Assembly: GCF_900142695.1 (NCBI RefSeq)
Contig: NZ_FRBU01000019.1
Span: 1 to 64,000, forward strand
Length of the DNA: 64,000 nucleotides
Source of the DNA: Flavobacterium xanthum
GTDB lineage: Bacteria; Bacteroidota; Bacteroidia; Flavobacteriales; Flavobacteriaceae
Direction: 5' to 3'
The position numbers were made by a program, and so were the translations under genes. Shown piece after piece: positions 1-64,000 of this stretch (its first letter is position 1; every line of letters starts with the position of its first letter). Under the pieces are notes generated by a model. That model did no database searches. It saw nothing but the letters and a program-made list of their open reading frames with translations, and was not told the DNA's origin.

Positions 1-43
1 GCTTATAACGAATCTTAAAAATTCGATTATAAGCGTTTTTTTT
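1..43 (+). terminator. Rho-independent terminator of an off-window gene
   Basis: A 13-base arm at 1-13 pairs with 21-34 (one bulged A) around a 7-base loop, and eight T residues follow at 36-43. The gene it would terminate lies left of the window. Confidence 0.7.
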
Positions 44-360
44 GGTCTATAAAAATGACACAAATCAAAACAGACGATGTTTTTCAGTGCCCTCCGAAAG
101 ATTGGTGTTTTTTTATGCGCTATTTCTAAAAAAATCGAGTAGATAAGTTGCAAGCAGAAGAGAAGATCTTGTTCCACTTGGCCTATTTTCCTCGATCATA
201 ATTAATTGTTTGAAAAAGAGAATAAAGCAAATCCCTTAATTCTAAACCTACCTTGAATCCATTTCTTTTGTCCTTAATTTTCACAATGTTTTACTAATGC
301 AGTCGTTTTTTGAAACTTCGTTCGTTAAATTTGAAAGACAATCATTAAATAAATAAAAAC
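44..360. other. Intergenic region, no gene seen
   Basis: About 317 bases between the left-edge terminator and the hpf-like gene. No reading frame with a plausible start and product is visible on either strand. The only recognisable signal is a -7 promoter-like element at its right end. Confidence 0.5.
326..333 (+). promoter_or_regulatory. -7 promoter element of the hpf-like gene
   Basis: TAAATTTG matches the Bacteroidota -7 consensus TAnnTTTG and lies 27 bases before the ATG. No well-spaced -33 TTG was found. Confidence 0.45.
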
Positions 361-675
361 ATGACAGTACAAATCAACACAGACAATAACGTAGAAGGGA
401 ACGCACGATTGAAAGCGTATATTTCAGATGAATTAGGAACCGCTTTAGCACGTTTTGAAGATAAAATTACCCGTTTAGAAGTGCATCTTGGAGACGAAAA
501 TAGTGCCAAGTCTGGACTCGATGACAAACGATGTCTTATCGAAGCCAGACCAATTAATATGCAGCCCTTAGCCGTTACAAATTACGCCGATACTACCGAG
601 AAAGCATTTCACGGAGCCTTGGACAAAATTAAAAAAGTGTTGGAAACGACTTTCGAAAAAAAGAAAACATATTAA
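361..675 (+). CDS. hpf: HPF/RaiA-family ribosome hibernation factor
   Basis: Predicted 104-residue protein of the sigma-54 modulation/RaiA (S30AE) family. Such short proteins bind the decoding centre of the 30S subunit in stationary phase and promote inactive or dimeric ribosomes. The sequence has the family beta-alpha-beta-beta-beta-alpha pattern: a basic/acidic helix around residues 14-36, the strand RLEVHLGDEN at 38-47, a strand rich in Leu/Ile/Glu around 57-66, and a final helix with KAFHGALDKIKKVLE at 81-95. It is short, lacking the C-terminal dimerisation domain of long HPF, as expected for the short form. A -7 element precedes it and a strong terminator follows, so it is probably monocistronic. 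Confidence 0.85.
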   Translation: MTVQINTDNNVEGNARLKAYISDELGTALARFEDKITRLEVHLGDENSAKSGLDDKRCLIEARPINMQPLAVTNYADTTEKAFHGALDKIKKVLETTFEKKKTY

Positions 676-701
676 ACAAGTACCTTTAGGTAAATAAAAA
701 G

Positions 702-742
702 AAATGACACTGACTTTTAAATAAGGCAGTGTCATTTTTTTT
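702..742 (+). terminator. Rho-independent terminator after hpf
   Basis: AAATGACACTG (702-712) pairs perfectly with CAGTGTCATTT (727-737) and runs into a T tract ending at 742. The A-rich left side means it could also serve the convergent minus-strand gene. Confidence 0.85.
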
Positions 743-770
743 GGTTATCATTTGTGAGCAAATCAAACAC

Positions 771-2348
771 TTATTTGTCAAACAATAATGTTGCTAACGT
801 TTCATCCCTTTTATAGACATCCTCATAAAAATGAATGACGCCTTCCGTATCTACCCAAGCGGTAAAATAACCAATATAGACTGGGATTTTGTTTTTAAGC
901 GTGTACCAATATTCCTCTCCATCATGCATCGCGGTCTCTATCTTCTCTGGATTCCATTTTGGATCATTTTTCATAATTATGGCTGCAAGTTCTTTTGGCT
1001 TGGCTACACGAATACATCCGTGGCTGAAAGCACGGTCTTCTTTTCCAAATAAACTTTTGGATGGGGTGTCGTGCAAATAAATTGCATTCGAATTGGGAAA
1101 TAAAAATTTTACTAATCCCAATGAGTTTTCGGGTCCAGGTCGCTGTCTAACATAACTATCTTTCCATTCCATGTCATGTTCTTCTAAATAATTTGGATTT
1201 TTCTCAATGGCAGGAAGGATTTCTTTTTTGAGAATGCTTGTTGGTACATTCCAATAAGGTCGGAACACGATGTATTTCATTGGTGCACTAAAAATTACGG
1301 TTTTGTGCATTGCTTTTCCTACTACAACCTTAGAACGCAACTCTGGTTCGCCATCTCTAAAAAAAGTCAGTTCATAGGCAGGAATGTTGACCACAATCAA
1401 TTCTTTAGATTTAGTAATATCATTGGATATCCATCGACAACGTTCCATATTAACCATGATGGTTTTGATGCGTTCCGCAACAGGCACGTTCATATATTTA
1501 ATATGTTCCGGCAAAATCGTTTTGTTGAGGGTATTGCCACTTCTCTTTTTAAATTTCAAAATTCCAGTAGCTAATTCGGAATCATACACGGCACTTTTGG
1601 AATCACTAGACATATCATCGGTGATAAACAAACGTGTTCTGATTTGTGCAACAGCAGCAGCGCTGTCTCCAGGTTTATAGGATTTAACATTTGGATCAAG
1701 AGCAATTGCTTTCCATCCGCCTTTTTTTTCTATTTTGCGGTATTCCTGTAAAACATCTTTTAAAAGGAAATATTGCTTCAAAACACCTTTTTCTTCTTTG
1801 TTAATTAATGCAGGATTGATTAACAATGAATCTAAGTAACTCACATAAGATTGTCTTTTTCGAGGTAAAAACCATCCTAAATCTTTTGTTTTCTGAATGT
1901 CGATTCCGTCATATACTTTATCAGCATAAAAAAAGTACAAGGCAGAACTCAGCAACTCCGTTTCAATACTAGCCTTTTGATTGTCATCCGGATTATCGTA
2001 GATGTCGTCTAATTTTTCTTTATACGGAATGGCAGTTTCAATTCCTTCCAGATTCATGCTATTCACTTTGCTGTAAAGCAAACCGGCAAATTCATTTAAG
2101 CCGTCCTTATCAAACCAGATATAATGAAATTCATGTTTGCGGTACAATTGCTCAACATCGCCTCGATAGTTTTTTAGCTTTGGATATTTACCAAAGAAGG
2201 TCCCAATTTGAGTACTGTCAAAAGGTTTTTCAATTTCGTTTAAACGCGCTGGTGCCATCGCAACCTCTTTATTTTTCTTTTTGCAAGAAACAACAGTAAA
2301 CAGTAGTGTAAAAACAACAACGAATAATAGGGGAAATAATTTTTTCAT
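771..2348 (-). CDS. Murein L,D-transpeptidase lipoprotein (YcbB/YkuD type)
   Basis: Predicted 525-residue L,D-transpeptidase that would form 3-3 cross-links in peptidoglycan or attach proteins to it. An N-terminal lipoprotein signal ends in VVSC with the lipid-accepting Cys at 22. A scaffold domain follows, then a peptidoglycan-binding-like helix pair around residues 225-270, and the YkuD catalytic domain from about 310. The catalytic motif SHGCIR has its nucleophile at Cys445, and a conserved His (YLHD) lies upstream of it. Length and order match the large YcbB class common in Bacteroidota. A close paralog lies at 5834-7438, also on the minus strand. Anchoring differs: this copy is a lipoprotein, the other has an ordinary signal peptide. 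Confidence 0.9.
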   Translation of the reverse strand: MKKLFPLLFVVVFTLLFTVVSCKKKNKEVAMAPARLNEIEKPFDSTQIGTFFGKYPKLKNYRGDVEQLYRKHEFHYIWFDKDGLNEFAGLLYSKVNSMNLEGIETAIPYKEKLDDIYDNPDDNQKASIETELLSSALYFFYADKVYDGIDIQKTKDLGWFLPRKRQSYVSYLDSLLINPALINKEEKGVLKQYFLLKDVLQEYRKIEKKGGWKAIALDPNVKSYKPGDSAAAVAQIRTRLFITDDMSSDSKSAVYDSELATGILKFKKRSGNTLNKTILPEHIKYMNVPVAERIKTIMVNMERCRWISNDITKSKELIVVNIPAYELTFFRDGEPELRSKVVVGKAMHKTVIFSAPMKYIVFRPYWNVPTSILKKEILPAIEKNPNYLEEHDMEWKDSYVRQRPGPENSLGLVKFLFPNSNAIYLHDTPSKSLFGKEDRAFSHGCIRVAKPKELAAIIMKNDPKWNPEKIETAMHDGEEYWYTLKNKIPVYIGYFTAWVDTEGVIHFYEDVYKRDETLATLLFDK

Positions 2349-2851
2349 GATTCAATTTTAATTCGTGAAGAATGGATGGTTGGCAGTACAAAAATACATC
2401 AAATCAAGTACGGTAGTATCGGTTGCAAAGGAGCTGTATCATTGAACATGGAACACGTACTTATTATGTAGAGGTGTAAATAATAGAAAATAACGTATAA
2501 ATATCTAATAATAAAATATTTGAGATTTAAAGATTGTTGTTTAGCAGATTATTTTCATCAAATATTTTTTTATTAATCCAAAAATTATGAAATAAATAGT
2601 ATTCGTTTTTGTAAATTTTTGGCTGTTTTTATCTTTTATAGCTGTAGGGTAAAGCCTTATTTCAGAGTGTACTACCTTTTTTAAAGCAGCTGTTATTCGC
2701 TAATAAATAAGGGGCTTTTCCAAGTTCTTTATCATTAATAGTACTGCGCTCGAACTGTGGCGTAAAAATTTGAATTGTAATTTGTAGTTTGAAATCAATA
2801 AGAGCATCAGTTTTTATAGTATCTTGTATTTTAAACAGTAAAGGAGTACGC
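2349..2851. other. AT-rich divergent intergenic region
   Basis: About 500 bases between the divergent transpeptidase and AsmA-like genes. It is very AT-rich and holds no credible gene; a 63-codon minus-strand frame at its right end overlaps the AsmA start and has no recognisable product. A -7 element for the leftward gene lies near the left end. Confidence 0.5.
2389..2396 (-). promoter_or_regulatory. -7 promoter element of the L,D-transpeptidase gene
   Basis: On the minus strand this reads TATTTTTG, matching TAnnTTTG, about 40 bases before the ATG at 2348. No -33 TTG at normal spacing was found. Confidence 0.4.
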
Positions 2852-5308
2852 ATGAATCAATTTTGGCAGGGCGCAAGAACTTATTTTAAAACGGCAAGTT
2901 TCAGGAAAGTAAGCAAAAGAATTGGTTATTTCTTTGCGGGATTAGTTGTGCTTATTTTTATATCTTCAGCGGTTGTGGCACTTTATTTTAATACTAATAA
3001 AGCAGAAATTGTAACCCAAATCAATGCTAAGATCAACGAAAATATTACCGGCACAATCCACATTGGAGCTATTAAATATAAATTCTTAAAGGGGTTTCCC
3101 AACATGACTTTGGCGTTGAGCCAAGTTGAATTGAAGGATAGTTTGTGGGTCTTTCATAAACGTACACTACTCAAGGCACAACAAATTGAGATTAGAATTG
3201 ATCTTTGGGACTTGCTTTCAAATGAGATTAACATCAACAAAATCGAAATTCAGCAAGCAACTTTGCATTTGTTTAAAGGAAGAAATGGAATTGTAAACAC
3301 GCATATATTTAAGGCTAAGCCAAAAGGCAAAAAATCAAAAAGCGCTACAACGTCAGCCTTTGATGAGATCATAATGGATCAAGTTCATTTCATTTCTGAA
3401 AATCAATTGGGAAACAAGTTGTTTGATTTCGACATTCTTGCTTTACGAAGTAAAATTGCATTTAGTGACGGAAATTGGCATACGAACCTGTATCTGAAAA
3501 CAGTAGCTAAAAGCATGGCTTTCAATACTAAAAGAGGGAGTTTTATTAAGAATAGTTTGGTGGAAGGAGTTTTGACAGTTGTTTATTCCAACTCTAAAAA
3601 CCAGATTAGTATTGCCACCACTAATTTTGGAATTGGCCCTGAGTTTTTTGATATCAAGGCTCATTTTAGTTTGGATGCAAACAAATCTCCTTTTGATATG
3701 GCCATTAAAACCTCCATATTGTGGCGCGAAGCTTCTGCTTTATTGAGTGCTAATATTAGTGCTAAAATTAACCAATTTGACTTAAAAAACCCTATAAATG
3801 TGAGTTGCTCCATTATTGGGGACATGAATGCTAAAGGAGATCCAGAAATTATTGTAAAGACAAACATTAGGGATAATGAACTCAAAATACCGGACGGGAT
3901 TATTACCGACTGTACTTTTGACGCAACGTTCACCAACCAATATAAAAAAGGAGCGGGTTGTAATGATGTTAATTCTACGATTACCCTGACCGATTTTTCA
4001 GGGAAATACAAAACGATTCCTTTTAAAATTCCCATCGGAATTATTTCTAATTTTGAAAAAACAACTGCGGCAGGAAGTTTTAAATCAGATTTTAATGTAT
4101 CTCGATTGAATGAGATTGTGACTAAAGATTTTATCCATTTTTCTGATGGTCAAGCCAAAGTGAATCTGGAATTTAAATTTGATATCTTGGATTTAAAAAT
4201 ACAACAACCATTGTTTACTGGAAATGTAGACGTTAAAAATGCAACCGTAAATTATGGACCAAGAAATTTGACTTTCGTAAAAACAGATATTGAGCTTGAT
4301 TTTACTGAAGAAGCACTTTTGATAAAAAAAATTAATTTCAAAGACCGTAAGAATAAGGTTTTTATGGAGGGGAAAATTGATAATTTTCTGACGTTGTATT
4401 ATGAAAATCCTGAAAAAATGAATGTCAATTGGGATATTTATGCTCCTTTTCTGGATATAAAACAATTTGTAGGTATTATCACTAATTCAGGTCAAAAAGC
4501 ATCTAAAAAGAAAAATACAAAAGATGATTTTTCATCTGAATTGTATGCTGTAATTGATAAATGCCAAGTGGTGCTGAATTTGAAAGCAGATCAGATGGTG
4601 TACAGTAAACTGGAGGCGACTAATGCTAAAGCTACCATCCTATTGGTAAATAATCAGTTAATCGTGAAGAATGGCTGGGTGCAAAGTTCTGGCGGTACAA
4701 TCTCCTTTGACGGAAAATTGGTCCCAAAAGATGACCTTTTCTTTTTACAGTCAAACACAAAAATTAATCGTGTCGATATTGCCCGATTCCTGACTTCGTT
4801 GAATAATTTTGGAATTCAATCTTTTCAACCTAAAAACATTAAAGGGTTTCTCTCCGCTTCCACCTCGGTGCAAGGAACGCTTCTCTCTGGTGGACAATTG
4901 AAAACAAATTCATTGGCAGGCAGTGCTAAATTTAAAATAGACCAAGGAGCATTGATTGATTTTGAACCCATCACTGCGATAGGTAAATATGCTTTTCCGT
5001 TTAGAGACGTCAATAATATTGTGTTTAGAAACCTATCTGGTAATTTTGACATAAATGGTGCTTTAGTTGGGGTAAAAGATTTGAAAGTAAGCTCTAACGT
5101 TTTGAATTTGGATGTGAATGGTGTTTATTCCTTTGGGAGAGGGACAAATTTGGCTTTGACGACACCGCTTAGAAATCCTAAAAAGGATGAGTTGATCACC
5201 GATAAAGTTGAAAGAGCTGAAAAGCGAAATAAGGGAATTGTATTGCATTTACTAGCAGTTGATGAAGAGGGAAAAATAAAAATCCGATGGGATAAAAACC
5301 ATGAATAA
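2852..5308 (+). CDS. AsmA-like membrane-anchored protein
   Basis: Predicted 818-residue protein of the AsmA superfamily, whose members are anchored in the inner membrane and extend into the periplasm. Related proteins act in lipid transport and outer membrane homeostasis. One membrane segment lies near residues 25-46, after a basic N-terminus. The rest is a long beta-rich region with the family features KYKFLKGFPNMTLAL near the start and a C-terminal AsmA-type domain with RNLSGNFDI. The open frame extends 21 codons further upstream, but those codons look unlike a family N-terminus; the ATG at 2852 follows an AAGGAG stretch and gives a normal one. The next gene starts 13 bases after its stop. 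Confidence 0.85.
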   Translation: MNQFWQGARTYFKTASFRKVSKRIGYFFAGLVVLIFISSAVVALYFNTNKAEIVTQINAKINENITGTIHIGAIKYKFLKGFPNMTLALSQVELKDSLWVFHKRTLLKAQQIEIRIDLWDLLSNEININKIEIQQATLHLFKGRNGIVNTHIFKAKPKGKKSKSATTSAFDEIIMDQVHFISENQLGNKLFDFDILALRSKIAFSDGNWHTNLYLKTVAKSMAFNTKRGSFIKNSLVEGVLTVVYSNSKNQISIATTNFGIGPEFFDIKAHFSLDANKSPFDMAIKTSILWREASALLSANISAKINQFDLKNPINVSCSIIGDMNAKGDPEIIVKTNIRDNELKIPDGIITDCTFDATFTNQYKKGAGCNDVNSTITLTDFSGKYKTIPFKIPIGIISNFEKTTAAGSFKSDFNVSRLNEIVTKDFIHFSDGQAKVNLEFKFDILDLKIQQPLFTGNVDVKNATVNYGPRNLTFVKTDIELDFTEEALLIKKINFKDRKNKVFMEGKIDNFLTLYYENPEKMNVNWDIYAPFLDIKQFVGIITNSGQKASKKKNTKDDFSSELYAVIDKCQVVLNLKADQMVYSKLEATNAKATILLVNNQLIVKNGWVQSSGGTISFDGKLVPKDDLFFLQSNTKINRVDIARFLTSLNNFGIQSFQPKNIKGFLSASTSVQGTLLSGGQLKTNSLAGSAKFKIDQGALIDFEPITAIGKYAFPFRDVNNIVFRNLSGNFDINGALVGVKDLKVSSNVLNLDVNGVYSFGRGTNLALTTPLRNPKKDELITDKVERAEKRNKGIVLHLLAVDEEGKIKIRWDKNHE

Positions 5309-5321
5309 ATAGCAAAAAGGT

Positions 5322-5831
5322 ATGAAACAAATAGTGATTTTACTGATTATTATGACTTTGTCAGGTTGCAAAAGTACGATGGTGAATCAAGCAAGCTTAA
5401 AAGCAAACAGCAATGCTACGCTTGATGCATGGCACAAAGCCGCAGCAGATGCGGATTACAATGCCTATTTTAATTTAATGACTGATGATGCTGTTTTCAT
5501 AGGTACCGATGCGACAGAGAATTGGAATAAGACCGCATTTCAAGCATACGCGAAACCACATTTCGATAAAGGTAAAGCGTGGAGTTTTACTACTTTGGAA
5601 CGGCATATTTATTCTGATGCAACGGGTAAAATAGCTTGGTTCGATGAATTGTTGAATACCCAAATGAAGATTTGCCGGGGTTCAGGTGTTTTGGTAAAAA
5701 TAGATAAAGAGTGGAAAATACAGCAGTATGTGTTATCAATGACAGTACCTAATGAAAATTCGAATGAAGTGATTAAGGTAAAAGCTTCACTGGAAGACAT
5801 GATGATCAAAACATTAAAATCGAAACAGTAG
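5322..5831 (+). CDS. NTF2-fold (SnoaL/DUF4440-like) lipoprotein
   Basis: Predicted 169-residue lipoprotein; the lipobox LSGC places the lipidated Cys at 16. The mature part has the SnoaL_3/DUF4440 pattern: an amphipathic helix with WHKAAADADYNAYFNLM, strands around DDAVFIGTD, and a terminal region of the type W-K-I-x-x-Y-x-L-S ending in VPNE. Such domains bind small ligands or are catalytically inert, so no reaction can be assigned. It probably shares a transcript with the AsmA-like gene 13 bases upstream and ends 2 bases before the convergent transpeptidase gene. Confidence 0.75.
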   Translation: MKQIVILLIIMTLSGCKSTMVNQASLKANSNATLDAWHKAAADADYNAYFNLMTDDAVFIGTDATENWNKTAFQAYAKPHFDKGKAWSFTTLERHIYSDATGKIAWFDELLNTQMKICRGSGVLVKIDKEWKIQQYVLSMTVPNENSNEVIKVKASLEDMMIKTLKSKQ

Positions 5832-5833
5832 TA

Positions 5834-7438
5834 TTATTTGGAGTCATTGTCAAAAAGGAGTTCTGCTAAACGATCATCCCTTAAATAGATATCATTAAAA
5901 AAATTAATTTCGCCAGAATCATTGACCCAAGTAGTGAAATAACCCAAGTGAACTGGAATTTTATTTTTTAGATAGCAGGTAGTTTCCTTATCGCCATCCA
6001 TCGCTTTCTTTATGCGTTCCACGGGCCAATCAGGATTGCTGTTTAAAATTAAATAAGCCAATTCTTGTGCCTTATTTATGTTGATACATCCATGACTATA
6101 GGCGCGGTACTCCGACTCAAATAAAGTTGTGGATGGTGAGTCGTGTAAGTATATGTCATTAGAACTGGGAAAGATAAATTTTACTTTTCCTAAAGGATTT
6201 TTTGGACCTGGTTTTTGTCTCACTCGACCCTTATTCCACTCCATGTCATTATCAATTAAGTAGTTTTTATCTCCATCCATCGCTGTTTTTATTTCGCTTT
6301 GAACAATACTTGTTGGGATATTCCAGTAGGGACTAAATACTAGATGACTAATCATACTGCTAAAAATAACGGTTTCATTCATGGTACTACCAACAAAAAC
6401 ATTTGATTCTAATTCGGTTTTGCCGTCTCTTTTAAAAAATAGTTTAAAAGAAGGGATGTTCACAATGATGTATTCCGGTGCTTTGTTAAGTTCTGGCGCA
6501 ATCCAACGGCAACGTTCCATATTTACCATAATTGTTTTGATATAATTTTCAATAGGAATGTTTAGCCTTTGAATGTGGCTTGAGGTAATGATTGGATCTG
6601 ATTTATAGCCATTTCTTTTTTTGAAATTTAGAATACCAGCCAGCAGCTCTTCATCGTAGCGATTGCTTTTAGAGTCTTGTTTTAAATCACCAGTGATAGC
6701 AAGTCGTTGCCTGATTTGAGCAATGGTTTTGGAAGTGTCACCTAGTTTGTATTCCCGTATTGAGGAGTCTTTAACAATTACGTTCCAGTCCCCATTTTGT
6801 TCCATTTGTTGGTATTTTTTTAACACATCGCGGAGTTTGTAATACTGTCCAAATAGCAAATTATCATCTTTTTCTAATGATTGTGGATCAGTTAATAAAG
6901 ACTGCAGTAGAGTGGCGTAAGAAAGGTTTTTTGGGGGTATAAACCAGCCAATTTCCCTTATTTTTTCAGGATCAATGCCCTTGTAAACTTTTTTGGCATA
7001 AAAAATAAACATTGTGGATAGCAGTAATTCAGTTTCAGTAGGAGTGAGAGTTGGCGTTACTTGTTTATTAAAAATGAGAGCAACTTTATCTTTGTAGGCA
7101 AAGCTTGACTTTAAGCCTTCCTGCTCGAGTTGATCTACTTTGGCTTGGAGTAAATGGGCAAACTCTATAATTCCTTCCTTGTCAAACCACACGGAATGGT
7201 AGTTTCGTTTTTTGTATAAAGCCAATACATCCAATTTGTGTTTTTTTAAATTAGGATATACTTTAAAAAATCTAGTAATGACTAAGCTGTCCACTTTGAT
7301 ATATGAGATGGTGTTTTTCTTTTTAGGGAGCGGTAGGTTCAAAGAAGGTTTGTTACTTGTTGTGTTTCTTAGACCGAAAGCGCTAGAATTTAAAAAGCTG
7401 AACAACAGTAGTATAATAAATAAAATAAGGTTTTTCAT
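5834..7438 (-). CDS. Murein L,D-transpeptidase (YcbB/YkuD type), second paralog
   Basis: Predicted 534-residue periplasmic L,D-transpeptidase, colinear with the protein at 771-2348 along its whole length. It has a cleavable signal peptide of about 21 residues with no lipobox. The scaffold and peptidoglycan-binding-like part follow, and the YkuD domain carries the motif SHGCIN with nucleophile Cys451. The Cys-Ile-Asn variant is within the normal range of the family. The paralogs share stretches such as TIMVNMERCRWI and KNKIPV, so they arose by duplication; both face left with two plus-strand genes between them. Confidence 0.9.
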   Translation of the reverse strand: MKNLILFIILLLFSFLNSSAFGLRNTTSNKPSLNLPLPKKKNTISYIKVDSLVITRFFKVYPNLKKHKLDVLALYKKRNYHSVWFDKEGIIEFAHLLQAKVDQLEQEGLKSSFAYKDKVALIFNKQVTPTLTPTETELLLSTMFIFYAKKVYKGIDPEKIREIGWFIPPKNLSYATLLQSLLTDPQSLEKDDNLLFGQYYKLRDVLKKYQQMEQNGDWNVIVKDSSIREYKLGDTSKTIAQIRQRLAITGDLKQDSKSNRYDEELLAGILNFKKRNGYKSDPIITSSHIQRLNIPIENYIKTIMVNMERCRWIAPELNKAPEYIIVNIPSFKLFFKRDGKTELESNVFVGSTMNETVIFSSMISHLVFSPYWNIPTSIVQSEIKTAMDGDKNYLIDNDMEWNKGRVRQKPGPKNPLGKVKFIFPSSNDIYLHDSPSTTLFESEYRAYSHGCININKAQELAYLILNSNPDWPVERIKKAMDGDKETTCYLKNKIPVHLGYFTTWVNDSGEINFFNDIYLRDDRLAELLFDNDSK

Positions 7439-7591
7439 GGCCTGATTATTTATCTAAAGGTAAACAAAAATTTCCTTGATAGAAAGCGAATTAACAACTA
7501 GGGCATAGGTTGAAAGGATGAAAATAGGATGCTGGTGAAAAACGTTTTTTCATTTTTTTACCGCGATGGCATTCGGTCTTATATAATTCCT

Positions 7592-7599
7592 TAATTTTG
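7592..7599 (+). promoter_or_regulatory. -7 promoter element of trmB
   Basis: TAATTTTG matches TAnnTTTG. It covers the TTG at 7597 that would be the longest possible start of trmB, which argues for the GTG at 7618 as the real start, 18 bases downstream. Confidence 0.55.
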
Positions 7600-7617
7600 C
7601 CGAAATATTGTAAAAAA

Positions 7618-8295
7618 GTGGGAAGCAAAAATAAATTAAAAAGATTCAAGGAAAACGAAACATTCACAAATGTTTTTCAACCAACTAGAGAGGAAGTAGT
7701 AGGAGATTTATTTCCCCTTAGAGGAAAATGGAATTCTGAATTTTTCAGAAATGATAATCCCCTAGTGCTAGAATTAGGTTGCGGAAAAGGAGAGTATGCG
7801 GTAGGTCTTGCCGAAAGATATCCCAATAAAAACTTTGTTGGAATAGATATTAAGGGAGCCCGTTTTTGGCGCGGTGCCAAAACTGCAGTTGAAACCGGCC
7901 TTCATAATGTGGCGTTTATCCGAACTCAAATTGAATTAATCAATCATATTTTTGCTGAAAATGAAGTAGACGAAATTTGGATTACTTTTCCAGATCCACA
8001 AATAAAATACAAAAGGACAAAACACAGAATGACAAATTCAGAGTTTTTGCAATTGTATAAAAAAGTACTTAAAAAAGACGGTGTTGTAAACTTAAAAACC
8101 GACAGTGAATTTATGCATGGTTATACTTTAGGATTGTTGCATGGGGAAGGACACGAGGTTTTGTATGCCAATCATAATGTATATGTAAATGAAGGAAGTC
8201 CAGAGGAAGTGACTGCTTTTCAAACTTTTTATGAGAAACAATATTTGCAAGTTAACAAAGCAATTACGTATATTCGATTCAAAATTAAACAATAG
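7618..8295 (+). CDS. trmB: tRNA (guanine-N7-)-methyltransferase
   Basis: Predicted 225-residue SAM-dependent enzyme forming m7G46 in the variable loop of tRNAs. The SAM-binding motif is LELGCGKGEY, followed by NFVGIDIKGARFWRG, and the TrmB signature TFPDPQIKYKRTKHR is present. I chose the GTG at 7618 because it begins the usual flavobacterial N-terminus GSKNKLKRFKENETF; the frame continues to a TTG at 7597, but that codon lies inside a -7 promoter element. The gene is complete. A LysE-type transporter begins 42 bases downstream. Confidence 0.93.
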   Translation: MGSKNKLKRFKENETFTNVFQPTREEVVGDLFPLRGKWNSEFFRNDNPLVLELGCGKGEYAVGLAERYPNKNFVGIDIKGARFWRGAKTAVETGLHNVAFIRTQIELINHIFAENEVDEIWITFPDPQIKYKRTKHRMTNSEFLQLYKKVLKKDGVVNLKTDSEFMHGYTLGLLHGEGHEVLYANHNVYVNEGSPEEVTAFQTFYEKQYLQVNKAITYIRFKIKQ

Positions 8296-8337
8296 TTTTA
8301 TATTTGAAATAGATTTTTTTGATTTTGCACTTGGCCT

Positions 8338-8973
8338 ATGAATTTAATTACTTCCTTGTTTTTGGGTTTCGTTACTGCCTTCGTAGGGATTACACCTCCG
8401 GGATTGATTAATATGACAGCTGCCAAAGTGAATCTTAAAGAAGGAAAAAGAAGTGCTTTTTGGTTTGTCTTAGGAGCCGTAATTGTAATTTTCTTTCAAG
8501 CTGCACTAGCCATATTTTTTGCCCAGTTTATTAAGGAACGACCAGATGTAATTGTTTTATTGCGGGAAGTAGGTTTTGGGATTTTTTCAGCATTAACAAT
8601 CTATTTTTTGTTGATCGCTAAAAAGCCAAAAAAGAAAAAAGGTAAAATTAAAAAAAAGAGTACCTCCACCCGTTTTTTTCTCGGAATGCTGCTCTCAGCA
8701 CTGAATTTTTTTCCTATTCCTTATTACGTCTTTGTAAGTGTAACTTTAGCGTCGTACAATCTCTTTTACTTTGATACTGCACACGTTTTTATTTTTGTTT
8801 CAGGAGTGGTATTAGGTTCTTTTTTGGTATTCTATTTCTATATTACCTTTTTCCAAAAAATACAAGATAAAACAGATTATTTGATGCGTAATATGAATAC
8901 TATTATTGGAAGCATCACAGGATTTATATCATTAGTTACCTTGATCAATATCATACGGTATTATCTAAAGTAA
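8338..8973 (+). CDS. LysE-family membrane transporter
   Basis: Predicted 211-residue membrane protein with about six hydrophobic segments. The start carries the LysE/RhtB-type pattern FVTAFVGITPPGLINM, and a lysine-rich cytoplasmic loop (KKPKKKKGKIKKK) lies near residues 97-110. The family exports amino acids or related solutes; the substrate here is unknown. A possible -7 element TATATTTG lies at 8299-8306. Position directly after trmB suggests partial cotranscription but gives no functional clue. Confidence 0.75.
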   Translation: MNLITSLFLGFVTAFVGITPPGLINMTAAKVNLKEGKRSAFWFVLGAVIVIFFQAALAIFFAQFIKERPDVIVLLREVGFGIFSALTIYFLLIAKKPKKKKGKIKKKSTSTRFFLGMLLSALNFFPIPYYVFVSVTLASYNLFYFDTAHVFIFVSGVVLGSFLVFYFYITFFQKIQDKTDYLMRNMNTIIGSITGFISLVTLINIIRYYLK

Positions 8974-9025
8974 TTTCCGTAAATTAAAACTTAAAAATAG
9001 ATACCCTTATTATCCTTTTGGAAGC

Positions 9026-9352
9026 ATGGCAAACGATAATTTTTTCGAAAGAGTATATGCAATTGCGAGGCAAATTCCATTTGGGAAAGTCACTTCGTAC
9101 GGAGCAATTGCTAAATCTTTAGGAACTGCTCGTTCAGCTAGAATGGTGGGTTGGGCGATGAATGCTTCGCATAATCTGGACGATGTACCTGCACATCGGG
9201 TAGTTAACAGAAAGGGATTACTGACAGGGAAATTGCATTTTGACGGAACGAATCTCATGCAGCAATTATTAGAAAATGAAGGGATAGTTGTGGTTGATAA
9301 CCAGATTGTAGATTTCGAAAAGCATTTTTGGCAGCCGCCAATGACTGAATAG
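9026..9352 (+). CDS. Alkyltransferase-like protein (ATL), MGMT family
   Basis: Predicted 108-residue protein with the DNA-binding domain of O6-alkylguanine-DNA alkyltransferases. The family motif GKVTSYGAIAKSLG is at 20-33, the Arg of SARMVG at 39, and the active-site region reads PAHRVVN at 55-61. Functional alkyltransferases have PCHRV there, so Ala56 replaces the alkyl-accepting cysteine. Proteins of this type flip alkylated bases without repairing them and mark the lesion for nucleotide excision repair. The protein is complete and short, as expected for ATLs. It is convergent with the histidine kinase gene. Confidence 0.88.
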   Translation: MANDNFFERVYAIARQIPFGKVTSYGAIAKSLGTARSARMVGWAMNASHNLDDVPAHRVVNRKGLLTGKLHFDGTNLMQQLLENEGIVVVDNQIVDFEKHFWQPPMTE

Positions 9353-9483
9353 GAATCTGAATTCAATTGATTAACTAGTTTATATAACAGAGACATTCAT
9401 TCATTAGTAAGTAAAAAACGGCTGTTCTGTACTGAAATCTTAAGCGTAATTCCTTTAAATTCCCGCATCAACACCCTCCCGTT

Positions 9484-10833
9484 TTAACTGTTTCCTTGAA
9501 TAAAACAGATGGTGAAATGCGTTTTACCTCCTGATAGGTCAGAATCAGTTTTATGACTCAAATAACCGCCGTGGGCTTCTATGATATTTTTCGAAAGCGT
9601 AAGTCCAATACCAGCGCCATTTTTTCTAGTAGTGAAAAAAGGGAGGAATATTTTGTCTGTAATTTCGCTTTCAATTCCTCCTCCATTATCAGATATGATG
9701 ATGTAAAAACGATTATTTTGTGTTGCCGTAGTCAAGTGTATACTCTTTTCCTCTTTTTCTTTTAATGCAAAAACACTGTTGGTAATCAAATTGATAATTA
9801 CTTGTTCTATTTGGTTTTTATCAAGGTCAATTATCTTATTTTTTTCGATTTCGTTGCTGATTTTTATATTTTCCGATTCGAAAATAGGAGACATCATTTT
9901 AAGACAATCTTCAAACAATAAATGAATTGGAGTTGGTTTTTTGTTTGGCGTAGGAAGCGCAGCGAGCTTCCGATAGTTCTCTACAAAAAACTGCAAATGA
10001 TCACTTCTGTTGATAATGGTCGAAATGCTGCTTTTGATGTCTTCAAAATCTTCGGTTTCTAAATGGTCTTGGTCTACGATTTGTAGTAAATTTTGCGAAA
10101 GCGATCGAATGGGCGTCAGGGAATTCATTAATTCGTGAGAGATGATTTTCATCAAATTAATCCAAGCTTCTTTTTCTTTTTTCTCAATAACGCGCTGGAT
10201 GCTGTCAAGCAGAATAATAAAGTAGTCTTTATTAAACGATTTTGTTAACGAAGTCTGCAACAGAAACGTTTGTGTGTCTTGCTGTTCGATTTTAATGTTT
10301 ATGGACATTTTTAATTCGTTGAAGCCGGTATTTTCAATTTCTTGGCAAAGCGACGGCAGATAATTTTTTAGATAAATCCAATTTGTCACTTTCGGGACAC
10401 TGAAAAGCGTCGAAAAGCAATCGTTCATCAGGAAAATATTCCAGTTGTCATGCTCTTTTTCTAAAATTATAACAGCGGTGTCGATATTGTTTATAATCGA
10501 GCGATATATTAATTCTTTTGAACTTAGGTCGTGTTGCTTCTCTTTCAGAATATCATACAACAGACATAAATTTTTATAATCTCCTTCTTTGCATGCAGCA
10601 GGGAAACTAGCAGAAAAGTCGTTGTTAAGTATCGAAATTATGGTTTTGTCATAAAAATTATATTTCTTTTTTATAAACGAATACATTTCGCCACCGATTA
10701 AAAGAGCAAAAACTAAAATAAGAACGCCACTATACAAATAGCTGTTTCCAAATAATAGAAGTGAAAAAGCAAGTGTTACAATGACAATAATAACTCTTGC
10801 AAAAAGCATATTGTAAAATTTCCAGCTATTCAT
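9484..10833 (-). CDS. Sensor histidine kinase (NtrY-like)
   Basis: Predicted 449-residue membrane sensor kinase. Two membrane segments occupy about residues 11-30 and 34-54, with a very short periplasmic loop between them, so it probably senses the membrane or an intracellular signal. A PAS-like region follows (about 105-215). The H-box is ISHELMNSLTPIR with the phosphorylated His at 233. Later come the N-box (IINLITNSVFAL) and glycine-rich ATP-binding segments (SDNGGGIE, GAGIGLTLSK). The ATG overlaps the stop of the response regulator gene by one base (TAATG), so the two are translationally coupled; the regulator is upstream. Confidence 0.9.
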   Translation of the reverse strand: MNSWKFYNMLFARVIIVIVTLAFSLLLFGNSYLYSGVLILVFALLIGGEMYSFIKKKYNFYDKTIISILNNDFSASFPAACKEGDYKNLCLLYDILKEKQHDLSSKELIYRSIINNIDTAVIILEKEHDNWNIFLMNDCFSTLFSVPKVTNWIYLKNYLPSLCQEIENTGFNELKMSINIKIEQQDTQTFLLQTSLTKSFNKDYFIILLDSIQRVIEKKEKEAWINLMKIISHELMNSLTPIRSLSQNLLQIVDQDHLETEDFEDIKSSISTIINRSDHLQFFVENYRKLAALPTPNKKPTPIHLLFEDCLKMMSPIFESENIKISNEIEKNKIIDLDKNQIEQVIINLITNSVFALKEKEEKSIHLTTATQNNRFYIIISDNGGGIESEITDKIFLPFFTTRKNGAGIGLTLSKNIIEAHGGYLSHKTDSDLSGGKTHFTICFIQGNS

Positions 10834-12185
10834 TAGTCATTGTTTTTAATATCGTATTTTTCAAGTCTACGGTACAACGAAGCTCTCGATAAACCCAATT
10901 CTTCGGCGGTTTTGCTGATGTTTCCGTTATTTTTAAAAAGAGATCTTTCGATAGCATTTTTTTCTATTTCAGATAAGGGATGTTCCTCCGTTGTTAGTTT
11001 GTATTCAAAGTTGAGTAAGTCTAAATCAGTTACCGAAATCGTATTGTGATCTGACATAATCAAAGCTCTTTCAATCTTATTTTCTAATTCTCTAATGTTT
11101 CCTTTCCAAGGATAGCGTTCCATATATTCTGCGACATTGGAGTCAAAACAGACATCGTTTTGGTTGTATTTTTCGCCTAATTGTTTTAGAAGGAAGTGCG
11201 CCAGTGGTGTAATATCGTCTTTTCGCTCTCGCAAAGGCGGCAGGTTTATTTCCATGGTATTAATACGATACAACAAGTCTTCTCGAAATGTTTTGTTTGC
11301 AACTTCTGCTTTGATATCGCTGTTAGTTGCTGCTATGATTCTTACATTTAATGGTCGCGGTTTGCTTTCGCCTAGTCGGGTGACTTTCTTTGTTTGTAAA
11401 ACATGCAATAGTTTTGATTGCAAATGCAAAGGGATGTTACCTATTTCGTCTAGAAAAATAGTTCCATTATCGGCTATTTCAAATCGTCCCGGAGTATCGG
11501 TTTTAGCATCGGTAAAAGCACCTTTGGCATAGCCAAAAAGTTCACTTTCAAATAAGTTTTCGCTTAACGAACCCAAATCAATGTGAATGAATGGTTTGTC
11601 TTTTCGGTCTGAATGCTGATGTATATGTTCAGCAAATACAAATTTACCTGTTCCGTTTTCTCCTAAAATAAGGACATTAGCATCTGTTTTTGCTACTTTT
11701 TCAGCAATGGAATACGCTTGTTTTATTTTGTAGGAACTTCCAATAAAATGTTTTTTAGGAGCGGGTTCTGAGTTTAATGTTCGATTGAGTTTTCGACTTT
11801 CAACAATGGCTTTATCTATAATGGAGAGTAATTTTTCGTTATCCCAAGGTTTTAAAATATAATCAAAAGCACCTATTTTCATGCCTTCTACTGCGGTTTC
11901 TATTTTGCCAAAAGCGGTCATCAATAGCACAACTGTTTTTGGCGACAGTGTTTTTATTTCTTTCAGCAAGTGAATGCCTTCCCGTCCATCTTCAAAACCA
12001 ATGCGGTAGTTCATATCCAAGAGAACAACATCGATTTGGTTTTCACCAAGGATTGTAATTATTTTTTTTGGATCATTTGTTGTAAAAATTTCTTCAAAAT
12101 GCTTCTTCAAGATCATTTTTGCCGAAAAAAGAATTTCTTCTTGATCGTCAACAATAAGTATTTTGGCTTGTTTTTTTCGCATCAT
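10833..12185 (-). CDS. Sigma-54-dependent response regulator (NtrC/AtoC type)
   Basis: Predicted 450-residue activator. The receiver domain (about 8-125) has its phosphoacceptor Asp57 in VVLLDMNY. The AAA+ domain follows: Walker A GENGTGKF (175-182), the sigma-54-contacting loop GAFTDA (222-227) and Walker B GTIFLDEIG. A Fis-type helix-turn-helix ends the protein (KTAEELGLSRASLYRRLEKY). The loop has Asp where the textbook motif GAFTGA has Gly. The gene is divergent from an exporter operon, and a tandem dyad lies 11-48 bases upstream of its start, so autoregulation and activation of the exporter are likely. Confidence 0.93.
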   Translation of the reverse strand: MMRKKQAKILIVDDQEEILFSAKMILKKHFEEIFTTNDPKKIITILGENQIDVVLLDMNYRIGFEDGREGIHLLKEIKTLSPKTVVLLMTAFGKIETAVEGMKIGAFDYILKPWDNEKLLSIIDKAIVESRKLNRTLNSEPAPKKHFIGSSYKIKQAYSIAEKVAKTDANVLILGENGTGKFVFAEHIHQHSDRKDKPFIHIDLGSLSENLFESELFGYAKGAFTDAKTDTPGRFEIADNGTIFLDEIGNIPLHLQSKLLHVLQTKKVTRLGESKPRPLNVRIIAATNSDIKAEVANKTFREDLLYRINTMEINLPPLRERKDDITPLAHFLLKQLGEKYNQNDVCFDSNVAEYMERYPWKGNIRELENKIERALIMSDHNTISVTDLDLLNFEYKLTTEEHPLSEIEKNAIERSLFKNNGNISKTAEELGLSRASLYRRLEKYDIKNND

Positions 12186-12195
12186 TATATGTTTT

Positions 12196-12233
12196 TGTTC
12201 ACTTTTGAACGGAGGACTGTCCGTTTTTGAACA
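12196..12233. promoter_or_regulatory. Tandem imperfect dyads, candidate enhancer for the NtrC-type regulator
   Basis: Two copies of TGTYC-N6-GAACR, TGTTCACTTTTGAACG (12196-12211) and TGTCCGTTTTTGAACA (12218-12233), are exactly 22 bases apart, two helical turns. They sit between the divergent regulator and exporter genes, about 110 bases before the adaptor start. A weak -24/-12-like sequence (TGGCAT at 12297-12302, then TTTTGT at 12305-12310) lies downstream, but its spacing is one base short. Confidence 0.5.
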
Positions 12234-12340
12234 TTTTATTTTTTAGATTTTTTGTAACCGTGTTGATAACCATTGTTTTAGGAATTATAAATCCTTTGGC
12301 ATGCTTTTGTGTGTTGATAATCAGTAAATTATTAAAAAAA

Positions 12341-13579
12341 ATGGACAAGGTTATTCCCCGTAAAAATAGAAAATTTAGGTACTTAACAATAGGATTTGTG
12401 AGTTTTTTAGTTGTTGGAGCAGTTGTTTATGCTTCGGTATCTAAAAAGCGAAGTTTAAATGTAAAAGCGGATGAACTATTGGTAAAAGAAGTTAGCCAAG
12501 AGTTTTTTGAAGATTTTATTATTTTTCAGGCCAAAGTGGAACCATTGAATTTGGTGTTGGTCAATATTATCGAAGGTGGTTCAGTCAAAGAAATTTTTGT
12601 TGAAAACGGAGTAATGGTGAAGCAAGGACAACCGCTAGCACGCATTTACAATCCGAATACAGAATTGCATTACTTGACGCAGGAAACAGCAATCATTGAG
12701 CAAATTAATAATTTGAATACCGGTAAACTTAATATTAGAAATCAAGAACTGAGTTTGACTAAAGATTTGGCTATAATTGAACATGATTATAACGATGCTA
12801 AGAGGGTGTATGATATGAATGCTAAATTATTTGAGAAAGATATAATAGCAAGAAATGATTGGAATTTGATAAAGGAAAGTCTGCGTTTTCAAGAAGAACG
12901 TAAAAGTAATATTCGTACGAGTATTCAAAAGGAGAAACAAACTAATCAAATACAGATTTCGCAAATTAATCGCTCGATACAAACGATGGAAATGAGCTTG
13001 GATATTCTAAGGAGTAATAAAAAAAACTTCTTGATTGCGGCACCAGTTTCAGGAAGATTAACTTCATTTGAACCTATTTTAGGAAAAACATTTCAAGCTG
13101 GAGAAAGTATTGGTAGAATTGATTCTCGCGAAGGCTACAAGTTGAGCGCGCAAGTAGATGAATTTTACTTGGAAAAAATTCGTGTGGGGTTGAAAGGCCA
13201 AATTGAATATAAGGGGAAAACAGTAGTCGTGTCTGTGGTAAAAGTGATTCCAGAGGTTAAAAACGGTCGTTTTCAGGTGGAATTGCTTTTTGATTCCAAA
13301 GAAGATTTAGCACTGCAAGACGGATTAAGTTTTGGCGTGAAGCTTATTTTATCTGAAAAGAATAAAATTTTGGTCATTCCAAAAGGAAGTTTCAATCAGG
13401 AAACCGCTGGAAAGTGGCTATTTGTTGTCAACGGAAGCAAAGGAGTAAGAAGAAATATAAAATTAGGTAGAGAAAATCCTTCTTATTATGAAGTGTTAGA
13501 AGGATTAAAACAAGGAGAAAAAGTAATAACGTCGTCTTATGCCGACTATAAAGAAGTCGAAGAACTGAATATACAGTAA
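12341..13579 (+). CDS. Periplasmic adaptor subunit of a MacAB-like exporter (HlyD family)
   Basis: Predicted 412-residue membrane fusion protein. One membrane segment lies near residues 14-33; then comes a lipoyl/barrel half (VNIIEGGSVKEIFVENGVMVKQGQPL), a long coiled-coil hairpin (about 100-230), the second lipoyl half (LIAAPVSGRL), and beta-barrel domains to the end. I chose the ATG at 12341 because the positively charged MDKVIPRKNRKFR precedes the membrane segment; the 38 additional upstream codons start near the enhancer-like dyads. It is followed 57 bases later by the ATPase. No TolC-like outer-membrane partner is present in the window. Confidence 0.87.
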   Translation: MDKVIPRKNRKFRYLTIGFVSFLVVGAVVYASVSKKRSLNVKADELLVKEVSQEFFEDFIIFQAKVEPLNLVLVNIIEGGSVKEIFVENGVMVKQGQPLARIYNPNTELHYLTQETAIIEQINNLNTGKLNIRNQELSLTKDLAIIEHDYNDAKRVYDMNAKLFEKDIIARNDWNLIKESLRFQEERKSNIRTSIQKEKQTNQIQISQINRSIQTMEMSLDILRSNKKNFLIAAPVSGRLTSFEPILGKTFQAGESIGRIDSREGYKLSAQVDEFYLEKIRVGLKGQIEYKGKTVVVSVVKVIPEVKNGRFQVELLFDSKEDLALQDGLSFGVKLILSEKNKILVIPKGSFNQETAGKWLFVVNGSKGVRRNIKLGRENPSYYEVLEGLKQGEKVITSSYADYKEVEELNIQ

Positions 13580-13636
13580 AAACGGAATGCAGCTGTACTG
13601 CGTTCTTTAATCAAAAACATAAAAAACTATAAAAGG

Positions 13637-14338
13637 ATGATAACAATTCAAAACCTAACCAAGATCTTCAGAACAGAAGAGTTAGAAACTTCGGCTTTAA
13701 GCGGGATAAATTTGCAAATCAATGAGGGAGATTTTCTTTCGATTATGGGCCCGTCGGGTTGCGGAAAATCGACATTACTTAATATCATCGGATTATTGGA
13801 TAGTGCTTCAGACGGGAGTTATACCTTGTCTAACCAAGAAATGATTGGACTAAAAGAAAAAGGACGTTCTAGTGTTCGTAAGGAAAATATCGGATTTATT
13901 TTTCAGAATTTTAACCTTATAGACGAGCTTTCGGTTTATGATAATATCGAATTACCGTTAATCTACAATAACGTAAAGGCTTCGGAAAGAAGATTAAGAG
14001 TAGAAGCAATTGCCGAAAAATTAAACATTACGCATCGATTGAAGCATTATCCCCAACAACTTTCTGGTGGGCAACAACAACGTGTGGCTGTAGCGAGAGC
14101 TTTGATAAACGATCCTAAAATTATTTTGGCTGATGAGCCTACAGGAAATTTAGACAGTAAAAACGGAAATGAAGTTATGGAATTACTAACTGACTTACAT
14201 GCCAAAGGTGCAACTATATTGATGGTTACCCATTCTGATTATGATGCGTCATTTTCTCAAAGAACCATTCTTATGAAGGATGGCGTTGTTTTCTCTGAAA
14301 AAATGAATCAAAGAAATGTAGATGTTTTTAAAATATAA
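13637..14338 (+). CDS. ABC transporter ATPase (MacB/LolD type)
   Basis: Predicted 233-residue ATP-binding subunit. Walker A is GPSGCGKST (38-46), the signature LSGGQQQRVAVARAL, and Walker B IILADEPTGNLDS. This sequence class (LolD/MacB/FtsE-like) pairs with FtsX-type permeases and drives mechanotransmission rather than classical substrate channelling. It lies between the adaptor and the FtsX-type permease, completing a MacAB-like exporter in which ATPase and permease are separate proteins. Confidence 0.93.
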   Translation: MITIQNLTKIFRTEELETSALSGINLQINEGDFLSIMGPSGCGKSTLLNIIGLLDSASDGSYTLSNQEMIGLKEKGRSSVRKENIGFIFQNFNLIDELSVYDNIELPLIYNNVKASERRLRVEAIAEKLNITHRLKHYPQQLSGGQQQRVAVARALINDPKIILADEPTGNLDSKNGNEVMELLTDLHAKGATILMVTHSDYDASFSQRTILMKDGVVFSEKMNQRNVDVFKI

Positions 14339-14476
14339 TAATTATGATACTATTAATCGTCGAATTCATTTTTGAATTGCTTTGCAACACACTCTTTCAA
14401 TAAGCTACGATTTCAATCATCACACGAGCCAAAGTGGCGAACTGGCGAAGCAATCAAAATCAACGAATTAAAAATT

Positions 14477-16894
14477 ATGGCACACAACTGGATAAAAATA
14501 TTTATATACCACCTCAAGCAAAATAAACTGTTTTCGTTTCTCAATGTTTTGGGGCTGAGTATTGGGATTGCGGGGTTAATTTTTGCATTATTATATTGGA
14601 ATGACGAGCATAGTTACAATGAATGGAATCCTGAAAAAGACACTGTTTTTCAGGTTTTGGTTAAATTAAGTGATTCGCCTGCTTCGTCAGATTGTTCTTT
14701 ATTTCTAAAACCTGTTTTAGATAAAGACACTAATGTAGAAAGCATTATGTATGCTGACAGTTGGTATCAAAAGGATAAAATTATTTATAATGGAAAGAAA
14801 GAGTTTATAGATAAAATCATCAATGTAGAGCATAATTTCTTTTCTTTTTTCCCTTTCAAAATTATCAAGGGAGATGCTGTTTCAGCTTTAAAAGATGATT
14901 CCAGTATTGCTATTTCTGATGATATAGCCAAAAGAGTTTTTGGAGATGAAAATCCAATCGGGAAACAAGTAAAATGCTTAGACCACAGGTTTGTTGTGCG
15001 AGCCGTTTATCAAATTCCTGGGAATTCATCAATAGCACCAAATGCCGTAGTCAATAGAATGAAGGAATTGACGGCGACATATATGACAGCTCCTTTTGCT
15101 TTTAAATTATTAATAAAAGTCAAGGATCCATTAAAAATTGAGAATACAAGAAAGAGCCTAGAAAGGCTATATAATTATGATTTTATAATAAGAGTTGCAA
15201 AGGAGGCGGGCTTTACTCCTGAGGAAATGGCTAAGAAAATCGGTCATTTTACAGTTTTTATGGAACCTCTTTCAAAAGCAAGATTGCATTGTGTAGCGGA
15301 TAGCTATCCTGAAGGTAGAGGTAATTATCAATTTTTGTTAATCATGATGAGTTTATCCATTTTGATTCTCATTTTATCCATTGTTAATTATATCAATTTG
15401 GCAACAGCCAATGCAATAAATCGAGCGAAAGAAGTTGGAGTCCGTAAAATTGTAGGTGCTTCTAAAGGCAACATTATAAGGCAATTTATTTTTGAAACTA
15501 TTTTAATAAGCTTGTTTTCGGTTTTACTAGCATTAGTAATTGTAGAACTAACTATGCCTCATTATAACAACTTTTTAGACAAAAATCTTGTACTTCTAGG
15601 AAATCAATTTTACCTGCAATTAATTCTGATTTTTATAATTACAGTTTTGGTTGCAGGAATATTTCCAGCGATTTATGTATCCAATTTTGAAACTTTAAAA
15701 GTATTAAAAGGAAATTTTGGAAGAAGCAAAAACGGTATAGGATTGCGTAATGGAATGCTTATTTTTCAATTTGCAGTTGCTACTTTTTTTATTATTGGTT
15801 CTTACATTGTATATCAACAAGTTCAATACTTAAGCAATAAAGATCTTGGTTTTAAAGGAGACCAAGTGATTTCTGTACCATTACATTTTCCATCGTCAGA
15901 TTATGAAGTAGAAAATGTTGGACAACATATTTACAATAAATACACCATTATAAAACAAGAATTAAGCAAAATTAAAGGAGTTAGACAAGCTTCAACTGGT
16001 CTTATGTCGTTTGATGGTTCAGACAATTCAATAACACCTGTTTTATATAACGACGAACTCTTTAAAGTGAAGAGCATAGCTTTAGACTTTGGGCTGTTTG
16101 AGATGTTAAATATAAAAATAGCAAAAGGTAGAAATTTTGACAGAAAACTAGCTTCGGATACGATTAATTCAGTGATGATAAACGAAACTGCTCTAAAATT
16201 AATGAACATTAAAAATCCAATTGCTAAAGAAATTATAGTAAGAAATAAAAATTTGAAAATTATTGGTATTATTAAAGATTTTAATCTGTTAAGTCCTGAA
16301 GAAAAAGTACCGCCAATTGTTTTTTATCATTTAAAAACGGTAGATATAGCTAGAAATATAGACAAAGTTTTCATAAAACTGGATTCTGATAATATGGAAA
16401 ATACTATTGTGAATATCGAGAAATTTTGGAGAACAGTTGATAAAGAATACCCGTTTAAATACGATTTTGTAGATAAAGAATATGCCAGAACGTATGAAGG
16501 TTATGTTAAACAAAAAAACATCTTTTCATTGCTAAATGTAGTTGTCATTGGTATTGCTCTTTTTGGCTTGTTTGCTTTGGCTTCTTACTCCATACAAAGG
16601 CGTATGAAAGAAATTGCGATTAGGAAAGCATTAGGCGCAGATACGAATATGTTACTCAGAGAGCTGTCTGCGCAATACATTTTGTATTGCATTATCGGGT
16701 TTTTGATAGCGTTGTTTCCTGTTTATTATTTGCTAAATAAATGGCTTGAGAATTTTGCTTATCGAATAGATATTTCTATTTATCCCTTTATAATTGGATT
16801 TCTGGCTTTAATGTTACTCACTTTAATAGTTATTTTGTCTAAAGCCTATCAAGCAACAAAAGTTGATGTTCTAAAATATTTAAAATACGAATAA
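14477..16894 (+). CDS. FtsX-type ABC permease (MacB periplasmic core)
   Basis: Predicted 805-residue permease in which the FtsX unit is duplicated. Membrane segment one (about 20-40) is followed by a large periplasmic core, three membrane segments near 285-415, a second N-terminal-type segment (LIFQFAVATFFIIGSYIVY), a second periplasmic core and three terminal segments. The motif ANAINRAKEVGVRKIVGAS and its second copy RMKEIAIRKALGAD mark the two FtsX repeats. The frame extends 35 codons upstream, but MAHNWIKIF at 14477 is the usual family start. Regulation is likely by the neighbouring NtrC-type regulator. The substrate is unknown. Confidence 0.88.
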   Translation: MAHNWIKIFIYHLKQNKLFSFLNVLGLSIGIAGLIFALLYWNDEHSYNEWNPEKDTVFQVLVKLSDSPASSDCSLFLKPVLDKDTNVESIMYADSWYQKDKIIYNGKKEFIDKIINVEHNFFSFFPFKIIKGDAVSALKDDSSIAISDDIAKRVFGDENPIGKQVKCLDHRFVVRAVYQIPGNSSIAPNAVVNRMKELTATYMTAPFAFKLLIKVKDPLKIENTRKSLERLYNYDFIIRVAKEAGFTPEEMAKKIGHFTVFMEPLSKARLHCVADSYPEGRGNYQFLLIMMSLSILILILSIVNYINLATANAINRAKEVGVRKIVGASKGNIIRQFIFETILISLFSVLLALVIVELTMPHYNNFLDKNLVLLGNQFYLQLILIFIITVLVAGIFPAIYVSNFETLKVLKGNFGRSKNGIGLRNGMLIFQFAVATFFIIGSYIVYQQVQYLSNKDLGFKGDQVISVPLHFPSSDYEVENVGQHIYNKYTIIKQELSKIKGVRQASTGLMSFDGSDNSITPVLYNDELFKVKSIALDFGLFEMLNIKIAKGRNFDRKLASDTINSVMINETALKLMNIKNPIAKEIIVRNKNLKIIGIIKDFNLLSPEEKVPPIVFYHLKTVDIARNIDKVFIKLDSDNMENTIVNIEKFWRTVDKEYPFKYDFVDKEYARTYEGYVKQKNIFSLLNVVVIGIALFGLFALASYSIQRRMKEIAIRKALGADTNMLLRELSAQYILYCIIGFLIALFPVYYLLNKWLENFAYRIDISIYPFIIGFLALMLLTLIVILSKAYQATKVDVLKYLKYE

Positions 16895-16916
16895 TGTTTT
16901 AAGAAAAGTACTAATT

Positions 16917-16949
16917 AGACCCGTCAGCAATTCATTGCTAGTCGGGTTT
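16917..16949 (+). terminator. Hairpin after the exporter operon
   Basis: GACCCG and CAGCAAT on the left pair with ATTGCT and CGGGTTT on the right, with a two-base apical loop and a small internal mismatch. The T tract is weak (TTTGTGTCTT), so termination is probable but not certain. Confidence 0.5.
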
Positions 16950-17035
16950 GTGTCTTGTCAAATTAGGACTTATCGCCCTATCAATAAATCCAATCCAATT
17001 CCTTTATTTAAAGAACTTAATCCGCTATCTTTGTA

Positions 17036-17043
17036 ATCTGAAA
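17036..17043 (+). promoter_or_regulatory. -7 promoter element of mrp
   Basis: TATCTTTG fits TAnnTTTG and lies about 60 bases before the mrp ATG. No clear -33 element is seen. Confidence 0.5.
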
Positions 17044-17104
17044 TCAGTTTAAATAAAGATAATATTCTGGCGTTACATTGCCAATAGAAAACAATTAACT
17101 AAAA

Positions 17105-18235
17105 ATGAAATTAGATAGAAAAGATATTCTTAAAGCTTTAGAAACGATTACTATAGCTGGAGAAGGAAAAAACATGGTGGAGAGTGGAGCAATTGCAAAT
17201 GTAATTACTTTTGGCGATGAGGTTGTAGTTGATTTAGTTTTGCATACACCAGCCATGCATATTAAAAAACGGGCAGAAGAGGACATTAAAAAAGCAATTC
17301 TTGAATTAGTATCTGCTGCTGCAAAAATAAAAATCAATAGTAAAGTAGAGGTTCCGGACAAACCAGAAATTAAAGGGAAACAAATCCCTGGAATAAAAAA
17401 TATCATAGGAGTAGCTTCTGGTAAAGGAGGAGTAGGGAAATCTACTGTTACTGCTAATCTAGCGGTGTCTTTAGCAAAAATGGGATTCTCAGTTGGGATC
17501 CTTGATGCTGATATTTACGGGCCGTCGATGCCTATTATGTTTGATGTTGAAAGCGAGAAGCCAATTTCTGTAACCGTTGATGGGAAATCAAAAATGAAAC
17601 CTGTTGAAAGTTACGAAGTTAAAATTCTTTCTATTGGGTTTTTTACAGCGCCAAGTCAAGCAGTAATCTGGAGGGGACCTATGGCTTCAAAAGCGTTGAA
17701 CCAAATGATATTTGATGCTGATTGGGGAGAATTAGACTTTATGTTAGTCGATTTGCCACCGGGTACTGGAGATATTCATCTTTCGATTGTACAATCATTG
17801 CCTATCACGGGTGTTGTAATCGTAAGTACGCCGCAAGCGGTTGCTTTGGCTGATGCCAAAAAAGGAGTTTCCATGTTTATGTCTGAAGCGATAAATGTTC
17901 CAGTTTTAGGAATTATAGAGAACATGGCCTATTTCACACCAGAAGAACTACCTGAAAATAAATACTACATTTTTGGAAAAGAAGGAGCTAGAAATCTAGC
18001 AGATGATTTAGAAGTACCGTTTTTAGGTGAAGTGCCCATAGTACAATCCATTCGAGAAGCAGGAGATTACGGCCGACCTGCAGCAATGCAAGCGGGTTCA
18101 ATAATTGAAACTGTTTTTGAAGAAATTACGAGAAATGTAGTACGCGAAGTTATCAACAGAAATGAAAGTTTACCAGCCACAGAAGCGGTTAAGATTACAA
18201 CGATGGCGGGTTGTTCAGCAGTGAAAAAAAATTAG
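17105..18235 (+). CDS. mrp: Mrp/NBP35-family P-loop ATPase (Fe-S cluster carrier)
   Basis: Predicted 376-residue protein. An N-terminal MIP18/DUF59 domain covers about 1-85; the ATPase domain begins with the deviant Walker A SGKGGVGKST (105-114) and contains DADIYGPSMP and DFMLVDLPPGTGD. The family transfers Fe-S clusters. The paired cysteines (CxxC) that hold the bridging cluster in ApbC-type proteins are absent: the equivalent stretch after IENMAYF reads TPEELPENKYYIFG. The only cysteine is in the terminal MAGCSAVKKN. A gene for a NifU C-terminal domain protein follows after 100 bases, which supports an Fe-S role. Confidence 0.88.
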   Translation: MKLDRKDILKALETITIAGEGKNMVESGAIANVITFGDEVVVDLVLHTPAMHIKKRAEEDIKKAILELVSAAAKIKINSKVEVPDKPEIKGKQIPGIKNIIGVASGKGGVGKSTVTANLAVSLAKMGFSVGILDADIYGPSMPIMFDVESEKPISVTVDGKSKMKPVESYEVKILSIGFFTAPSQAVIWRGPMASKALNQMIFDADWGELDFMLVDLPPGTGDIHLSIVQSLPITGVVIVSTPQAVALADAKKGVSMFMSEAINVPVLGIIENMAYFTPEELPENKYYIFGKEGARNLADDLEVPFLGEVPIVQSIREAGDYGRPAAMQAGSIIETVFEEITRNVVREVINRNESLPATEAVKITTMAGCSAVKKN

Positions 18236-18258
18236 AAAATTGACAATTAGAGAATTAG

Positions 18259-18300
18259 AAAAAGTAGAAATTAGGATCTTTTACATGATTTCTACTCTTT
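18259..18300. repeat. Inverted repeat between mrp and the NifU-domain gene
   Basis: AGTAGAAAT (18263-18271) is complementary to ATTTCTACT (18288-18296), with three more pairs outside a single mismatch. A second TTCTACTCTTT copy follows directly. It may be an RNA hairpin in the shared transcript or a decayed palindromic unit. Confidence 0.4.
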
Positions 18301-18335
18301 ACATTTTCTACTCTTTAAATCTATAAACAAACAAA

Positions 18336-18575
18336 ATGACAACAGAAGAATTAACAATAGAAGTTCAAAAGGCACTAGAAGAAATTAGACCCTTTTTAAA
18401 TTCAGATGGTGGGGACATAACACTGATTTCTATCGAGGATGGTAAACACGTAAAAGTTCGCCTTGAAGGAGCCTGTACTAGTTGCAGTGTTAACCAAATG
18501 ACACTGAGAGCCGGTGTGGAAACGACCATCAAAAAGTTTGCTCCCCAAATTGAAACTGTTGTAAATATCATGTAA
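18336..18575 (+). CDS. NifU C-terminal domain protein (Nfu-type Fe-S scaffold)
   Basis: Predicted 79-residue protein consisting only of the Nfu domain. The cluster-binding pair is in GACTSCSVNQMTL (C-x2-C), preceded by the family sequence RPFLNSDGGDITL. Such proteins dimerise around a [4Fe-4S] cluster and hand it to target enzymes. It is complete and typical in length. Location after mrp and before a ferredoxin gene makes this a small Fe-S gene group. Confidence 0.92.
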   Translation: MTTEELTIEVQKALEEIRPFLNSDGGDITLISIEDGKHVKVRLEGACTSCSVNQMTLRAGVETTIKKFAPQIETVVNIM

Positions 18576-18774
18576 ATACGTTAAAATTTTCCCTTTAAAA
18601 GAAAATGCCCTTTTTAATAGGTATTAGATTTTTTTAAAAGGGGTATTCTTTTGATGATTTATTTGTGGTTTTTTTGTACTGTTAAAATCGCTAATTTCTA
18701 ATTAAGGCGCTCAAATCTTCCACGACTTCCAGTACGCTATAAATTGATAACTAAACAATTCCAAATTTAAAAAA

Positions 18775-19092
18775 ATGGATGTATTAATAAAAATTAAAGA
18801 CAGAGAAGGAATAGTACATGAATTGCAAGCTCCTACAGATATGGCGATGAATATCATGGAATTATGCAAAGCTTATGAACTTCCTGTAGAAGGTACTTGT
18901 GGCGGAATGGCCATGTGTGCTTCTTGTCAATGTTATGTTTTAAACGATGTGGTCTTGCCAGAAATGGGTGATGATGAGGAAGCCATGTTGTCAGAGGCGT
19001 TTTATGTCAAGCCAAATAGCCGCTTAGGCTGCCAAATTCCAATAACGGAAAGCCTTGAAGGATTAGAATTAGAATTGGCTCCAGAGAATTAA
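18775..19092 (+). CDS. [2Fe-2S] ferredoxin, adrenodoxin type
   Basis: Predicted 105-residue soluble electron carrier. The four cluster ligands are Cys42, Cys48, Cys51 and Cys86, in the C-x5-C-x2-C-x34-C spacing of adrenodoxin/Isc-type ferredoxins; the context is EGTCGGMAMCASCQC and RLGCQI. It probably supplies electrons to Fe-S assembly or to an oxygenase. The gene is about 200 bases after the Nfu gene and followed by a hairpin, so it may be transcribed on its own. Confidence 0.9.
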   Translation: MDVLIKIKDREGIVHELQAPTDMAMNIMELCKAYELPVEGTCGGMAMCASCQCYVLNDVVLPEMGDDEEAMLSEAFYVKPNSRLGCQIPITESLEGLELELAPEN

Positions 19093-19094
19093 AA

Positions 19095-19121
19095 AAAGGC
19101 GAGATAAAATTCTCGCCTTTA
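19095..19121 (+). terminator. Terminator-like hairpin after the ferredoxin gene
   Basis: AAAGGCGAGA (19095-19104) pairs perfectly with TCTCGCCTTT (19111-19120). It begins three bases after the stop codon. The trailing T tract is only three bases. Confidence 0.6.
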
Positions 19122-19271
19122 TGAATTTGTATATTCCCAATTGTACCCAATAGTAAGTTCAGAAACTTCTAGCGACAAGCCTTTGAATAGTTGTTTGAGA
19201 ACCAGTTTTGAAAGTTGTACTGCTGCAGGCGTTGTAATTTGTAAAAAAAAAGAGTTGGGTTTTTTAGTAAA
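19119..19271 (-). pseudogene. Possible C-terminal gene remnant
   Basis: On the minus strand 50 codons stay open and end with TAA at 19119-19121. They encode a protein-like tail including PAAVQLSKLVLKQLFKG and EVSELTIGYNWEY. It lies in the frame of the DUF3050 gene but is separated from it by two stops, and it has no start codon. I do not recognise the family. It could be the decayed 3' end of a lost gene, or chance. Confidence 0.25.
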
Positions 19272-19277
19272 TTAATA

Positions 19278-20060
19278 TTAAGCCAATTCAACATTCATCA
19301 TAATGGTCTCTTCGATAGCATCCCAAAGGCCAATTCGTTTTTCTAAAGCTAGCTTGGAAACTTCCTCTACATCGGACCATTTTTGTGCATCTGTTCCGCA
19401 TAATTCCGTGATCATTTTCATGGCCATAGGACCATGTTCATCAGCGTCTAATTCAATATGTCTTTCGAAATAATAAATAAGTTTAGTTAAATCCGTCTCG
19501 GGAAAATTGGCTTGAAAATTTCTTAGGATTTCGGTAAACATACTCGGAATTAAATCCTCGCGACCAAAAGTGAATGCAGCAGCAATTTCATGTGATTTTC
19601 CTTCTTCTATAACTCGGAATGTAAAATCTAAAAAAGCTTTGATATTAGGATGCAAATTGCTTTTTTTGATTGCAACAAATATGTTTTTAAGCGAATCTAC
19701 CTCAGTTAAAAAATGTTCGATTCCACTGGTGTTCGCATCACAGGCTTTCATCGCTTCAATATACATCTCATAATGACTGGAGCGCTTTCCGTCTAATGTT
19801 AAATCAGATTCCTCCGCAACCACAATTTCGTTAATTAAATACCTAGTTTGTGGGTTTTCTGTTGCGAACCACGGAGTTGTTGTACACGTTAATTTAGACT
19901 GTAAAGCTTTTAACAAAGACATAAAGTCCCAAACCGCATAAACATGATTTTCTAAAAAACACTGTAAATCCTCAACGGTTTTTACTTTTTTGTATAAAGT
20001 ATGTTGTAACAATAGTTCTTTTTGGGACTGAATACTATTGTTGATTGTTGCAATATTCAT
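19278..20060 (-). CDS. DUF3050 protein (heme-oxygenase-like fold)
   Basis: Predicted 260-residue, mostly helical protein of the DUF3050 family. Characteristic stretches are FLENHVYAVWDFMSLLKALQ (about 31-50), the region NPQTRYLINEIVVAEESD, and HIELDADEHGPMAMKM near the C-terminus; the acidic and histidine residues recall metal-binding heme-oxygenase-like diiron proteins. That is a family-level inference and the reaction is unknown. The length is normal. It lies downstream of an acyl-CoA dehydrogenase gene but is separated by a terminator, so it is probably expressed independently. Confidence 0.8.
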   Translation of the reverse strand: MNIATINNSIQSQKELLLQHTLYKKVKTVEDLQCFLENHVYAVWDFMSLLKALQSKLTCTTTPWFATENPQTRYLINEIVVAEESDLTLDGKRSSHYEMYIEAMKACDANTSGIEHFLTEVDSLKNIFVAIKKSNLHPNIKAFLDFTFRVIEEGKSHEIAAAFTFGREDLIPSMFTEILRNFQANFPETDLTKLIYYFERHIELDADEHGPMAMKMITELCGTDAQKWSDVEEVSKLALEKRIGLWDAIEETIMMNVELA

Positions 20061-20084
20061 AGGTGGTATTTTTTATGTAAATAT

Positions 20085-20114
20085 AAAAAAGCTTCTTGTT
20101 TCCAAGAAGCTTTT
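20085..20114 (-). terminator. Terminator of the acyl-CoA dehydrogenase gene
   Basis: GCTTCTT (20091-20097) pairs with AAGAAGC (20104-20110), and the stem is extended by AAAA/TTTT. Read on the minus strand it ends in a run of six T residues. It lies 39 bases after the dehydrogenase stop and could work in both directions. Confidence 0.8.
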
Positions 20115-20152
20115 ACTATCAATTTTATAAATACTTTAATAGTCGTTTACTA

Positions 20153-21331
20153 CTATTTAAAAGCTGGAATTCCTGTGATATCCATACCAGTAATTAGTAG
20201 GTGTATGTCATGTGTTCCTTCATAGGTGATTACCGATTCTAGATTCATCATGTGTCGCATAATAGAATATTCTCCAGTTATTCCCATTCCTCCTAATATC
20301 TGTCTGGCTTCTCGAGCAATGTTAATTGCCATGTCTACGTTATTTCTTTTTGCCATCGAAATTTGAGCGGTTGTTGCACGTCCTTCATTTCTTAAAACAC
20401 CCAATCTCCATGTTAATAATTGTGCTTTTGTGATTTCAGTAATCATTTCGGCCAATTTCTTTTGTTGCAATTGCGTTCCTGCAATGGGTTTGTCAAACTG
20501 TATTCTCTCCTTTGCGTAGCGTAAAGCGGTATCGTAACAATCCATCGCGGCACCTATAGCACCCCATGCAATTCCGTATCGCGCTGAATCAAGACAACCA
20601 AGTGGCGCTCCTAATCCTGATTTATTAGGCAATAAATTTTCTTTTGGTACTTTGACATTATCAAAAATTAATTCCCCTGTTGAAGAGGCTCGAAGCGACC
20701 ATTTGTTATGTGTCTCAGGAGTAGAAAAACCTTCCATGCCACGTTCTACAATTAAACCGTGAATTCTTCCTTCTTCATTTTTTGCCCAAACTATAGCAAT
20801 ATCAGCAAAGGGAGCATTTGAAATCCACATTTTGGCACCATTCAATAAATAATGGTCACCCATATCTTTAAAGTTGGTGATCATGCTTCCTGGATCTGAA
20901 CCGTAATTGGGTTCAGTTAATCCAAAGCAACCCATAAATTCACCGGTAGCTAACTTAGGTAGGTATTTAACACGTTGTTCCTCGTTTCCGTATTTCCAAA
21001 TAGGATACATCACGAGAGAAGACTGCACAGATGAAGTGGAGCGAACACCAGAATCGCCACGTTCAATTTCTTGCATGATCAGCCCGTAGGAAATTTGGTC
21101 TAAACCAGCTCCGCCATATTCCTGAGGAATATATGGGCCAAAGCCACCTATTTCACCTAACCCTTTAATAATTTGTTTTGGGAATTCTGCTTTTTGAGCA
21201 TATTCTTCTATAATTGGGGACACTTCACGTTTTACCCATGCTCGGGCAGAATCACGAACTAATTTGTGTTCTTCTGTTAGTAAATCGTCTAGGTTATAGT
21301 AATCTGGAGATTGAAATAAGTCTGGTTTCAT
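20153..21331 (-). CDS. Acyl-CoA dehydrogenase, glutaryl-CoA dehydrogenase-like
   Basis: Predicted 392-residue flavoprotein that would oxidise an acyl-CoA. It resembles the glutaryl-CoA dehydrogenase group: the N-terminal region YNLDDLLTEEHKLVRDSARA, the FAD-contacting segment MGCFGLTEPNYGSDPGSM, KMWISNAPFADIAIVWAKNE, and the catalytic-base region YEGTHDIHLLITG near the end. The substrate could be glutaryl-CoA or another acyl-CoA. I chose MKPDLFQSPDYYN at 21331 rather than a start eight codons upstream. A -7 element precedes it and a terminator follows. Confidence 0.9.
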   Translation of the reverse strand: MKPDLFQSPDYYNLDDLLTEEHKLVRDSARAWVKREVSPIIEEYAQKAEFPKQIIKGLGEIGGFGPYIPQEYGGAGLDQISYGLIMQEIERGDSGVRSTSSVQSSLVMYPIWKYGNEEQRVKYLPKLATGEFMGCFGLTEPNYGSDPGSMITNFKDMGDHYLLNGAKMWISNAPFADIAIVWAKNEEGRIHGLIVERGMEGFSTPETHNKWSLRASSTGELIFDNVKVPKENLLPNKSGLGAPLGCLDSARYGIAWGAIGAAMDCYDTALRYAKERIQFDKPIAGTQLQQKKLAEMITEITKAQLLTWRLGVLRNEGRATTAQISMAKRNNVDMAINIAREARQILGGMGITGEYSIMRHMMNLESVITYEGTHDIHLLITGMDITGIPAFK

Positions 21332-21354
21332 GGTTTTATGAATTTTATAGAGCA

Positions 21355-21362
21355 CAAATTTA
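21355..21362 (-). promoter_or_regulatory. -7 promoter element of the acyl-CoA dehydrogenase gene
   Basis: On the minus strand this reads TAAATTTG, a match to TAnnTTTG, 23 bases before the ATG at 21331. A TTG at 21378-21380 is upstream with 15 bases between. Confidence 0.5.
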
Positions 21363-21509
21363 CATAAAGAAATATAACAAAAGCATTAACAATTGTTATA
21401 TTTTTCTATATTTGATTTGCTTACTCATGCAATTTAGTTCTAAAGTACAACAAAAGTTTAAATTAAATTGGAAACTGAGGGAATTTAGGTTTTGTTTAAA
21501 AGATTTTTT

Positions 21510-21629
21510 TTACATATTCAAATAAAACTCCTGAGTCACTTCTACATATTCTGGAGTGTAAATATGTCTTGAAGTTTCGATGATTAATTCGTCAGTTAAA
21601 AAATCTGTACTTTCTGTAATCACAGTTTT
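21510..21629 (-). pseudogene. Detached 3' end of a trmN6-like methyltransferase gene
   Basis: The minus strand encodes 39 residues and a stop: TDELIIETSRHIYTPEYVEV and then TQEFYLNM. This matches the end of the intact protein encoded at 23138-23845 (VDELVIETARHIYTPEYIGL, TKDFYLKM) without gaps, with 19 of the last 28 residues the same. An in-frame TGA lies just upstream and there is no start codon. The two copies have the same orientation and bracket the thioredoxin gene at 21782-23080. The rest of the 21363-21781 interval shows nothing recognisable. Confidence 0.8.
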
Positions 21630-21781
21630 TCAACGATTCGTTCGACCTTGAGGTTTTTCAGCTTAATGTTATTCAGATATAGATTTTTCGAGTAATTGAG
21701 TAGTGCAAATTTTGCTATTTATCTCTACCTTGTGGGGATTTAAAATTAAAATTTTGTTAACTAAAAAGTTGCTTTTTAACC

Positions 21782-23080
21782 ATGACGACAAGCCTTCAGA
21801 GAATTGCCCTAGTGTTATTTTGTTTTTTCTTAAATCTTGCTGCAAGTCAAACAAAGCAAATAAAATTAAAGTTAACGAGTAATCCAGATACTTTTAATTT
21901 AAACGAATATCAGTCGGATTTAAGACCGTTGTCCTATACTGATAATTTTATAGGGATTCCTGAACTTGATTCCTTAAAATTTCATTTCGTAGCAATGGAT
22001 TATGTGCAATATGCGTATGACATGTATAAAGATAATAAACTGGAGAAGACTAAAGCACTTGCCTACTTCAAAAGATTAAAAATAGACACACTTGCACTAT
22101 CGCATAAGAAAATTAATCAAGAGCTAATCGTGCTTATTGGTTTTAAGAAAAATAAGCAAGTACTAATTGCTGATACCAACAAGAATAAGGATTTTAGTGA
22201 CGAAATTAAATATGAATACAACATATTACCAAATGCTGACGAGGCTTTGATTAAAAATTATTTGCCTTCAATTTATAAATTCGAATATTTTGAAAATAAA
22301 AAAATTATAAAATTTGAACGAAAGTTTGTTTTAATTCCTGATAAGGAGAATGAAGTATCCCAAAAGATCGATAAAAAAGATATTCCCTACTTATCCTTTC
22401 TTAAATTTGTAGATGCTTGGGTAGGGAAAGCGGCTGGTTATGAGTTTTATTTTTCTGATTTCTATGCTAAAAGTAAATTCTATGTTAAAGATAAAAACAC
22501 TAATTTTTCGAAAGATTTTGTTTTTAATAAGCAGTTTAAGTATTCTTTCAATGATACAATTGCTATAAATAATTCAAATTACACAATTAAAAGACAATTG
22601 AAAATGGATTCATTGTTTCTAAATCCGGTCAAAAAAGGGTATGTCGAACGATTTACAATTGGGAATATGATACCTTTAAATTATACTTTTAGAGATTTGT
22701 ACAATAATAATTTTGTTCTTAAAGATGCGTTAAAAGATAAGGATTTTTTGCTTTTGGAATTTTGGGGCACTTGGTGTGGTCCTTGTGTTAAATTTTATCC
22801 ACATATCAGAGAATTTTATGATACAAACGAAAAAAAAATAAATATTCTTGGTGTCGCTGTTGATAATTCGAATGAAGAAGTATTAGAATATGTAAAGAAA
22901 AATAATGTAAAATGGCAACAAGTGTTTATGAAATTAAATGATAGTAATACATTTATAAAACAGCTTAATATACAAGCATATCCAACAATCGTTTTGATAG
23001 ATAAAAAAGGTCAAATTACTTTTGTTGGTGCAGGAGACTCTTTGTCTTTAGGATTGATTGGTAAAATCATAGCCAAATAG
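21782..23080 (+). CDS. TlpA-like thioredoxin-domain protein, secreted
   Basis: Predicted 432-residue exported protein. A signal peptide covers about residues 1-22. About 290 residues of unrecognised, Lys/Asn-rich sequence follow, then a C-terminal thioredoxin domain of the TlpA/ResA type. The redox motif WGTWCGPC has Cys332 and Cys335, and the cis-proline is in QAYPTIVLIDKKG. It probably reduces or exchanges disulfides in the periplasm or at the outer membrane; targets are unknown. The gene is AT-rich, oriented against both neighbours and bracketed by an intact trmN6 gene and a detached trmN6 3' end, which suggests acquisition as an insertion. Confidence 0.82.
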   Translation: MTTSLQRIALVLFCFFLNLAASQTKQIKLKLTSNPDTFNLNEYQSDLRPLSYTDNFIGIPELDSLKFHFVAMDYVQYAYDMYKDNKLEKTKALAYFKRLKIDTLALSHKKINQELIVLIGFKKNKQVLIADTNKNKDFSDEIKYEYNILPNADEALIKNYLPSIYKFEYFENKKIIKFERKFVLIPDKENEVSQKIDKKDIPYLSFLKFVDAWVGKAAGYEFYFSDFYAKSKFYVKDKNTNFSKDFVFNKQFKYSFNDTIAINNSNYTIKRQLKMDSLFLNPVKKGYVERFTIGNMIPLNYTFRDLYNNNFVLKDALKDKDFLLLEFWGTWCGPCVKFYPHIREFYDTNEKKINILGVAVDNSNEEVLEYVKKNNVKWQQVFMKLNDSNTFIKQLNIQAYPTIVLIDKKGQITFVGAGDSLSLGLIGKIIAK

Positions 23081-23137
23081 TTTTTGGTTTTGCATCATAT
23101 TCATTTTAATAAATTTGATTTTTGAGTTTGCTGACAA

Positions 23138-23845
23138 TTACATCTTCAAATAAAAATCCTTAGTCAAGCCAATGTATTCTGGAGTATAGATATGTCTAGC
23201 GGTTTCAATAACGAGTTCATCAACAGAGAAATCAACTTCTTTTTTTCGGCTAAAGGCCAATAAACTTCTCTTTATTTCGGTAGTTGGAGTTCCTTTTACT
23301 CGTGTAATTTTCATTGGATAAAGTTCATATTCTTTGGCTATAGCCAAAAATCGATCTTCCTCTTTGAACGGAATGATTACTGAAAAAATACCATTTTCAG
23401 ACAATAATAAATCAGCAGCTTCAATTAAATCCTCAAAAGGCATCGCATCTTGAAAACGGGCTAAATCGCGTTGTTCGTTTTCTGTTTTGTAATCTTCGCT
23501 GTAAAAAGGGGGATTAGAAATAATTAAATCATACTCATCTTCTGGTTCTTCTACAAACTCATCTAAACCGGCATGGAAACAAAATAAGCGGTCACTCCAA
23601 GGGGAGTTTTCAAAATTATCTACGGATTGTTCATAAGCTTCTCCGTCAATTTCTAGCGCGTCAATTTGCTCCGCATTGGTTCTTTGTGCCAACATTAAGG
23701 CTATGATACCTGTTCCTGTACCAATATCTAATATGCCGAAAGGATTGTTCGTTATTGGCGTCCAAGCACCTAGCAATACACCATCAGTACCAACTTTCAT
23801 GGCACAACGATCCTGTTCGATAGTAAATTGTTTGAATTGGAACAA
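23138..23845 (-). CDS. trmN6: tRNA1(Val) (adenine(37)-N6)-methyltransferase
   Basis: Predicted 235-residue SAM-dependent methyltransferase of the YfiC/TrmN6 family, which modifies A37 next to the anticodon of tRNA1(Val). The start MFQFKQFTIEQDRCAMKVGTD is typical, followed by the SAM motif LDIGTGTGIIALMLAQR and the amino-methyltransferase motif SNPPFY. The substrate assignment rests on family resemblance only. The gene is complete; a second, incomplete copy of its 3' end lies 1.5 kb away at 21510-21629. Confidence 0.87.
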   Translation of the reverse strand: MFQFKQFTIEQDRCAMKVGTDGVLLGAWTPITNNPFGILDIGTGTGIIALMLAQRTNAEQIDALEIDGEAYEQSVDNFENSPWSDRLFCFHAGLDEFVEEPEDEYDLIISNPPFYSEDYKTENEQRDLARFQDAMPFEDLIEAADLLLSENGIFSVIIPFKEEDRFLAIAKEYELYPMKITRVKGTPTTEIKRSLLAFSRKKEVDFSVDELVIETARHIYTPEYIGLTKDFYLKM

Positions 23846-23979
23846 AATGATTTTAGATTGAGGATTAACGATTGCAGATTGCAGATTTTTTTTAATAGAA
23901 TACTAAAAACTGAATACGGATCACTTTTCTAGATGATTAGCGATTGGTGATTGCGTATTTGTTAGACTGAGCACTTTTT

Positions 23980-24504
23980 TTATAAGTACATCTCAATCAA
24001 TCCTTCTGGTAAATCCATGATGACTTTCTTATTTTCTCTGTCAATTTTCACAAGAAAATGGTCAATCATAGGAATGAGGATTTCTACTTCGCCATTAAGT
24101 ACTTCAAAAAGAGGTTGGGCAGTAGTGTCGTTTATGGATTGAATTTTTCCAACAACTCCTAAGCGTGTGTCTTCAACTTCAAATCCTATTACCTCGTGGA
24201 AATAGAATTTGTTACCAGTAAGTTTTGGTAACATTTTTAAAGGAAGGTAGATTGCGTTCCCTAGTATAGCATCTGCATCTTCTTCAGTATTCATGTCTTC
24301 AAAACGAATTCGGAGGAAATCGTTTTTGTGCAGGGAACTGCTTTCAATAAAAAATGGAACCAAGTGTTTGTTGCATTCAACAAACACTGATTCCAAGTTT
24401 TCGTATAACTCTGGTTCATCCGTGTCTAAATAGGCAAGAACTTCCCCTTTGAAACTAAATTTTTTAGCGATCTTACCTAAGTAGAAACAATCTTCTTTAC
24501 GCAT
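23980..24504 (-). CDS. rimM: Ribosome maturation factor RimM
   Basis: Predicted 174-residue 16S rRNA processing factor that binds S19 and assists assembly of the 30S head. The N-terminal RimM domain has LGKIAKKFSFKGEVLAYLDT, and the C-terminal PRC-barrel has FHEVIGFEVEDTRLGVVGKI and LIPMIDHFLVKID. It follows rpsP by 14 bases on the same strand, the common rpsP-rimM order; trmD and rplS are not here. Confidence 0.93.
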   Translation of the reverse strand: MRKEDCFYLGKIAKKFSFKGEVLAYLDTDEPELYENLESVFVECNKHLVPFFIESSSLHKNDFLRIRFEDMNTEEDADAILGNAIYLPLKMLPKLTGNKFYFHEVIGFEVEDTRLGVVGKIQSINDTTAQPLFEVLNGEVEILIPMIDHFLVKIDRENKKVIMDLPEGLIEMYL

Positions 24505-24518
24505 CTTCGCTTTTAAAA

Positions 24519-25076
24519 TTATGCTTCAGTAGTTTCGTTATTTTCTTCTGCAGCAGGAGTCTCTTCAGCCGAAGCTTCAACTTCTTCCTCTACAGCTGGA
24601 TTTGCAGCGGCAATAGCATCTGCTTCAGCTTGTGCAGCTGCAGCTAAACGTTTTGCATTTACATCTTGTTCTGCTTTGAAAGCTTTAGCTTTAACATCAG
24701 CTTGCGCCTTAGTTAAACCATCTTTTTTAGCATCAACTGTTCCTGTTTTTGCTTCTAACCAAGTCGCTAATTTTGCGTCAGCTTGTTCTTGAGTTAAAGC
24801 TCCTTTACGGATACCACCATCAAGGTGATGTTTCAATAAAGCTCCTTTGTAAGAAAGAATTGCTTTTGCAGTATCAGTTGGTTGAGCACCATTGTGCAAC
24901 CATTTTACTGCGCTATCAAGGTTTAAGTCGATAGTTGCTGGGTTTGTGTTTGGATTGTAAGTACCTATTTTCTCTAAGTATTTACCATCTCTTTTTGAGC
25001 GTGCATCTGCTGCTACAACCCAGTAAAAAGGTTTTCCTTTTTTACCGTGTCTTTGTAATCTAATTTTTACTGACAT
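24519..25076 (-). CDS. rpsP: 30S ribosomal protein S16
   Basis: Predicted 185-residue S16. The conserved core is residues 1 to about 85 (SVKIRLQRHGKKGKPFYWVV, RDGKYLEKIGTYNPNTNP, GAQPTDTAKAIL). An unusually long tail of about 100 residues rich in Ala, Glu and Lys follows. Such tails are common in Bacteroidota S16 but absent from the roughly 80-residue E. coli protein. I chose the ATG at 25076 because MSVKIRLQRHG is the universal S16 start; the longer frame adds seven codons. A TATCTTTG promoter element lies upstream. Confidence 0.95.
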   Translation of the reverse strand: MSVKIRLQRHGKKGKPFYWVVAADARSKRDGKYLEKIGTYNPNTNPATIDLNLDSAVKWLHNGAQPTDTAKAILSYKGALLKHHLDGGIRKGALTQEQADAKLATWLEAKTGTVDAKKDGLTKAQADVKAKAFKAEQDVNAKRLAAAAQAEADAIAAANPAVEEEVEASAEETPAAEENNETTEA

Positions 25077-25125
25077 AATCTTGTGATTAAATTTCAAGGT
25101 ACTCGACCTCGATTAATTAAGGGTG

Positions 25126-25133
25126 CAAAGATA
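25126..25133 (-). promoter_or_regulatory. -7 promoter element of rpsP-rimM
   Basis: The minus strand reads TATCTTTG, a match to TAnnTTTG, 49 bases before the rpsP start. A candidate -33 TTG lies at 25159-25161 with somewhat long spacing. Confidence 0.55.
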
Positions 25134-25248
25134 CATTTTTTATTGATAATCGCTAATCCAAGTCGTGTTTTAATCGATGGTATGGTGTTGCGTATGATTT
25201 GACGGCTATTTTTTTCTGCGTAGTTTAATTTTTTAAACTTTAATATCT

Positions 25249-25256
25249 TATTTTTG
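25249..25256 (+). promoter_or_regulatory. -7 promoter element of the DUF6252-like gene
   Basis: TATTTTTG matches TAnnTTTG and ends 19 bases before the ATG at 25276. Confidence 0.5.
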
Positions 25257-25275
25257 TTACTTCAAAATAGGTTTT

Positions 25276-25755
25276 ATGAAAAAATATATCTTGTTTCTTG
25301 TGGTGCTTTTTGTAGTAGTTTCGTGTGAGGAAGACGTTAGGTTTAATAATCCTTCTTTTCAAGGTATGAAAAACAATGTGTTTTGGAGAGCCGTTCAGGC
25401 TAAAGCGACCTTAGCGTCCGATGGATCTTTATTAATCGAAGCCTACACTGGATCCGAAGTAATGTCCTTGAAAATGACTTCTAGCACAGTGCAGAAATAT
25501 CCTTTGGGCACAAGTAATTCAAAAACGGCTGTTTATGTGATAAATCAAGGAAATAACGAAATTAAATATACAACCGGCATTGATATTGGGAATGGTGAAA
25601 TAATAATAACCGATTATGATGCTGAAAATAGTACAATATCAGGAACTTTTAAATTTAATGCTAAAAATGTTGATGACAGCTCCTCAGCTGATCCCGTTTT
25701 GAATTTTCAGCAAGGCGTTTTTTATAAAGTTCCGGTAAGTGTTCTTGTTCCTTAA
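25276..25755 (+). CDS. Small lipoprotein, DUF6252-like
   Basis: Predicted 159-residue lipoprotein with a signal ending VVVSC, the lipidated Cys at 17, followed by acidic residues EED, which resembles a flavobacterial surface-export signal. The mature part is beta-rich with NNPSFQGMKNNVFWRA near the start and a terminal strand GVFYKVPVSV. This pattern fits the DUF6252 family as I remember it, with no known function. It stands alone, divergent from rpsP, with its own promoter element. Confidence 0.65.
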   Translation: MKKYILFLVVLFVVVSCEEDVRFNNPSFQGMKNNVFWRAVQAKATLASDGSLLIEAYTGSEVMSLKMTSSTVQKYPLGTSNSKTAVYVINQGNNEIKYTTGIDIGNGEIIITDYDAENSTISGTFKFNAKNVDDSSSADPVLNFQQGVFYKVPVSVLVP

Positions 25756-25877
25756 AATATAGGCTTTAAGGTTTACTAATCACATGCGCTTGCTGTTTTA
25801 TCCACACTACTTTCATATTAAATTCAAAATAAAATCATAAATAAGCTAATATATAGTAGATTAGAAAAAAAATGCAC

Positions 25878-25885
25878 TACATTTG
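25878..25885 (+). promoter_or_regulatory. -7 promoter element of the RRM gene
   Basis: TACATTTG matches TAnnTTTG and lies 23 bases before the ATG at 25909. Confidence 0.5.
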
Positions 25886-25908
25886 TTGTATTATTTAAAT
25901 AAGGACAT

Positions 25909-26271
25909 ATGAATATTTTTGTTGGAAGCCTTCCATTCAGTATTGAGGAAGCAGATTTAAGAGAGTCTTTCGAGGCTTACGGAGCAGTTGATTCAGTTAA
26001 AATTATTACTGATAAATTTACTGGAAGAAGTAAAGGATTTGGTTTTGTTGAGATGCCAAATGATGACGAAGCTCAAAAAGCTATTGACGAATTGAACGGT
26101 GCAACTGTTCAAGGACGTGCAATTGTAGTTAACAAATCTGAGCCTAAACCAGAAGGCGAAAGAAGAAGTTTTAACAATAACAGTCGTGGTGGAGATTCTC
26201 GCGGTGGTTATGGTGGTGGAAACAGCCGTGGTGGAGAAAACCGTGGTGGTGGAAACAGAGGAGGATATTAA
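25909..26271 (+). CDS. RNA-binding protein with one RRM and a glycine-rich tail
   Basis: Predicted 120-residue RNA-binding protein. The RRM covers about residues 1-80, with RNP2 IFVGSL (3-8) and RNP1 KGFGFVEM, including the aromatic residues that stack on RNA. The tail is rich in Gly, Arg, Ser and Asn, in repeats such as SRGGYGGGNSRGG. Proteins of this design are frequent in Bacteroidota and cyanobacteria, and several respond to cold or act as RNA chaperones; the role here is inferred. It has its own -7 element and terminator. Confidence 0.92.
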   Translation: MNIFVGSLPFSIEEADLRESFEAYGAVDSVKIITDKFTGRSKGFGFVEMPNDDEAQKAIDELNGATVQGRAIVVNKSEPKPEGERRSFNNNSRGGDSRGGYGGGNSRGGENRGGGNRGGY

Positions 26272-26288
26272 TATTTTTTTCTAGCTAT

Positions 26289-26323
26289 AAAAAAAGGTGT
26301 CAATGAAAATTGACACCTTTTTT
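26289..26323. terminator. Bidirectional terminator between the RRM gene and leuB
   Basis: AAAAGGTGTCAA (26292-26303) pairs with TTGACACCTTTT (26310-26321), continuing into A and T runs outside. It can serve the RRM gene rightward and possibly the leucine operon leftward. Confidence 0.85.
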
Positions 26324-26432
26324 GTTATTTATTATTTTTCTTAAAGTTGAGTAAAAGCTAAAAAGTGTGTTGTTCTTCAGGTTGTAATATTTAGCTATTA
26401 CTCAATTTTTAAACAATATAATTTTTTATAAT

Positions 26433-27494
26433 TTACAAATTCGCAACTAACCAGTCACCAACTTCGCTAGTTTTATAGGTTTTAGCATCTTTGGTGGCCA
26501 AATCCTCGGTTACAATTCCTTGTTCTAAGGATTTATTCACCACTGCTCTAATAGCTTCTGCTTCTTCTTTTAAACCAAATGCATCTTCAAACATCATCGC
26601 TGCAGATAAAACAGTCGCTAACGGATTCGCAATATTCAATCCAGTTGCTTGCGGATAGGAGCCGTGAATGGGTTCGTATAATGAAGTATGTTCTCCCACA
26701 GATGCGGATGGCATCAGTCCCATCGATCCTGAAATTACGGATGCTTCATCCGTTAAAATATCTCCAAAAAGGTTTTCAGTAATCAATACATCATAGGAAT
26801 TAGGCCATTGCACTAATCGCATGGCGACTGCATCTACAAATTCATAGCTCACAGTTACTTCTGGATAGTCTTTTTCCATTGCTTGCACTGTTTCTCTCCA
26901 TAAACGGGATGTTTCTAAAACATTTGCTTTGTCAACACAGCAGAGTTTTTTAGTTCGGGTCATAGCTAATTCAAAACCTTTTTTGGCTAAGCGTTGTACC
27001 TCAACTCTTGTATAAGTACACGTGTCGTATGCGGTTTCGCCTCCATCTAGTCTTCCTTTTTCTCCAAAATAAATCCCACCAGTTAATTCTCTTAGGAAAA
27101 CCAAGTCCGTTCCTTCGATGCGTTCTCTTTTTAGAGGGGAATTGTCAATTAGCGAAGGAAATGTAAAAGTAGGACGTACATTAGCAAATAAGCCCAATTT
27201 TTTTCTCATTAATAACAGTCCTTGTTCGGGACGAACAGGAGCACTTGGGTCATTATCGAATTTTGGATGTCCAACAGCTCCGAACAAAACCGCATCTGCT
27301 TTCATACAAATTTCATGCGTTTCGTCTGGGTAAGGAACTCCAACGGCATCAATGGCACAAGCACCTGTAAGTGCTGGTGTCCAAATAATTTCGTGATTGA
27401 ATTTTTTTGCAATAGCATCGGAAACTTTTACGGCCTCATTGATTACTTCGGGTCCAATTCCGTCCCCAGCTAAAAGTGCGATTGTATATTTCAT
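26433..27494 (-). CDS. leuB: 3-isopropylmalate dehydrogenase
   Basis: Predicted 353-residue NAD-dependent dehydrogenase that oxidises 3-isopropylmalate to the precursor of 2-ketoisocaproate, in leucine synthesis. Motifs are AGDGIGPEVI (9-18), the substrate Arg region FANVRPTF, LRELTGGIYFGEKG, and NLFGDILTDEASVISGSMGL. Length and order are normal. It is the last gene of the operon leuC-leuD-leuA-leuB, 75 bases after leuA. Confidence 0.96.
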   Translation of the reverse strand: MKYTIALLAGDGIGPEVINEAVKVSDAIAKKFNHEIIWTPALTGACAIDAVGVPYPDETHEICMKADAVLFGAVGHPKFDNDPSAPVRPEQGLLLMRKKLGLFANVRPTFTFPSLIDNSPLKRERIEGTDLVFLRELTGGIYFGEKGRLDGGETAYDTCTYTRVEVQRLAKKGFELAMTRTKKLCCVDKANVLETSRLWRETVQAMEKDYPEVTVSYEFVDAVAMRLVQWPNSYDVLITENLFGDILTDEASVISGSMGLMPSASVGEHTSLYEPIHGSYPQATGLNIANPLATVLSAAMMFEDAFGLKEEAEAIRAVVNKSLEQGIVTEDLATKDAKTYKTSEVGDWLVANL

Positions 27495-27569
27495 GTCTTA
27501 AAGTTTGATATTTCTGTTCTCAGCCACTTTCGAAGGAAAGAAAGCTGAGATCTAGTAGAAATGTTTTTT

Positions 27570-29144
27570 TTAGTGTTTCAGTTCTTTTTCAGGTTCGTCT
27601 CTCTGTCCTTCGAGTACGGTTGGGGAGGGGATGACATTCAACATTTTTTGCGTAGCTATAATTGCTGCCACCGTTTGATCTGAATCTAATCCTCTTGTTT
27701 TAAATTCTTTTCCGTTGTTGATCCAGGTAATTATGGTTTCACATAATGCATCTGAACTACTTCCCGGTGGGATTCGTACTGCATAATCAATCAATTTAGG
27801 TAGTTCTAAATTTTTGCTTTTGTAAATTTTTGCTAATGCATTCATAAAAGCGTCAAATTGTCCGTCCCCTTGTGCATGCTCTTCAATAACTTCTCCGTCT
27901 ATTTTTAAAGAAAGCGTGGTGGATGGGCGCATTCCTTTAGCATGGGATAAAATATACGATTCCACTACTATTTTCTCTTCATAGGTCTGGCTGTCTAAAA
28001 CATCTGATATGATATAGGGTAAATCTTCCTTTGTGACCGTTTCTTTTTTGTCGCCTAATTCGATAATTCTTTGGGTAACTAATTTTAGGTCTTCTTGATT
28101 CAATTGTAATCCCAATTCTTGCAGATTTTTCTCAATATTAGCTTTTCCCGATGTTTTTCCAAGTGCGTATTTTCGTTTTCTCCCAAAGCGCTCTGGCAGT
28201 AAATCATTAAAATATAAGTTGTTTTTATTGTCACCATCAGCATGAATTCCAGCTGTTTGTGTAAAGACATTATCGCCAACTATAGGTTTGTTAGCAGGAA
28301 TTCTGTAGCCTGTAAAAGTTTCAACCAACTTACTGACAGAGTATAAGGAAGATTCTTTTACGCTGATTTCTATTTCTGGTAAAAAGTCATTGATGACAGC
28401 AACTGTGCTTTCTAGAGGGGCGTTTCCAGCACGTTCTCCCATTCCATTTACAGTGACATGAAGCCCCTGAATCCCTGCTTTTACTGCTTCCATCACGTTA
28501 GCAATACTCAAATCATAGTCGTTGTGTGCGTGAAAATCAAAATGGGTATTTGGGTATCTCTTTATAATTTTCGAAATAAACGCAAACGTTTCAGATGGAA
28601 TTAAAACGCCTAATGTATCAGGTAATAAGATTCTTTTAACGGGTTGTTTTGTTAAAAAATCTAGATATTGAAAGACATATTCGGGTGAATCTCGCATGCC
28701 ATTGCTCCAATCTTCGAGATACACATTAGTTTCAATATGGTGAGCTGCGGCCAAAGCTATCGTTTGGGCGATTTCAGAAAAATGTTGTTCTGGTGTCTTT
28801 TTTAATTGATGTGTTAGGTGATTTAGGGAGCCTTTAGTCAATAAGTTTTGAACTTTAGCACCTGTTTTTTTCATCCATTCGATAGAAAGCCCGCCGTCTA
28901 CAAAGGTCAAAACCTCGATTCGGTCGTTGTATCCTTTGGCAGAAGCCCATGCCATAATCCCTTTGACTCCTTGAAATTCGCCTTCGCTAACTCGTGCAGA
29001 AGCGATTTCGATTCGATCAACATTTAATTCTTCCAGCAACAATTGTGCAATGGTTAGCTTTTCGGCAGCAGAAAAAGATACTCCAGAGGTTTGTTCCCCG
29101 TCACGGAGTGTCGTATCCATTATTTCAATCTTTCTTTTTTCCAT
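27570..29144 (-). CDS. 2-isopropylmalate synthase family protein (LeuA or citramalate synthase)
   Basis: Predicted 524-residue acyltransferase that condenses acetyl-CoA with a 2-keto acid. The catalytic barrel begins DTTLRDGEQTSGVSFSAAEK and holds the metal-ligand motif HFDFHAHNDYDLSIAN and NGMGERAGNAPLE; a C-terminal regulatory (LeuA allosteric) domain covers about 390-510. Position between leuD and leuB argues for 2-isopropylmalate synthase. However, the shape resembles the LeuA2/CimA branch, so citramalate synthase activity cannot be excluded. The gene is preceded by a 132-base gap containing a hairpin. Confidence 0.85.
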   Translation of the reverse strand: MEKRKIEIMDTTLRDGEQTSGVSFSAAEKLTIAQLLLEELNVDRIEIASARVSEGEFQGVKGIMAWASAKGYNDRIEVLTFVDGGLSIEWMKKTGAKVQNLLTKGSLNHLTHQLKKTPEQHFSEIAQTIALAAAHHIETNVYLEDWSNGMRDSPEYVFQYLDFLTKQPVKRILLPDTLGVLIPSETFAFISKIIKRYPNTHFDFHAHNDYDLSIANVMEAVKAGIQGLHVTVNGMGERAGNAPLESTVAVINDFLPEIEISVKESSLYSVSKLVETFTGYRIPANKPIVGDNVFTQTAGIHADGDNKNNLYFNDLLPERFGRKRKYALGKTSGKANIEKNLQELGLQLNQEDLKLVTQRIIELGDKKETVTKEDLPYIISDVLDSQTYEEKIVVESYILSHAKGMRPSTTLSLKIDGEVIEEHAQGDGQFDAFMNALAKIYKSKNLELPKLIDYAVRIPPGSSSDALCETIITWINNGKEFKTRGLDSDQTVAAIIATQKMLNVIPSPTVLEGQRDEPEKELKH

Positions 29145-29220
29145 TTCTAATTTTGAGGCTATTACAATCTTTTTTCTGTCGATTTTAAACCGTACAATTA
29201 TATTTTATAAAACAATTAAA

Positions 29221-29263
29221 GGAGTTGCCGCAGCCAGCACTATTTTCAAACGATAGCAACTCC
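29221..29263 (-). promoter_or_regulatory. Hairpin between leuD and leuA
   Basis: GGAGTTGC (29221-29228) is complementary to GCAACTCC (29256-29263), with a 27-base loop. In the leucine transcript it would form an intercistronic stem followed by a weak U tract (UUUAAUUGUUUU). It may reduce readthrough or protect the upstream mRNA. On the plus strand the T tract is better, but no plus-strand gene precedes it. Confidence 0.45.
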
Positions 29264-29276
29264 CTTTTTAGTTTTT

Positions 29277-29873
29277 TTAGTACGGAAGTTCATTTGCAAA
29301 TGTGATCACTTCCTCTTTTATGTTTTGTAAATAGTCAATATCATCAAATCCATTGATCATATTATCTTTTTTGTATCCTGAAATGTCAAAAGATTCTTTT
29401 TCTCCAGTTGCTTTAAGTGTGATTGTTTGCTCGGGAAGGTTGACTTCTATTTCCGTTTTTGGATCTGCTGCTATCGCTTTGAAAATTTTATCGGCAAATG
29501 CAGCGCTTACTTGAACTGGAAGTACGCCCACATTTAAGCAATTATTTCTAAAAATGTCAGCAAAAAAACTAGAAACTACACAACGGAAGCCATAGTCGTA
29601 AACTGCCCAAGCAGCATGTTCTCTGGAAGATCCAGATCCAAAGTTTCTTCCGCCCACAAGTATTTGTCCGCTATAAGTAGAATCGTTTAAAACAAAATCT
29701 AATTTTGGTGAATCATCATTATTATATCTCCAATCGCGGAAAAGGTTGTCACCAAAACCAACGCGTTCTGTTGCTTTTAGAAAACGTGCGGGAATAATTT
29801 GATCGGTATCTACATTTTCTATAGAAAGCGGTACTGCTGTGCTGGTAAGAGTCGTAAATTTATCGTAAGCCAT
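29277..29873 (-). CDS. leuD: 3-isopropylmalate dehydratase small subunit
   Basis: Predicted 198-residue swivel-domain subunit that completes the LeuCD isomerase. Motifs are NVDTDQIIPARFLK and GRNFGSGSSREHAAWAVYDY. I chose the ATG at 29873 because MAYDKFTTLTSTAVPL is a normal start; the frame runs 24 codons further, but that stretch is low-complexity repeat sequence in the gap after leuC. It is the second gene of the operon. Confidence 0.95.
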   Translation of the reverse strand: MAYDKFTTLTSTAVPLSIENVDTDQIIPARFLKATERVGFGDNLFRDWRYNNDDSPKLDFVLNDSTYSGQILVGGRNFGSGSSREHAAWAVYDYGFRCVVSSFFADIFRNNCLNVGVLPVQVSAAFADKIFKAIAADPKTEIEVNLPEQTITLKATGEKESFDISGYKKDNMINGFDDIDYLQNIKEEVITFANELPY

Positions 29874-29897
29874 TGTAATTTTTGATTTTTGATTTTT

Positions 29898-30022
29898 GAT
29901 TAACGATTTTTGATTTTCATTGAAAAAATAAATCTTGGTCGCCACTATTTTTATATATCTATTAAAAAGCGAGGTTGAAAGTGGAGTAGATTTTCGATAT
30001 TTGAAATCAAAAATCGTTAATC
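29898..30022. repeat. Inverted repeat in the leuC-leuD gap
   Basis: GATTAACGATTTTTGATTTT (29898-29917) is nearly the exact reverse complement of 30003-30022, the arms differing by one T. They enclose about 85 bases, and the outer left flank repeats TTTTTGA several times. The 11-base core GATTAACGATT recurs at 23863-23873 upstream of trmN6. Confidence 0.55.
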
Positions 30023-30038
30023 TACATGCAACAATCTT

Positions 30039-31433
30039 TTACAACAACTCTCGTGGATCCGTCAATATTCCCGTCACTGCCGCTGCCGCTGCCATAAATG
30101 GACTAGCTAATAACGTTCTGGAACCAGGTCCTTGACGTCCTTCAAAATTCCTGTTGGAAGTACTAACTGCGTATTTTCCAGCTGGCACTTTATCGTCGTT
30201 CATCGCTAGACAGGCAGAGCAACCTGGTTGACGCAATACAAAACCTGACTCAGTCAATATATCAAGAATTCCTTCTTCTTTTATTTGTGCTTCGACTACA
30301 TGTGATCCTGGAACGAGCCACGCTGTAACATTAGCGGCTTTTTGGCGGCCTTTTACAATCGAAGCAAAAGCTCTAAAGTCTTCAATACGACCGTTAGTAC
30401 AACTCCCTAAAAAGACGTAATCAATTTGTTTGCCTATCATGGCTTCTCCTTGTTGGAATCCCATGTACCCTAAAGATTTGGCATAGGTTTCTGCTCCTTC
30501 AACAACATCTTTAGCATTTGGAATACTTTTAGAAATTCCCAAGCCCATTCCTGGATTAGTTCCGTACGTAATCATTGGTTCAATATCTGAAGCTTCAAAG
30601 TTGATTTCTTCATCAAATTTAGCATCCACATCTGTTTTTAAGGTTTTCCAATAGGCTACTGCGCTATCCCAAGCATCACCTTTTGGAGCATATAAACGTC
30701 CTTCTAAGTAGTCAAAAGTTGTTTGATCTGGAGCAATCATTCCTCCACGAGCTCCCATTTCGATGCTTAAATTACAAACGGTCATACGGCCTTCCATGGT
30801 CATGTCTTCAAAAACTTTTCCTGCGTATTCTACAAAATAACCAGTAGCACCTGAAGTGGATAGTTTTGAGATGATATAAAGCGCAACATCTTTTGGCGTA
30901 ACTCCTAACTGAAGATCACCAGCGACATTAACGCGCATTTTTTTAGGCTTGGGTTGCATGATGCATTGGGTAGAAAGTACCATTTCTACCTCAGAAGTAC
31001 CGATTCCGAAAGCAATAGCGCCAAAGGCACCGTGAGTCGAGGTATGTGAATCGCCACAAACGATGGTTGCGCCTGGTAATGTAATTCCGTTTTCAGGGCC
31101 CACGACGTGAACGATTCCATTTTTTGAGTTTCCTAATCCCCAGTGGCTAATCCCGTATTCTTTGGAGTTTTCTTCTAAAGCTTTTAGTTGGTTAGCAGAT
31201 AATGGGTCTTCAACGGGTAAATGTTGGTTTATGGTTGGGGTATTATGATCGGCAGTGGCAAAAGTACGCTCTGGATATAAAACCGAGATTCCTCTTTCTT
31301 TTAAACCTAAAAAAGCAACAGGGCTTGTAACTTCATGAATAAAATGACGGTCAATAAAGAACACATCTGGTCCATCTTCAATTTTACGCACCACGTGCGA
31401 ATCCCATACTTTGTCAAATAATGTAGTACTCAT
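30039..31433 (-). CDS. leuC: 3-isopropylmalate dehydratase large subunit
   Basis: Predicted 464-residue aconitase-family subunit carrying the [4Fe-4S] cluster; with LeuD it interconverts 2- and 3-isopropylmalate. Cluster cysteines lie in [10 protein letters not shown] and in GCSACLAMN; other signatures are [13 protein letters not shown] and [20 protein letters not shown]. Length is normal. It is the first gene of the leucine operon, with a well-formed promoter about 70 bases upstream. Confidence 0.96.
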
Positions 31434-31463
31434 TGTAATATTTTTTTAAGTGTATTTCTTCTT

Positions 31464-31493
31464 TTACAACTCATATAACTGTAGTAGTTGTAA
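31464..31493 (-). promoter_or_regulatory. Hairpin or operator in the leuC leader
   Basis: TTACAACT (31464-31471) and AGTTGTAA (31486-31493) form a perfect 8-base inverted repeat with a 14-base spacer. It lies in the predicted 5' leader of leuC, just downstream of the promoter. It could be a repressor site or an RNA hairpin. I found no leucine-rich leader peptide. Confidence 0.4.
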
Positions 31494-31502
31494 CGGTCAA
31501 AG

Positions 31503-31532
31503 CAAATTTAATAAAAGTAATAAAGGCGTCAA
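31503..31532 (-). promoter_or_regulatory. Promoter of the leucine operon
   Basis: On the minus strand a TTG (31530-31532) is followed after 19 bases by TAAATTTG (31503-31510). This fits the Bacteroidota pattern TTG-N19-TAnnTTTG. Transcription would start near 31497. Confidence 0.65.
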
Positions 31533-31836
31533 TTTGGATTACTCATTATATACGATGCCCAAACTGTTTTTATTGCGTGCTATAGTTGCGTTTCAATAAT
31601 TATCTTTTTGTGTTCCTTTTGTGTTTTTATTTTGTTCCATGGTAAATGGGCTTAAATTGTTTTTTGCTATTGTTTTAACAAATTATTGATCTGTCTTATT
31701 TTGGCCTTTTTTATTCGTTATTATTGATGATGTTACACTAAAAGAGGATTTAAATGATTATTATTTAGTGATTGTTTATAATTAGTTTTTTTTAAGGAAT
31801 GCCGTCAATTATATTTCATTAAAAAAAAACAATTTT

Positions 31837-31869
31837 TTTCATTAAAAAAACAGTTTTTTTTTAATGAAA
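31837..31869. repeat. A/T-rich palindrome with an extra half-copy
   Basis: TTTCATTAAAAAAA (31837-31850) pairs with TTTTTTTTTAATGAAA (31854-31869) around a 3-base loop. A further copy of the left arm lies 23 bases upstream, at about 31814-31828. Confidence 0.6.
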
Positions 31870-32026
31870 TACTACGACATCCAATAAACTATTTTCTCTC
31901 GCTTTCAGAACTTTTCAAGAGTCACATAGAGATTGTGAATGCACAAGAATATATTGAAATTACCAGTATGTTTTTAAGTTTAAATCTAAATGGTGATCTC
32001 TATATGAATTTAAATAGCATTTTAAT

Positions 32027-32074
32027 CACTCACATTTAAAACCACGTAATTCTACGTGGTTTTAAATGTGAGTG
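32027..32074. repeat. Perfect 22-base inverted repeat with a 4-base loop
   Basis: Bases 32027-32048 are the exact reverse complement of 32053-32074, with loop ATTC. The inner part reads ACCACGTA/TACGTGGT. No T tract follows on either strand and no gene ends nearby, so it does not look like a normal terminator. It is a candidate palindromic repeat unit, RNA hairpin or protein-binding site. Confidence 0.8.
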
Positions 32075-32323
32075 AAGTATTAACTTCGCAATGATCATAT
32101 TAGGAGTAAGTTAGTAATACCTATTATATTCAATTGTTGTTAATGTCCTGTTTTTAATAAGCGTTTTACTATTTAAATAATTAACATTTAGGAACAGCAT
32201 TTCAAGCAGCTTGTTTATAAAATATGCGGCGGTAAAATGGGTAACTCTATTGTGCCATACATCTGTTAACTCACAAGCTTTGTTAAAAAAAATGAACAGA
32301 ATTAAATAATTAAAAACATAAAA

Positions 32324-32833
32324 ATGAGAGAAATTTTAACAATTTTATTGTGCTTTTTTTTAGTCCAAATGCATGCTCAAAGTGCATCAAATAAGCTGTT
32401 GCTTAGATCTACTACTGGAGTTTCGGGTTCTTCTAACCAAGTAAGTCTAGGCAATCAAAATTACGTTATTCAGCAAAGTGTTGGACAAGCAAGCGTTATA
32501 GGTACGTTCGCCAATGGAAGTTTGATATTTCGCCAAGGTTTTATACAACCTAATGTTCTTACAAAGATAGTGGATAAGAAAACACTTTTAAGTCTTGAAG
32601 CCATTGTTTACCCGAACCCTTTTATGGAAAGCATCAACATAGTATTTAGCGAGGAAATTACAGATAAAATTTCAGTCGAAATTTATGATATGCTTGGAAG
32701 GTTAGTTTTCGCCAAGATATATTCGCCAAGTCAAAATGTTTACGTGATGTTAGGAAGTTCTCCAGTCGCTAATTATATACTAAAGGTGATTGCGAACAAA
32801 AAACAATTAGTAAAAAAAATACTTAAAAATTAA
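32324..32833 (+). CDS. Small secreted protein with T9SS type A sorting domain
   Basis: Predicted 169-residue exported protein. A signal peptide covers about residues 1-18 (ending MHAQ). The middle has the Bacteroidota pattern QQSVGQASVIGTF followed by RQGFIQP. The C-terminal 80 residues are a type A sorting domain (VYPNPFMESINI, SVEIYDMLGRLVF, and a basic end KKILKN), which directs passage through the outer membrane and cell-surface attachment. There is almost no cargo besides these modules. It is the first gene of a five-gene operon of secreted and surface proteins. Confidence 0.85.
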   Translation: MREILTILLCFFLVQMHAQSASNKLLLRSTTGVSGSSNQVSLGNQNYVIQQSVGQASVIGTFANGSLIFRQGFIQPNVLTKIVDKKTLLSLEAIVYPNPFMESINIVFSEEITDKISVEIYDMLGRLVFAKIYSPSQNVYVMLGSSPVANYILKVIANKKQLVKKILKN

Positions 32834-32884
32834 ATAAAAAATGAAGCACGAAACTCGCAGACAAGCTAATACTAAATCAAAAAA

Positions 32885-33520
32885 ATGAAAAAAAATACTT
32901 TATTATTCCTGTTAATGATTGCAAGTACGTTTGCAACAGCACAACAACTTTACCTTGAAACAGGGAAAACGATGTCGTCTTTTGATTACACTAATTCTCA
33001 AAATGAGAAACTGGGTAATCTTCAGCAAACAGCTCATACTTTTATGGAAATTGGATACCGAGATAGAGTGATATCTAATCAGCAGCAGTTAAAGGGTTCT
33101 TTAGGAATACGATATGCCGGATACGGCGCTATTGGTAGTGATAATGAAGTCGGTAATTTTATGGAATGGAATGTTAACTATTTAGAGCTTAGTGTTGGGC
33201 TTGATCAACAACTTTTTAAAATTAAGAAAGCTTCAGTTTACTTGAAGGGATCAGCTTCGTATGGTTTTTTAGTTCAGGGAACCCAGACGATCAATAATAG
33301 GGTTATTAATTTGAAAAAGATTGAGGAATTTGATAAACCCATATTAAATTTTAGAGTAGGAACAGGTTTCTCACATCCTATTTCAGAAAATCTATCCTTT
33401 TATGTTCAATATATGTATGGGAAAAGCGTGGTTTGGGTTGCAAAACCAGAGAAATTGAGAATAGGAAGTAACAATGTAAGTTTTGGGTTATTGGTTAACC
33501 TATCTAATAAAACAAGATAA
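32885..33520 (+). CDS. Outer-membrane beta-barrel protein
   Basis: Predicted 211-residue protein with a signal peptide (ending ATAQQ) and alternating beta-strand sequence, for instance GSLGIRYAGYGAIG, ASVYLKGSASYGFLVQ and NLSFYVQYMYGKSVVWV, ending in a strand with NVSFGLLVNLS. This pattern fits an 8- to 10-strand outer-membrane barrel of about 190 residues. The function is unknown. It starts 51 bases after the T9SS-substrate gene and ends 7 bases before the first fibre-like gene, so it may help assemble or anchor those proteins. Confidence 0.7.
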   Translation: MKKNTLLFLLMIASTFATAQQLYLETGKTMSSFDYTNSQNEKLGNLQQTAHTFMEIGYRDRVISNQQQLKGSLGIRYAGYGAIGSDNEVGNFMEWNVNYLELSVGLDQQLFKIKKASVYLKGSASYGFLVQGTQTINNRVINLKKIEEFDKPILNFRVGTGFSHPISENLSFYVQYMYGKSVVWVAKPEKLRIGSNNVSFGLLVNLSNKTR

Positions 33521-33527
33521 TAATATT

Positions 33528-35564
33528 ATGAAAAAATTATTCGTATTTGCTTTCATCTTGTTTGCAAGCATCAAACTTACAGCTCAAACAGATGGAATTA
33601 GCTATCAAGCCCTAATATTAAACCCTAAAAATCAAGAAATTCCAGGACAAGATGTTAGTGGGAATATCTTTCCAAATAAAAAACTGGAAATTCGGTTTAC
33701 AATCATCAATGCAGCAGGCGTAGTTGAATATACGGAAGTGCAATCCACAATGACTGATTCTTATGGTATGATTAACCTCGTGATTGGACAAGGTGCTCCT
33801 TCCTATGGCGTTTTCACAAAGATTATGTGGGACGGAACCAAGAAGGATTTAAAAGTAGAGATCAATTTGAATGGCAGCTACACAGATTTGAGCAATCAAG
33901 CGCTTTTGTTTACTCCATACGCTTATCATAGGGATATTATGGCGACGGGTGATTTATTAGTGGCAGGAAAAGTAGGGTTTTCTGGAGATTTGATTGTCGA
34001 GGGAACTACTGATTTAAATAAATCCTTAACCGTGAAAAACGGTTCAGCAACTCAACTTACAGGATCCTTGGATGTTGATGGAGCAGTTGCTATGAATAAT
34101 GCGGTAACAGTAGGAGGTGCAACTTCCTTAAAAAGTACATTGACAGTTGACGGTGCTATGCAAGTCAATAATTCATTTACTGTAACGGGTCCCGCGGTAT
34201 TTAATGACCTTGGCGTTAGAACTTTGAATGTAAAAAGTGATAATTCCGCTTTTGTCGCCACCTTCGAAAACCAAAATGGAGGGAACGGAGATGGTTTGTT
34301 AATAAAACTAGGAAGAACTCATGGGGCTTGGAATGGCAGCAGTTATTTGAATATTGAGAACCCTTTAGTTAACGCTTTTGATGGCCAAATAAACACAGTT
34401 AAAGGCTGGTTGAATGGGGGGTCATTTTCACCTATCCAACTTCTTAATTTAATGCCCGCAACATTTATAGCAGGAGCCATGGCACAAATAACAAATAGCA
34501 TTACAAGTTCAATAAATGATGGATTAAATTTACCTATTGGTTTTGATGCTGTTGTAGTCCCTAAAACACTAATTCTTCCGGAAGTAGAAATTTTTCCAGG
34601 AATAACTATGCCTCCTGGTATTCCAGACATTCCGAAAGTTAGGACTCCAAAAGTGGAACTTCCCTCGTTTGAGATACTTCCTGCGATTCCTAATCTAATT
34701 CCAAGAATCCCGAATATTCCAACTGATGGATTACCCAATTTGTCAATCCCAGAAATACCGTCACAGGTAGTAACTAACTCATTAACTAAAGAAAATCAAT
34801 ATGTTACCTTTCAAGATAAAGAGGGAAGGACAACAGGGACCATCAGAGCACAGTCTACAAAAGATTTCAGAGACAACACTATATTAGATAATGTTTATGT
34901 GTTAAATGTCGTTGCCAGCTTTACTGGAATTGATTTGTTAGGTGGTATTGCATCAGGTTCTGCGCAAATCTCAAATTTGACGGATAGATTCAATAAGTTA
35001 GGAGTAGAATATTCTTCAGGTAACGGAGATTATGCAGAGTGGTTAGAGCGTATAGATCAAAATGAATACTTATCAGCAGGTGATATTGTTGCTGTAAAAG
35101 GAGGAAAGATTACAAGGGATTTAAGCAATGCCGAACAAATAATGGCAGTATCTCATCATCCTATTATATTAGGAAATACTCCCGAAAAGGGAAAATCATT
35201 TATGGGTAATGATATTGCTTTTATGGGTCAGGTGCCCGTAAAAGTAATGGGGTCCGTACAATCTGGTGATTATATTGTAGCAAATTCTAAAATAAAAGGA
35301 TATGGAATTGCTATTCATCCAGATAAAATGAAGGCAGAAGATCATGTACTAGCTGTAGGACGTGCTTGGGATAACATGCCTAACGAAGGACCTAAAATGG
35401 TGAATACGGTTGTAGGCGTTCACAACGGAGACTGGGCTAAAATTATCACGAAAATTGAAGAGAAACAAAAATTATATGAAGATAAATTCGACAAGATAGA
35501 AGCTACTATGAAAATTCTGGATAAAAAAGCAGATAACTTATTATTAATAGACCAAAATAATTAA
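33528..35564 (+). CDS. Tail-fibre-like surface protein, first paralog
   Basis: Predicted 678-residue exported protein, complete. Signal peptide 1-20 (LTAQ); an N-terminal module ending LLFTPYAYHRD that resembles the Bacteroidota SYQA...VPYA module (about 22-130); a beta-repeat shaft of about 12-13 residues per repeat with V-D-G-A and N-N positions (about 140-235); a Pro/Ile-rich hinge (IPNLIPRIPNIPTDGLP, about 350-410); and a conserved end domain with GDYAEWLERID at 500-510, resembling chaperone/autocleavage domains of phage appendages. A coiled-coil-like tail closes it. The frame extends 15 codons upstream into the barrel gene; MKKLFVFAFILFASIK at 33528 gives a proper signal. No sorting domain is visible. 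Confidence 0.7.
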   Translation: MKKLFVFAFILFASIKLTAQTDGISYQALILNPKNQEIPGQDVSGNIFPNKKLEIRFTIINAAGVVEYTEVQSTMTDSYGMINLVIGQGAPSYGVFTKIMWDGTKKDLKVEINLNGSYTDLSNQALLFTPYAYHRDIMATGDLLVAGKVGFSGDLIVEGTTDLNKSLTVKNGSATQLTGSLDVDGAVAMNNAVTVGGATSLKSTLTVDGAMQVNNSFTVTGPAVFNDLGVRTLNVKSDNSAFVATFENQNGGNGDGLLIKLGRTHGAWNGSSYLNIENPLVNAFDGQINTVKGWLNGGSFSPIQLLNLMPATFIAGAMAQITNSITSSINDGLNLPIGFDAVVVPKTLILPEVEIFPGITMPPGIPDIPKVRTPKVELPSFEILPAIPNLIPRIPNIPTDGLPNLSIPEIPSQVVTNSLTKENQYVTFQDKEGRTTGTIRAQSTKDFRDNTILDNVYVLNVVASFTGIDLLGGIASGSAQISNLTDRFNKLGVEYSSGNGDYAEWLERIDQNEYLSAGDIVAVKGGKITRDLSNAEQIMAVSHHPIILGNTPEKGKSFMGNDIAFMGQVPVKVMGSVQSGDYIVANSKIKGYGIAIHPDKMKAEDHVLAVGRAWDNMPNEGPKMVNTVVGVHNGDWAKIITKIEEKQKLYEDKFDKIEATMKILDKKADNLLLIDQNN

Positions 35565-35574
35565 TGTGATCGGT

Positions 35575-37689
35575 ATGAAAAAATTACTATTATTTATGTT
35601 GTTCTTGTTTGCTAGTAGCACACTTATGGCACAAACAGATGGAATGAGTTATCAGGCCATACTATTAAATCCAAAAACACAAGAAATACCCGGAGCTGAT
35701 CCTGGTGGAAATATTTTACCTAACAAGACGATAAAGCTGCGTTTTACTATTTTGAAGTCCGCAGGAGAAGTTTTATACCAAGAGGTTCATAGTACATCTA
35801 CTGATGCCTATGGGATGATTAACGTGGTCATAGGCCAAGGATTAGCGTTTTCAGGTATTTACACAAATATTGTTTGGGACGGTAGTCTAATAGATTTAAA
35901 AGTAGAGATTAACATAGATGGAGAGTATACAAATTTCAGTAATCAATCTCTATTATTCGTTCCTTATGCTTATCATAGAGATGTTTTAGCGAGTGGAAAT
36001 TTAACAGTGGCAGGGAAAGTAGGGTTTTCTGGAGATTTCATTGTCGACGGAACGGCTGTTTTAAATAAATCATTGACTGTTAATAATGGCTCAGCAACTC
36101 AACTTACAGGATCGCTGGGTGTTGATGGAACAGCTTCGATAAATAATACGTTAATAGTGGCAAGTGCAACGGTATTTAGAAATACAGTAGCAGTTGATGG
36201 AGCTACTCAAATCAATAATTCAGTTACTGTAACAGGTTCTGGCACCTTGAATGATCTTGCGATTAGAACAATAAATATAAAAAGTGACAATCCAGATTTT
36301 GTAGCCACCTATGAAAACCAAAATGAAGCAAATGGAGATGGTTTGCTGATAAAATTAGGACGGACCCACGGAGCTTGGAATGGAAGTGGTTATCTTAATA
36401 TTCAAAATACTTTTGCACAGGCCTACGACACTCCTATAAATACGGTCAAAGGGTGGCTTGATGGAGGTTCATTTTCACCTGAACAGCTTTTCAAATTAAT
36501 GCCTGCAAGTATTCAAAAGGGAGTCATGGCTCAAATAGGAAACGCCTTAATCAAAGTCATAAATAGCGGTTTGCAATTGCCAATTGGTACTCCTGAAATC
36601 TTTATTCCAAAAACAAAATTAGTAAATAAAATAACTTTCTTCGCAGGAGGAAGAGGGTGTTTACCTGAGGTTTGTTTTCCGGAAATAGGGATATGTCCAG
36701 TTTGTACTCCAGAATTTTGTATTACAATATGCACACCAGAGATTCCAAGTATTGTTACTCCGGAGATAGTTTTTCCAAGAATTACACTTATTCCAGCGAT
36801 TCCAGAGCTATTTCCAACGATTCCAGAAATTCCAACTGCGGGATTACCAAGTTTGTCAATACCAAATTTCACATTTTCAACGGTTACTAATTCATTAACT
36901 GTTGAAAATCAATATATTACATTTCAAGATAAAGATGGGAGGGCAGTGGGAACGATTAGAGCTCAGTCTACCAAAGATTTCAGAGATAACACGGTATTAG
37001 ATAATGTGTATGTCCTAAATACATTGAGTAGCTTTGTTGGACTTGATTTAGCGGGAGGCGTTGCATCTGGTGTTGCACAAATCTCAAATCTAGTCAATAG
37101 TTTCAACAAAATAGGCGTTGAATATTCTTCAGGACACGGTGATTATGCGGAGTGGTTGGAGCGCATTGATCAAAACGAATACTTATCGGCAGGGGATGTC
37201 ATTGCTGTGAAAGGCGGTAAAATCACAAAAAATTTGACTAATGCTGAACAAATAATGGTTGTTTCTCATAAGCCAATTATCACCGGAAATGTTCCTGACG
37301 AGCATAAATTAGAGATGGGCAATAATGTAGCTTTTACGGGGCAGGTTCCAGTAAAGGTAACAGGGCCAGTACAATCTGGAGATTATATTATAGCAAGTTC
37401 AGCAATCAAAGGGTATGGAATTGCAATCCATCCGAAGGAGATGACTTCTATACATTTTTCTTTAGTAGTGGGGCGTTCTTGGGAAAATCAATTAAATGCT
37501 GGACCAAAAATGGTAAATATTGTTGTTGGTGTTCAAAATGGAGATTGGAATTTGCAAGTAAGTAAAATTCAGCAACAACAAGAACAATTGGATGCTAGAA
37601 TCGAAAATTTAAATACAAAACTGAATCGCATTGCTATAAAAATAAATAATGAAAAAACTAATAAAACCAAATATGCTAGTAGAAATTAG
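35575..37689 (+). CDS. Tail-fibre-like surface protein, second paralog with a Cys-rich insert
   Basis: Predicted 704-residue exported protein, a tandem duplicate of the preceding gene with the same domain order. The signal peptide ends LMAQ, and the end domain carries GDYAEWLERID from about 522. The main difference is an insert before the Pro/Ile hinge that holds six cysteines between residues 362 and 386 (pattern GCLPEVCFPEIGICPVC, then TPEFC and ITIC). The first paralog has no such cysteines, so disulfide cross-links between subunits are possible. I chose the ATG at 35575; a GTG three codons upstream is possible. The gene starts 10 bases after its paralog. Confidence 0.7.
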   Translation: MKKLLLFMLFLFASSTLMAQTDGMSYQAILLNPKTQEIPGADPGGNILPNKTIKLRFTILKSAGEVLYQEVHSTSTDAYGMINVVIGQGLAFSGIYTNIVWDGSLIDLKVEINIDGEYTNFSNQSLLFVPYAYHRDVLASGNLTVAGKVGFSGDFIVDGTAVLNKSLTVNNGSATQLTGSLGVDGTASINNTLIVASATVFRNTVAVDGATQINNSVTVTGSGTLNDLAIRTINIKSDNPDFVATYENQNEANGDGLLIKLGRTHGAWNGSGYLNIQNTFAQAYDTPINTVKGWLDGGSFSPEQLFKLMPASIQKGVMAQIGNALIKVINSGLQLPIGTPEIFIPKTKLVNKITFFAGGRGCLPEVCFPEIGICPVCTPEFCITICTPEIPSIVTPEIVFPRITLIPAIPELFPTIPEIPTAGLPSLSIPNFTFSTVTNSLTVENQYITFQDKDGRAVGTIRAQSTKDFRDNTVLDNVYVLNTLSSFVGLDLAGGVASGVAQISNLVNSFNKIGVEYSSGHGDYAEWLERIDQNEYLSAGDVIAVKGGKITKNLTNAEQIMVVSHKPIITGNVPDEHKLEMGNNVAFTGQVPVKVTGPVQSGDYIIASSAIKGYGIAIHPKEMTSIHFSLVVGRSWENQLNAGPKMVNIVVGVQNGDWNLQVSKIQQQQEQLDARIENLNTKLNRIAIKINNEKTNKTKYASRN

Positions 37690-38299
37690 AAAGTTAATGT
37701 TAATTACTGTTGGTAGTTTAGGAATATCGCTAACCGCATCAGCTCAGGATTTTGATAAGGTAGGGAACACTAAAGAGATTATTATTACAGCAGAACAGGC
37801 AGAAATCCTTAGTAATAATGAAAAAGAGACTAAAAAATGGATAGATGAACTTCAAACGCCTGGTGTTATAGTTGACGGCAATCAGATGAAATTTAGCAAA
37901 GAAGCTTTAAGACTTATTAATGATCCCGAATATCGAATAGGAGTATATAAAGAAGTGTATGACTTTAATGATATAAAGGAAACTCTTATGAACGCGGAAT
38001 ATTTAAAGGCCTTTTGGCAATTGATATCAATTTATCCGAAGGACAAAATATCTGCCATGAAATATATTTATGCTTTTGATAAGGCATTACCAGCGGATAA
38101 AATGGTAGTAAGTGCCTTTTATACTTATGCTTTTTTTGATCCTAAAATCACCTCTATTGAAAATGGAAAACCGAAGGTTTATCGTCCTGATATTTTTGAG
38201 GAGTATTTAAGACGAACCAAAGAAATTGTTTCTTATATTGCTTATTTTAGAGAAGAGGCGATAAAAGAAAAGGAAAAAAAAGCCAGTATTAAGGAATGA
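37649..38299 (+). CDS. Secreted protein of unknown function
   Basis: Predicted 216-residue protein with a signal peptide ending LTASAQ. The mature part is mostly helical and charged, with ITAEQAEILSNNEKETKKWI near the start and a Lys/Glu-rich C-terminus. I recognise no family. The start overlaps the upstream fibre gene by 41 bases; internal ATGs at 37673 and 37697 would shorten or avoid the overlap, but 37649 supplies the basic MKKLIKP n-region. It is the last gene before the operon terminator and may be an assembly or periplasmic factor. Confidence 0.6.
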   Translation: MKKLIKPNMLVEIRKLMLITVGSLGISLTASAQDFDKVGNTKEIIITAEQAEILSNNEKETKKWIDELQTPGVIVDGNQMKFSKEALRLINDPEYRIGVYKEVYDFNDIKETLMNAEYLKAFWQLISIYPKDKISAMKYIYAFDKALPADKMVVSAFYTYAFFDPKITSIENGKPKVYRPDIFEEYLRRTKEIVSYIAYFREEAIKEKEKKASIKE

Positions 38300-38384
38300 A
38301 ATTTATCATTACCATTTGGTAAGTAGACAGTTTTGATAGTTTCACTATTCCTTGTGATTAGGGATTGATTAGTAAGTAATATAG

Positions 38385-38408
38385 GGCCTAGAATTTAGGC
38401 CTTTTTTT
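38385..38408 (+). terminator. Terminator of the fibre-like operon
   Basis: GGCCTA (38385-38390) and TAGGCC (38396-38401) pair around GAATT and are followed by seven T residues. It lies about 85 bases after the last gene of the operon. Confidence 0.85.
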
Positions 38409-39985
38409 ATTGTCTTCGTTCAGTGTTAGCAATAGATTTATGATAATTATCTGATTATTAGAGTAACATCTTTAACTGATGATCATTGGATTTCATTCCT
38501 ATAAATATCCATTAAAAATAAGATTATACTACTAATTAAATAAATTAGAAGCGAATTCTGGATATGATAGAATTTTTACTAAATCTGGTTTAAAAATTTT
38601 ACAGCAGTACTTTTTAATGAAGTCTGTACTAAATGTTGATTTTATAAAACGCTAGTGCTTCCACTACTATTTTTTTTTCAACATAAAAGCATTTTCTTTT
38701 GATTTTATGCTAAGTTCTAAATTAGAACTGGTTATCAGATACTGTTAGAAGAATCATTCGGGAACTTTTTTGGAAAAGTAATGAAATTAAGCCATTTCAT
38801 TTTGTTCATGTGGTGTTTATAGATTTTTATAATCATCAATACAAGAGGTTTTTTAATTAATAATTTTTCCTTTAAGCGTTTGTAAATCCTTTGTAAACAA
38901 ATGTAACAGCCAATTATTTTTTAGATTTTAACAGTAGAAGCACTTGTAATAATGTAATTCCGATGCCGTTGTTTTTTGTGCTGTTAAAGACATGTTGGAA
39001 TGCTCCCTATCAAAGATTTCTGAAGTTTTGACTTTTTTGTAGCAGCAACTTCCGTTTTATTATTACTACCACCTTTTGCTTGAAATGAAAATTTGTAAAG
39101 TAGTATTGTTCCCTTTCTCAGCGTCTTTATAAATTTGAACAATCTTTTCGAGCGTACTTTTTATTTACTCACATATTAGAATTAAGGCACTATGTAATTC
39201 GCTTAGCGAGAGGCTTTCGAAGCTACTTGAATTATTTGTTTCATTAGCTTTAAATAGAGACAGTCGGTTTGATTATATATTCTATTTATGGTAGTTTGTT
39301 GCTTATTATTTGGATTTAATAAGACGGTATGAAAGCGCTCCTTTTTTCTCCAAATGAAGGCAAAACAAAACATCCTGATTCAGAACGTACCGCTTATTTT
39401 TGCTATTTTACTTCGTGCAATGACTTTGACAAGCGGGAGTAGGAATTGATTCTATATGTTATTTAGTTCTTTTGATAGCTTTGGTTATCCCATCTAAAGG
39501 TCTTTCAAAACTTTTTTAATTCGCTGTATTTCTGGATTTTAATAATGGTGAAAGGAGACAATGATAAAACGTATAAAAATTATTTATGTTTTGAATAATA
39601 AATATAAATAAAAATTTATGAGTTTAATGTGTAATCTTTGTACCCGAATTAAATGCCTAGACACTAGCAAACCATGCATGTGTACAAACGGATTAAAATC
39701 ATCGAACAGAAATAAACCAAAAAATTCAATTGATAGAACGAACTTTTAGTCCATTTGAATCTTTAATAAAATTGCCTCTTCAACGGTGAAGAATTCAAGT
39801 ATGTTGAGACACCAAAACTTCTAATGAGACTCAGTTGAATCAGTTGTGGACCAAATCTACATTAACAAAGAAATGCAGTTGAGCAAGAATTTATTTTGAG
39901 TGCAAACAGGCGAAAAAACAAATTAAGTGTAAATGAAAATCCTCAAATCAAAAATTGTAGACAATCAAAATTAAAATCTTAAAAA
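38409..39985. other. 1.6-kb gene-free region upstream of dabB
   Basis: No frame of meaningful length is visible. On the minus strand at about 39020-39140 a short protein-like stretch (TLEKIVQIYKDAEKGN, then after a frame change QAKGGSNNKTEVAATKKSKL) suggests a decayed gene. A -7-like TTTG element near 39636 is one base off consensus. The remaining sequence is AT-rich and unassigned. Either much of it is pseudogene debris or it hides a non-coding RNA and dabB regulatory DNA. Confidence 0.4.
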
Positions 39986-41425
39986 ATGACATTTAAAAAG
40001 GATCAATTCCAAGCTATTCCTCAGCTTATTCATTACGCATTATGGTTGCTGTTTATAATTAATTTGACTTATTTAGTATATAACTTCGCAAACATTCCCG
40101 AATGGCATTATAAGAATATTTTAAAAATTAATGGTTTCACGGTTCTTATTTGGACGCTAGTAACATTTTTTAGTGCACTCATAAGCAGTTTCGGAATAAA
40201 TTATTTGCGGGGGTTTAAGTATCATGCCAAATTTTCCTTGTTGTGTTTAGGGTTCACGTTCTCTATTATGGTTTTTGTAATGTCTAATCACGTATCGCTT
40301 TTACTATTGATGTGGCTATCAATGGGTGTTTTTATGTCTCGATTAATAGGTGTAGATACGAAATGGGGTGAAGCAAAAGAAGCCTCTAAATTTGCCCTAA
40401 AGTTTTTCGTAGGAGGGAGTTTTTTCTTAACTGTAGGAGTACTATTGTTGGCTTTTCAAACGGAAGCTTTCACTTTAAGTGGTATTATTTCGAATTTAAG
40501 TGCTGTGCCTCGGGGTATTACCCTTGTCGCGGGTTTATGTATCATCACGGCCGCGATTATTCAATCCGCAATTTATCCCTTCCATCGTTGGTTGCTTTCC
40601 GCTATGACGGCGCCAACACCAGCATCGGCTTTAATGCATGCTGGATTTGTAAATGGTTCAGGAATTTTATTAGCTTTGTTTTCTACGGTTTTATTTGCCT
40701 CAAATACTTTGATTATTCTTTTTATCATAGGAGGTTTAACGGCTGTTATAGCGCAATTCGCTAAGCTTCTTCAGGTAAATGTGAAGCAAAAATTAGCCTG
40801 TTCAACTATTGCCCAAATGGGTTTTATGATTATGCAATGCGGGTTGGGATTTTTTAATGCAGCTGTGGTTCATTTAATACTTCATGGGTTTTATAAAGCA
40901 TATTTATTTTTATCTGCAGGGGAGGAAATAGGACTTTCGAAACCGCAAAAACCAACACCAATTAAAATCAAACCATCTCAAGCTGTAATTGTACTTTTCT
41001 TTGGAATTCTGGGAGCTGTTTTGTTTTCATATTTAACGGGGAAAGGAACAGAATTAAACAGTGGTATTTTTCTAACACTTACTGTTGCCATTACTATTGG
41101 TCAGGCTACTTACAATATTGTAAAAGAGCAGTGTCTTGGCTTTTTCCAAAAATTAATTTTACCTCCATTTTTATTTCTTTGTGGTATCGTGACTTACGCC
41201 TTAATGTATAAGGGTGTAACAATGTTAATGAGTGACATGCCGATGGTGGATGAGCCAATAGCACTATCTGCAATTGAAATAGCGTTTGGTATCCTTTTTT
41301 TAGCTGGATTTTTTATAATGAAGTTGGGTATCTATCGCAACTATCCTTGGCTCTATATGAAATTGCTGAACCTATCTCAACCCTATAAAAAAACTGTTTT
41401 AATGTATAAAACAAAATCATTATGA
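39986..41425 (+). CDS. dabB: DabB, proton-conducting subunit of an inorganic carbon transporter
   Basis: Predicted 479-residue integral membrane protein of the NuoL/MrpA (proton-conducting membrane transporter) family, with about 13 hydrophobic segments. Family features are the conserved AIYPFHRWLLSAMTAPTPAS and ALMHAGFVNGSGILL region near 200-230, and HGFYKAYLFLSAGEE. It is not part of a complex I operon; it overlaps dabA by four bases (ATGA). In known DAB systems, DabB uses the cation gradient to drive the carbonic-anhydrase-like DabA. The pairing with a DUF2309 protein is the main evidence. Confidence 0.88.
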   Translation: MTFKKDQFQAIPQLIHYALWLLFIINLTYLVYNFANIPEWHYKNILKINGFTVLIWTLVTFFSALISSFGINYLRGFKYHAKFSLLCLGFTFSIMVFVMSNHVSLLLLMWLSMGVFMSRLIGVDTKWGEAKEASKFALKFFVGGSFFLTVGVLLLAFQTEAFTLSGIISNLSAVPRGITLVAGLCIITAAIIQSAIYPFHRWLLSAMTAPTPASALMHAGFVNGSGILLALFSTVLFASNTLIILFIIGGLTAVIAQFAKLLQVNVKQKLACSTIAQMGFMIMQCGLGFFNAAVVHLILHGFYKAYLFLSAGEEIGLSKPQKPTPIKIKPSQAVIVLFFGILGAVLFSYLTGKGTELNSGIFLTLTVAITIGQATYNIVKEQCLGFFQKLILPPFLFLCGIVTYALMYKGVTMLMSDMPMVDEPIALSAIEIAFGILFLAGFFIMKLGIYRNYPWLYMKLLNLSQPYKKTVLMYKTKSL

Positions 41426-43791
41426 TCGATCCAATCATTCAAAAAAGTATAGATGAAGCTGCCTTAGTTATAGGAAAAACATGGCCTTTGTATTCATTTG
41501 TAACTTCAAATCCGTTATCAGGTTATGAGAGCGTCCCTTTTGAAGAAGCGGCAAATCAGGCACGAGAATTTCTAAATGCGACTGTATTTCCAGAAACTAC
41601 TTTATTTAGACAAGCATGGAAAAAGGGCGAAATTGATAAGAACGTTCTTGTAGAATTGCTTAAAGAGAACAAACTTTCAGAATCTCCCGAGTTTTATTTG
41701 CAAGAAATGGCATCTCATAAAAAAACAACTGCAAAAAATGGTCATCATGATTTAGATAGAATCATGGCTAAATGGCTTGCTGCATTTATGGATGAAGGTT
41801 TGGCTGAATGGGAAATGCCAAATAAAAGCGAAGGGTTTTATAACGCATGGCGTAAATTGGCGGTGTATGATACTGAGATGCCAAAAACAACCGCTGACGA
41901 GATACCAAAAACAAGCGCTGCAGCACTAACAGTTCTTCTTGATGGTTATGCAGCAGCCGATTTTACTAAAATATTTACTTTTCATTTGGCCGCATTACCA
42001 GGCTGGACAGGGTATATAAATCATAGAAATAGCTATCATTCGCTTTGGCAACAAGAATATCCCATAACATTACAGGATTATCTAGCGGTTAGACTTTGGG
42101 TGGCCAAAAAAATAGATGCGGAGATCTTTCCTGAATATATGGCAAGGTCAGGAACATCATCGCTATCAAAGTTGCAGTACATTTGGTTACAAGCATGGGA
42201 AAAAAGCTGGCAAAACCAACTTTTACAAGTAGTAGCAGACCAACAGTTAGTTAGTCAAAAATCGGTTCAAGAAAAACAAGTTCCAGAGGCTCAAATGGTG
42301 TTTTGTATTGATACTCGATCAGAGTTAATACGAAGACATGTTGAAAATAAAGGACTTTATGAGACTTTTGGGTACGCAGGTTTTTTTGGGATTGCTATGG
42401 ATTATGAAAGTTTAAATGATGGTTTAATACGTAAATCGTGTCCCCCAATTTTAAACTCTGCCTACCAAGTTTCCGAATCTCCGCAACGGAATAATACTGA
42501 AAAAGTACAAGTTTACCGGCGAAAAAAGGAGATTTCAAACTTTACGGAATATTTTCTAAAAAGAATGAAAAATATGCTTCCTTCTGCTTTTGGATATGTA
42601 GAAGGTTCGGGGTTTTTTTACGGCCTGTCATTATTAGCAAGAACACTTATGCCTGCGTTTTTATATAAGTTGAACAAAAAAAGCATCACGAATTATGAAT
42701 CTATTTGTGAACCGCAGATTAGTAATATTGGTGCTCCTGAGCACACACACTTTGAAATTACACTAGCAGAAAAGGCAGCGATTGTAAAAGGGGCTTTTGA
42801 TTTAATGGGATGGAAAAGTTTTGCTCCATTGGTTCTTTTTATAGGTCATGGAAGCCATTCTGCGAACAATCCCTTTGGCTCTAGTTTAGATTGTGGTGCT
42901 TGTGCAGCAAGTCCCGGCAGACATAATGCAAGAATGCTTGCTAAAATAGCAAATATTCCAGAAGTCCAAAAGTTCTTGAGAGAGAATCATTCTATTGCTA
43001 TTCCTGAAAACACTGTTTTTATTGGAGGGGAACATAATACGACTACGGATGAAATTTTACTGTTTGATTCAGAAGTTCCCGATTCTCATAGCGAGCAATT
43101 GCAAAAGTTGAAATTGAATTTACTGAAGACGCAACAAACGGCCACTCAAGAAAGACTGTATATCGCTAATAACAGTGTAGCTTTTGCACATAAAAAAGCG
43201 AATAACTGGGGAGAAACGAGACCAGAATGGGGCTTAGCTAAAAATGCAGGATTTATTGTTGGCCCGCGAGAATTAACAAAAAATAAGGATCTGGATGGAC
43301 GATGCTTTCTACATTCCTATGACTGGGAAACCGATGAAAGTGGGAAAGCGTTAGAAGCCATTATGCAAGGTCCTATGGTAGTGACGCAATGGATAAACAA
43401 CCACTACTATTTTTCAACGGTGGATAATGAGGTTTTTGGAGGAGGTTCAAAAATCACCCATAATATTACTGGTAAATTTGGCGTGGTGCAAGGCAATGGA
43501 GGAGATTTAAAAATGGGACTTCCGCTGCAATCGGTAATGGAGTCTGACCTAGAAATGTATCACCAGCCTTTACGATTGTCAGTACTAATACAAGCGCCAC
43601 TATCAAGGGTAAGCACTATTCTTGCAAGAAATGAACATCTTAAAAATCTTCTAGATAATAAATGGATTTATTTAATGGTTATGGATCCATTACAAGCCAA
43701 TAAAATAATTCATTATCAACACAAGTTCAATTGGGTTGTTGCTAATCAAGAAAGTGCCACTAAAAAAGAGGTGGAGATGATGACTGTTTAG
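41422..43791 (+). CDS. dabA: DabA, DUF2309 subunit of an inorganic carbon transporter
   Basis: Predicted 789-residue DUF2309/UPF0753 protein. DabA is thought to be a membrane-associated, vectorial carbonic anhydrase that converts CO2 to bicarbonate in the cytoplasm, driven by DabB. The beta-carbonic-anhydrase-like zinc ligands are visible: Cys295 and Asp297 in MVFCIDTRSE, His476 in FIGHGSHS and Cys491 in SLDCGACAASPGRHNARM. Their spacing equals that known for characterised DabA (C-x-D, then H and C 15 apart). The N-terminus WPLYSFVTSNPLSGYE is typical. A strong hairpin terminator follows. Confidence 0.93.
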   Translation: MIDPIIQKSIDEAALVIGKTWPLYSFVTSNPLSGYESVPFEEAANQAREFLNATVFPETTLFRQAWKKGEIDKNVLVELLKENKLSESPEFYLQEMASHKKTTAKNGHHDLDRIMAKWLAAFMDEGLAEWEMPNKSEGFYNAWRKLAVYDTEMPKTTADEIPKTSAAALTVLLDGYAAADFTKIFTFHLAALPGWTGYINHRNSYHSLWQQEYPITLQDYLAVRLWVAKKIDAEIFPEYMARSGTSSLSKLQYIWLQAWEKSWQNQLLQVVADQQLVSQKSVQEKQVPEAQMVFCIDTRSELIRRHVENKGLYETFGYAGFFGIAMDYESLNDGLIRKSCPPILNSAYQVSESPQRNNTEKVQVYRRKKEISNFTEYFLKRMKNMLPSAFGYVEGSGFFYGLSLLARTLMPAFLYKLNKKSITNYESICEPQISNIGAPEHTHFEITLAEKAAIVKGAFDLMGWKSFAPLVLFIGHGSHSANNPFGSSLDCGACAASPGRHNARMLAKIANIPEVQKFLRENHSIAIPENTVFIGGEHNTTTDEILLFDSEVPDSHSEQLQKLKLNLLKTQQTATQERLYIANNSVAFAHKKANNWGETRPEWGLAKNAGFIVGPRELTKNKDLDGRCFLHSYDWETDESGKALEAIMQGPMVVTQWINNHYYFSTVDNEVFGGGSKITHNITGKFGVVQGNGGDLKMGLPLQSVMESDLEMYHQPLRLSVLIQAPLSRVSTILARNEHLKNLLDNKWIYLMVMDPLQANKIIHYQHKFNWVVANQESATKKEVEMMTV

Positions 43792-43810
43792 ATACTACGC
43801 TATCACATAG

Positions 43811-43850
43811 AGAAAGCTATTTCATAATTTGAAGCAGCTTTCTTTGTTTT
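43811..43850 (+). terminator. Terminator of dabB-dabA
   Basis: AGAAAGCTATTTCA (43811-43824) pairs with TGAAGCAGCTTTCT (43830-43843), with one mismatch and one G-U pair, then TTTGTTTT. It begins 20 bases after the dabA stop. Confidence 0.75.
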
Positions 43851-43870
43851 CAACGATTCCCTTTCGCAAT

Positions 43871-43914
43871 AAAAGTACAGATCGGTTTCGAGCCGTAAGT
43901 ACTTTTATACTTTT
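43871..43914 (+). terminator. Second terminator-like hairpin after dabA
   Basis: AAAAGTAC (43871-43878) pairs with GTACTTTT (43899-43906), with an inner CGG/CCG stem, followed by a T-rich stretch. It could back up the first terminator or belong to an unseen small transcript. Confidence 0.5.
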
Positions 43915-44024
43915 AATTGGTGGTTCGTCAATCCTAATAATAGGATTTAAAATTCTTTTGGTTGTTGATAACTTACCTCAATATGTACCTCAAAAAAAAC
44001 TAAATTTGAACTTCTATTTTTGTG

Positions 44025-44032
44025 ACTTTTAC
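44025..44032 (+). promoter_or_regulatory. -7 promoter element upstream of dnaE
   Basis: TATTTTTG matches TAnnTTTG, about 90 bases before the dnaE start. A second match, TAAATTTG, lies at 44011-44018. Confidence 0.4.
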
Positions 44033-44088
44033 TAATTTTAAAGTGTTTAAATCCAGTTAAATACGCAGTTGGAATCATTTGATTTTAG

Positions 44089-44117
44089 CTCCCTCTCCTT
44101 CGGAGAGGGCTGGGGAG
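44089..44117. repeat. CCCTCTCC/GGAGAGGG hairpin repeat before dnaE
   Basis: CCCTCTCC (44091-44098) and GGAGAGGG (44102-44109) form a GC-rich hairpin, followed by CTGGGGAG. It stands out strongly from the AT-rich surroundings and resembles short palindromic repeats dispersed between flavobacterial genes. It ends a few bases before the dnaE start codon and accounts for the odd upstream extension of the reading frame. Confidence 0.65.
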
Positions 44118-44123
44118 TGGATT

Positions 44124-47100
44124 ATGTACTTAATATTCGATACTGAAACTACAGGATTACCAAAACGTTGGGGCGCTCCCATTTCTGATACAGACAACTG
44201 GCCACGTTGTATTCAAATCGCTTGGCAGTTGCACGATGACATGGGGAAACTCGTCGAGCATCAAGATTATTTGGTCAAGCCTGAGGGGTTCAATATTCCG
44301 TATGATGCGGAACGAATTCACGGAATTTCGACAGAATTGGCGGAAGCCGATGGAATTTCTTTGAGTGAAGTTTTAGAAAAATTCAATATTGCTTTAGGCA
44401 AAGCCAAATTTATTGTGGGTCAGAATCTAGGTTTTGATATCAATATTATGGGCTGTGAGTTTTATAGAATGGGTGTTGAAAGCCAAATGAGTTCTATGCC
44501 TATTTTGGATACATGTACTGAAGTTACTGCATCATTGTTAAAATTGCCAGGTGGTCGTGGAGGGAAATTCAAATTGCCCACGTTAACAGAATTGCATTCT
44601 TATCTTTTCAACAAACCTTTTGGTGAAGCCCATAATGCAACCGCCGATGTCGAGGCGACTACACGTTGTTTTCTAGAGTTAATTCGACGTGATGTTTTTA
44701 CCAAAGAAGAGCTGGATGTACCTGCTAGCTATTTTCAAGATTTTAAAAGTAAGAATCCAACTGAGATAAAACTCATAGGGTTAAAACATATCAATCTCAA
44801 GGAAGCTTCCGATAAAATTCGTCAGCAATTTGGAGAGAAGCAAGATCCAGCGGTTTCAAAGGCAGCACTTTCTGAGAATAAAAAAGTACTGGTGGACACG
44901 CCTTTTGTTCATTTACACAACCATACGCAGTTTTCAGTTTTGCAATCTACTATTAGTATTGCGGCATTGGTAAAAGCAGCAGCGCAACAAAAAATGCCTG
45001 CGGTAGCCATGACGGATCATGCCAATTTAATGGGAGCTTTCCATTTTGTTCGGGATATTTTATACCATAATAAAGCGGCTGAAGCCAAAAATAAAGCGGC
45101 AATTGAAAACGGCGAAGAACCTACCGAAGTTCCGATGAAACCTATTGTGGGTTGCGAATTTTTTGTTTGCGAAGATCATAAAAATAAGTCGGTTAAGGAT
45201 AATGGTTACCAAATCGTGCTTTTGGCGAAGACCAAAAAAGGCTATCATAATTTGGCTAAAATGTCTTCGATTGCTTACACAGAAGGGTTTTATTATGTAC
45301 CCAGAATCGATAGGAAAGTTATTCAGCAATACAAAGAAGATATTATTGTTTTGTCGGGAAACTTGTATGGTGAAATTCCAAATAAGATCCTCAACATAGG
45401 TGAAAATCAAGCTGAGGAAGCACTAATTTGGTGGAAAAACGAGTTCAAAGAAGATTTTTATATTGAGGTGATGCGTCACAATCAAGAAGATGAAAATCGC
45501 GTAAACGCTTCTTTAATTTCATTGGCAAGAAAACATGCTGTCAAGATAATAGCAACTAATAATACTTTTTATATAGACAAAGAAAACTCGAATGCACACG
45601 ATATTTTACTTTGTGTGCGTGATGGTGAAAAGCAAACTACGCCAATTGGTCGCGGCCGAGGCTATCGATACGGATTACCCAACCAGGAGTATTATTTCAA
45701 GTCAGGAGACGAAATGAAGCAACTCTTCAACAATTTACCAGAAGCGATTTCGAATATCTCTGAGATTGTGGATAAAATTGAAATTTTCGATTTGGCACGT
45801 GAAGTTTTACTTCCAAAATTTGAAATTCCGGTGGAGTTTAATAATCCCGAAGATGGAGTTGATGGTGGAGTACGGGGCGAAAATGCCTATTTAAGGCATC
45901 TTACTTTTGAAGGAGCTAGAAGGCGATATGCTGAAATTACGGAAGAAATACAAGAACGGCTGGATTTTGAATTACTGACTATTTCTAATTCGGGTTATCC
46001 TGGGTATTTCCTAATTGTACAAGATCTTATTGCAGAAGCAAGAAGCATGGGCGTGTCGGTAGGACCAGGAAGGGGTTCGGCAGCGGGCTCTGTGGTGGCT
46101 TATTGTTTGAAAATTACCAATATCGACCCGTTGATGTACAACCTGCTTTTTGAACGTTTCTTAAATCCGGATCGGGTGTCATTACCCGATATTGATATTG
46201 ATTTTGATGATGAAGGACGTAGCAGTGTTATGGATTATGTGATCAGGAAATACGGGTCTAAACAAGTGGCGCAGATTATCACGTATGGGAAAATGGCAAC
46301 AAAATCAGCGATTCGAGATACGGCTCGTGTACTGGATTTGCCGCTATTTGAAGCCGATAAAATTGCGAAATTAATTCCGGGGATGATGCCTTCTAAGTGG
46401 AATTTGGCTCGTTTTTTAAATGAAAAAGAGGATGTAATTAAGAAAGCAGTTCGTCCCGAAGAATACGATAAAATTAAAGAATTAATAGGTCTTGCTAATG
46501 AAGATGATTTGGGTGGAGAAACCATTCAGCAAGCTAAAGTTTTAGAAGGAAACCTAAGAAACACAGGGATTCACGCTTGTGGAGTGATTATTACGCCAAG
46601 TGATATTACTGATTTTGTACCTGTGGCAACTGCCAAAGATTCCGATTTATATGTGACTCAATTTGACAACTCGGTAGTAGAAAGTGCCGGATTGTTAAAG
46701 ATGGACTTCTTGGGTTTGAAAACCCTTACTTTAATCAAGGATACGGTTAAATTAGTAAAATACAGAACGGGTATTGATCTGGATCCAGATACCTTTCCTA
46801 TTGATGACTTGAAGACATACGAGCTGTTTCAGCGTGGAGAAACAGTAGGTATTTTTCAATATGAATCTGCTGGAATGCAGAAATATATGAAGGAATTGAA
46901 GCCGACAGTTTTCCCTGATTTGATTGCCATGAATGCACTGTATCGCCCTGGTCCAATTGCTTATATTCCTAGTTTCGTCAAGCGAAAAAATGGGGAAGAG
47001 GAGATTATTTATGACTTAGATGCTTGTGAAGAATTACTGAAAGACACCTACGGAATAACTGTTTACCAAGAACAAGTTATGCTTTTGTCCCAGAAACTAG

Positions 47101-48674
47101 CAGACTTCTCCAAAGGGGATGCCGACGTTTTGCGTAAAGCGATGGGGAAAAAGCAGAAAGATGTTTTGGACAAAATGAAACCTAAATTTATCAGTCAGGC
47201 TGCCGCCAAAGGGCATGCCGAAGATAAACTGGAAAAAATTTGGAAAGACTGGGAGGCCTTTGCAGAATATGCTTTTAATAAGTCACACTCTACCTGTTAT
47301 GCTTGGATTGCCTACCAAACCGCTTTTTTGAAAGCCAATTATCCAGCAGAATACATGGCAGCGGTTTTGTCTAATAATATGAGTGACATTAAACAAGTTT
47401 CTTTCTTTATGGAGGAATGTAAACGGATGGGGCTGCAAGTTTTAGGTCCAGATGTTAATGAGTCCTTTTACAAGTTTACCGTAAATGATGATTATGCCGT
47501 TCGTTTTGGTATGGGAGCTATTAAAGGAGTTGGTTCCGGAGCCGTGGCGACGATTGTAGAGAATAGAAAAGATGGAAAATATAAATCGATTTTTGATTTG
47601 GCCAAACGAATTGATTTGCGTGCGGCCAATAAGAAAGCGATTGAAAATTTAGCTTTAGCAGGAGGTTTTGATTCGTTTTTAGGAACTACGAGAGCGCAAT
47701 ATTTTCATGATGATGGGGACGGAATTACGTTTTATGAAAAAGCGATTCGGTATGGATCAAAGTATCAGGAAAACGAGAATTCATCGCAAGTAAGCCTATT
47801 TGGGGATGCGAGCGAAGTACAAATTGCAGAGCCTATTGTACCACCTTGTGAAGATTGGAGTACAATGGAAAAGCTTGCCAAAGAGAAAGAGGTGGTTGGT
47901 ATTTATATTTCGGGACATCCGTTGGATGACTATAAATTTGAAATGAAATATTTTTGTAATGCCAGATTAGATGCATTGAGAAATATGGAATTACATCTGA
48001 GTAAAAATTTAACTTTTGGGGGAATTATCAATAATGTTCAACATCGTGTGGCCAAGAACGGAAAGGGTTGGGGGATGTTTACTTTAGAAGGGTACGATGA
48101 GAGTTATGAATTCCGGATTTTTGGTGAGGAGTATTTAAAGTTTCGTCACTTTTTTATTCAAAATAATTTCACATTCATGAAAGTATTAGTGAAAGAAGGT
48201 TGGACAGATCGAGATACAGGAAAAAAAGGAGAGCCGAGACTGCAATTTGTAGAAGTAAAGCAGTTGCAAGATGTTTTGGAAACTTTTGCCAAGAAATTAA
48301 TTTTGCTACTTAATATATCGGATTTAGAAACCGATTTTATTCATAGACTAAGTCGTCTTTTTCAGGAGAATAAGGGAGATAATACGGTGTCTTTTGAAAT
48401 CATGGAATTGGAAAAAATAAAGAGACTCGTTACTGTTGCTCCCATTGAAGTGGAAAATGATGAGGTTGGTTTTGTTGATGTTAGTGAGGATGATCCTGAA
48501 ATGGAAGTTCTGGAAATTCCCGATAGTACTAGTGCTGTAGCAAAAGTGGAAGAAGTTGAAGAGATAAAGGTGGTCACTAAATTGACGATGCCGAGTAGGA
48601 AATTGAAAATTAAAATCTCAAATGAATTATTAGTTGAGTTAGAGAAAATGCAGATTAACTTTAAATTAAATTAA
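44124..48674 (+). CDS. dnaE: DNA polymerase III alpha subunit with fused epsilon-like exonuclease
   Basis: Predicted 1516-residue replicative polymerase. Residues 1 to about 200 are a DEDDh 3'-5' exonuclease (IFDTETTG near the start, HNATADVEAT at its end). A PHP domain follows from about 272 (FVHLHNHTQFSVLQS, AVAMTDHANLMG), then the C-family polymerase core: PDIDIDFDDEG with catalytic Asp689 and Asp691, and the fingers region. An OB-fold-type domain (LTFGGIINNVQHR) and a variable tail follow. I chose MYLIFDTETTG at 44124; the 15 upstream codons translate the GC-rich repeat. Fusing proofreading to DnaE is usual in Bacteroidota and unlike E. coli, where the subunits are separate. Confidence 0.95.
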   Translation: MYLIFDTETTGLPKRWGAPISDTDNWPRCIQIAWQLHDDMGKLVEHQDYLVKPEGFNIPYDAERIHGISTELAEADGISLSEVLEKFNIALGKAKFIVGQNLGFDINIMGCEFYRMGVESQMSSMPILDTCTEVTASLLKLPGGRGGKFKLPTLTELHSYLFNKPFGEAHNATADVEATTRCFLELIRRDVFTKEELDVPASYFQDFKSKNPTEIKLIGLKHINLKEASDKIRQQFGEKQDPAVSKAALSENKKVLVDTPFVHLHNHTQFSVLQSTISIAALVKAAAQQKMPAVAMTDHANLMGAFHFVRDILYHNKAAEAKNKAAIENGEEPTEVPMKPIVGCEFFVCEDHKNKSVKDNGYQIVLLAKTKKGYHNLAKMSSIAYTEGFYYVPRIDRKVIQQYKEDIIVLSGNLYGEIPNKILNIGENQAEEALIWWKNEFKEDFYIEVMRHNQEDENRVNASLISLARKHAVKIIATNNTFYIDKENSNAHDILLCVRDGEKQTTPIGRGRGYRYGLPNQEYYFKSGDEMKQLFNNLPEAISNISEIVDKIEIFDLAREVLLPKFEIPVEFNNPEDGVDGGVRGENAYLRHLTFEGARRRYAEITEEIQERLDFELLTISNSGYPGYFLIVQDLIAEARSMGVSVGPGRGSAAGSVVAYCLKITNIDPLMYNLLFERFLNPDRVSLPDIDIDFDDEGRSSVMDYVIRKYGSKQVAQIITYGKMATKSAIRDTARVLDLPLFEADKIAKLIPGMMPSKWNLARFLNEKEDVIKKAVRPEEYDKIKELIGLANEDDLGGETIQQAKVLEGNLRNTGIHACGVIITPSDITDFVPVATAKDSDLYVTQFDNSVVESAGLLKMDFLGLKTLTLIKDTVKLVKYRTGIDLDPDTFPIDDLKTYELFQRGETVGIFQYESAGMQKYMKELKPTVFPDLIAMNALYRPGPIAYIPSFVKRKNGEEEIIYDLDACEELLKDTYGITVYQEQVMLLSQKLADFSKGDADVLRKAMGKKQKDVLDKMKPKFISQAAAKGHAEDKLEKIWKDWEAFAEYAFNKSHSTCYAWIAYQTAFLKANYPAEYMAAVLSNNMSDIKQVSFFMEECKRMGLQVLGPDVNESFYKFTVNDDYAVRFGMGAIKGVGSGAVATIVENRKDGKYKSIFDLAKRIDLRAANKKAIENLALAGGFDSFLGTTRAQYFHDDGDGITFYEKAIRYGSKYQENENSSQVSLFGDASEVQIAEPIVPPCEDWSTMEKLAKEKEVVGIYISGHPLDDYKFEMKYFCNARLDALRNMELHLSKNLTFGGIINNVQHRVAKNGKGWGMFTLEGYDESYEFRIFGEEYLKFRHFFIQNNFTFMKVLVKEGWTDRDTGKKGEPRLQFVEVKQLQDVLETFAKKLILLLNISDLETDFIHRLSRLFQENKGDNTVSFEIMELEKIKRLVTVAPIEVENDEVGFVDVSEDDPEMEVLEIPDSTSAVAKVEEVEEIKVVTKLTMPSRKLKIKISNELLVELEKMQINFKLN

Positions 48675-48897
48675 AATCATAATTTTTAATAAGATGAAAA
48701 ATTTGAGAGCGTAAAAATGGATGATTTTGAAAATTATTTGTAAGGCGTTTGTTCTAGCAATTCCATCACAATTTATGCTTCAGGTGTGTAGTTTTATTTT
48801 TATACCTAAACGTTTGCAATAGCTTGACTATTAAACTTTAATCATTTTTAACATATAATTGACTGTGTTTGTTATTAAATTTTAAGTAAAAATGAGT

Positions 48898-48905
48898 TAT
48901 TTTTG
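48898..48905 (+). promoter_or_regulatory. -7 promoter element of the outer-membrane barrel gene
   Basis: TATTTTTG matches TAnnTTTG, 24 bases before the chosen ATG at 48929. A TTTG at 48868-48871 is upstream, at rather long spacing. Confidence 0.45.
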
Positions 48906-48928
48906 TATAAATGATAATAAACGAAATT

Positions 48929-49792
48929 ATGAAAAAGCAGTTATTTTTACTAGGATTTATGATTTGTTCCATGACGATGATAGGGCAAACCGAAAAAAAG
49001 GAAAGTTGGTATTTTAAATTGGGCGGATCTTATTTTATGCAGACTGCTGCAACTGAATTTCCTACTGTAGGCGGACAAGCAGCATTAAGCAAGGTTTTTG
49101 TGGGTGGAAATTTAATTTCAGAAGAAAGTATTACAGGTTCTTTTGGGGAAGGTTTTAGAACTGGAGCTGGAGTGGGTTATCGTTTTACAGATCGTTTGGG
49201 TGTAGAAATGGGGATTAATTATTACAATAGTAATGACAAGACCATGGTGAAAAGAGTAGATGACGGGGCAGTAACCTTGAGATCTGTGGGTCAGATTAGA
49301 GCTTTTGATTTAGCTCCAGCTATTGTGTTATTTTTAGGTGAAGTGAAAGGATTTGAGACTTACTCAAAAGTTGGGGTGATTGTTCCTGTGCATGGTGATT
49401 TGACCATTAAAACAAATGCAGTTGCTGCACCCGGTGTAAATGTGTTTAGCAAAGATGTTATCAAACCAAATCCTACTTTAGGTTTTCAAGCCGCATTGGG
49501 GACTTCTTATAAACTGGCTAAAAACCTTTCTGCTTTTGCAGAATTAGAATACCGTAACTTTACCGTTCATGGAAAAGATAAAGAAACTACTGAGTTTACT
49601 GTTAATGGAACAGATCGATTAAATACGCGTACCACGGCACAGATTCATTCTAATTATTCTGATCGTTTGGATAGTAATTCGAATAATTCACAGTTTAATA
49701 CGATTGATAGTACTAGGCCAACAGATGAGTTGAGTTCTTACGTTGGAATTAGTGGATTGGGATTAACACTTGGAATGAAATACAGCTTATAA
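48929..49792 (+). CDS. Outer-membrane beta-barrel protein (OmpW/OmpA-barrel type)
   Basis: Predicted 287-residue exported protein. The signal peptide is MKKQLFLLGFMICSMTMIGQ. Alternating beta-strands follow, for example WYFKLGGSYFMQ, FRTGAGVGYRFTDRLGVEMG, AFDLAPAIVLFL and NLSAFAELEYRNFTVHG, ending with GLGLTLGMKYSL, a classic terminal strand with an aromatic near the end. No peptidoglycan-binding domain is present. The frame reaches six codons further upstream, but the signal peptide supports 48929. It stands alone between a -7 element and a terminator. Confidence 0.82.
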   Translation: MKKQLFLLGFMICSMTMIGQTEKKESWYFKLGGSYFMQTAATEFPTVGGQAALSKVFVGGNLISEESITGSFGEGFRTGAGVGYRFTDRLGVEMGINYYNSNDKTMVKRVDDGAVTLRSVGQIRAFDLAPAIVLFLGEVKGFETYSKVGVIVPVHGDLTIKTNAVAAPGVNVFSKDVIKPNPTLGFQAALGTSYKLAKNLSAFAELEYRNFTVHGKDKETTEFTVNGTDRLNTRTTAQIHSNYSDRLDSNSNNSQFNTIDSTRPTDELSSYVGISGLGLTLGMKYSL

Positions 49793-49818
49793 TAAAATAG
49801 TTTTGAAGTATAGATTGA

Positions 49819-49845
49819 AAAGCTGCCTTTAGAGGCAGTTTTTTT
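49819..49845 (+). terminator. Terminator after the outer-membrane barrel gene
   Basis: CTGCCT (49823-49828) and AGGCAG (49833-49838) pair around TTAG and are followed by seven T residues. Confidence 0.85.
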
Positions 49846-50169
49846 CATTTTGAAAAAAAACACTTTGCTTTTTGAGTTGAGTTTCTTGTAGTGCAAAATG
49901 GACTTTGCCTACTAAAATGGAAATTTTTCCACTTTTTAGCGCGAATAGCACGTGTTGAATTTTTAGGGAGAAGAAACCCATTGATCGGCAGGCTAGATCG
50001 CTTTAGAAAAAAAAAGGTATAATTTGTCCAATACTATAGATAGAAATTGGCAATAGATTAATAGTCAAAACTAATTTGTGAATAGTGTTTGATTTGTTTT
50101 TAATTTCTAAATTTGTATTCTAGTTTGAAACAGTAAAATAATCAAACGATAAACTTTAAATTAAATATT
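49846..50169. other. Intergenic region upstream of trxA
   Basis: About 320 AT-rich bases with no gene visible. Only the trxA promoter at the right end is recognisable. Confidence 0.5.
50088..50115 (+). promoter_or_regulatory. Promoter of trxA
   Basis: TTTG (50088-50091) and TAAATTTG (50108-50115) are 16 bases apart, fitting the Bacteroidota -33/-7 pattern. The leader is about 50 bases. Confidence 0.6.
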
Positions 50170-50487
50170 ATGGCATTAGCAATAACAGATGCTACTTTTG
50201 AAGAAGTAGTTTTGAAATCAGACAAACCGGTAATGGTAGATTTTTGGGCAGCTTGGTGTGGACCATGTAGAATGGTAGGTCCAATCATAGATGAATTAAG
50301 CAATGAGTACGAAGGAAAAGTTGTTATAGGAAAAGTAGATGTTGATGCAAATCAAGAATTTGCAGCTAAATATGGAGTGAGAAACATCCCGACTGTATTG
50401 GTTTTTCATAATGGAGAAGTTGTAGGTAAACAAGTAGGAGTAGCTCCAAAGCAAACGTATGCAGATAGTTTAGACGCGTTGTTGTAA
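50170..50487 (+). CDS. trxA: Thioredoxin
   Basis: Predicted 105-residue cytoplasmic disulfide reductase. The active site is WAAWCGPCRMVGP (C31, C34), with the buried Asp region VMVDFWA and the cis-proline in RNIPTVLVFHNG. There is no signal peptide. Length is normal for thioredoxin 1. It has its own promoter and terminator. Confidence 0.96.
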   Translation: MALAITDATFEEVVLKSDKPVMVDFWAAWCGPCRMVGPIIDELSNEYEGKVVIGKVDVDANQEFAAKYGVRNIPTVLVFHNGEVVGKQVGVAPKQTYADSLDALL

Positions 50488-50531
50488 TCGGTAGATTATG
50501 ATTTATATAGAATCCTTTTGGGTTCAGAGAG

Positions 50532-50561
50532 AAGGTTTGGCGAAAGTCAAACCTTTTTTTT
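50532..50561 (+). terminator. Terminator of trxA
   Basis: AAGGTTTG (50532-50539) pairs with CAAACCTT (50548-50555) and leads into a run of eight T residues. Confidence 0.88.
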
Positions 50562-50647
50562 GTTTAAGCGGAATTGATTTAAGCTTCTTGATTAAGTTTT
50601 GTTTAGGTAATTTTTTAAATCATTTAATCTTTTAATATATTTGGTAG

Positions 50648-51574
50648 ATGAAGATCGAATCGCAAATAGAGAAAATTTCTAGTTTCCAGCATCTGGAGTT
50701 ATTGGCCAATCAGGTTGTGGAAGGTTTTATTTCAGGAATGCACAAAAGTCCTTTTCATGGGTTTTCAGCAGAATTTGCTGAACATAAAGTGTACAATGTT
50801 GGCGAAAGCACCAAGCACATTGATTGGAAGTTGTTTGCCAAAACGGATCGTTTGTATACGAAACGGTTTGAGGAAGAGACAAATTTGCGTTGTCATATTA
50901 TTATCGATAATTCGTCATCGATGCACTATCCAGTATTAACGAAAAGCCAGCCGTTTTTTGAAAATAAGATAGGGTTTTCGGTCTTGGCTTCGGCGGTTTT
51001 AATGAACTTGCTGAAGAAACAACGTGACGCTGTAGGCATGAGTGTGTTTTCGGATACTTACGAGTACTACGCGCCTGAAAAAGGCAGTGATCGCCATCAT
51101 CGAATGATTTTAAATGCTCTTGAAGGACTGCTAATAAAACCTGTGGTCCAAAAAAGTACCGATACGATTACATTTTTACATCAAATAGCGGAAAAGATTC
51201 ATCGACGCTCTATGATTATCTTATTTACGGATATGTTTCAATCTGGAAATGAAGAAGCACTGTTTAATGCATTGCAACATTTGAAACACAATAAACACAA
51301 AGTAGTCTTATTTCACGTCGTAGATAATAAAACAGAGTTAAATTTTGATTTTGATAACGCTCCAAGGAAGTTTGTTGATGTTGAAACAGGCGAGGTAGTA
51401 GCTGTTTTTGCCGATACTATAAAAGAAGAATATGAAAAACAGATAGAAAGTTACTTTAAAAAGTTGGCCCTGACTTGTTCTCAGAACAGAATAAAGTACA
51501 TTCCGGTGAGTGTGGATGAAAGTTTTGAAAAAATATTAATGACATACTTGGTTGAAAAACAAAACTTTGGATAA
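50648..51574 (+). CDS. DUF58 protein (vWA-like)
   Basis: Predicted 308-residue soluble protein of the DUF58 family. The family motif VYNVGESTKHIDWKLFAKTD is at about 50-70, and an Asp-x-Ser-x-Ser-type segment (IIIDNSSSMHYP) at about 87-98 starts a von Willebrand A-like fold. DUF58 proteins usually accompany MoxR ATPases and Bat proteins. No MoxR gene is adjacent here, so the partner must lie elsewhere. Function is likely chaperone- or stress-related, but this is inference. The gene lies directly upstream of tRNA-Asp. Confidence 0.88.
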   Translation: MKIESQIEKISSFQHLELLANQVVEGFISGMHKSPFHGFSAEFAEHKVYNVGESTKHIDWKLFAKTDRLYTKRFEEETNLRCHIIIDNSSSMHYPVLTKSQPFFENKIGFSVLASAVLMNLLKKQRDAVGMSVFSDTYEYYAPEKGSDRHHRMILNALEGLLIKPVVQKSTDTITFLHQIAEKIHRRSMIILFTDMFQSGNEEALFNALQHLKHNKHKVVLFHVVDNKTELNFDFDNAPRKFVDVETGEVVAVFADTIKEEYEKQIESYFKKLALTCSQNRIKYIPVSVDESFEKILMTYLVEKQNFG

Positions 51575-51612
51575 AACGGGGAATATTTATCAAATATTTT
51601 TTCAAAAAACGC

Positions 51613-51642
51613 TTGTGCAAACGGAAATCTATTGTATCTTTG
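51613..51642 (+). promoter_or_regulatory. Promoter of the first tRNA-Asp gene
   Basis: TTG (51613-51615) is followed after 19 bases by TATCTTTG (51635-51642), matching the Bacteroidota consensus. The tRNA starts 19 bases downstream. Confidence 0.75.
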
Positions 51643-51660
51643 CCACCGCAATAACGCAGA

Positions 51661-51734
51661 GGTTTGGTAGTTCAGTTGGTTAGAATACATGCCTGTCACG
51701 CATGGGGTCGCGGGTTCGAGTCCCGTCCAGACCG
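51661..51734 (+). tRNA. tRNA-Asp (GTC), copy 1
   Basis: A 74-base cloverleaf: acceptor GGTTTGG pairs with CCAGACC (one G-U) and the discriminator is G. The anticodon stem is CATGC/GCATG with loop CTGTCAC, giving anticodon GTC. The T-loop has GGTTCGAGTCC. CCA is not encoded. A well-formed promoter lies upstream and a terminator downstream. Confidence 0.97.
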
Positions 51735-51740
51735 CAATAT

Positions 51741-51780
51741 TGGGGAAAGCCTTTCGTAACAGAAAGGCTTTTTTGCCCCA
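51741..51780 (+). terminator. Terminator of tRNA-Asp copy 1
   Basis: AAAGCCTTTC (51746-51755) pairs with GAAAGGCTTT (51762-51771), the loop is GTAACA, and a T tract follows. An outer TGGGG/CCCCA pairing extends it. Confidence 0.85.
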
Positions 51781-51809
51781 TAAGGTTTTTAACGTTAGTT
51801 GTGTTGTTT

Positions 51810-51832
51810 GCTACGAATTTGTAACTCGTAGC
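51810..51832. repeat. Short palindrome between the tRNA-Asp copies
   Basis: GCTACGA (51810-51816) and TCGTAGC (51826-51832) form a 7-base inverted repeat around ATTTGTAAC, followed by GGG. It resembles a REP-like unit, but I cannot place it in a family. Confidence 0.4.
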
Positions 51833-51854
51833 GGGTTTAGTAGTTAGACCAATG

Positions 51855-51886
51855 AAAAGCTTTTCGCCTCGGCGAATAGCTTTTTT
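51855..51886 (+). terminator. Terminator between the tRNA-Asp copies
   Basis: TTCGCC and GGCGAA pair around TC, extended by AAAAGCT/AGCTTTT with one mismatch, and followed by T residues. It would stop transcription entering from copy 1 before copy 2. Confidence 0.8.
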
Positions 51887-52006
51887 GATTTAAAATAAAG
51901 GATGTTGGTTAGTAAACATGTCAGTCATCTCGATGTTAGGGAGGAGGCAGTTTCCGAAGAATTCTTGGAAAAGAGCATTAAAGCGTTGCAGTTTAAAAAA
52001 AATACT

Positions 52007-52080
52007 GGTTTGGTAGTTCAGTTGGTTAGAATACATGCCTGTCACGCATGGGGTCGCGGGTTCGAGTCCCGTCCAGACCG
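52007..52080 (+). tRNA. tRNA-Asp (GTC), copy 2
   Basis: Identical over all 74 bases to copy 1, plus the next base. Identity stops exactly at the 5' end of the mature tRNA. No TAnnTTTG element is visible in the 100 bases upstream, and a terminator precedes it, so expression is uncertain. A diverged version of the copy 1 terminator follows. Confidence 0.96.
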
Positions 52081-52090
52081 CTAGTAAGAA

Positions 52091-52120
52091 AAAAGTCTTT
52101 CGTAACCGAAAGGCTTTTTT
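52091..52120 (+). terminator. Terminator of tRNA-Asp copy 2
   Basis: AAAAGTCTTTCG pairs with CGAAAGGCTTTT (one G-U) around TAAC and a T tract follows. It resembles the copy 1 terminator, so the duplication included it. Confidence 0.85.
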
Positions 52121-52429
52121 GTTTTTGATAACTTTAGTAAACAGGAATGGTAACGAATACGGATGAAGTACAAAACTTTCGGATTTGGATATCAATCTAA
52201 AATGCAAAAATCAATGTTTTAATATTTCTCGAAAATTTTTAAAATTGATCCAAATTTACTAGATTAAATAGGTAAAAATTATCTTTTTAAATTCGTACCT
52301 TTATAAACCATTTTTACACTTGCAGGTTCATCATAAAAAAAAGGACAATCATTACAATAGTTCCTGTTTTGTTGATTGTTCAATGTAAATAATACATTTA
52401 ATCTTTGTTTGATTTTAAAATTAATAGGT
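52121..52429. other. Intergenic region upstream of crtZ
   Basis: About 309 AT-rich bases with no gene seen. A TTG at 52376 in the frame of crtZ would add 18 residues, but these do not look like the family. The nearest -7-like element (AATCTTTG at about 52400) is one base off consensus. Confidence 0.45.
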
Positions 52430-52888
52430 ATGGGTTTTATAATTATTTTTTTAACTTTTTGGGGAATGGAATTTATGGCTTGGCTTACACATAAATATGT
52501 AATGCACGGTTTTTTATGGAATTTACATTTTGATCATCATACCCCCAATAAGGAAGTCTTTTTTGAAAAAAATGATGCTTTTTTCCTAATTTATGCGATA
52601 CCATCTTGGCTTTGCATTATGTTAGGTTCAATGTACGGGTACTGGACAGTGATGTATGTCGGTTTTGGTATATTAGCGTATGGACTAGCTTATTTTTTAG
52701 TTCACGAAGTTTTTATTCATCAAAGATTTAAATGGTTTAGAAATACTGAAAATGTTTATTTAAAAGCGATCCGTAGAGCACACAAAGTGCATCATAAACA
52801 TAGAGGGAAAGAGGAAGGCGAGTGTTTTGGAATGTTGATTGTTCCCTGGAAGTTTTTAAAACAAGAGCTTAAAAAAGTAAATGTTTAA
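52430..52888 (+). CDS. crtZ: Beta-carotene hydroxylase
   Basis: Predicted 152-residue membrane di-iron hydroxylase of the CrtZ/fatty acid hydroxylase superfamily, placing a 3-OH on the beta-ring of carotenoids. The histidine clusters are HKYVMHG, HFDHH, HEVFIHQRF and HKVHHKH, interspersed with three to four hydrophobic segments. The ATG at 52430 (MGFIIIFLTFWGMEFMAW) matches the family start. It is the first gene of a same-strand carotenoid cluster. Confidence 0.92.
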   Translation: MGFIIIFLTFWGMEFMAWLTHKYVMHGFLWNLHFDHHTPNKEVFFEKNDAFFLIYAIPSWLCIMLGSMYGYWTVMYVGFGILAYGLAYFLVHEVFIHQRFKWFRNTENVYLKAIRRAHKVHHKHRGKEEGECFGMLIVPWKFLKQELKKVNV

Positions 52889-53039
52889 AATGGGAAGTTT
52901 ATAAAATAGTACTCAACAATTTTTTCTTAGCTTATCTTTTAAATCATAAATATTTTCAACAGAACCGCGGTTTCTAGTCTGGAAAACTAATCGTCAAAAC
53001 TATCTTTTTTATCGACATTTTTTTAATAGTAAAACCTTT

Positions 53040-54500
53040 ATGAAGCAGGCAATCATTGTTGGTTCTGGAATTTCGGGACTAGCCGCGGCAATTCGGTTAC
53101 AAAACAAGGGTTACGCTGTTCAAGTTCTTGAAAAAAACTCTTATCCTGGTGGAAAACTAACCCAAATTAGTGGGAATGGTTTTAGGTTTGATGCTGGACC
53201 TTCGCTTTTTACAATGCCTAATTTAGTTACCGAACTTTTTGATCTCTCTGGAAAAAAATCGACTGATTATTTCAATTTTGATCAACTTGATGTTTTATGT
53301 AATTATTTTTATGAGGATGGAACACAGATAGTAGCAAGTTCAGATATCGATGCTTTTGCAGCAGAAATGGAACGAAAAACAACTGATTCTGCCGAAAAGG
53401 TGAAGAAGCATCTAAATAAAAGTGCCTTTATTTATGGTGCTACTAAAGATCAATTCCTTAACAAATCACTTCATAAAATAAATTCATTTCTTTCTTTTTC
53501 GACTTTAGTGGCTATATTCAAAATGCCGTTTTTGAATATTTTTAATACAATGAATCAGGTCAATGAAAATACCTTTACCGATTCGAAAACGATTCGGTTG
53601 TTTAACAGATATGCCACCTATAATGGATCAAATCCATATAAAGCGCCAGGAATATTGAATATAATTCCGCATCTGGAGTTTGGTCTTGGTGCTTACTTAC
53701 CTCGAGGCGGAATGCACGAGATTACTAATAGTTTAGTAAAACTAGCTAAAGAAATTGGTGTTGAATTTCATTTTAATCAAGAAGTTATTGCGATTGGAAC
53801 TGAAAATAATGTGGCAAAAAGCGTTACTACAGCCTCTTGTATTTACGCTGCTGATCTTGTTGTATGTAATGCTGATATTCATACTGTTTATGAAAAATTA
53901 ATTCCTTCTGCAAAAAAATTAAAAGAGGTAGATAAACAAGAACGATCGAGTTCTGCACTTATTTTTTATTGGGGAGTTAATAAAGAATTTCCGCAATTGG
54001 ATGTGCATAACATTATGTTTACAGAGGATTATAAAGCCGAATTTGATCATATTTTTGAAACCAAAACAATCTACGAAGATCCCACTATTTATATCAATAT
54101 TACCAGTAAAAAAAATGAAGGAGACGCTCCCAAAGGAAAAGAAAACTGGTTTGTAATGATTAATGTCCCGTCCGTTTACGGTCAAGATTGGGATAGTTTA
54201 ATTGCCGAGGCTAGAAAAAATATTTTAAGCAAAATTTCAAGAAATTTAGGTGAAAGTATAGAGGATCTGATTCAATTTGAGCAACAATTAACTCCACAAC
54301 TCATACAAGATAAAACATATTCGTATAAAGGATCGCTATACGGGACATCAAGCAACAATAGGTTTGCCGCTTTCTTTCGCCACAAGAATTTTTCTTCGCA
54401 GTACAAGAATCTGTTTTTTTGTGGTGGTAGTGTACATCCAGGTGGTGGAATTCCTTTGGCCTTATTGTCCGCAAAAATTATTGATAAACTCGTAAAATGA
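53040..54500 (+). CDS. Phytoene desaturase family protein, probably CrtD
   Basis: Predicted 486-residue FAD-dependent desaturase. The N-terminal dinucleotide-binding motif is IVGSGISGLAAAIRL, followed by LEKNSYPGGKLTQI, and the C-terminal FAD contact is FCGGSVHPGGGIPLALLSAK. CrtI (phytoene desaturase) and CrtD (1'-hydroxycarotenoid 3',4'-desaturase) are hard to separate by eye. I favour CrtD because the gene overlaps cruF by four bases (ATGA), and CruF makes the 1'-hydroxy substrate of CrtD. CrtI, phytoene synthase and lycopene cyclase are not in the window. Confidence 0.85.
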   Translation: MKQAIIVGSGISGLAAAIRLQNKGYAVQVLEKNSYPGGKLTQISGNGFRFDAGPSLFTMPNLVTELFDLSGKKSTDYFNFDQLDVLCNYFYEDGTQIVASSDIDAFAAEMERKTTDSAEKVKKHLNKSAFIYGATKDQFLNKSLHKINSFLSFSTLVAIFKMPFLNIFNTMNQVNENTFTDSKTIRLFNRYATYNGSNPYKAPGILNIIPHLEFGLGAYLPRGGMHEITNSLVKLAKEIGVEFHFNQEVIAIGTENNVAKSVTTASCIYAADLVVCNADIHTVYEKLIPSAKKLKEVDKQERSSSALIFYWGVNKEFPQLDVHNIMFTEDYKAEFDHIFETKTIYEDPTIYINITSKKNEGDAPKGKENWFVMINVPSVYGQDWDSLIAEARKNILSKISRNLGESIEDLIQFEQQLTPQLIQDKTYSYKGSLYGTSSNNRFAAFFRHKNFSSQYKNLFFCGGSVHPGGGIPLALLSAKIIDKLVK

Positions 54501-55138
54501 TAAAAACCATATCAATAGAAAATCGTTGGATTGGAATTTTGCTCTTGTTCTATTTTTTTGGAACACTCGGAATAGCGCTGCAAGAATATAAAAATTTCTT
54601 TTTGCCGCTCACACCTCTTAACTTACTACTAACGCTATTTGTTTTTTACAAAGTTAATAATGATTTTAGTAAAAAGTTTTTAATCCTATCGGTACTAATT
54701 TTTTTGATAGGATTTACAGTTGAGGCAGTTGGAGTAGCGACAGGCGTGTTATTTGGGAGCTATTCGTATGGTGATTTGTTTGGATTTAAAGTTTTTGAAA
54801 CACCGCTAGTCATTGGTGTCAATTGGTTATTTTTGTCATTAAGTTCTTATGGTGTCGTTCAATATTTTACTAAAAAGCCATTTTTATTAGTCATTTTCCC
54901 TTCTATGATAATGACTGCCTTGGACTTTTTCATTGAACCTGTTGCTATGAAATTGGGTTTTTGGGGTTGGGAAAATAGTGTAGTTCCATTTCAAAACTAC
55001 GTGATGTGGTTTGCTACCAGTAGTTTTATTCATGGGTTGATTTACTTTTTTCGTCCTAAAATAAATCCTAAAATTAGCGTGGTTATTCTACTTGCACAAT
55101 TTGTCTTTTTTGTTGCATTGTATTTTTTAATCACTTGA
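54497..55138 (+). CDS. cruF: Carotenoid 1',2'-hydratase (CruF, DUF422)
   Basis: Predicted 213-residue membrane protein with about seven hydrophobic segments, of the DUF422 family. Conserved features are VEAVGVATGVLFGSYSYGDL, the Asp/Glu-containing TALDFFIEPVAMKLGFW and WENSVVPFQNYVMWF. CruF adds water to the 1',2' double bond of the acyclic end of gamma-carotene. The start overlaps the upstream desaturase stop (ATGA), so the two are cotranslated. Membrane-localised like other carotenoid enzymes. Confidence 0.88.
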   Translation: MIKTISIENRWIGILLLFYFFGTLGIALQEYKNFFLPLTPLNLLLTLFVFYKVNNDFSKKFLILSVLIFLIGFTVEAVGVATGVLFGSYSYGDLFGFKVFETPLVIGVNWLFLSLSSYGVVQYFTKKPFLLVIFPSMIMTALDFFIEPVAMKLGFWGWENSVVPFQNYVMWFATSSFIHGLIYFFRPKINPKISVVILLAQFVFFVALYFLIT

Positions 55139-55216
55139 ATCTAAGTGTCGAATAAAAAAGCATTTGCAACCTATATTCCTAACTTCCAACTATAATTAAT
55201 TAGAAATTATTTGATC

Positions 55217-55918
55217 ATGAGCAAACAAATTAGTACAATTACCTTTTTTAGATATGCTTCGTTTAGCGATAAAGCTTGGGGCTTTGGGATGATGCAATTC
55301 GCTAATAAAGATTTAAAAAAAGTAAACGGTTTGACTTTTTACAGATTGATGGGCAGTGGAAAAGGAAGAGGTTTCAATCCTTTGCCTGATTGGTCTGTAT
55401 ATTGTTTACTACAAGTTTGGGAATCAGAAGAAGCAGCCCAAACCTTTTTTTCATCTTCTGATTTGATGAAACAGTATGAGAAACATACAGCGGAAATATA
55501 TACACTTTACATGAAAAATATTTCAGCAGTTGGGACTTGGGTTGGCAAAAATCCTTTTGAAAAAGGTGCGGAACTAGAACAAAATTCACCGATTGCAATT
55601 ATTACTCGAGCAACCATAAAATGGAACTGGCTTATAAAGTTTTGGAAATACGTTCCCACTTCTGAAGAGGGTTTAAACGGAAATGAAGGCTTGATCTACA
55701 CTAAAGGTGTTGGCGAGGTTCCCATTATTCAAATGGCGACTTTCAGTTTGTGGAAGGATTTTGACTCGGTAAAACAATTTGCCTATAAAAGCAAGCAACA
55801 TCAAGAAGCCATTAAGAAAACACGCCAATATGAATGGTATTCAGAAGAACTTTTTTCTAGGTTTCAACCCTATAAATCATCCGGAACTTGGGAGGGTAAA
55901 GATCTTTTAAGTTTATAA
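55217..55918 (+). CDS. CrtA-related carotenoid oxygenase (2'-hydroxylase type)
   Basis: Predicted 233-residue protein of the spheroidene monooxygenase (CrtA) family. Family features are ITFFRYASFSDKAWGFGMM, FYRLMGSGKGRGFNPLPDWS and LQVWESEEAAQTFF in the first half; the second half has IQMATFSLWKDFDSVKQFAY. In purple bacteria CrtA introduces the 2-keto group; a flavobacterial homolog is known as a carotenoid 2-hydroxylase of the myxol pathway, which fits this cluster. I chose ATG 55217 over TTG 55211. It is convergent with the next gene. Confidence 0.82.
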   Translation: MSKQISTITFFRYASFSDKAWGFGMMQFANKDLKKVNGLTFYRLMGSGKGRGFNPLPDWSVYCLLQVWESEEAAQTFFSSSDLMKQYEKHTAEIYTLYMKNISAVGTWVGKNPFEKGAELEQNSPIAIITRATIKWNWLIKFWKYVPTSEEGLNGNEGLIYTKGVGEVPIIQMATFSLWKDFDSVKQFAYKSKQHQEAIKKTRQYEWYSEELFSRFQPYKSSGTWEGKDLLSL

Positions 55919-55924
55919 AATTCG

Positions 55925-56854
55925 TTAATTTGGTGTTGCAATTACGGTCATAATGCCGAGAGATGATTTCTTTTCCATCCATTTTTTGGGCATGAATTGT
56001 ACCATTCCAACCATAAAATTCCAAAATTCGTCTTCCATATTTTTATCCCACTGTATTCCCTTTTTTTCCATTTCACTCATCCAATAAAGCAGGTAAGGAT
56101 CCATGGTCCCATGAGTTAATAGTTTGGTGACTTTCCATCCGCTTTTATTAAGTAACAATTCTATGTTGTTCGGAGAAAATAATGAAATATGACGCGGTGT
56201 GTGCCAACCAGCCCAATTTTCGTTGTATTTTTTTCGACTGGCAGAATCGAAATTGGGAACTTCAATAACAAGTGTTGTTGATGGTTTCGCAATAGATTTT
56301 AAATAGGTAAGATTTTCTAATGGAGTGTAGTCGTGCTCCAGATAATGCCACATCGTGATAACATCGGGTTGCAAATTACTTGATAACTCTTTAATTTCTG
56401 CTACTCGCAAATCTAATCCTTCAAAACTGGCCTCTTGCTCTTTCCAACCTTCGTCGCTAAAGTCAATCCCCATTGTTTGGCAATGTAACTTTTGCTGACA
56501 CGCTTTCAAAAAAGATGGTTTACCACAACCAACATCCAAAATTAACGACTCTGATGAAATGAAATGAGCATCTTTTACCCGCTGCACTCGTTTTAAATCT
56601 AACTTTTGCTGGCTTCCTTCAACTAATTTTTCAAATTTCCCCCACGCTTCAGAACCCCTGTAAGGTAGGTAATGAGAAGTGTAATAGTTTTTTAATACGT
56701 CTAATTCTACTCTTGGGTTCAAAAAAACCAGTTGACATTCGGCACACTGATCAAAATTAAATAACTCTTTGCTTGAATGCATTTGAGCTGTCGTTTGAAT
56801 AAAAGGATTAATAGTCTGCGAGTTGCAAATGGGGCAATTGTGAAGTTGGTGCAT
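55925..56854 (-). CDS. SAM-dependent methyltransferase with N-terminal zinc ribbon
   Basis: Predicted 309-residue class I methyltransferase. The start is a zinc-ribbon-like knuckle pair, CPIC (7-10) and CAEC (37-40). The SAM motif is LILDVGCGKPSFL, followed by MGIDFSDEGW, then TMWHYLEHD and LVIEVPNFDS. This layout occurs in enzymes for sugar or lipid-linked small-molecule methylation. The substrate is unknown; the gene is next to carotenoid genes but convergent, so the link is weak. Confidence 0.85.
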   Translation of the reverse strand: MHQLHNCPICNSQTINPFIQTTAQMHSSKELFNFDQCAECQLVFLNPRVELDVLKNYYTSHYLPYRGSEAWGKFEKLVEGSQQKLDLKRVQRVKDAHFISSESLILDVGCGKPSFLKACQQKLHCQTMGIDFSDEGWKEQEASFEGLDLRVAEIKELSSNLQPDVITMWHYLEHDYTPLENLTYLKSIAKPSTTLVIEVPNFDSASRKKYNENWAGWHTPRHISLFSPNNIELLLNKSGWKVTKLLTHGTMDPYLLYWMSEMEKKGIQWDKNMEDEFWNFMVGMVQFMPKKWMEKKSSLGIMTVIATPN

Positions 56855-57314
56855 GATATAGTCCGTAATTTTTTATAGATTTAATTGATATTTTTGAAAA
56901 TTAAAAATTGTATCGCACGATAATTTGAACTTTTAGGATAAAAAATTTTTATCTTAGTTTGCTAAAAGTATCATTTTGCAGATAAATTAATGTTTCTTTT
57001 TTTTTAATGTTGAAATTTAAAAAAGCTAGTATAGCACGTTACATTGGTCAAAGTTCAAACTTAAACTTCGTTATTTTAGTTATTAAAGACAATTTAATAT
57101 TCATCTAAATTAGCAATAAATTTTATCTTGATTACTAAAAAGGAAAGCATTCTATCGTAGTTGGTGATTTCGACAGCTATTTTTCTGATAGAATAATATT
57201 TAGCATGAAAAATAGTAATCTTCAATTTTTTTTATCACAAGTGGACTAAAAATAAAGTAGGTAAGGAAACTTTTGTCGCCTTATAAATAGTGACACCTCC
57301 CTTTTTATAAGCTG
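56855..57314. other. AT-rich intergenic region, no gene seen
   Basis: About 460 bases between two minus-strand genes. It is very AT-rich. An 8-base inverted repeat (ATTCTATC at 57149-57156, GATAGAAT at 57187-57194) is the only structure noticed. It must hold the promoter of the methyltransferase gene, but no clear TAnnTTTG was located. Confidence 0.45.
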
Positions 57315-57815
57315 TTAAAATAGTTCAGATTTATAATGCCAAACAATCGAGCCGTATAGTCCCAGAAAAAGTACACAAATCAAAAACTTCATAAAAGTAG
57401 ACGCTAGAAACCCAACAAAGGAACCTGTAGCGGCTTTCAACGCTCTGTTGTGGTCTTTGTAATCAAAAATAAGTTCTCCTATCAAAGCACCCACAAACGG
57501 ACCTATAAGGAAGCCAAAAGGAACGGGAGCAATAATCCCAACAACTAAGCCAATGTTTGTCCCCCAAATACCGTAAGAACTGCCTCCAAATTTTTTAGTG
57601 CCTTTAGCTGGAATCACGTAATCCAAAACGGATACAATTACAGTAATAACCAAAGTAATCCCAAGAATCCAATAATTAGCAGGAACAGCATTTGTAAAAT
57701 AGAGTAGTGCTAAACCAATCCAGCTCATACTTGGCCCTGGCAAAACTGGTAAAAAACTCCCTAGTAAGCCTACCATAATGCACACGAAACCAAGAATTAA
57801 AAGTAAGATATCCAT
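57315..57815 (-). CDS. DUF456 membrane protein
   Basis: Predicted 166-residue membrane protein with about four segments, of the DUF456 family. The family features are the Gly/Pro-rich FLPVLPGPSMSWIGLALLY, the linker KGTKKFGGSSYGIWGTNIGL and the glycine-zipper-like GFLIGPFVGALIGEL. Function is unknown. I chose the ATG at 57815 because MDILLLILGFVCIMVG is the family N-terminus; the extra 17 codons upstream lie over the divergent promoter. Confidence 0.88.
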   Translation of the reverse strand: MDILLLILGFVCIMVGLLGSFLPVLPGPSMSWIGLALLYFTNAVPANYWILGITLVITVIVSVLDYVIPAKGTKKFGGSSYGIWGTNIGLVVGIIAPVPFGFLIGPFVGALIGELIFDYKDHNRALKAATGSFVGFLASTFMKFLICVLFLGLYGSIVWHYKSELF

Positions 57816-57829
57816 AAATTTATTTTTAG

Positions 57830-57837
57830 TAATTTTG
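57830..57837 (+). promoter_or_regulatory. -7 promoter element of the 57858 gene
   Basis: TAATTTTG matches TAnnTTTG and ends 20 bases before the ATG at 57858. It lies in the short gap between divergent genes. Confidence 0.5.
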
Positions 57838-57857
57838 ACAACATCAAAGCAACACGT

Positions 57858-58250
57858 ATGTATCAAATAAATGGAATTAAATTAATACAATTATTGACAT
57901 TAACGCTTTTCTTTTCTATTTCTTCACTAAAGGCTCAGGAAAAAAAGGAAGCCGATGCCGACATGCTCTTGAAAGAGACCATTTACAATGAAAATAGGGT
58001 AAAAGTATTAAATTTTTCACTGAAAGAGTTTGATGCACTTTTTTTTGAATTTTTTGACAAAAAAGCCAGTACTGATGTAGTTTTGACAAAGCAGGAGTAC
58101 TATAATTATACCATTCAAATTGCGATTTTTTCAGACCGACTTGCGGCTTTGTACCCAGATCAAAAGGAAATCGCTTATAAAAATAAAAAGAAATGGTTCG
58201 CTGAATCCTACGAAGATTATTTAATTTACAAAGCATCTCAAAAAAAATAA
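57858..58250 (+). CDS. Small secreted protein of unknown function
   Basis: Predicted 130-residue protein with a signal peptide (about 1-26, ending LKAQ). The mature part is helical, with LLKETIYNENRVKVLNFSLKE and YNYTIQIAIFSDRLAALYPDQ. I do not recognise a family. The next gene begins directly after its stop, so the two form an operon. Confidence 0.7.
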   Translation: MYQINGIKLIQLLTLTLFFSISSLKAQEKKEADADMLLKETIYNENRVKVLNFSLKEFDALFFEFFDKKASTDVVLTKQEYYNYTIQIAIFSDRLAALYPDQKEIAYKNKKKWFAESYEDYLIYKASQKK

Positions 58251-58277
58251 TTGTATTTTTATAAAATATTAGTTCCA

Positions 58278-58769
58278 TTGAAAAATAAAACCTTGAAGCA
58301 CTATTACCTTTTTTTAGTAATTATACTTTTTAATTCCTGCCACTATTTCGAAAAGCAAGTGCCTTCAGAAAAGGAATTGCTGCAAAAGGAACTGAAATCA
58401 ATCAACTGGAAAGAAGTTGATGAATACCCATCCGTTGTAGATTGTGAAAAAATAGACAATAAAGCGCAACGTCAGCAATGCTTTTTTGAAGTTTTAACGC
58501 AACTAATTCAAGAAAAACTAAGCGTTGACACCCTTTCAGTTCTTTATCCGGAATTAGATACCATTGAGGTGAAGGTCACAATTTTCCCTAACGCTACCAT
58601 GCAATTTGAACCACAATTCCCCAAAGATTCGGTGGCTTATGACACGATAAAAATTGATAGTATCTTGAAGGCACGTTTGATTGATTTTCCTAAAATTAAT
58701 CCCGCTTTAAAACGCGGAATTCCCGTAAAAACGCAATTTATTCTTCCTGTAATTCTTAAAGTAGAATAG
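58278..58769 (+). CDS. Lipoprotein with a TonB-like C-terminal strand region
   Basis: Predicted about 163-residue lipoprotein. No ATG is available; the frame opens at a TTG (58251) right after the previous stop. TTG 58278 gives MKNKTLKHYYLFLVIILFNS followed by Cys, a good lipoprotein signal; TTG 58293 also works. The C-terminus (NPALKRGIPVKTQFILPVIL) resembles the end of TonB-type energy-transducer domains. Function is unknown. Start choice is uncertain. Confidence 0.6.
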   Translation: MKNKTLKHYYLFLVIILFNSCHYFEKQVPSEKELLQKELKSINWKEVDEYPSVVDCEKIDNKAQRQQCFFEVLTQLIQEKLSVDTLSVLYPELDTIEVKVTIFPNATMQFEPQFPKDSVAYDTIKIDSILKARLIDFPKINPALKRGIPVKTQFILPVILKVE

Positions 58770-58938
58770 TTTTGATTTCAGATTAACTATTTTTATTTTT
58801 AAATTACGTTATCCATACACTTTTAGATCCCGTTAAAAATTGTGATTTCTGTAACCCTATAGGGATTTTGAATAATGATGTGCTGGAAATGAGTGATTGT
58901 GGTTTTTTTAACTCGTTAACACCTTAAAAATCTGATGT

Positions 58939-60072
58939 CTAAAATTTTCTTCCTTTCCATTCATAACTTCCAAATAACGAATATAAACCTACAGCAGTAC
59001 TAAAAAAAGGATAAATTAAACTGCTAAGTACTACGTAATGCATTTTGTTATTTGTTAGAAATTGATTCGATTTGTAAAGTAAAAAGAAGTCAATAAAAAA
59101 CTTAACAATTAAAATAAAAAGCACGTTTTTTAGCGCAACAAAGCCCACCGTCCAGAGACCAAAACTTACAACGATAGCTAAATTACCCCCAAAAACAATT
59201 AATCCCAAAGCCTTCCCAAAACTACTTTGATACGAACTTGTTTTTGAAGCCCAACGTACTCTTTGCTGAAATAAAGAGTTCCAATTATCCAGCGGTTTTG
59301 TATGAACAATGGTGTTTTCCGACTTCAAATAATGCACTTTTTCAGGAAATTGTGCTATCGCTTTTTGCAACAGGAAAACATCATCTCCACTAGCGATTGA
59401 ATCATTTCCTTGAAAGCCATTTAGTTTTTGAAAAAAAGATTTGGTATAAGCAAAATTAGCGCCATTGCACATAAAACCTTTCTTAATACCAAAACTACCG
59501 ATGGTCGCACCCTGTAAACTCGCTAAATCCAATTGCTGAAAATGATGTAAGAGCGAAGGAGCACAATCACAGGTAACGGCTCCAGCAATCATGCTTGTGT
59601 CATGAAGCTGAATGTAATTGTCCAAGGTCAACAGCCAATTTTTAGTCACCCTACAATCTGCATCAGTGGTGACAATCCAGGGAGTATTAACGATTTGCAT
59701 TGCGGTTACTATTGCATCTTTCTTGGGCGATTTTGAAACCCGAGTGTTTTTTACAATACAAACTTCGTATTTCGTATCGGGAACTTCATATCTTTCATCG
59801 GATTCATCATCGACTAAAATCACTTTAAACAATTCTTTTGGATAATCTAATTGGGATATACTTTTCAATAAAATAGGTAAATTTTCGGCTTCATTCCGAA
59901 AAGGAACAATAATCGAGAATTTTGTTTTTGGCTTTAAGCCAGTATAATTAATTGTATTTACTTTGGTAAATCCATAAATTAACAGTCCAATTGAAGTGGA
60001 ATAAATAGCAAGAATCATAAATAAAATAACTGTAATCATAATTACTTTATAAAGAGGCTTCTCTCTTTCCAT
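58939..60072 (-). CDS. Family 2 glycosyltransferase, membrane-bound
   Basis: Predicted 377-residue processive-type GT2. Membrane segment at about 10-35, a GT-A domain with FSIIVPFRNEAENLPILLKS, the nucleotide-binding LVDDES, the metal motif TDADCR and the acceptor motif QQRVRW, then three membrane segments at the C-terminus. The start at 60072 overlaps the upstream gene by 26 bases; ATG 60039 would avoid this. It shares a transcript with a YbhN-like flippase, so the pair may build or move a membrane glycolipid. Confidence 0.88.
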   Translation of the reverse strand: MEREKPLYKVIMITVILFMILAIYSTSIGLLIYGFTKVNTINYTGLKPKTKFSIIVPFRNEAENLPILLKSISQLDYPKELFKVILVDDESDERYEVPDTKYEVCIVKNTRVSKSPKKDAIVTAMQIVNTPWIVTTDADCRVTKNWLLTLDNYIQLHDTSMIAGAVTCDCAPSLLHHFQQLDLASLQGATIGSFGIKKGFMCNGANFAYTKSFFQKLNGFQGNDSIASGDDVFLLQKAIAQFPEKVHYLKSENTIVHTKPLDNWNSLFQQRVRWASKTSSYQSSFGKALGLIVFGGNLAIVVSFGLWTVGFVALKNVLFILIVKFFIDFFLLYKSNQFLTNNKMHYVVLSSLIYPFFSTAVGLYSLFGSYEWKGRKF

Positions 60073-61021
60073 CGAAGACGGATGGGATGAGAATTTTAAA
60101 ATTTAGGACATAGTAGCTACCAATTATAGCAGGTAAAACTACATTTAAAAACCACATCAACGTAGAAATAAAAATTACAATCCATTCATTTACTCCAAGG
60201 ATTCCAAAGAAATAAACAGCAACACTTCCTTTTACGGCAAAGTCTAAAAATTGAAAAGTAGGTATGGAGGATGCAATAAAATAAACGCTAGTTATTGCCG
60301 ACATTACTATTAGATAGGGTAAATCAACATCAAAAACGAGGAACAAAAAATAGTATTGATGGGAAAAAACCAAATAGCGACAAATACTTAAATAAATGTT
60401 TTTTTTGTGGATTTGTTTTGGAATTTCATTTATTTTATGAATCAGTTTTTCAATAGAATAGCCTTTGATTTTTATTTTTTTAATCGAAAATAAAACAATA
60501 AAAACAAGCGTCAGAATTGCAAAGAGGATTATAACTGTTCTCGTCGTAATTACATGGAATTGCGTGTTAAAATACAACAAACCAACGATCCCAATGACAA
60601 CGGTTACAATCATTTGGATTTCGTTGCAAATTAAGTTTAGGAAAATTACTTTTTTAGTTTTTGATTTATCAAAAAACAGTGCTTTTCCGGCATATTCGCC
60701 TATACCATTTGGAGTAAAAATCCCTGCTGTTTGCGCTGCAAGAACTTGTTTTGTAGCTTCACCTGCAGAAATAGGTTTGAGAACAGAAGCCAAGTTTTGC
60801 CATTTTAAAATTTCAAAATACCTATTGAGTACACTTAATACTAGAATGAAACTAATTCCAATTACCGACTGATTTTTATTGAATAGTGCTAGAAACTGGG
60901 CCCAATCGAGCTTGTCATTATGCATCAGCTGGTTGTAAATAAAATAAAAGGCGCCGCCTACAATCAGAAGTTTGATTAGAAGTACGAGGAATTGCTTAGT
61001 TTTGTGAGGAATCGAAATCAT
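60047..61021 (-). CDS. YbhN/UPF0104-family membrane protein (LPG-synthase TM domain)
   Basis: Predicted 324-residue protein with about eight membrane segments. The family (also the flippase domain of MprF) has the conserved pattern around AGEATKQVLAAQTAGIFTPN and GIGEYAGKALFF. Such proteins are believed to move lipids between membrane leaflets. It is the first gene of a two-gene operon with the GT2 gene. No catalytic aminoacyl transferase domain is attached. Confidence 0.82.
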   Translation of the reverse strand: MISIPHKTKQFLVLLIKLLIVGGAFYFIYNQLMHNDKLDWAQFLALFNKNQSVIGISFILVLSVLNRYFEILKWQNLASVLKPISAGEATKQVLAAQTAGIFTPNGIGEYAGKALFFDKSKTKKVIFLNLICNEIQMIVTVVIGIVGLLYFNTQFHVITTRTVIILFAILTLVFIVLFSIKKIKIKGYSIEKLIHKINEIPKQIHKKNIYLSICRYLVFSHQYYFLFLVFDVDLPYLIVMSAITSVYFIASSIPTFQFLDFAVKGSVAVYFFGILGVNEWIVIFISTLMWFLNVVLPAIIGSYYVLNFKILIPSVFDGKREASL

Positions 61022-61059
61022 TATTACAAAGAAAAGAAAACTATTGTAATAATGCTATT

Positions 61060-61190
61060 TCGCAAAGATTCGCCATCGCTTTGTAGTAGATGGTAGGTTT
61101 CCGTAAAGATTCACAAAGTGAAAGCAAAGCTGGACTAAGATTTTAAAGTAATTTTGCGAATCTCTGAGCCTTCTTTGCGAGGCTCTGTGT
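61060..61190. repeat. Dispersed-type GCGAATCT inverted repeat upstream of ruvC
   Basis: AGATTCGC (61066-61073) and GCGAATCT (61156-61163) are complementary; a small hairpin GAGCC/GGCTC (61166-61185) follows. The words CTTTGCGA and similar recur within the region. This resembles a repeat family scattered between flavobacterial genes. Confidence 0.5.
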
Positions 61191-61218
61191 AATAATAAAA
61201 AAATGCATAAAAATAAAA

Positions 61219-61773
61219 ATGGCAAACGAACGCATTATTTTAGGAATTGATCCAGGAACAACGATAATGGGTTTTGGTTTGATACGAGTGGTCAATAAAA
61301 AAATGGAATTTATTCAATTGAACGAATTGCAATTGAATAAAATGGATGACCACTATATGAAATTGAAACGTATTTTTGAACGCACTATTGAACTAATTGA
61401 TACGCATCATCCAGATGAGATTGCTATTGAAGCGCCTTTTTTTGGTAAAAATGTACAATCGATGTTGAAGTTGGGACGCGCACAAGGTGTAGCAATGGCA
61501 GCAGGTCTTTCGAGAGATATTCCCATTACCGAGTACGAACCGAAGAAAATAAAAATGGCTATTACCGGAAACGGAAACGCCAGTAAGGAACAAGTCGCTA
61601 AGATGCTACAACAACTTTTAGGGTTGAAGGAATTACCTAAAAACCTTGATAGTACGGATGGTTTGGCAGCTGCTGTTTGTCACTTTTTTAATTCTGGAAA
61701 GGTCGTTGGAACGAAAAGCTATACTGGTTGGGATGCTTTTGTTAAACAAAATGAAGAGAGAGTGAAGAAGTGA
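61219..61773 (+). CDS. ruvC: Crossover junction endodeoxyribonuclease RuvC
   Basis: Predicted 184-residue Holliday junction resolvase. Catalytic acidic residues appear in ILGIDPGTT, in IAIEAPFFGKN and in LDSTDGLAAAVCHFF, as in the E. coli enzyme (Asp7, Glu66, Asp138, Asp141). Length is normal. RuvA and RuvB are not in the window. Confidence 0.95.
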   Translation: MANERIILGIDPGTTIMGFGLIRVVNKKMEFIQLNELQLNKMDDHYMKLKRIFERTIELIDTHHPDEIAIEAPFFGKNVQSMLKLGRAQGVAMAAGLSRDIPITEYEPKKIKMAITGNGNASKEQVAKMLQQLLGLKELPKNLDSTDGLAAAVCHFFNSGKVVGTKSYTGWDAFVKQNEERVKK

Positions 61774-61866
61774 TCAGTATGCAGATTTTTAGTGGTTAGT
61801 AAGGACTGTAAAAGAACAATGATCAGTGATCAGTTGTTTAGTAGTCAGCCGAAGTAATTAAAAAAT

Positions 61867-62347
61867 AGTATTCAGTTTATAAAATGTAAAGATGAGATTT
61901 CAAGATTTATTAGCTTATAAAAAATCATTTGCATTAGCAATGAAGGTTTTTGAAATTACAAAATCATTTCCAAAAGAAGAAACCTATTCATTAACAGATC
62001 AAATTCGGCGATCATCTAGAAGTGTTCCTGTTACAATGGCTGAAGCATATAGAAAAAGAATTTACCCAAAACATTTCTATAGTAAATTAACTGATTCTGA
62101 CGGAGAAAACTCAGAAACACAAGTTTGGTTAGAATTTGCTTTGTCTTGTAAATATATTTCAGAAGATATTTATAAGGAACTTATTTCTGAAAGCATTGAG
62201 GTTGGAAAACTAGTTAATTATATGATTTTAAATCCTGAGAAGTTTGGAGTAAAAAAAGAGTAGTTAGTAGATGCAGCTGAATACTTAAATTCTGCTCTCT
62301 GAACACTTCTAAATAACTGAACACTAATAAACTGACCACTGAATACT
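61867..62347. mobile_element. Candidate mini-insertion carrying a four-helix-bundle gene
   Basis: AGTATTCAGT (61867-61876) and ACTGAATACT (62338-62347) are exact inverted repeats of 10 bases on either side of the gene at 61892-62263. The flanks also contain many CAGT/ACTG words. This hints at a small inserted unit between ruvC and hemW. No transposase is present, and the repeats are short, so this is tentative. Confidence 0.35.
61892..62263 (+). CDS. Four-helix-bundle protein (23S rRNA intervening-sequence type)
   Basis: Predicted 123-residue helical protein of the bacterial S23/IVP family. Motifs are FQDLLAYKKSFALAMKVFE, the conserved FPKEETYSLTDQIRRSSRSV and a later EVGKLVNYMI. Such genes occur as intervening sequences in 23S rRNA and, more often in Bacteroidota, as stand-alone genes; relatives include Avd of diversity-generating retroelements. 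No reverse transcriptase or variable repeat is nearby. Function is unknown. Inverted repeats flank it. Confidence 0.85.
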   Translation: MRFQDLLAYKKSFALAMKVFEITKSFPKEETYSLTDQIRRSSRSVPVTMAEAYRKRIYPKHFYSKLTDSDGENSETQVWLEFALSCKYISEDIYKELISESIEVGKLVNYMILNPEKFGVKKE

Positions 62348-62351
62348 AATT

Positions 62352-63524
62352 ATGAGCGGAATCTACATTCATATCCCATTTTGCAAGCAAGCGTGTCACT
62401 ACTGCGATTTCCATTTTTCGACTTCCATGAAGAAGAAAGAAGAGATGGTTTTGGCTATTGCCAAAGAAATCCAAATGCGCAAAAGCGAATTTGAGCTTCT
62501 CGACGGCGCTCGAAGTGACACCCAAATTGAAACTATTTATTTTGGCGGAGGAACGCCCTCTGTTTTGCAGATTTCTGATTTGAAATTTCTGATTGATACG
62601 ATTTATGAAAATTACACTGTTGCTCCAAATCCCGAAATCACACTTGAAGCCAATCCTGATGATTTGACTACTTTGTCAGTTCGAGCGCAGTCGAGAACAA
62701 TTTTTGAAGAGTATCGTTCTATCGGAATCAATCGACTTTCCATCGGGATTCAATCGTTTTTTGAAGATGATTTGAAGTTGATGAATCGCGCGCATAATTC
62801 AGAGGAAGCCCAAAAATGTTTAGAAGAAGCCACCAAATATTTTGATAATATTTCACTTGATTTGATCTATGGCGTTCCGGGGATGAGTAATGAAAAATGG
62901 AAGCAGAATATCGAAAAGGCCCTTTCGTTTGGGGTGCCACACATTTCGAGTTATGCTTTAACGGTCGAACCCAAAACAGTAATGAATAAAATGATTCAAA
63001 CCGGAAAAATGGAAGCGCCCAAAGACGAAGTGGCTCAGGAACATTTTATGATATTGGTTGAGATGCTTGAATCGAAAGGGTTTATTCACTATGAGTTGTC
63101 AAATTTTGGAAAAGAGAATTATTTTTCAAAAAATAATTCGGCGTATTGGTTGGGAAAAAAATACATGGGCATTGGCCCTTCGGCGCACAGTTATGACGGT
63201 GTTTCTAGAAGCTGGAATATTGCGAATAATTCCCTTTATTTAAAATCCATTCAAGAGAATAAATTACCAAACGAAATGGAAACGCTATCAGAAGCTGACC
63301 GTTATAACGAATATATTATGACCGGTTTACGAACGATTTGGGGCGTTTCTTTGGATAGAATCAAAACTGAATTTGGGCAGACGTATTTGGATTATCTTCA
63401 AAAACAAGCTCAAAAATTTATAGATGATAAGTTACTTTTTATTGAAAATGATATTTTAAAACCCACTAAAAAAGGAAAGTTTTTGACGGATGGAATTGCA
63501 AGTGATTTGTTTATCCTGAACTAG
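62352..63524 (+). CDS. hemW: Radical SAM heme chaperone HemW
   Basis: Predicted 390-residue radical SAM protein. The [4Fe-4S] motif is CKQACHYCDF (Cys11, 15, 18 of C-x3-C-x2-C, with the extra Cys variant shifted to D-F), and GGGTPSVL follows. Later motifs are ISLDLIYGVPG and HYELSNFGKENYFSKNNSAYW. HemW delivers heme to respiratory enzymes and is often misnamed coproporphyrinogen III oxidase. Length is normal. Confidence 0.92.
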   Translation: MSGIYIHIPFCKQACHYCDFHFSTSMKKKEEMVLAIAKEIQMRKSEFELLDGARSDTQIETIYFGGGTPSVLQISDLKFLIDTIYENYTVAPNPEITLEANPDDLTTLSVRAQSRTIFEEYRSIGINRLSIGIQSFFEDDLKLMNRAHNSEEAQKCLEEATKYFDNISLDLIYGVPGMSNEKWKQNIEKALSFGVPHISSYALTVEPKTVMNKMIQTGKMEAPKDEVAQEHFMILVEMLESKGFIHYELSNFGKENYFSKNNSAYWLGKKYMGIGPSAHSYDGVSRSWNIANNSLYLKSIQENKLPNEMETLSEADRYNEYIMTGLRTIWGVSLDRIKTEFGQTYLDYLQKQAQKFIDDKLLFIENDILKPTKKGKFLTDGIASDLFILN

Positions 63525-63600
63525 TTTCAGGATCTCGCGAAGTTGTCTCAGAATAGCTGGAACTAGTTTTAGGATCGCAATGTATTTAAAATGGTTTTGT

Positions 63601-63885
63601 ATGGAAAAAGGATTTACATATATTTTGACAAATAAAAACCAGACCGTATTATATGTTGGGGCAACGAAAAATTTAAAAAAGAGAATTGACACTCATATTA
63701 GTGGAGCTGGAGCAGTTTTTACAAAAAAATATAATGCAACGATATTACTTTATTATGAGGAGTTTGATCAGTATTCAGATGCTTTTAAAAGAGAAAAACA
63801 ATTAAAGAATTGGCATAAAGACTGGAAATTGAAGTTAATAAAACTAAGCAATCCCGAATTAAAAGATTTATATTTGAGTTTATAA
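63601..63885 (+). CDS. GIY-YIG nuclease-domain protein
   Basis: Predicted 94-residue protein with a single GIY-YIG (UPF0213-like) domain. Signatures are TYILTNKNQTVLYVGATKNL and RIDTHISG, then KREKQLKNWHKDWKLKLI. The catalytic Tyr and Arg positions appear retained. Function may be in DNA processing; such short proteins are common, often duplicated, in flavobacteria. I chose the ATG at 63601 (MEKGFTYIL) rather than 63580. Confidence 0.82.
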   Translation: MEKGFTYILTNKNQTVLYVGATKNLKKRIDTHISGAGAVFTKKYNATILLYYEEFDQYSDAFKREKQLKNWHKDWKLKLIKLSNPELKDLYLSL

Positions 63886-63925
63886 AAGTAGCTCAAGATG
63901 AGATACTGAAATAAATTCAGCATAA

Positions 63926-64000
63926 ATGATAGCAACAATAAATAATTTTCAAGTAGACTTATCAAAACCCATTGATATTTCGATTCCGTTATCTAATACA
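63926..64000 (+). CDS. Start of a probable cyclase-family (kynurenine-formamidase-like) gene, partial
   Basis: Only 25 codons are inside the window, reading on past the right edge. The translation includes QVDLSKPIDISIPL, which resembles the start of Bacteroidota cyclase-family (Pfam Cyclase) proteins. Too little is visible to confirm. Confidence 0.5.
   Translation, partial: MIATINNFQVDLSKPIDISIPLSNT

Follow-up and report, generated by a model that had tools for sequence, protein, structure and literature searches.

The five genes described here belong to a real, conserved and modular fibre system of the MAT (mosaic adhesive trimer) kind, with a new set of partner proteins. They lie in the window, the 64,000-nucleotide stretch of Flavobacterium xanthum DNA that we analysed, and combine a recurrent gene set and domain make-up with three pairings between partner genes and fibre domains and with equal stalk lengths in the two fibre chains. 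We consider it probable that the operon encodes one surface appendage, namely a heteromeric trimeric fibre of the MAT type, whose base would be rooted by a small type IX secretion system (T9SS) substrate (t9) and a barrel, and whose tip would be folded or capped by a helical protein (HEL).

The ORF list of the window contains five ORFs of the + strand spanning 32324-38299, which in gene order are 51, 7 and 10 bases apart, followed by a 41-base overlap. The features, some with approximate ends, are as follows.

32324..32833, + strand: t9 (P0001), small T9SS substrate of 169 aa, with a predicted export signal, an N-domain of about 55 aa (G...VGQ...QGFIQP) and a type A sorting domain
32885..33520, + strand: BAR (P0002), small outer-membrane beta-barrel-like protein of 211 aa, PF13505 just below the cut-off; occurs with N-domain subtype B
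33528..35564, + strand: fibre subunit f1 (P0003), 678 aa, ATG start
33588..33965 (ends approximate), + strand: MAT-like N-domain of f1, subtype B
33966..34247 (ends approximate), + strand: repeat stalk of f1, period 6/12
34248..34982 (ends approximate), + strand: middle tip region of f1, with the Pro/Ile-rich stretch that marks class I
34983..35423 (ends approximate), + strand: Peptidase_G2-like tip domain of f1
35424..35561, + strand: C-terminal helix of f1, coiled-coil-like
35575..37689, + strand: fibre subunit f2 (P0004), 704 aa, ATG start, length-locked paralog of f1
35635..36012 (ends approximate), + strand: MAT-like N-domain of f2
37096..37536 (ends approximate), + strand: Peptidase_G2-like domain of f2
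37649..38299, + strand: HEL (P0005), helical protein of 216 aa with a predicted export signal, overlapping the end of f2 by 41 bases; pairs with class I tips
38383..38408, + strand: intrinsic terminator 3' of the operon, consisting of a hairpin (38383-38403) and a T tract

The terminator hairpin (-13.5 kcal/mol, z -3.0) was equalled by none of 200 shuffles; terminator-like sites as a class were not enriched in the 8-kb region (3 found, shuffle mean 4.2). The ORF coordinates and the hairpin fold agree with the sequence-only reading, which had described five same-strand genes with this spacing and one strong terminator at the end. Its naming of the genes also held up. The first, called a minimal T9SS substrate, has a type A sorting domain that exceeds the curated cut-offs (TIGR04183, 45.6 bits, cut-off 23; PF18962, 41.6 bits, cut-off 27); the second, called an outer-membrane barrel, resembles one (PF13505, 26.1 bits, cut-off 28.7); and the two large fibre-like paralogs, P0003 and P0004, are 64% identical. 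The export signals of the operon proteins are predictions read from the sequence. Upstream of the operon is a leuC-like gene on the opposite strand, and a membrane-protein gene is located about 1.7 kb downstream; both were named by eye and look unrelated.

The two fibre chains share one architecture, in which a signal-peptide-like start is followed by a MAT-like N-domain, a repeat stalk and a middle region and then by the Peptidase_G2-like domain and a C-terminal helix, and the tip of f2 has a Cys-rich stretch that is absent from f1. The repeat period of the stalk is 6/12 in the window, and 26 and 12 in a related locus (L015). The NCBIfam profile NF053851 (MAT_N) matched P0003 with an E value of 1.1e-5 and 25.2 bits (curated cut-off 60) and 13 of 29 fibres with E values up to 0.01. 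Across 15 genomes it gave 93 sites, every one below the curated cut-off, and in 14 control genomes it gave none. By these profile matches, the fibre N-domain appears homologous to MAT_N yet lies outside the curated subfamily. A profile search of solved structures with the N-domain found none (best E, 0.26). The model of f1 as a monomer was weak overall (pLDDT 69.7, pTM 0.37), and a fold search with P0003 gave no match at an E value of 0.001 or better.

At the other end of the chain, the Peptidase_G2 profile (PF11962) matched P0004 with 25.2 bits (cut-off 25) and P0003 with 24.6 bits, covering 49-76 of its 228 positions, and it matched 18 of 29 fibres with E values up to 0.01. The tip also matched the chaperone domain of the Dpo31 tailspike (PDB 28nb) with an E value of 0.0018 as a whole, with single pieces not significant, and a match to the pre-neck appendage protein 6qz9 was not significant (E 0.91). 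Judged from these profile similarities, the C-domain of the fibres appears distantly related to phage tailspike chaperones. A phage origin of the tip was considered and rejected, the viral contigs having given one weak relative (30% over 67 aa). As in MAT fibres, a constant base is combined with exchangeable tips: the subtype B N-domain is joined to tips of class I, of class II and of another kind (L044).

In the partner protein t9, the region N-terminal to the sorting domain matched no Pfam family at E 0.1; it represents a family that occurs throughout the class and whose pattern resembles G..VGQ/IGE..QGFxQP. Sixteen T9SS sorting domains were found in this genome, and the T9SS translocon gene sprA is present at full length.

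For the barrel, no PorP/SprF profile was found up to E 1, and the Pfam and NCBIfam searches listed only PF13505, PF13568 and a TDE1717 family. With about 190 mature residues, it would probably not be large enough to serve as the pore. A further barrel match (L046) was rejected as a member of the system, since the match was weak and neither t9 nor a fibre gene adjoined it.

HEL gave no informative match in Pfam, NCBIfam or PHROGs and no consistent family match. AlphaFold2 modelled HEL with confidence from about residue 41 onwards (block means 86-98), as helices and two short hairpins, the last helix having 36 residues. Neither Foldseek nor VIA-align gave a convincing fold relative (none at an E value of 0.001 or better; best VIA Z, 4.9), which does not prove the fold to be new. 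Five polar residues, D144, D164, R179, D181 and E184, are invariant in an alignment of nine members. Class II fibres have a helical C-terminal extension at the place where class I loci have HEL. The idea that HEL is a detached form of this extension was dropped, as profile comparison showed no similarity (probability 0.5% or less).

A search with the middle and C regions of f1 gave matches in 28 of 299 Flavobacteriaceae genomes, own included, and 29 loci were fetched (L015-L017, first found with P0005, and the rest of L018-L043, found with the fibre), one of which (L043) is cut by the contig start and is outside the counts for 28 loci. In all 28 relatives with complete ends, t9 adjoins the fibre gene or only the barrel gene is between them, in the order t9-barrel-fibre or barrel-t9-fibre; the barrel is present in 26 of the 28 and HEL in 8. 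The five-gene set t9-barrel-f1-f2-HEL occurs in the window and in six of the 29 loci (L015, L018-L022), and L016 and L017 have a three-gene form, t9-fibre-HEL. Searches based on P0005 found HEL in only 3 genomes out of 120 and 2 out of 299, counting its own genome; the surveys based on the fibre show it to be far more widespread.

A scan of GTDB contigs gave 386 relatives. From these the best 80 by similarity to the tip domain of the window were taken (L132-L210; 79 loci kept), so that class I is over-represented among them. Within this best 80 of 386, the five-gene set was also found in Maribacter algarum, Aureitalea, Halomarinibacterium, Dokdonia sinensis and Aureisphaera, the three-gene form in Flavobacterium gillisiae and Draconibacterium aestuarii, and HEL behind the fibre gene in Saprospiraceae, Chitinophagaceae, Marinoscillum and an Ignavibacteria bin.

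The MAT-type N-domain itself was detected in 60 of 99 sampled genomes of the class, with up to 17 matches per genome, and a small T9SS-type neighbour was present in 20 of 40 N-domain loci hand-picked from this survey. In 15 genomes selected for having the N-domain, 37 of 47 t9-type proteins adjoin an N-domain gene, where 0.13 pairs are expected by chance (of the 140 rows, the 47 that span the t9 N-domain were kept, as one full-length row in the alignment had also drawn in matches to the sorting domain alone). The t9 alignment has rows from nine of these genomes; among the 27 t9 proteins of the other six, 19 adjoin an N-domain gene. The pairing extends to distant Bacteroidota whose fibres carry other tips. 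Conversely, 40 of the 102 N-domain genes adjoin t9 and 62 are without a t9 neighbour by the criterion used (four split N-domain rows having been merged into two). The gene set is thus conserved across families and orders and is not a chance neighbourhood, and, so far as gene neighbourhoods indicate, no other partner of such fibres is as widely conserved as t9. The sequence-only reading had proposed that the operon is a functional unit, a proposal that freely varying neighbours of the homologs, combined with no predicted partner interface, would contradict. As regards the first of these two points, the neighbours do not vary freely, and a functional unit round displayed fibres is strongly supported.

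We then compared partner genes and fibre domains over 139 distinct fibre genes from 116 loci (12 of 151 rows were dropped as duplicates). HEL accompanies 65 of 67 fibres with class I tips and 1 of 67 fibres with other tips. Both class I exceptions (L143, L144) break off within the second fibre, and the extra case (L175) is a fragment of 157 residues at a contig edge. The barrel accompanies 62 of 65 fibres with N-domain subtype B, none of 33 with subtype A and none of 10 in which no N-domain was detected; of its three misses, L052 and L056 have a barrel that was dropped by the distance filter, and L135 is a cut contig. The corresponding numbers for t9 are 62 of 64, 28 of 32 and 1 of 10, and the four subtype A fibres without t9 come from L194 (three genes) and L205. 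A locus from the same genus (L044) has kept the N-domain, t9 and the barrel and has a different tip. Some class I tips with HEL (L172, L176, L184, L189) fall into the group in which no N-domain was detected. Six fibres, all with HEL, served to train the class I tip profile, and 15 rows, eight without and seven with the barrel, served for the profiles of the N-domain subtypes; these rows were taken from the surveyed loci and are therefore not independent tests of the pairings.

Co-divergence over 35 loci gave partial correlations of 0.64 between t9 and the N-domain and of 0.60 between HEL and the tip, with 0.24 or less for the remaining pairs. Within the subset of 16 loci that have a barrel, this protein correlated with the N-domain (partial r = 0.65) and also with the tip (0.46), and t9 correlated more with the tip (0.48) than with the N-domain (0.23); this subset is small and is at odds with a simple picture of base and tip. 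The rule that appears from the surveyed sequences is modular: t9 and the barrel follow the N-domain, the putative base, and HEL follows the tip. The earlier suggestion that the barrel and the last protein both help export or assembly can accordingly be refined, because the barrel tracks the N-domain and HEL tracks the tip.

The second line of evidence comes from the lengths of the two chains. In 15 distinct two-fibre loci, with 45-70% identity between the paralogs, we measured how far a profile anchor in the N-domain lies from one in the middle region. This distance varies from 223 to 643 residues, and f1 and f2 of one locus differ in it by 0-3 residues; these loci are only partly independent, L022 and L140 being near identical. 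With shuffled pairings of f1 and f2 the mean difference was 122 residues, and none of 100000 shuffles was within 3. Measured between matched domain edges, the raw stalk lengths are about 83 to 504 residues, with at most 6 residues of difference between the two members of a pair. Length steps of 12, 26 and 36 residues are common to both paralogs, those of 12 and 36 occurring between loci of the f2 clade; the alignment program may favour shared gap places, and the lengths themselves are independent of the alignment. Stalk identity between f1 and f2 is 0.49-0.63 within a genome and 0.45-0.55 between genomes, compared with 0.58-0.84 for f1-f1 and 0.42-0.69 for f2-f2 between genomes. Since f1 and f2 stalks resemble each other slightly more within a genome than between genomes, exchange between the paralogs may help to equalise their lengths. 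In the tree, the f2 tips form their own clade in nine loci, and the tips cluster by genome in the window, Maribacter, Halomarinibacterium and UBA3611. That the stalks remain equal despite severalfold variation in length suggests that f1 and f2 assemble together in register, and f2 looks, from these comparisons, like a subunit that co-assembles with f1 rather than an appendage of its own. It is not always needed, as loci with one fibre gene exist.

Equal stalks could also be explained if f1 and f2 each formed a separate homotrimer, giving two MAT-type fibres that differ in their tips and stand side by side, in which case equal lengths would keep the tips level and the roles of the accessory proteins would be unchanged. 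This explanation has a real but minor share of the probability. The solved MAT tips described in parts of PMC10769870 are trimers of one protein, and the separate clade of f2 tips is what would be expected for separate functions; however, an agreement within 0-3 residues over stalks of about 83 to 504 residues seems tighter than a constraint on height needs, and the identical steps of 12, 26 and 36 residues in both paralogs also argue against it. It is likewise unlikely, though far from negligible, that t9 is an outside cap or a second adhesin which is merely co-regulated, with the fibres crossing the outer membrane by another route. The 62 of 102 N-domain genes without a t9 neighbour would agree with such a role, and Bdellovibrio is not known to have a T9SS. 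MAT fibres are displayed by Bdellovibrio bacteriovorus (PMC10769870, main text), so that a T9SS would not be needed for every such fibre. On the other hand, when all loci are taken together it is the N-domain and not the tip that t9 tracks, and 9 of 10 G2-type proteins without a detected N-domain are also without t9, which points to the base. Co-occurrence with SprA has little power here, since a SprA match is present in 94 of the 99 sampled genomes (59 of 60 with the N-domain, leaving one of the 60 without it, and 35 of 39 without the N-domain).

HEL might be an enzyme or another effector that is delivered with the tip instead of an assembly factor, and its five invariant polar residues could form a site; we regard this as improbable, because HEL has neither a consistent family match nor a fold match, and its one-to-one coupling with the tip and its position just behind the fibre gene resemble those of phage fibre chaperones. 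An ordinary neighbourhood of unrelated envelope genes would require only that each kind of gene is common, as the 16 sorting domains of this genome illustrate. The surveys contradict it (the set is conserved across families and orders, 37 of 47 t9-type proteins adjoin an N-domain gene where 0.13 pairs would be expected, and the pairing rules hold), leaving it hardly any probability.

For the single heteromeric appendage that we favour, the following course can be proposed. Both f1 and f2 would reach the periplasm by their signal peptides and trimerise there in register. Two factors would aid the folding of the C-terminal tips: the Peptidase_G2-like domain, similar to a tailspike chaperone, and HEL. 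The latter would be the counterpart of a phage tail-fibre assembly chaperone and, as it has an export signal, would act in the periplasm or outside. The conserved N-domains would make up the base of the fibre, which may be anchored at the outer membrane through putative direct contacts with the barrel and t9, and t9 would bring this base through or onto the outer membrane and fix it there. By homology to MAT fibres, the appendage would be displayed at the surface with its tip facing outwards and binding a ligand, presumably in an adhesive role. According to the portion of PMC10994853 that deals with the T9SS translocon, the sorting domain of a substrate is bound inside the SprA pore with PorV, and a sideways release is proposed; by hypothesis, a fibre base bound to t9 could in principle be pulled along in this T9SS-dependent export. 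The absence of the barrel from 2 of the 28 relatives counts against this scheme. A more specific version, in which the cargo is a heterotrimer of the two length-locked chains, the operon's own barrel is its dock and the tip is folded by an exported chaperone that represents a new family, is offered as a tentative proposal that we would not expect to hold in full.

If the scheme is true, the biogenesis of fibres involves a partner from type IX secretion and a tip chaperone that is itself exported. A common pair of proteins that has had no name (the MAT-type N-domain being present in 60 of 99 genomes) becomes a testable system, and length-locked paralogs offer a simple sign by which heteromeric fibres might be recognised. 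The sequence-only reading had not recognised a described system with this gene set. That does not hold for the fibres, which by their NF053851 matches appear to be relatives of the described MAT fibres, and it stands for the gene set, as searches of openly licensed PMC papers showed no described precedent for the pairing of t9 with a MAT-like fibre.

Several known systems share parts of this arrangement. Barrels of the PorP/SprF type are partners of T9SS substrates with a type B sorting domain (described in passages of PMC9143113 and PMC12618676), so that there, too, a T9SS substrate is encoded with a barrel, perhaps one that holds the substrate at the surface; in contrast, the operon has a type A sorting domain and a small PF13505-like barrel, and its main cargo, the fibre, carries no sorting domain. 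With the tailspike chaperone domains (PF11962, and D4 of Dpo31 = 28nb), the fibres share the DYAE motif and profile similarity at the C-terminus, whereas here the domain is on an exported cellular protein and the match is partial and weak. In phages, the gene of a tail-fibre chaperone generally lies directly behind the fibre gene. HEL resembles such chaperones in being encoded by a small gene behind the fibre gene and coupled with the tip (65 of 67 against 1 of 67; partial r = 0.60), but differs from them in its export signal and in giving no informative PHROGs match. Phage tail-fibre assembly chaperones are the subject of PMC9608196, PMC10579305 and PMC7289586.

The closest likeness is to the MAT fibres of PMC10769870, which, as its main text describes them, share a signal peptide followed by a beta-rich N-domain of about 130 aa, a long repeat stalk and exchangeable C-terminal tips, including chaperone-type ends of phage, and whose profile NF053851 also reaches the N-domain of the operon's fibres. 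That text does not contain the words operon, heterotrimer or Bacteroidetes, and it states that the surface element binding the MAT N-domain awaits identification; t9 and the barrel would be the first concrete candidates for holding a base of the MAT type on the cell. In contrast to the MAT fibres, those of the operon are from Bacteroidota, match NF053851 below the curated cut-off and have tips that end in a Peptidase_G2-like domain and not in S74, and the operon combines two length-locked chains with dedicated genes for t9, the barrel and HEL.

The six cysteines of the second fibre protein, f2, all lie in a single proline-rich stretch (window 36640-36750), where its paralog f1 has none, and the second fibres of the relative loci L134 and L132 are cysteine-rich at the same place. 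In 18 of the fibres with class II tips (L023-L033, L035-L042), the Peptidase_G2-like domain is followed by a C-terminal extension roughly 108-133 residues long; these extensions fall into two groups, which are related to each other.

In many relatives with class I tips, a large protein with a T9SS sorting domain is encoded immediately upstream of t9, the small T9SS type A substrate, and several relatives have genes adjoining the locus that by eye resemble those of sensor kinases and response regulators:

L134:2016-6125, large T9SS-sorted protein; similar position in L136, L137, L139, L140 and L143-L146
L015, large T9SS-sorted protein; similar position, gene cut
L134:12-1957, L018:127-2414, L019:11505-14179 and L027:185-2851, sensor kinase-like and response regulator-like genes (by eye)

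From stop to stop, the large proteins of the class I relatives span 1272-1462 residues, and those of L134 and L015 appear, judged by eye only, to contain HYR-like repeats. In L141, the gene is found instead downstream of HEL, the gene of the helical protein with an export signal. The large protein is absent from the window, and no regulator-like genes of this kind were seen adjoining the window operon.

A perfect inverted repeat with 23-base arms and a 4-base loop (window 32026-32075) precedes the operon by about 250 bases; a search of the window allowing up to three mismatches found no additional copy. A second, AT-rich inverted repeat (window 31812-31871) has 28-base arms with 93% complementarity.

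In a genome bin of Ignavibacteria (L151), the gene order is t9, fibre, HEL. The same-genus locus L044 (L044:6118-7770) has the base type (fibre N-domain), t9 and barrel of the window and a different tip, which by eye contains repeats like those of phage fibres and of YadA heads.
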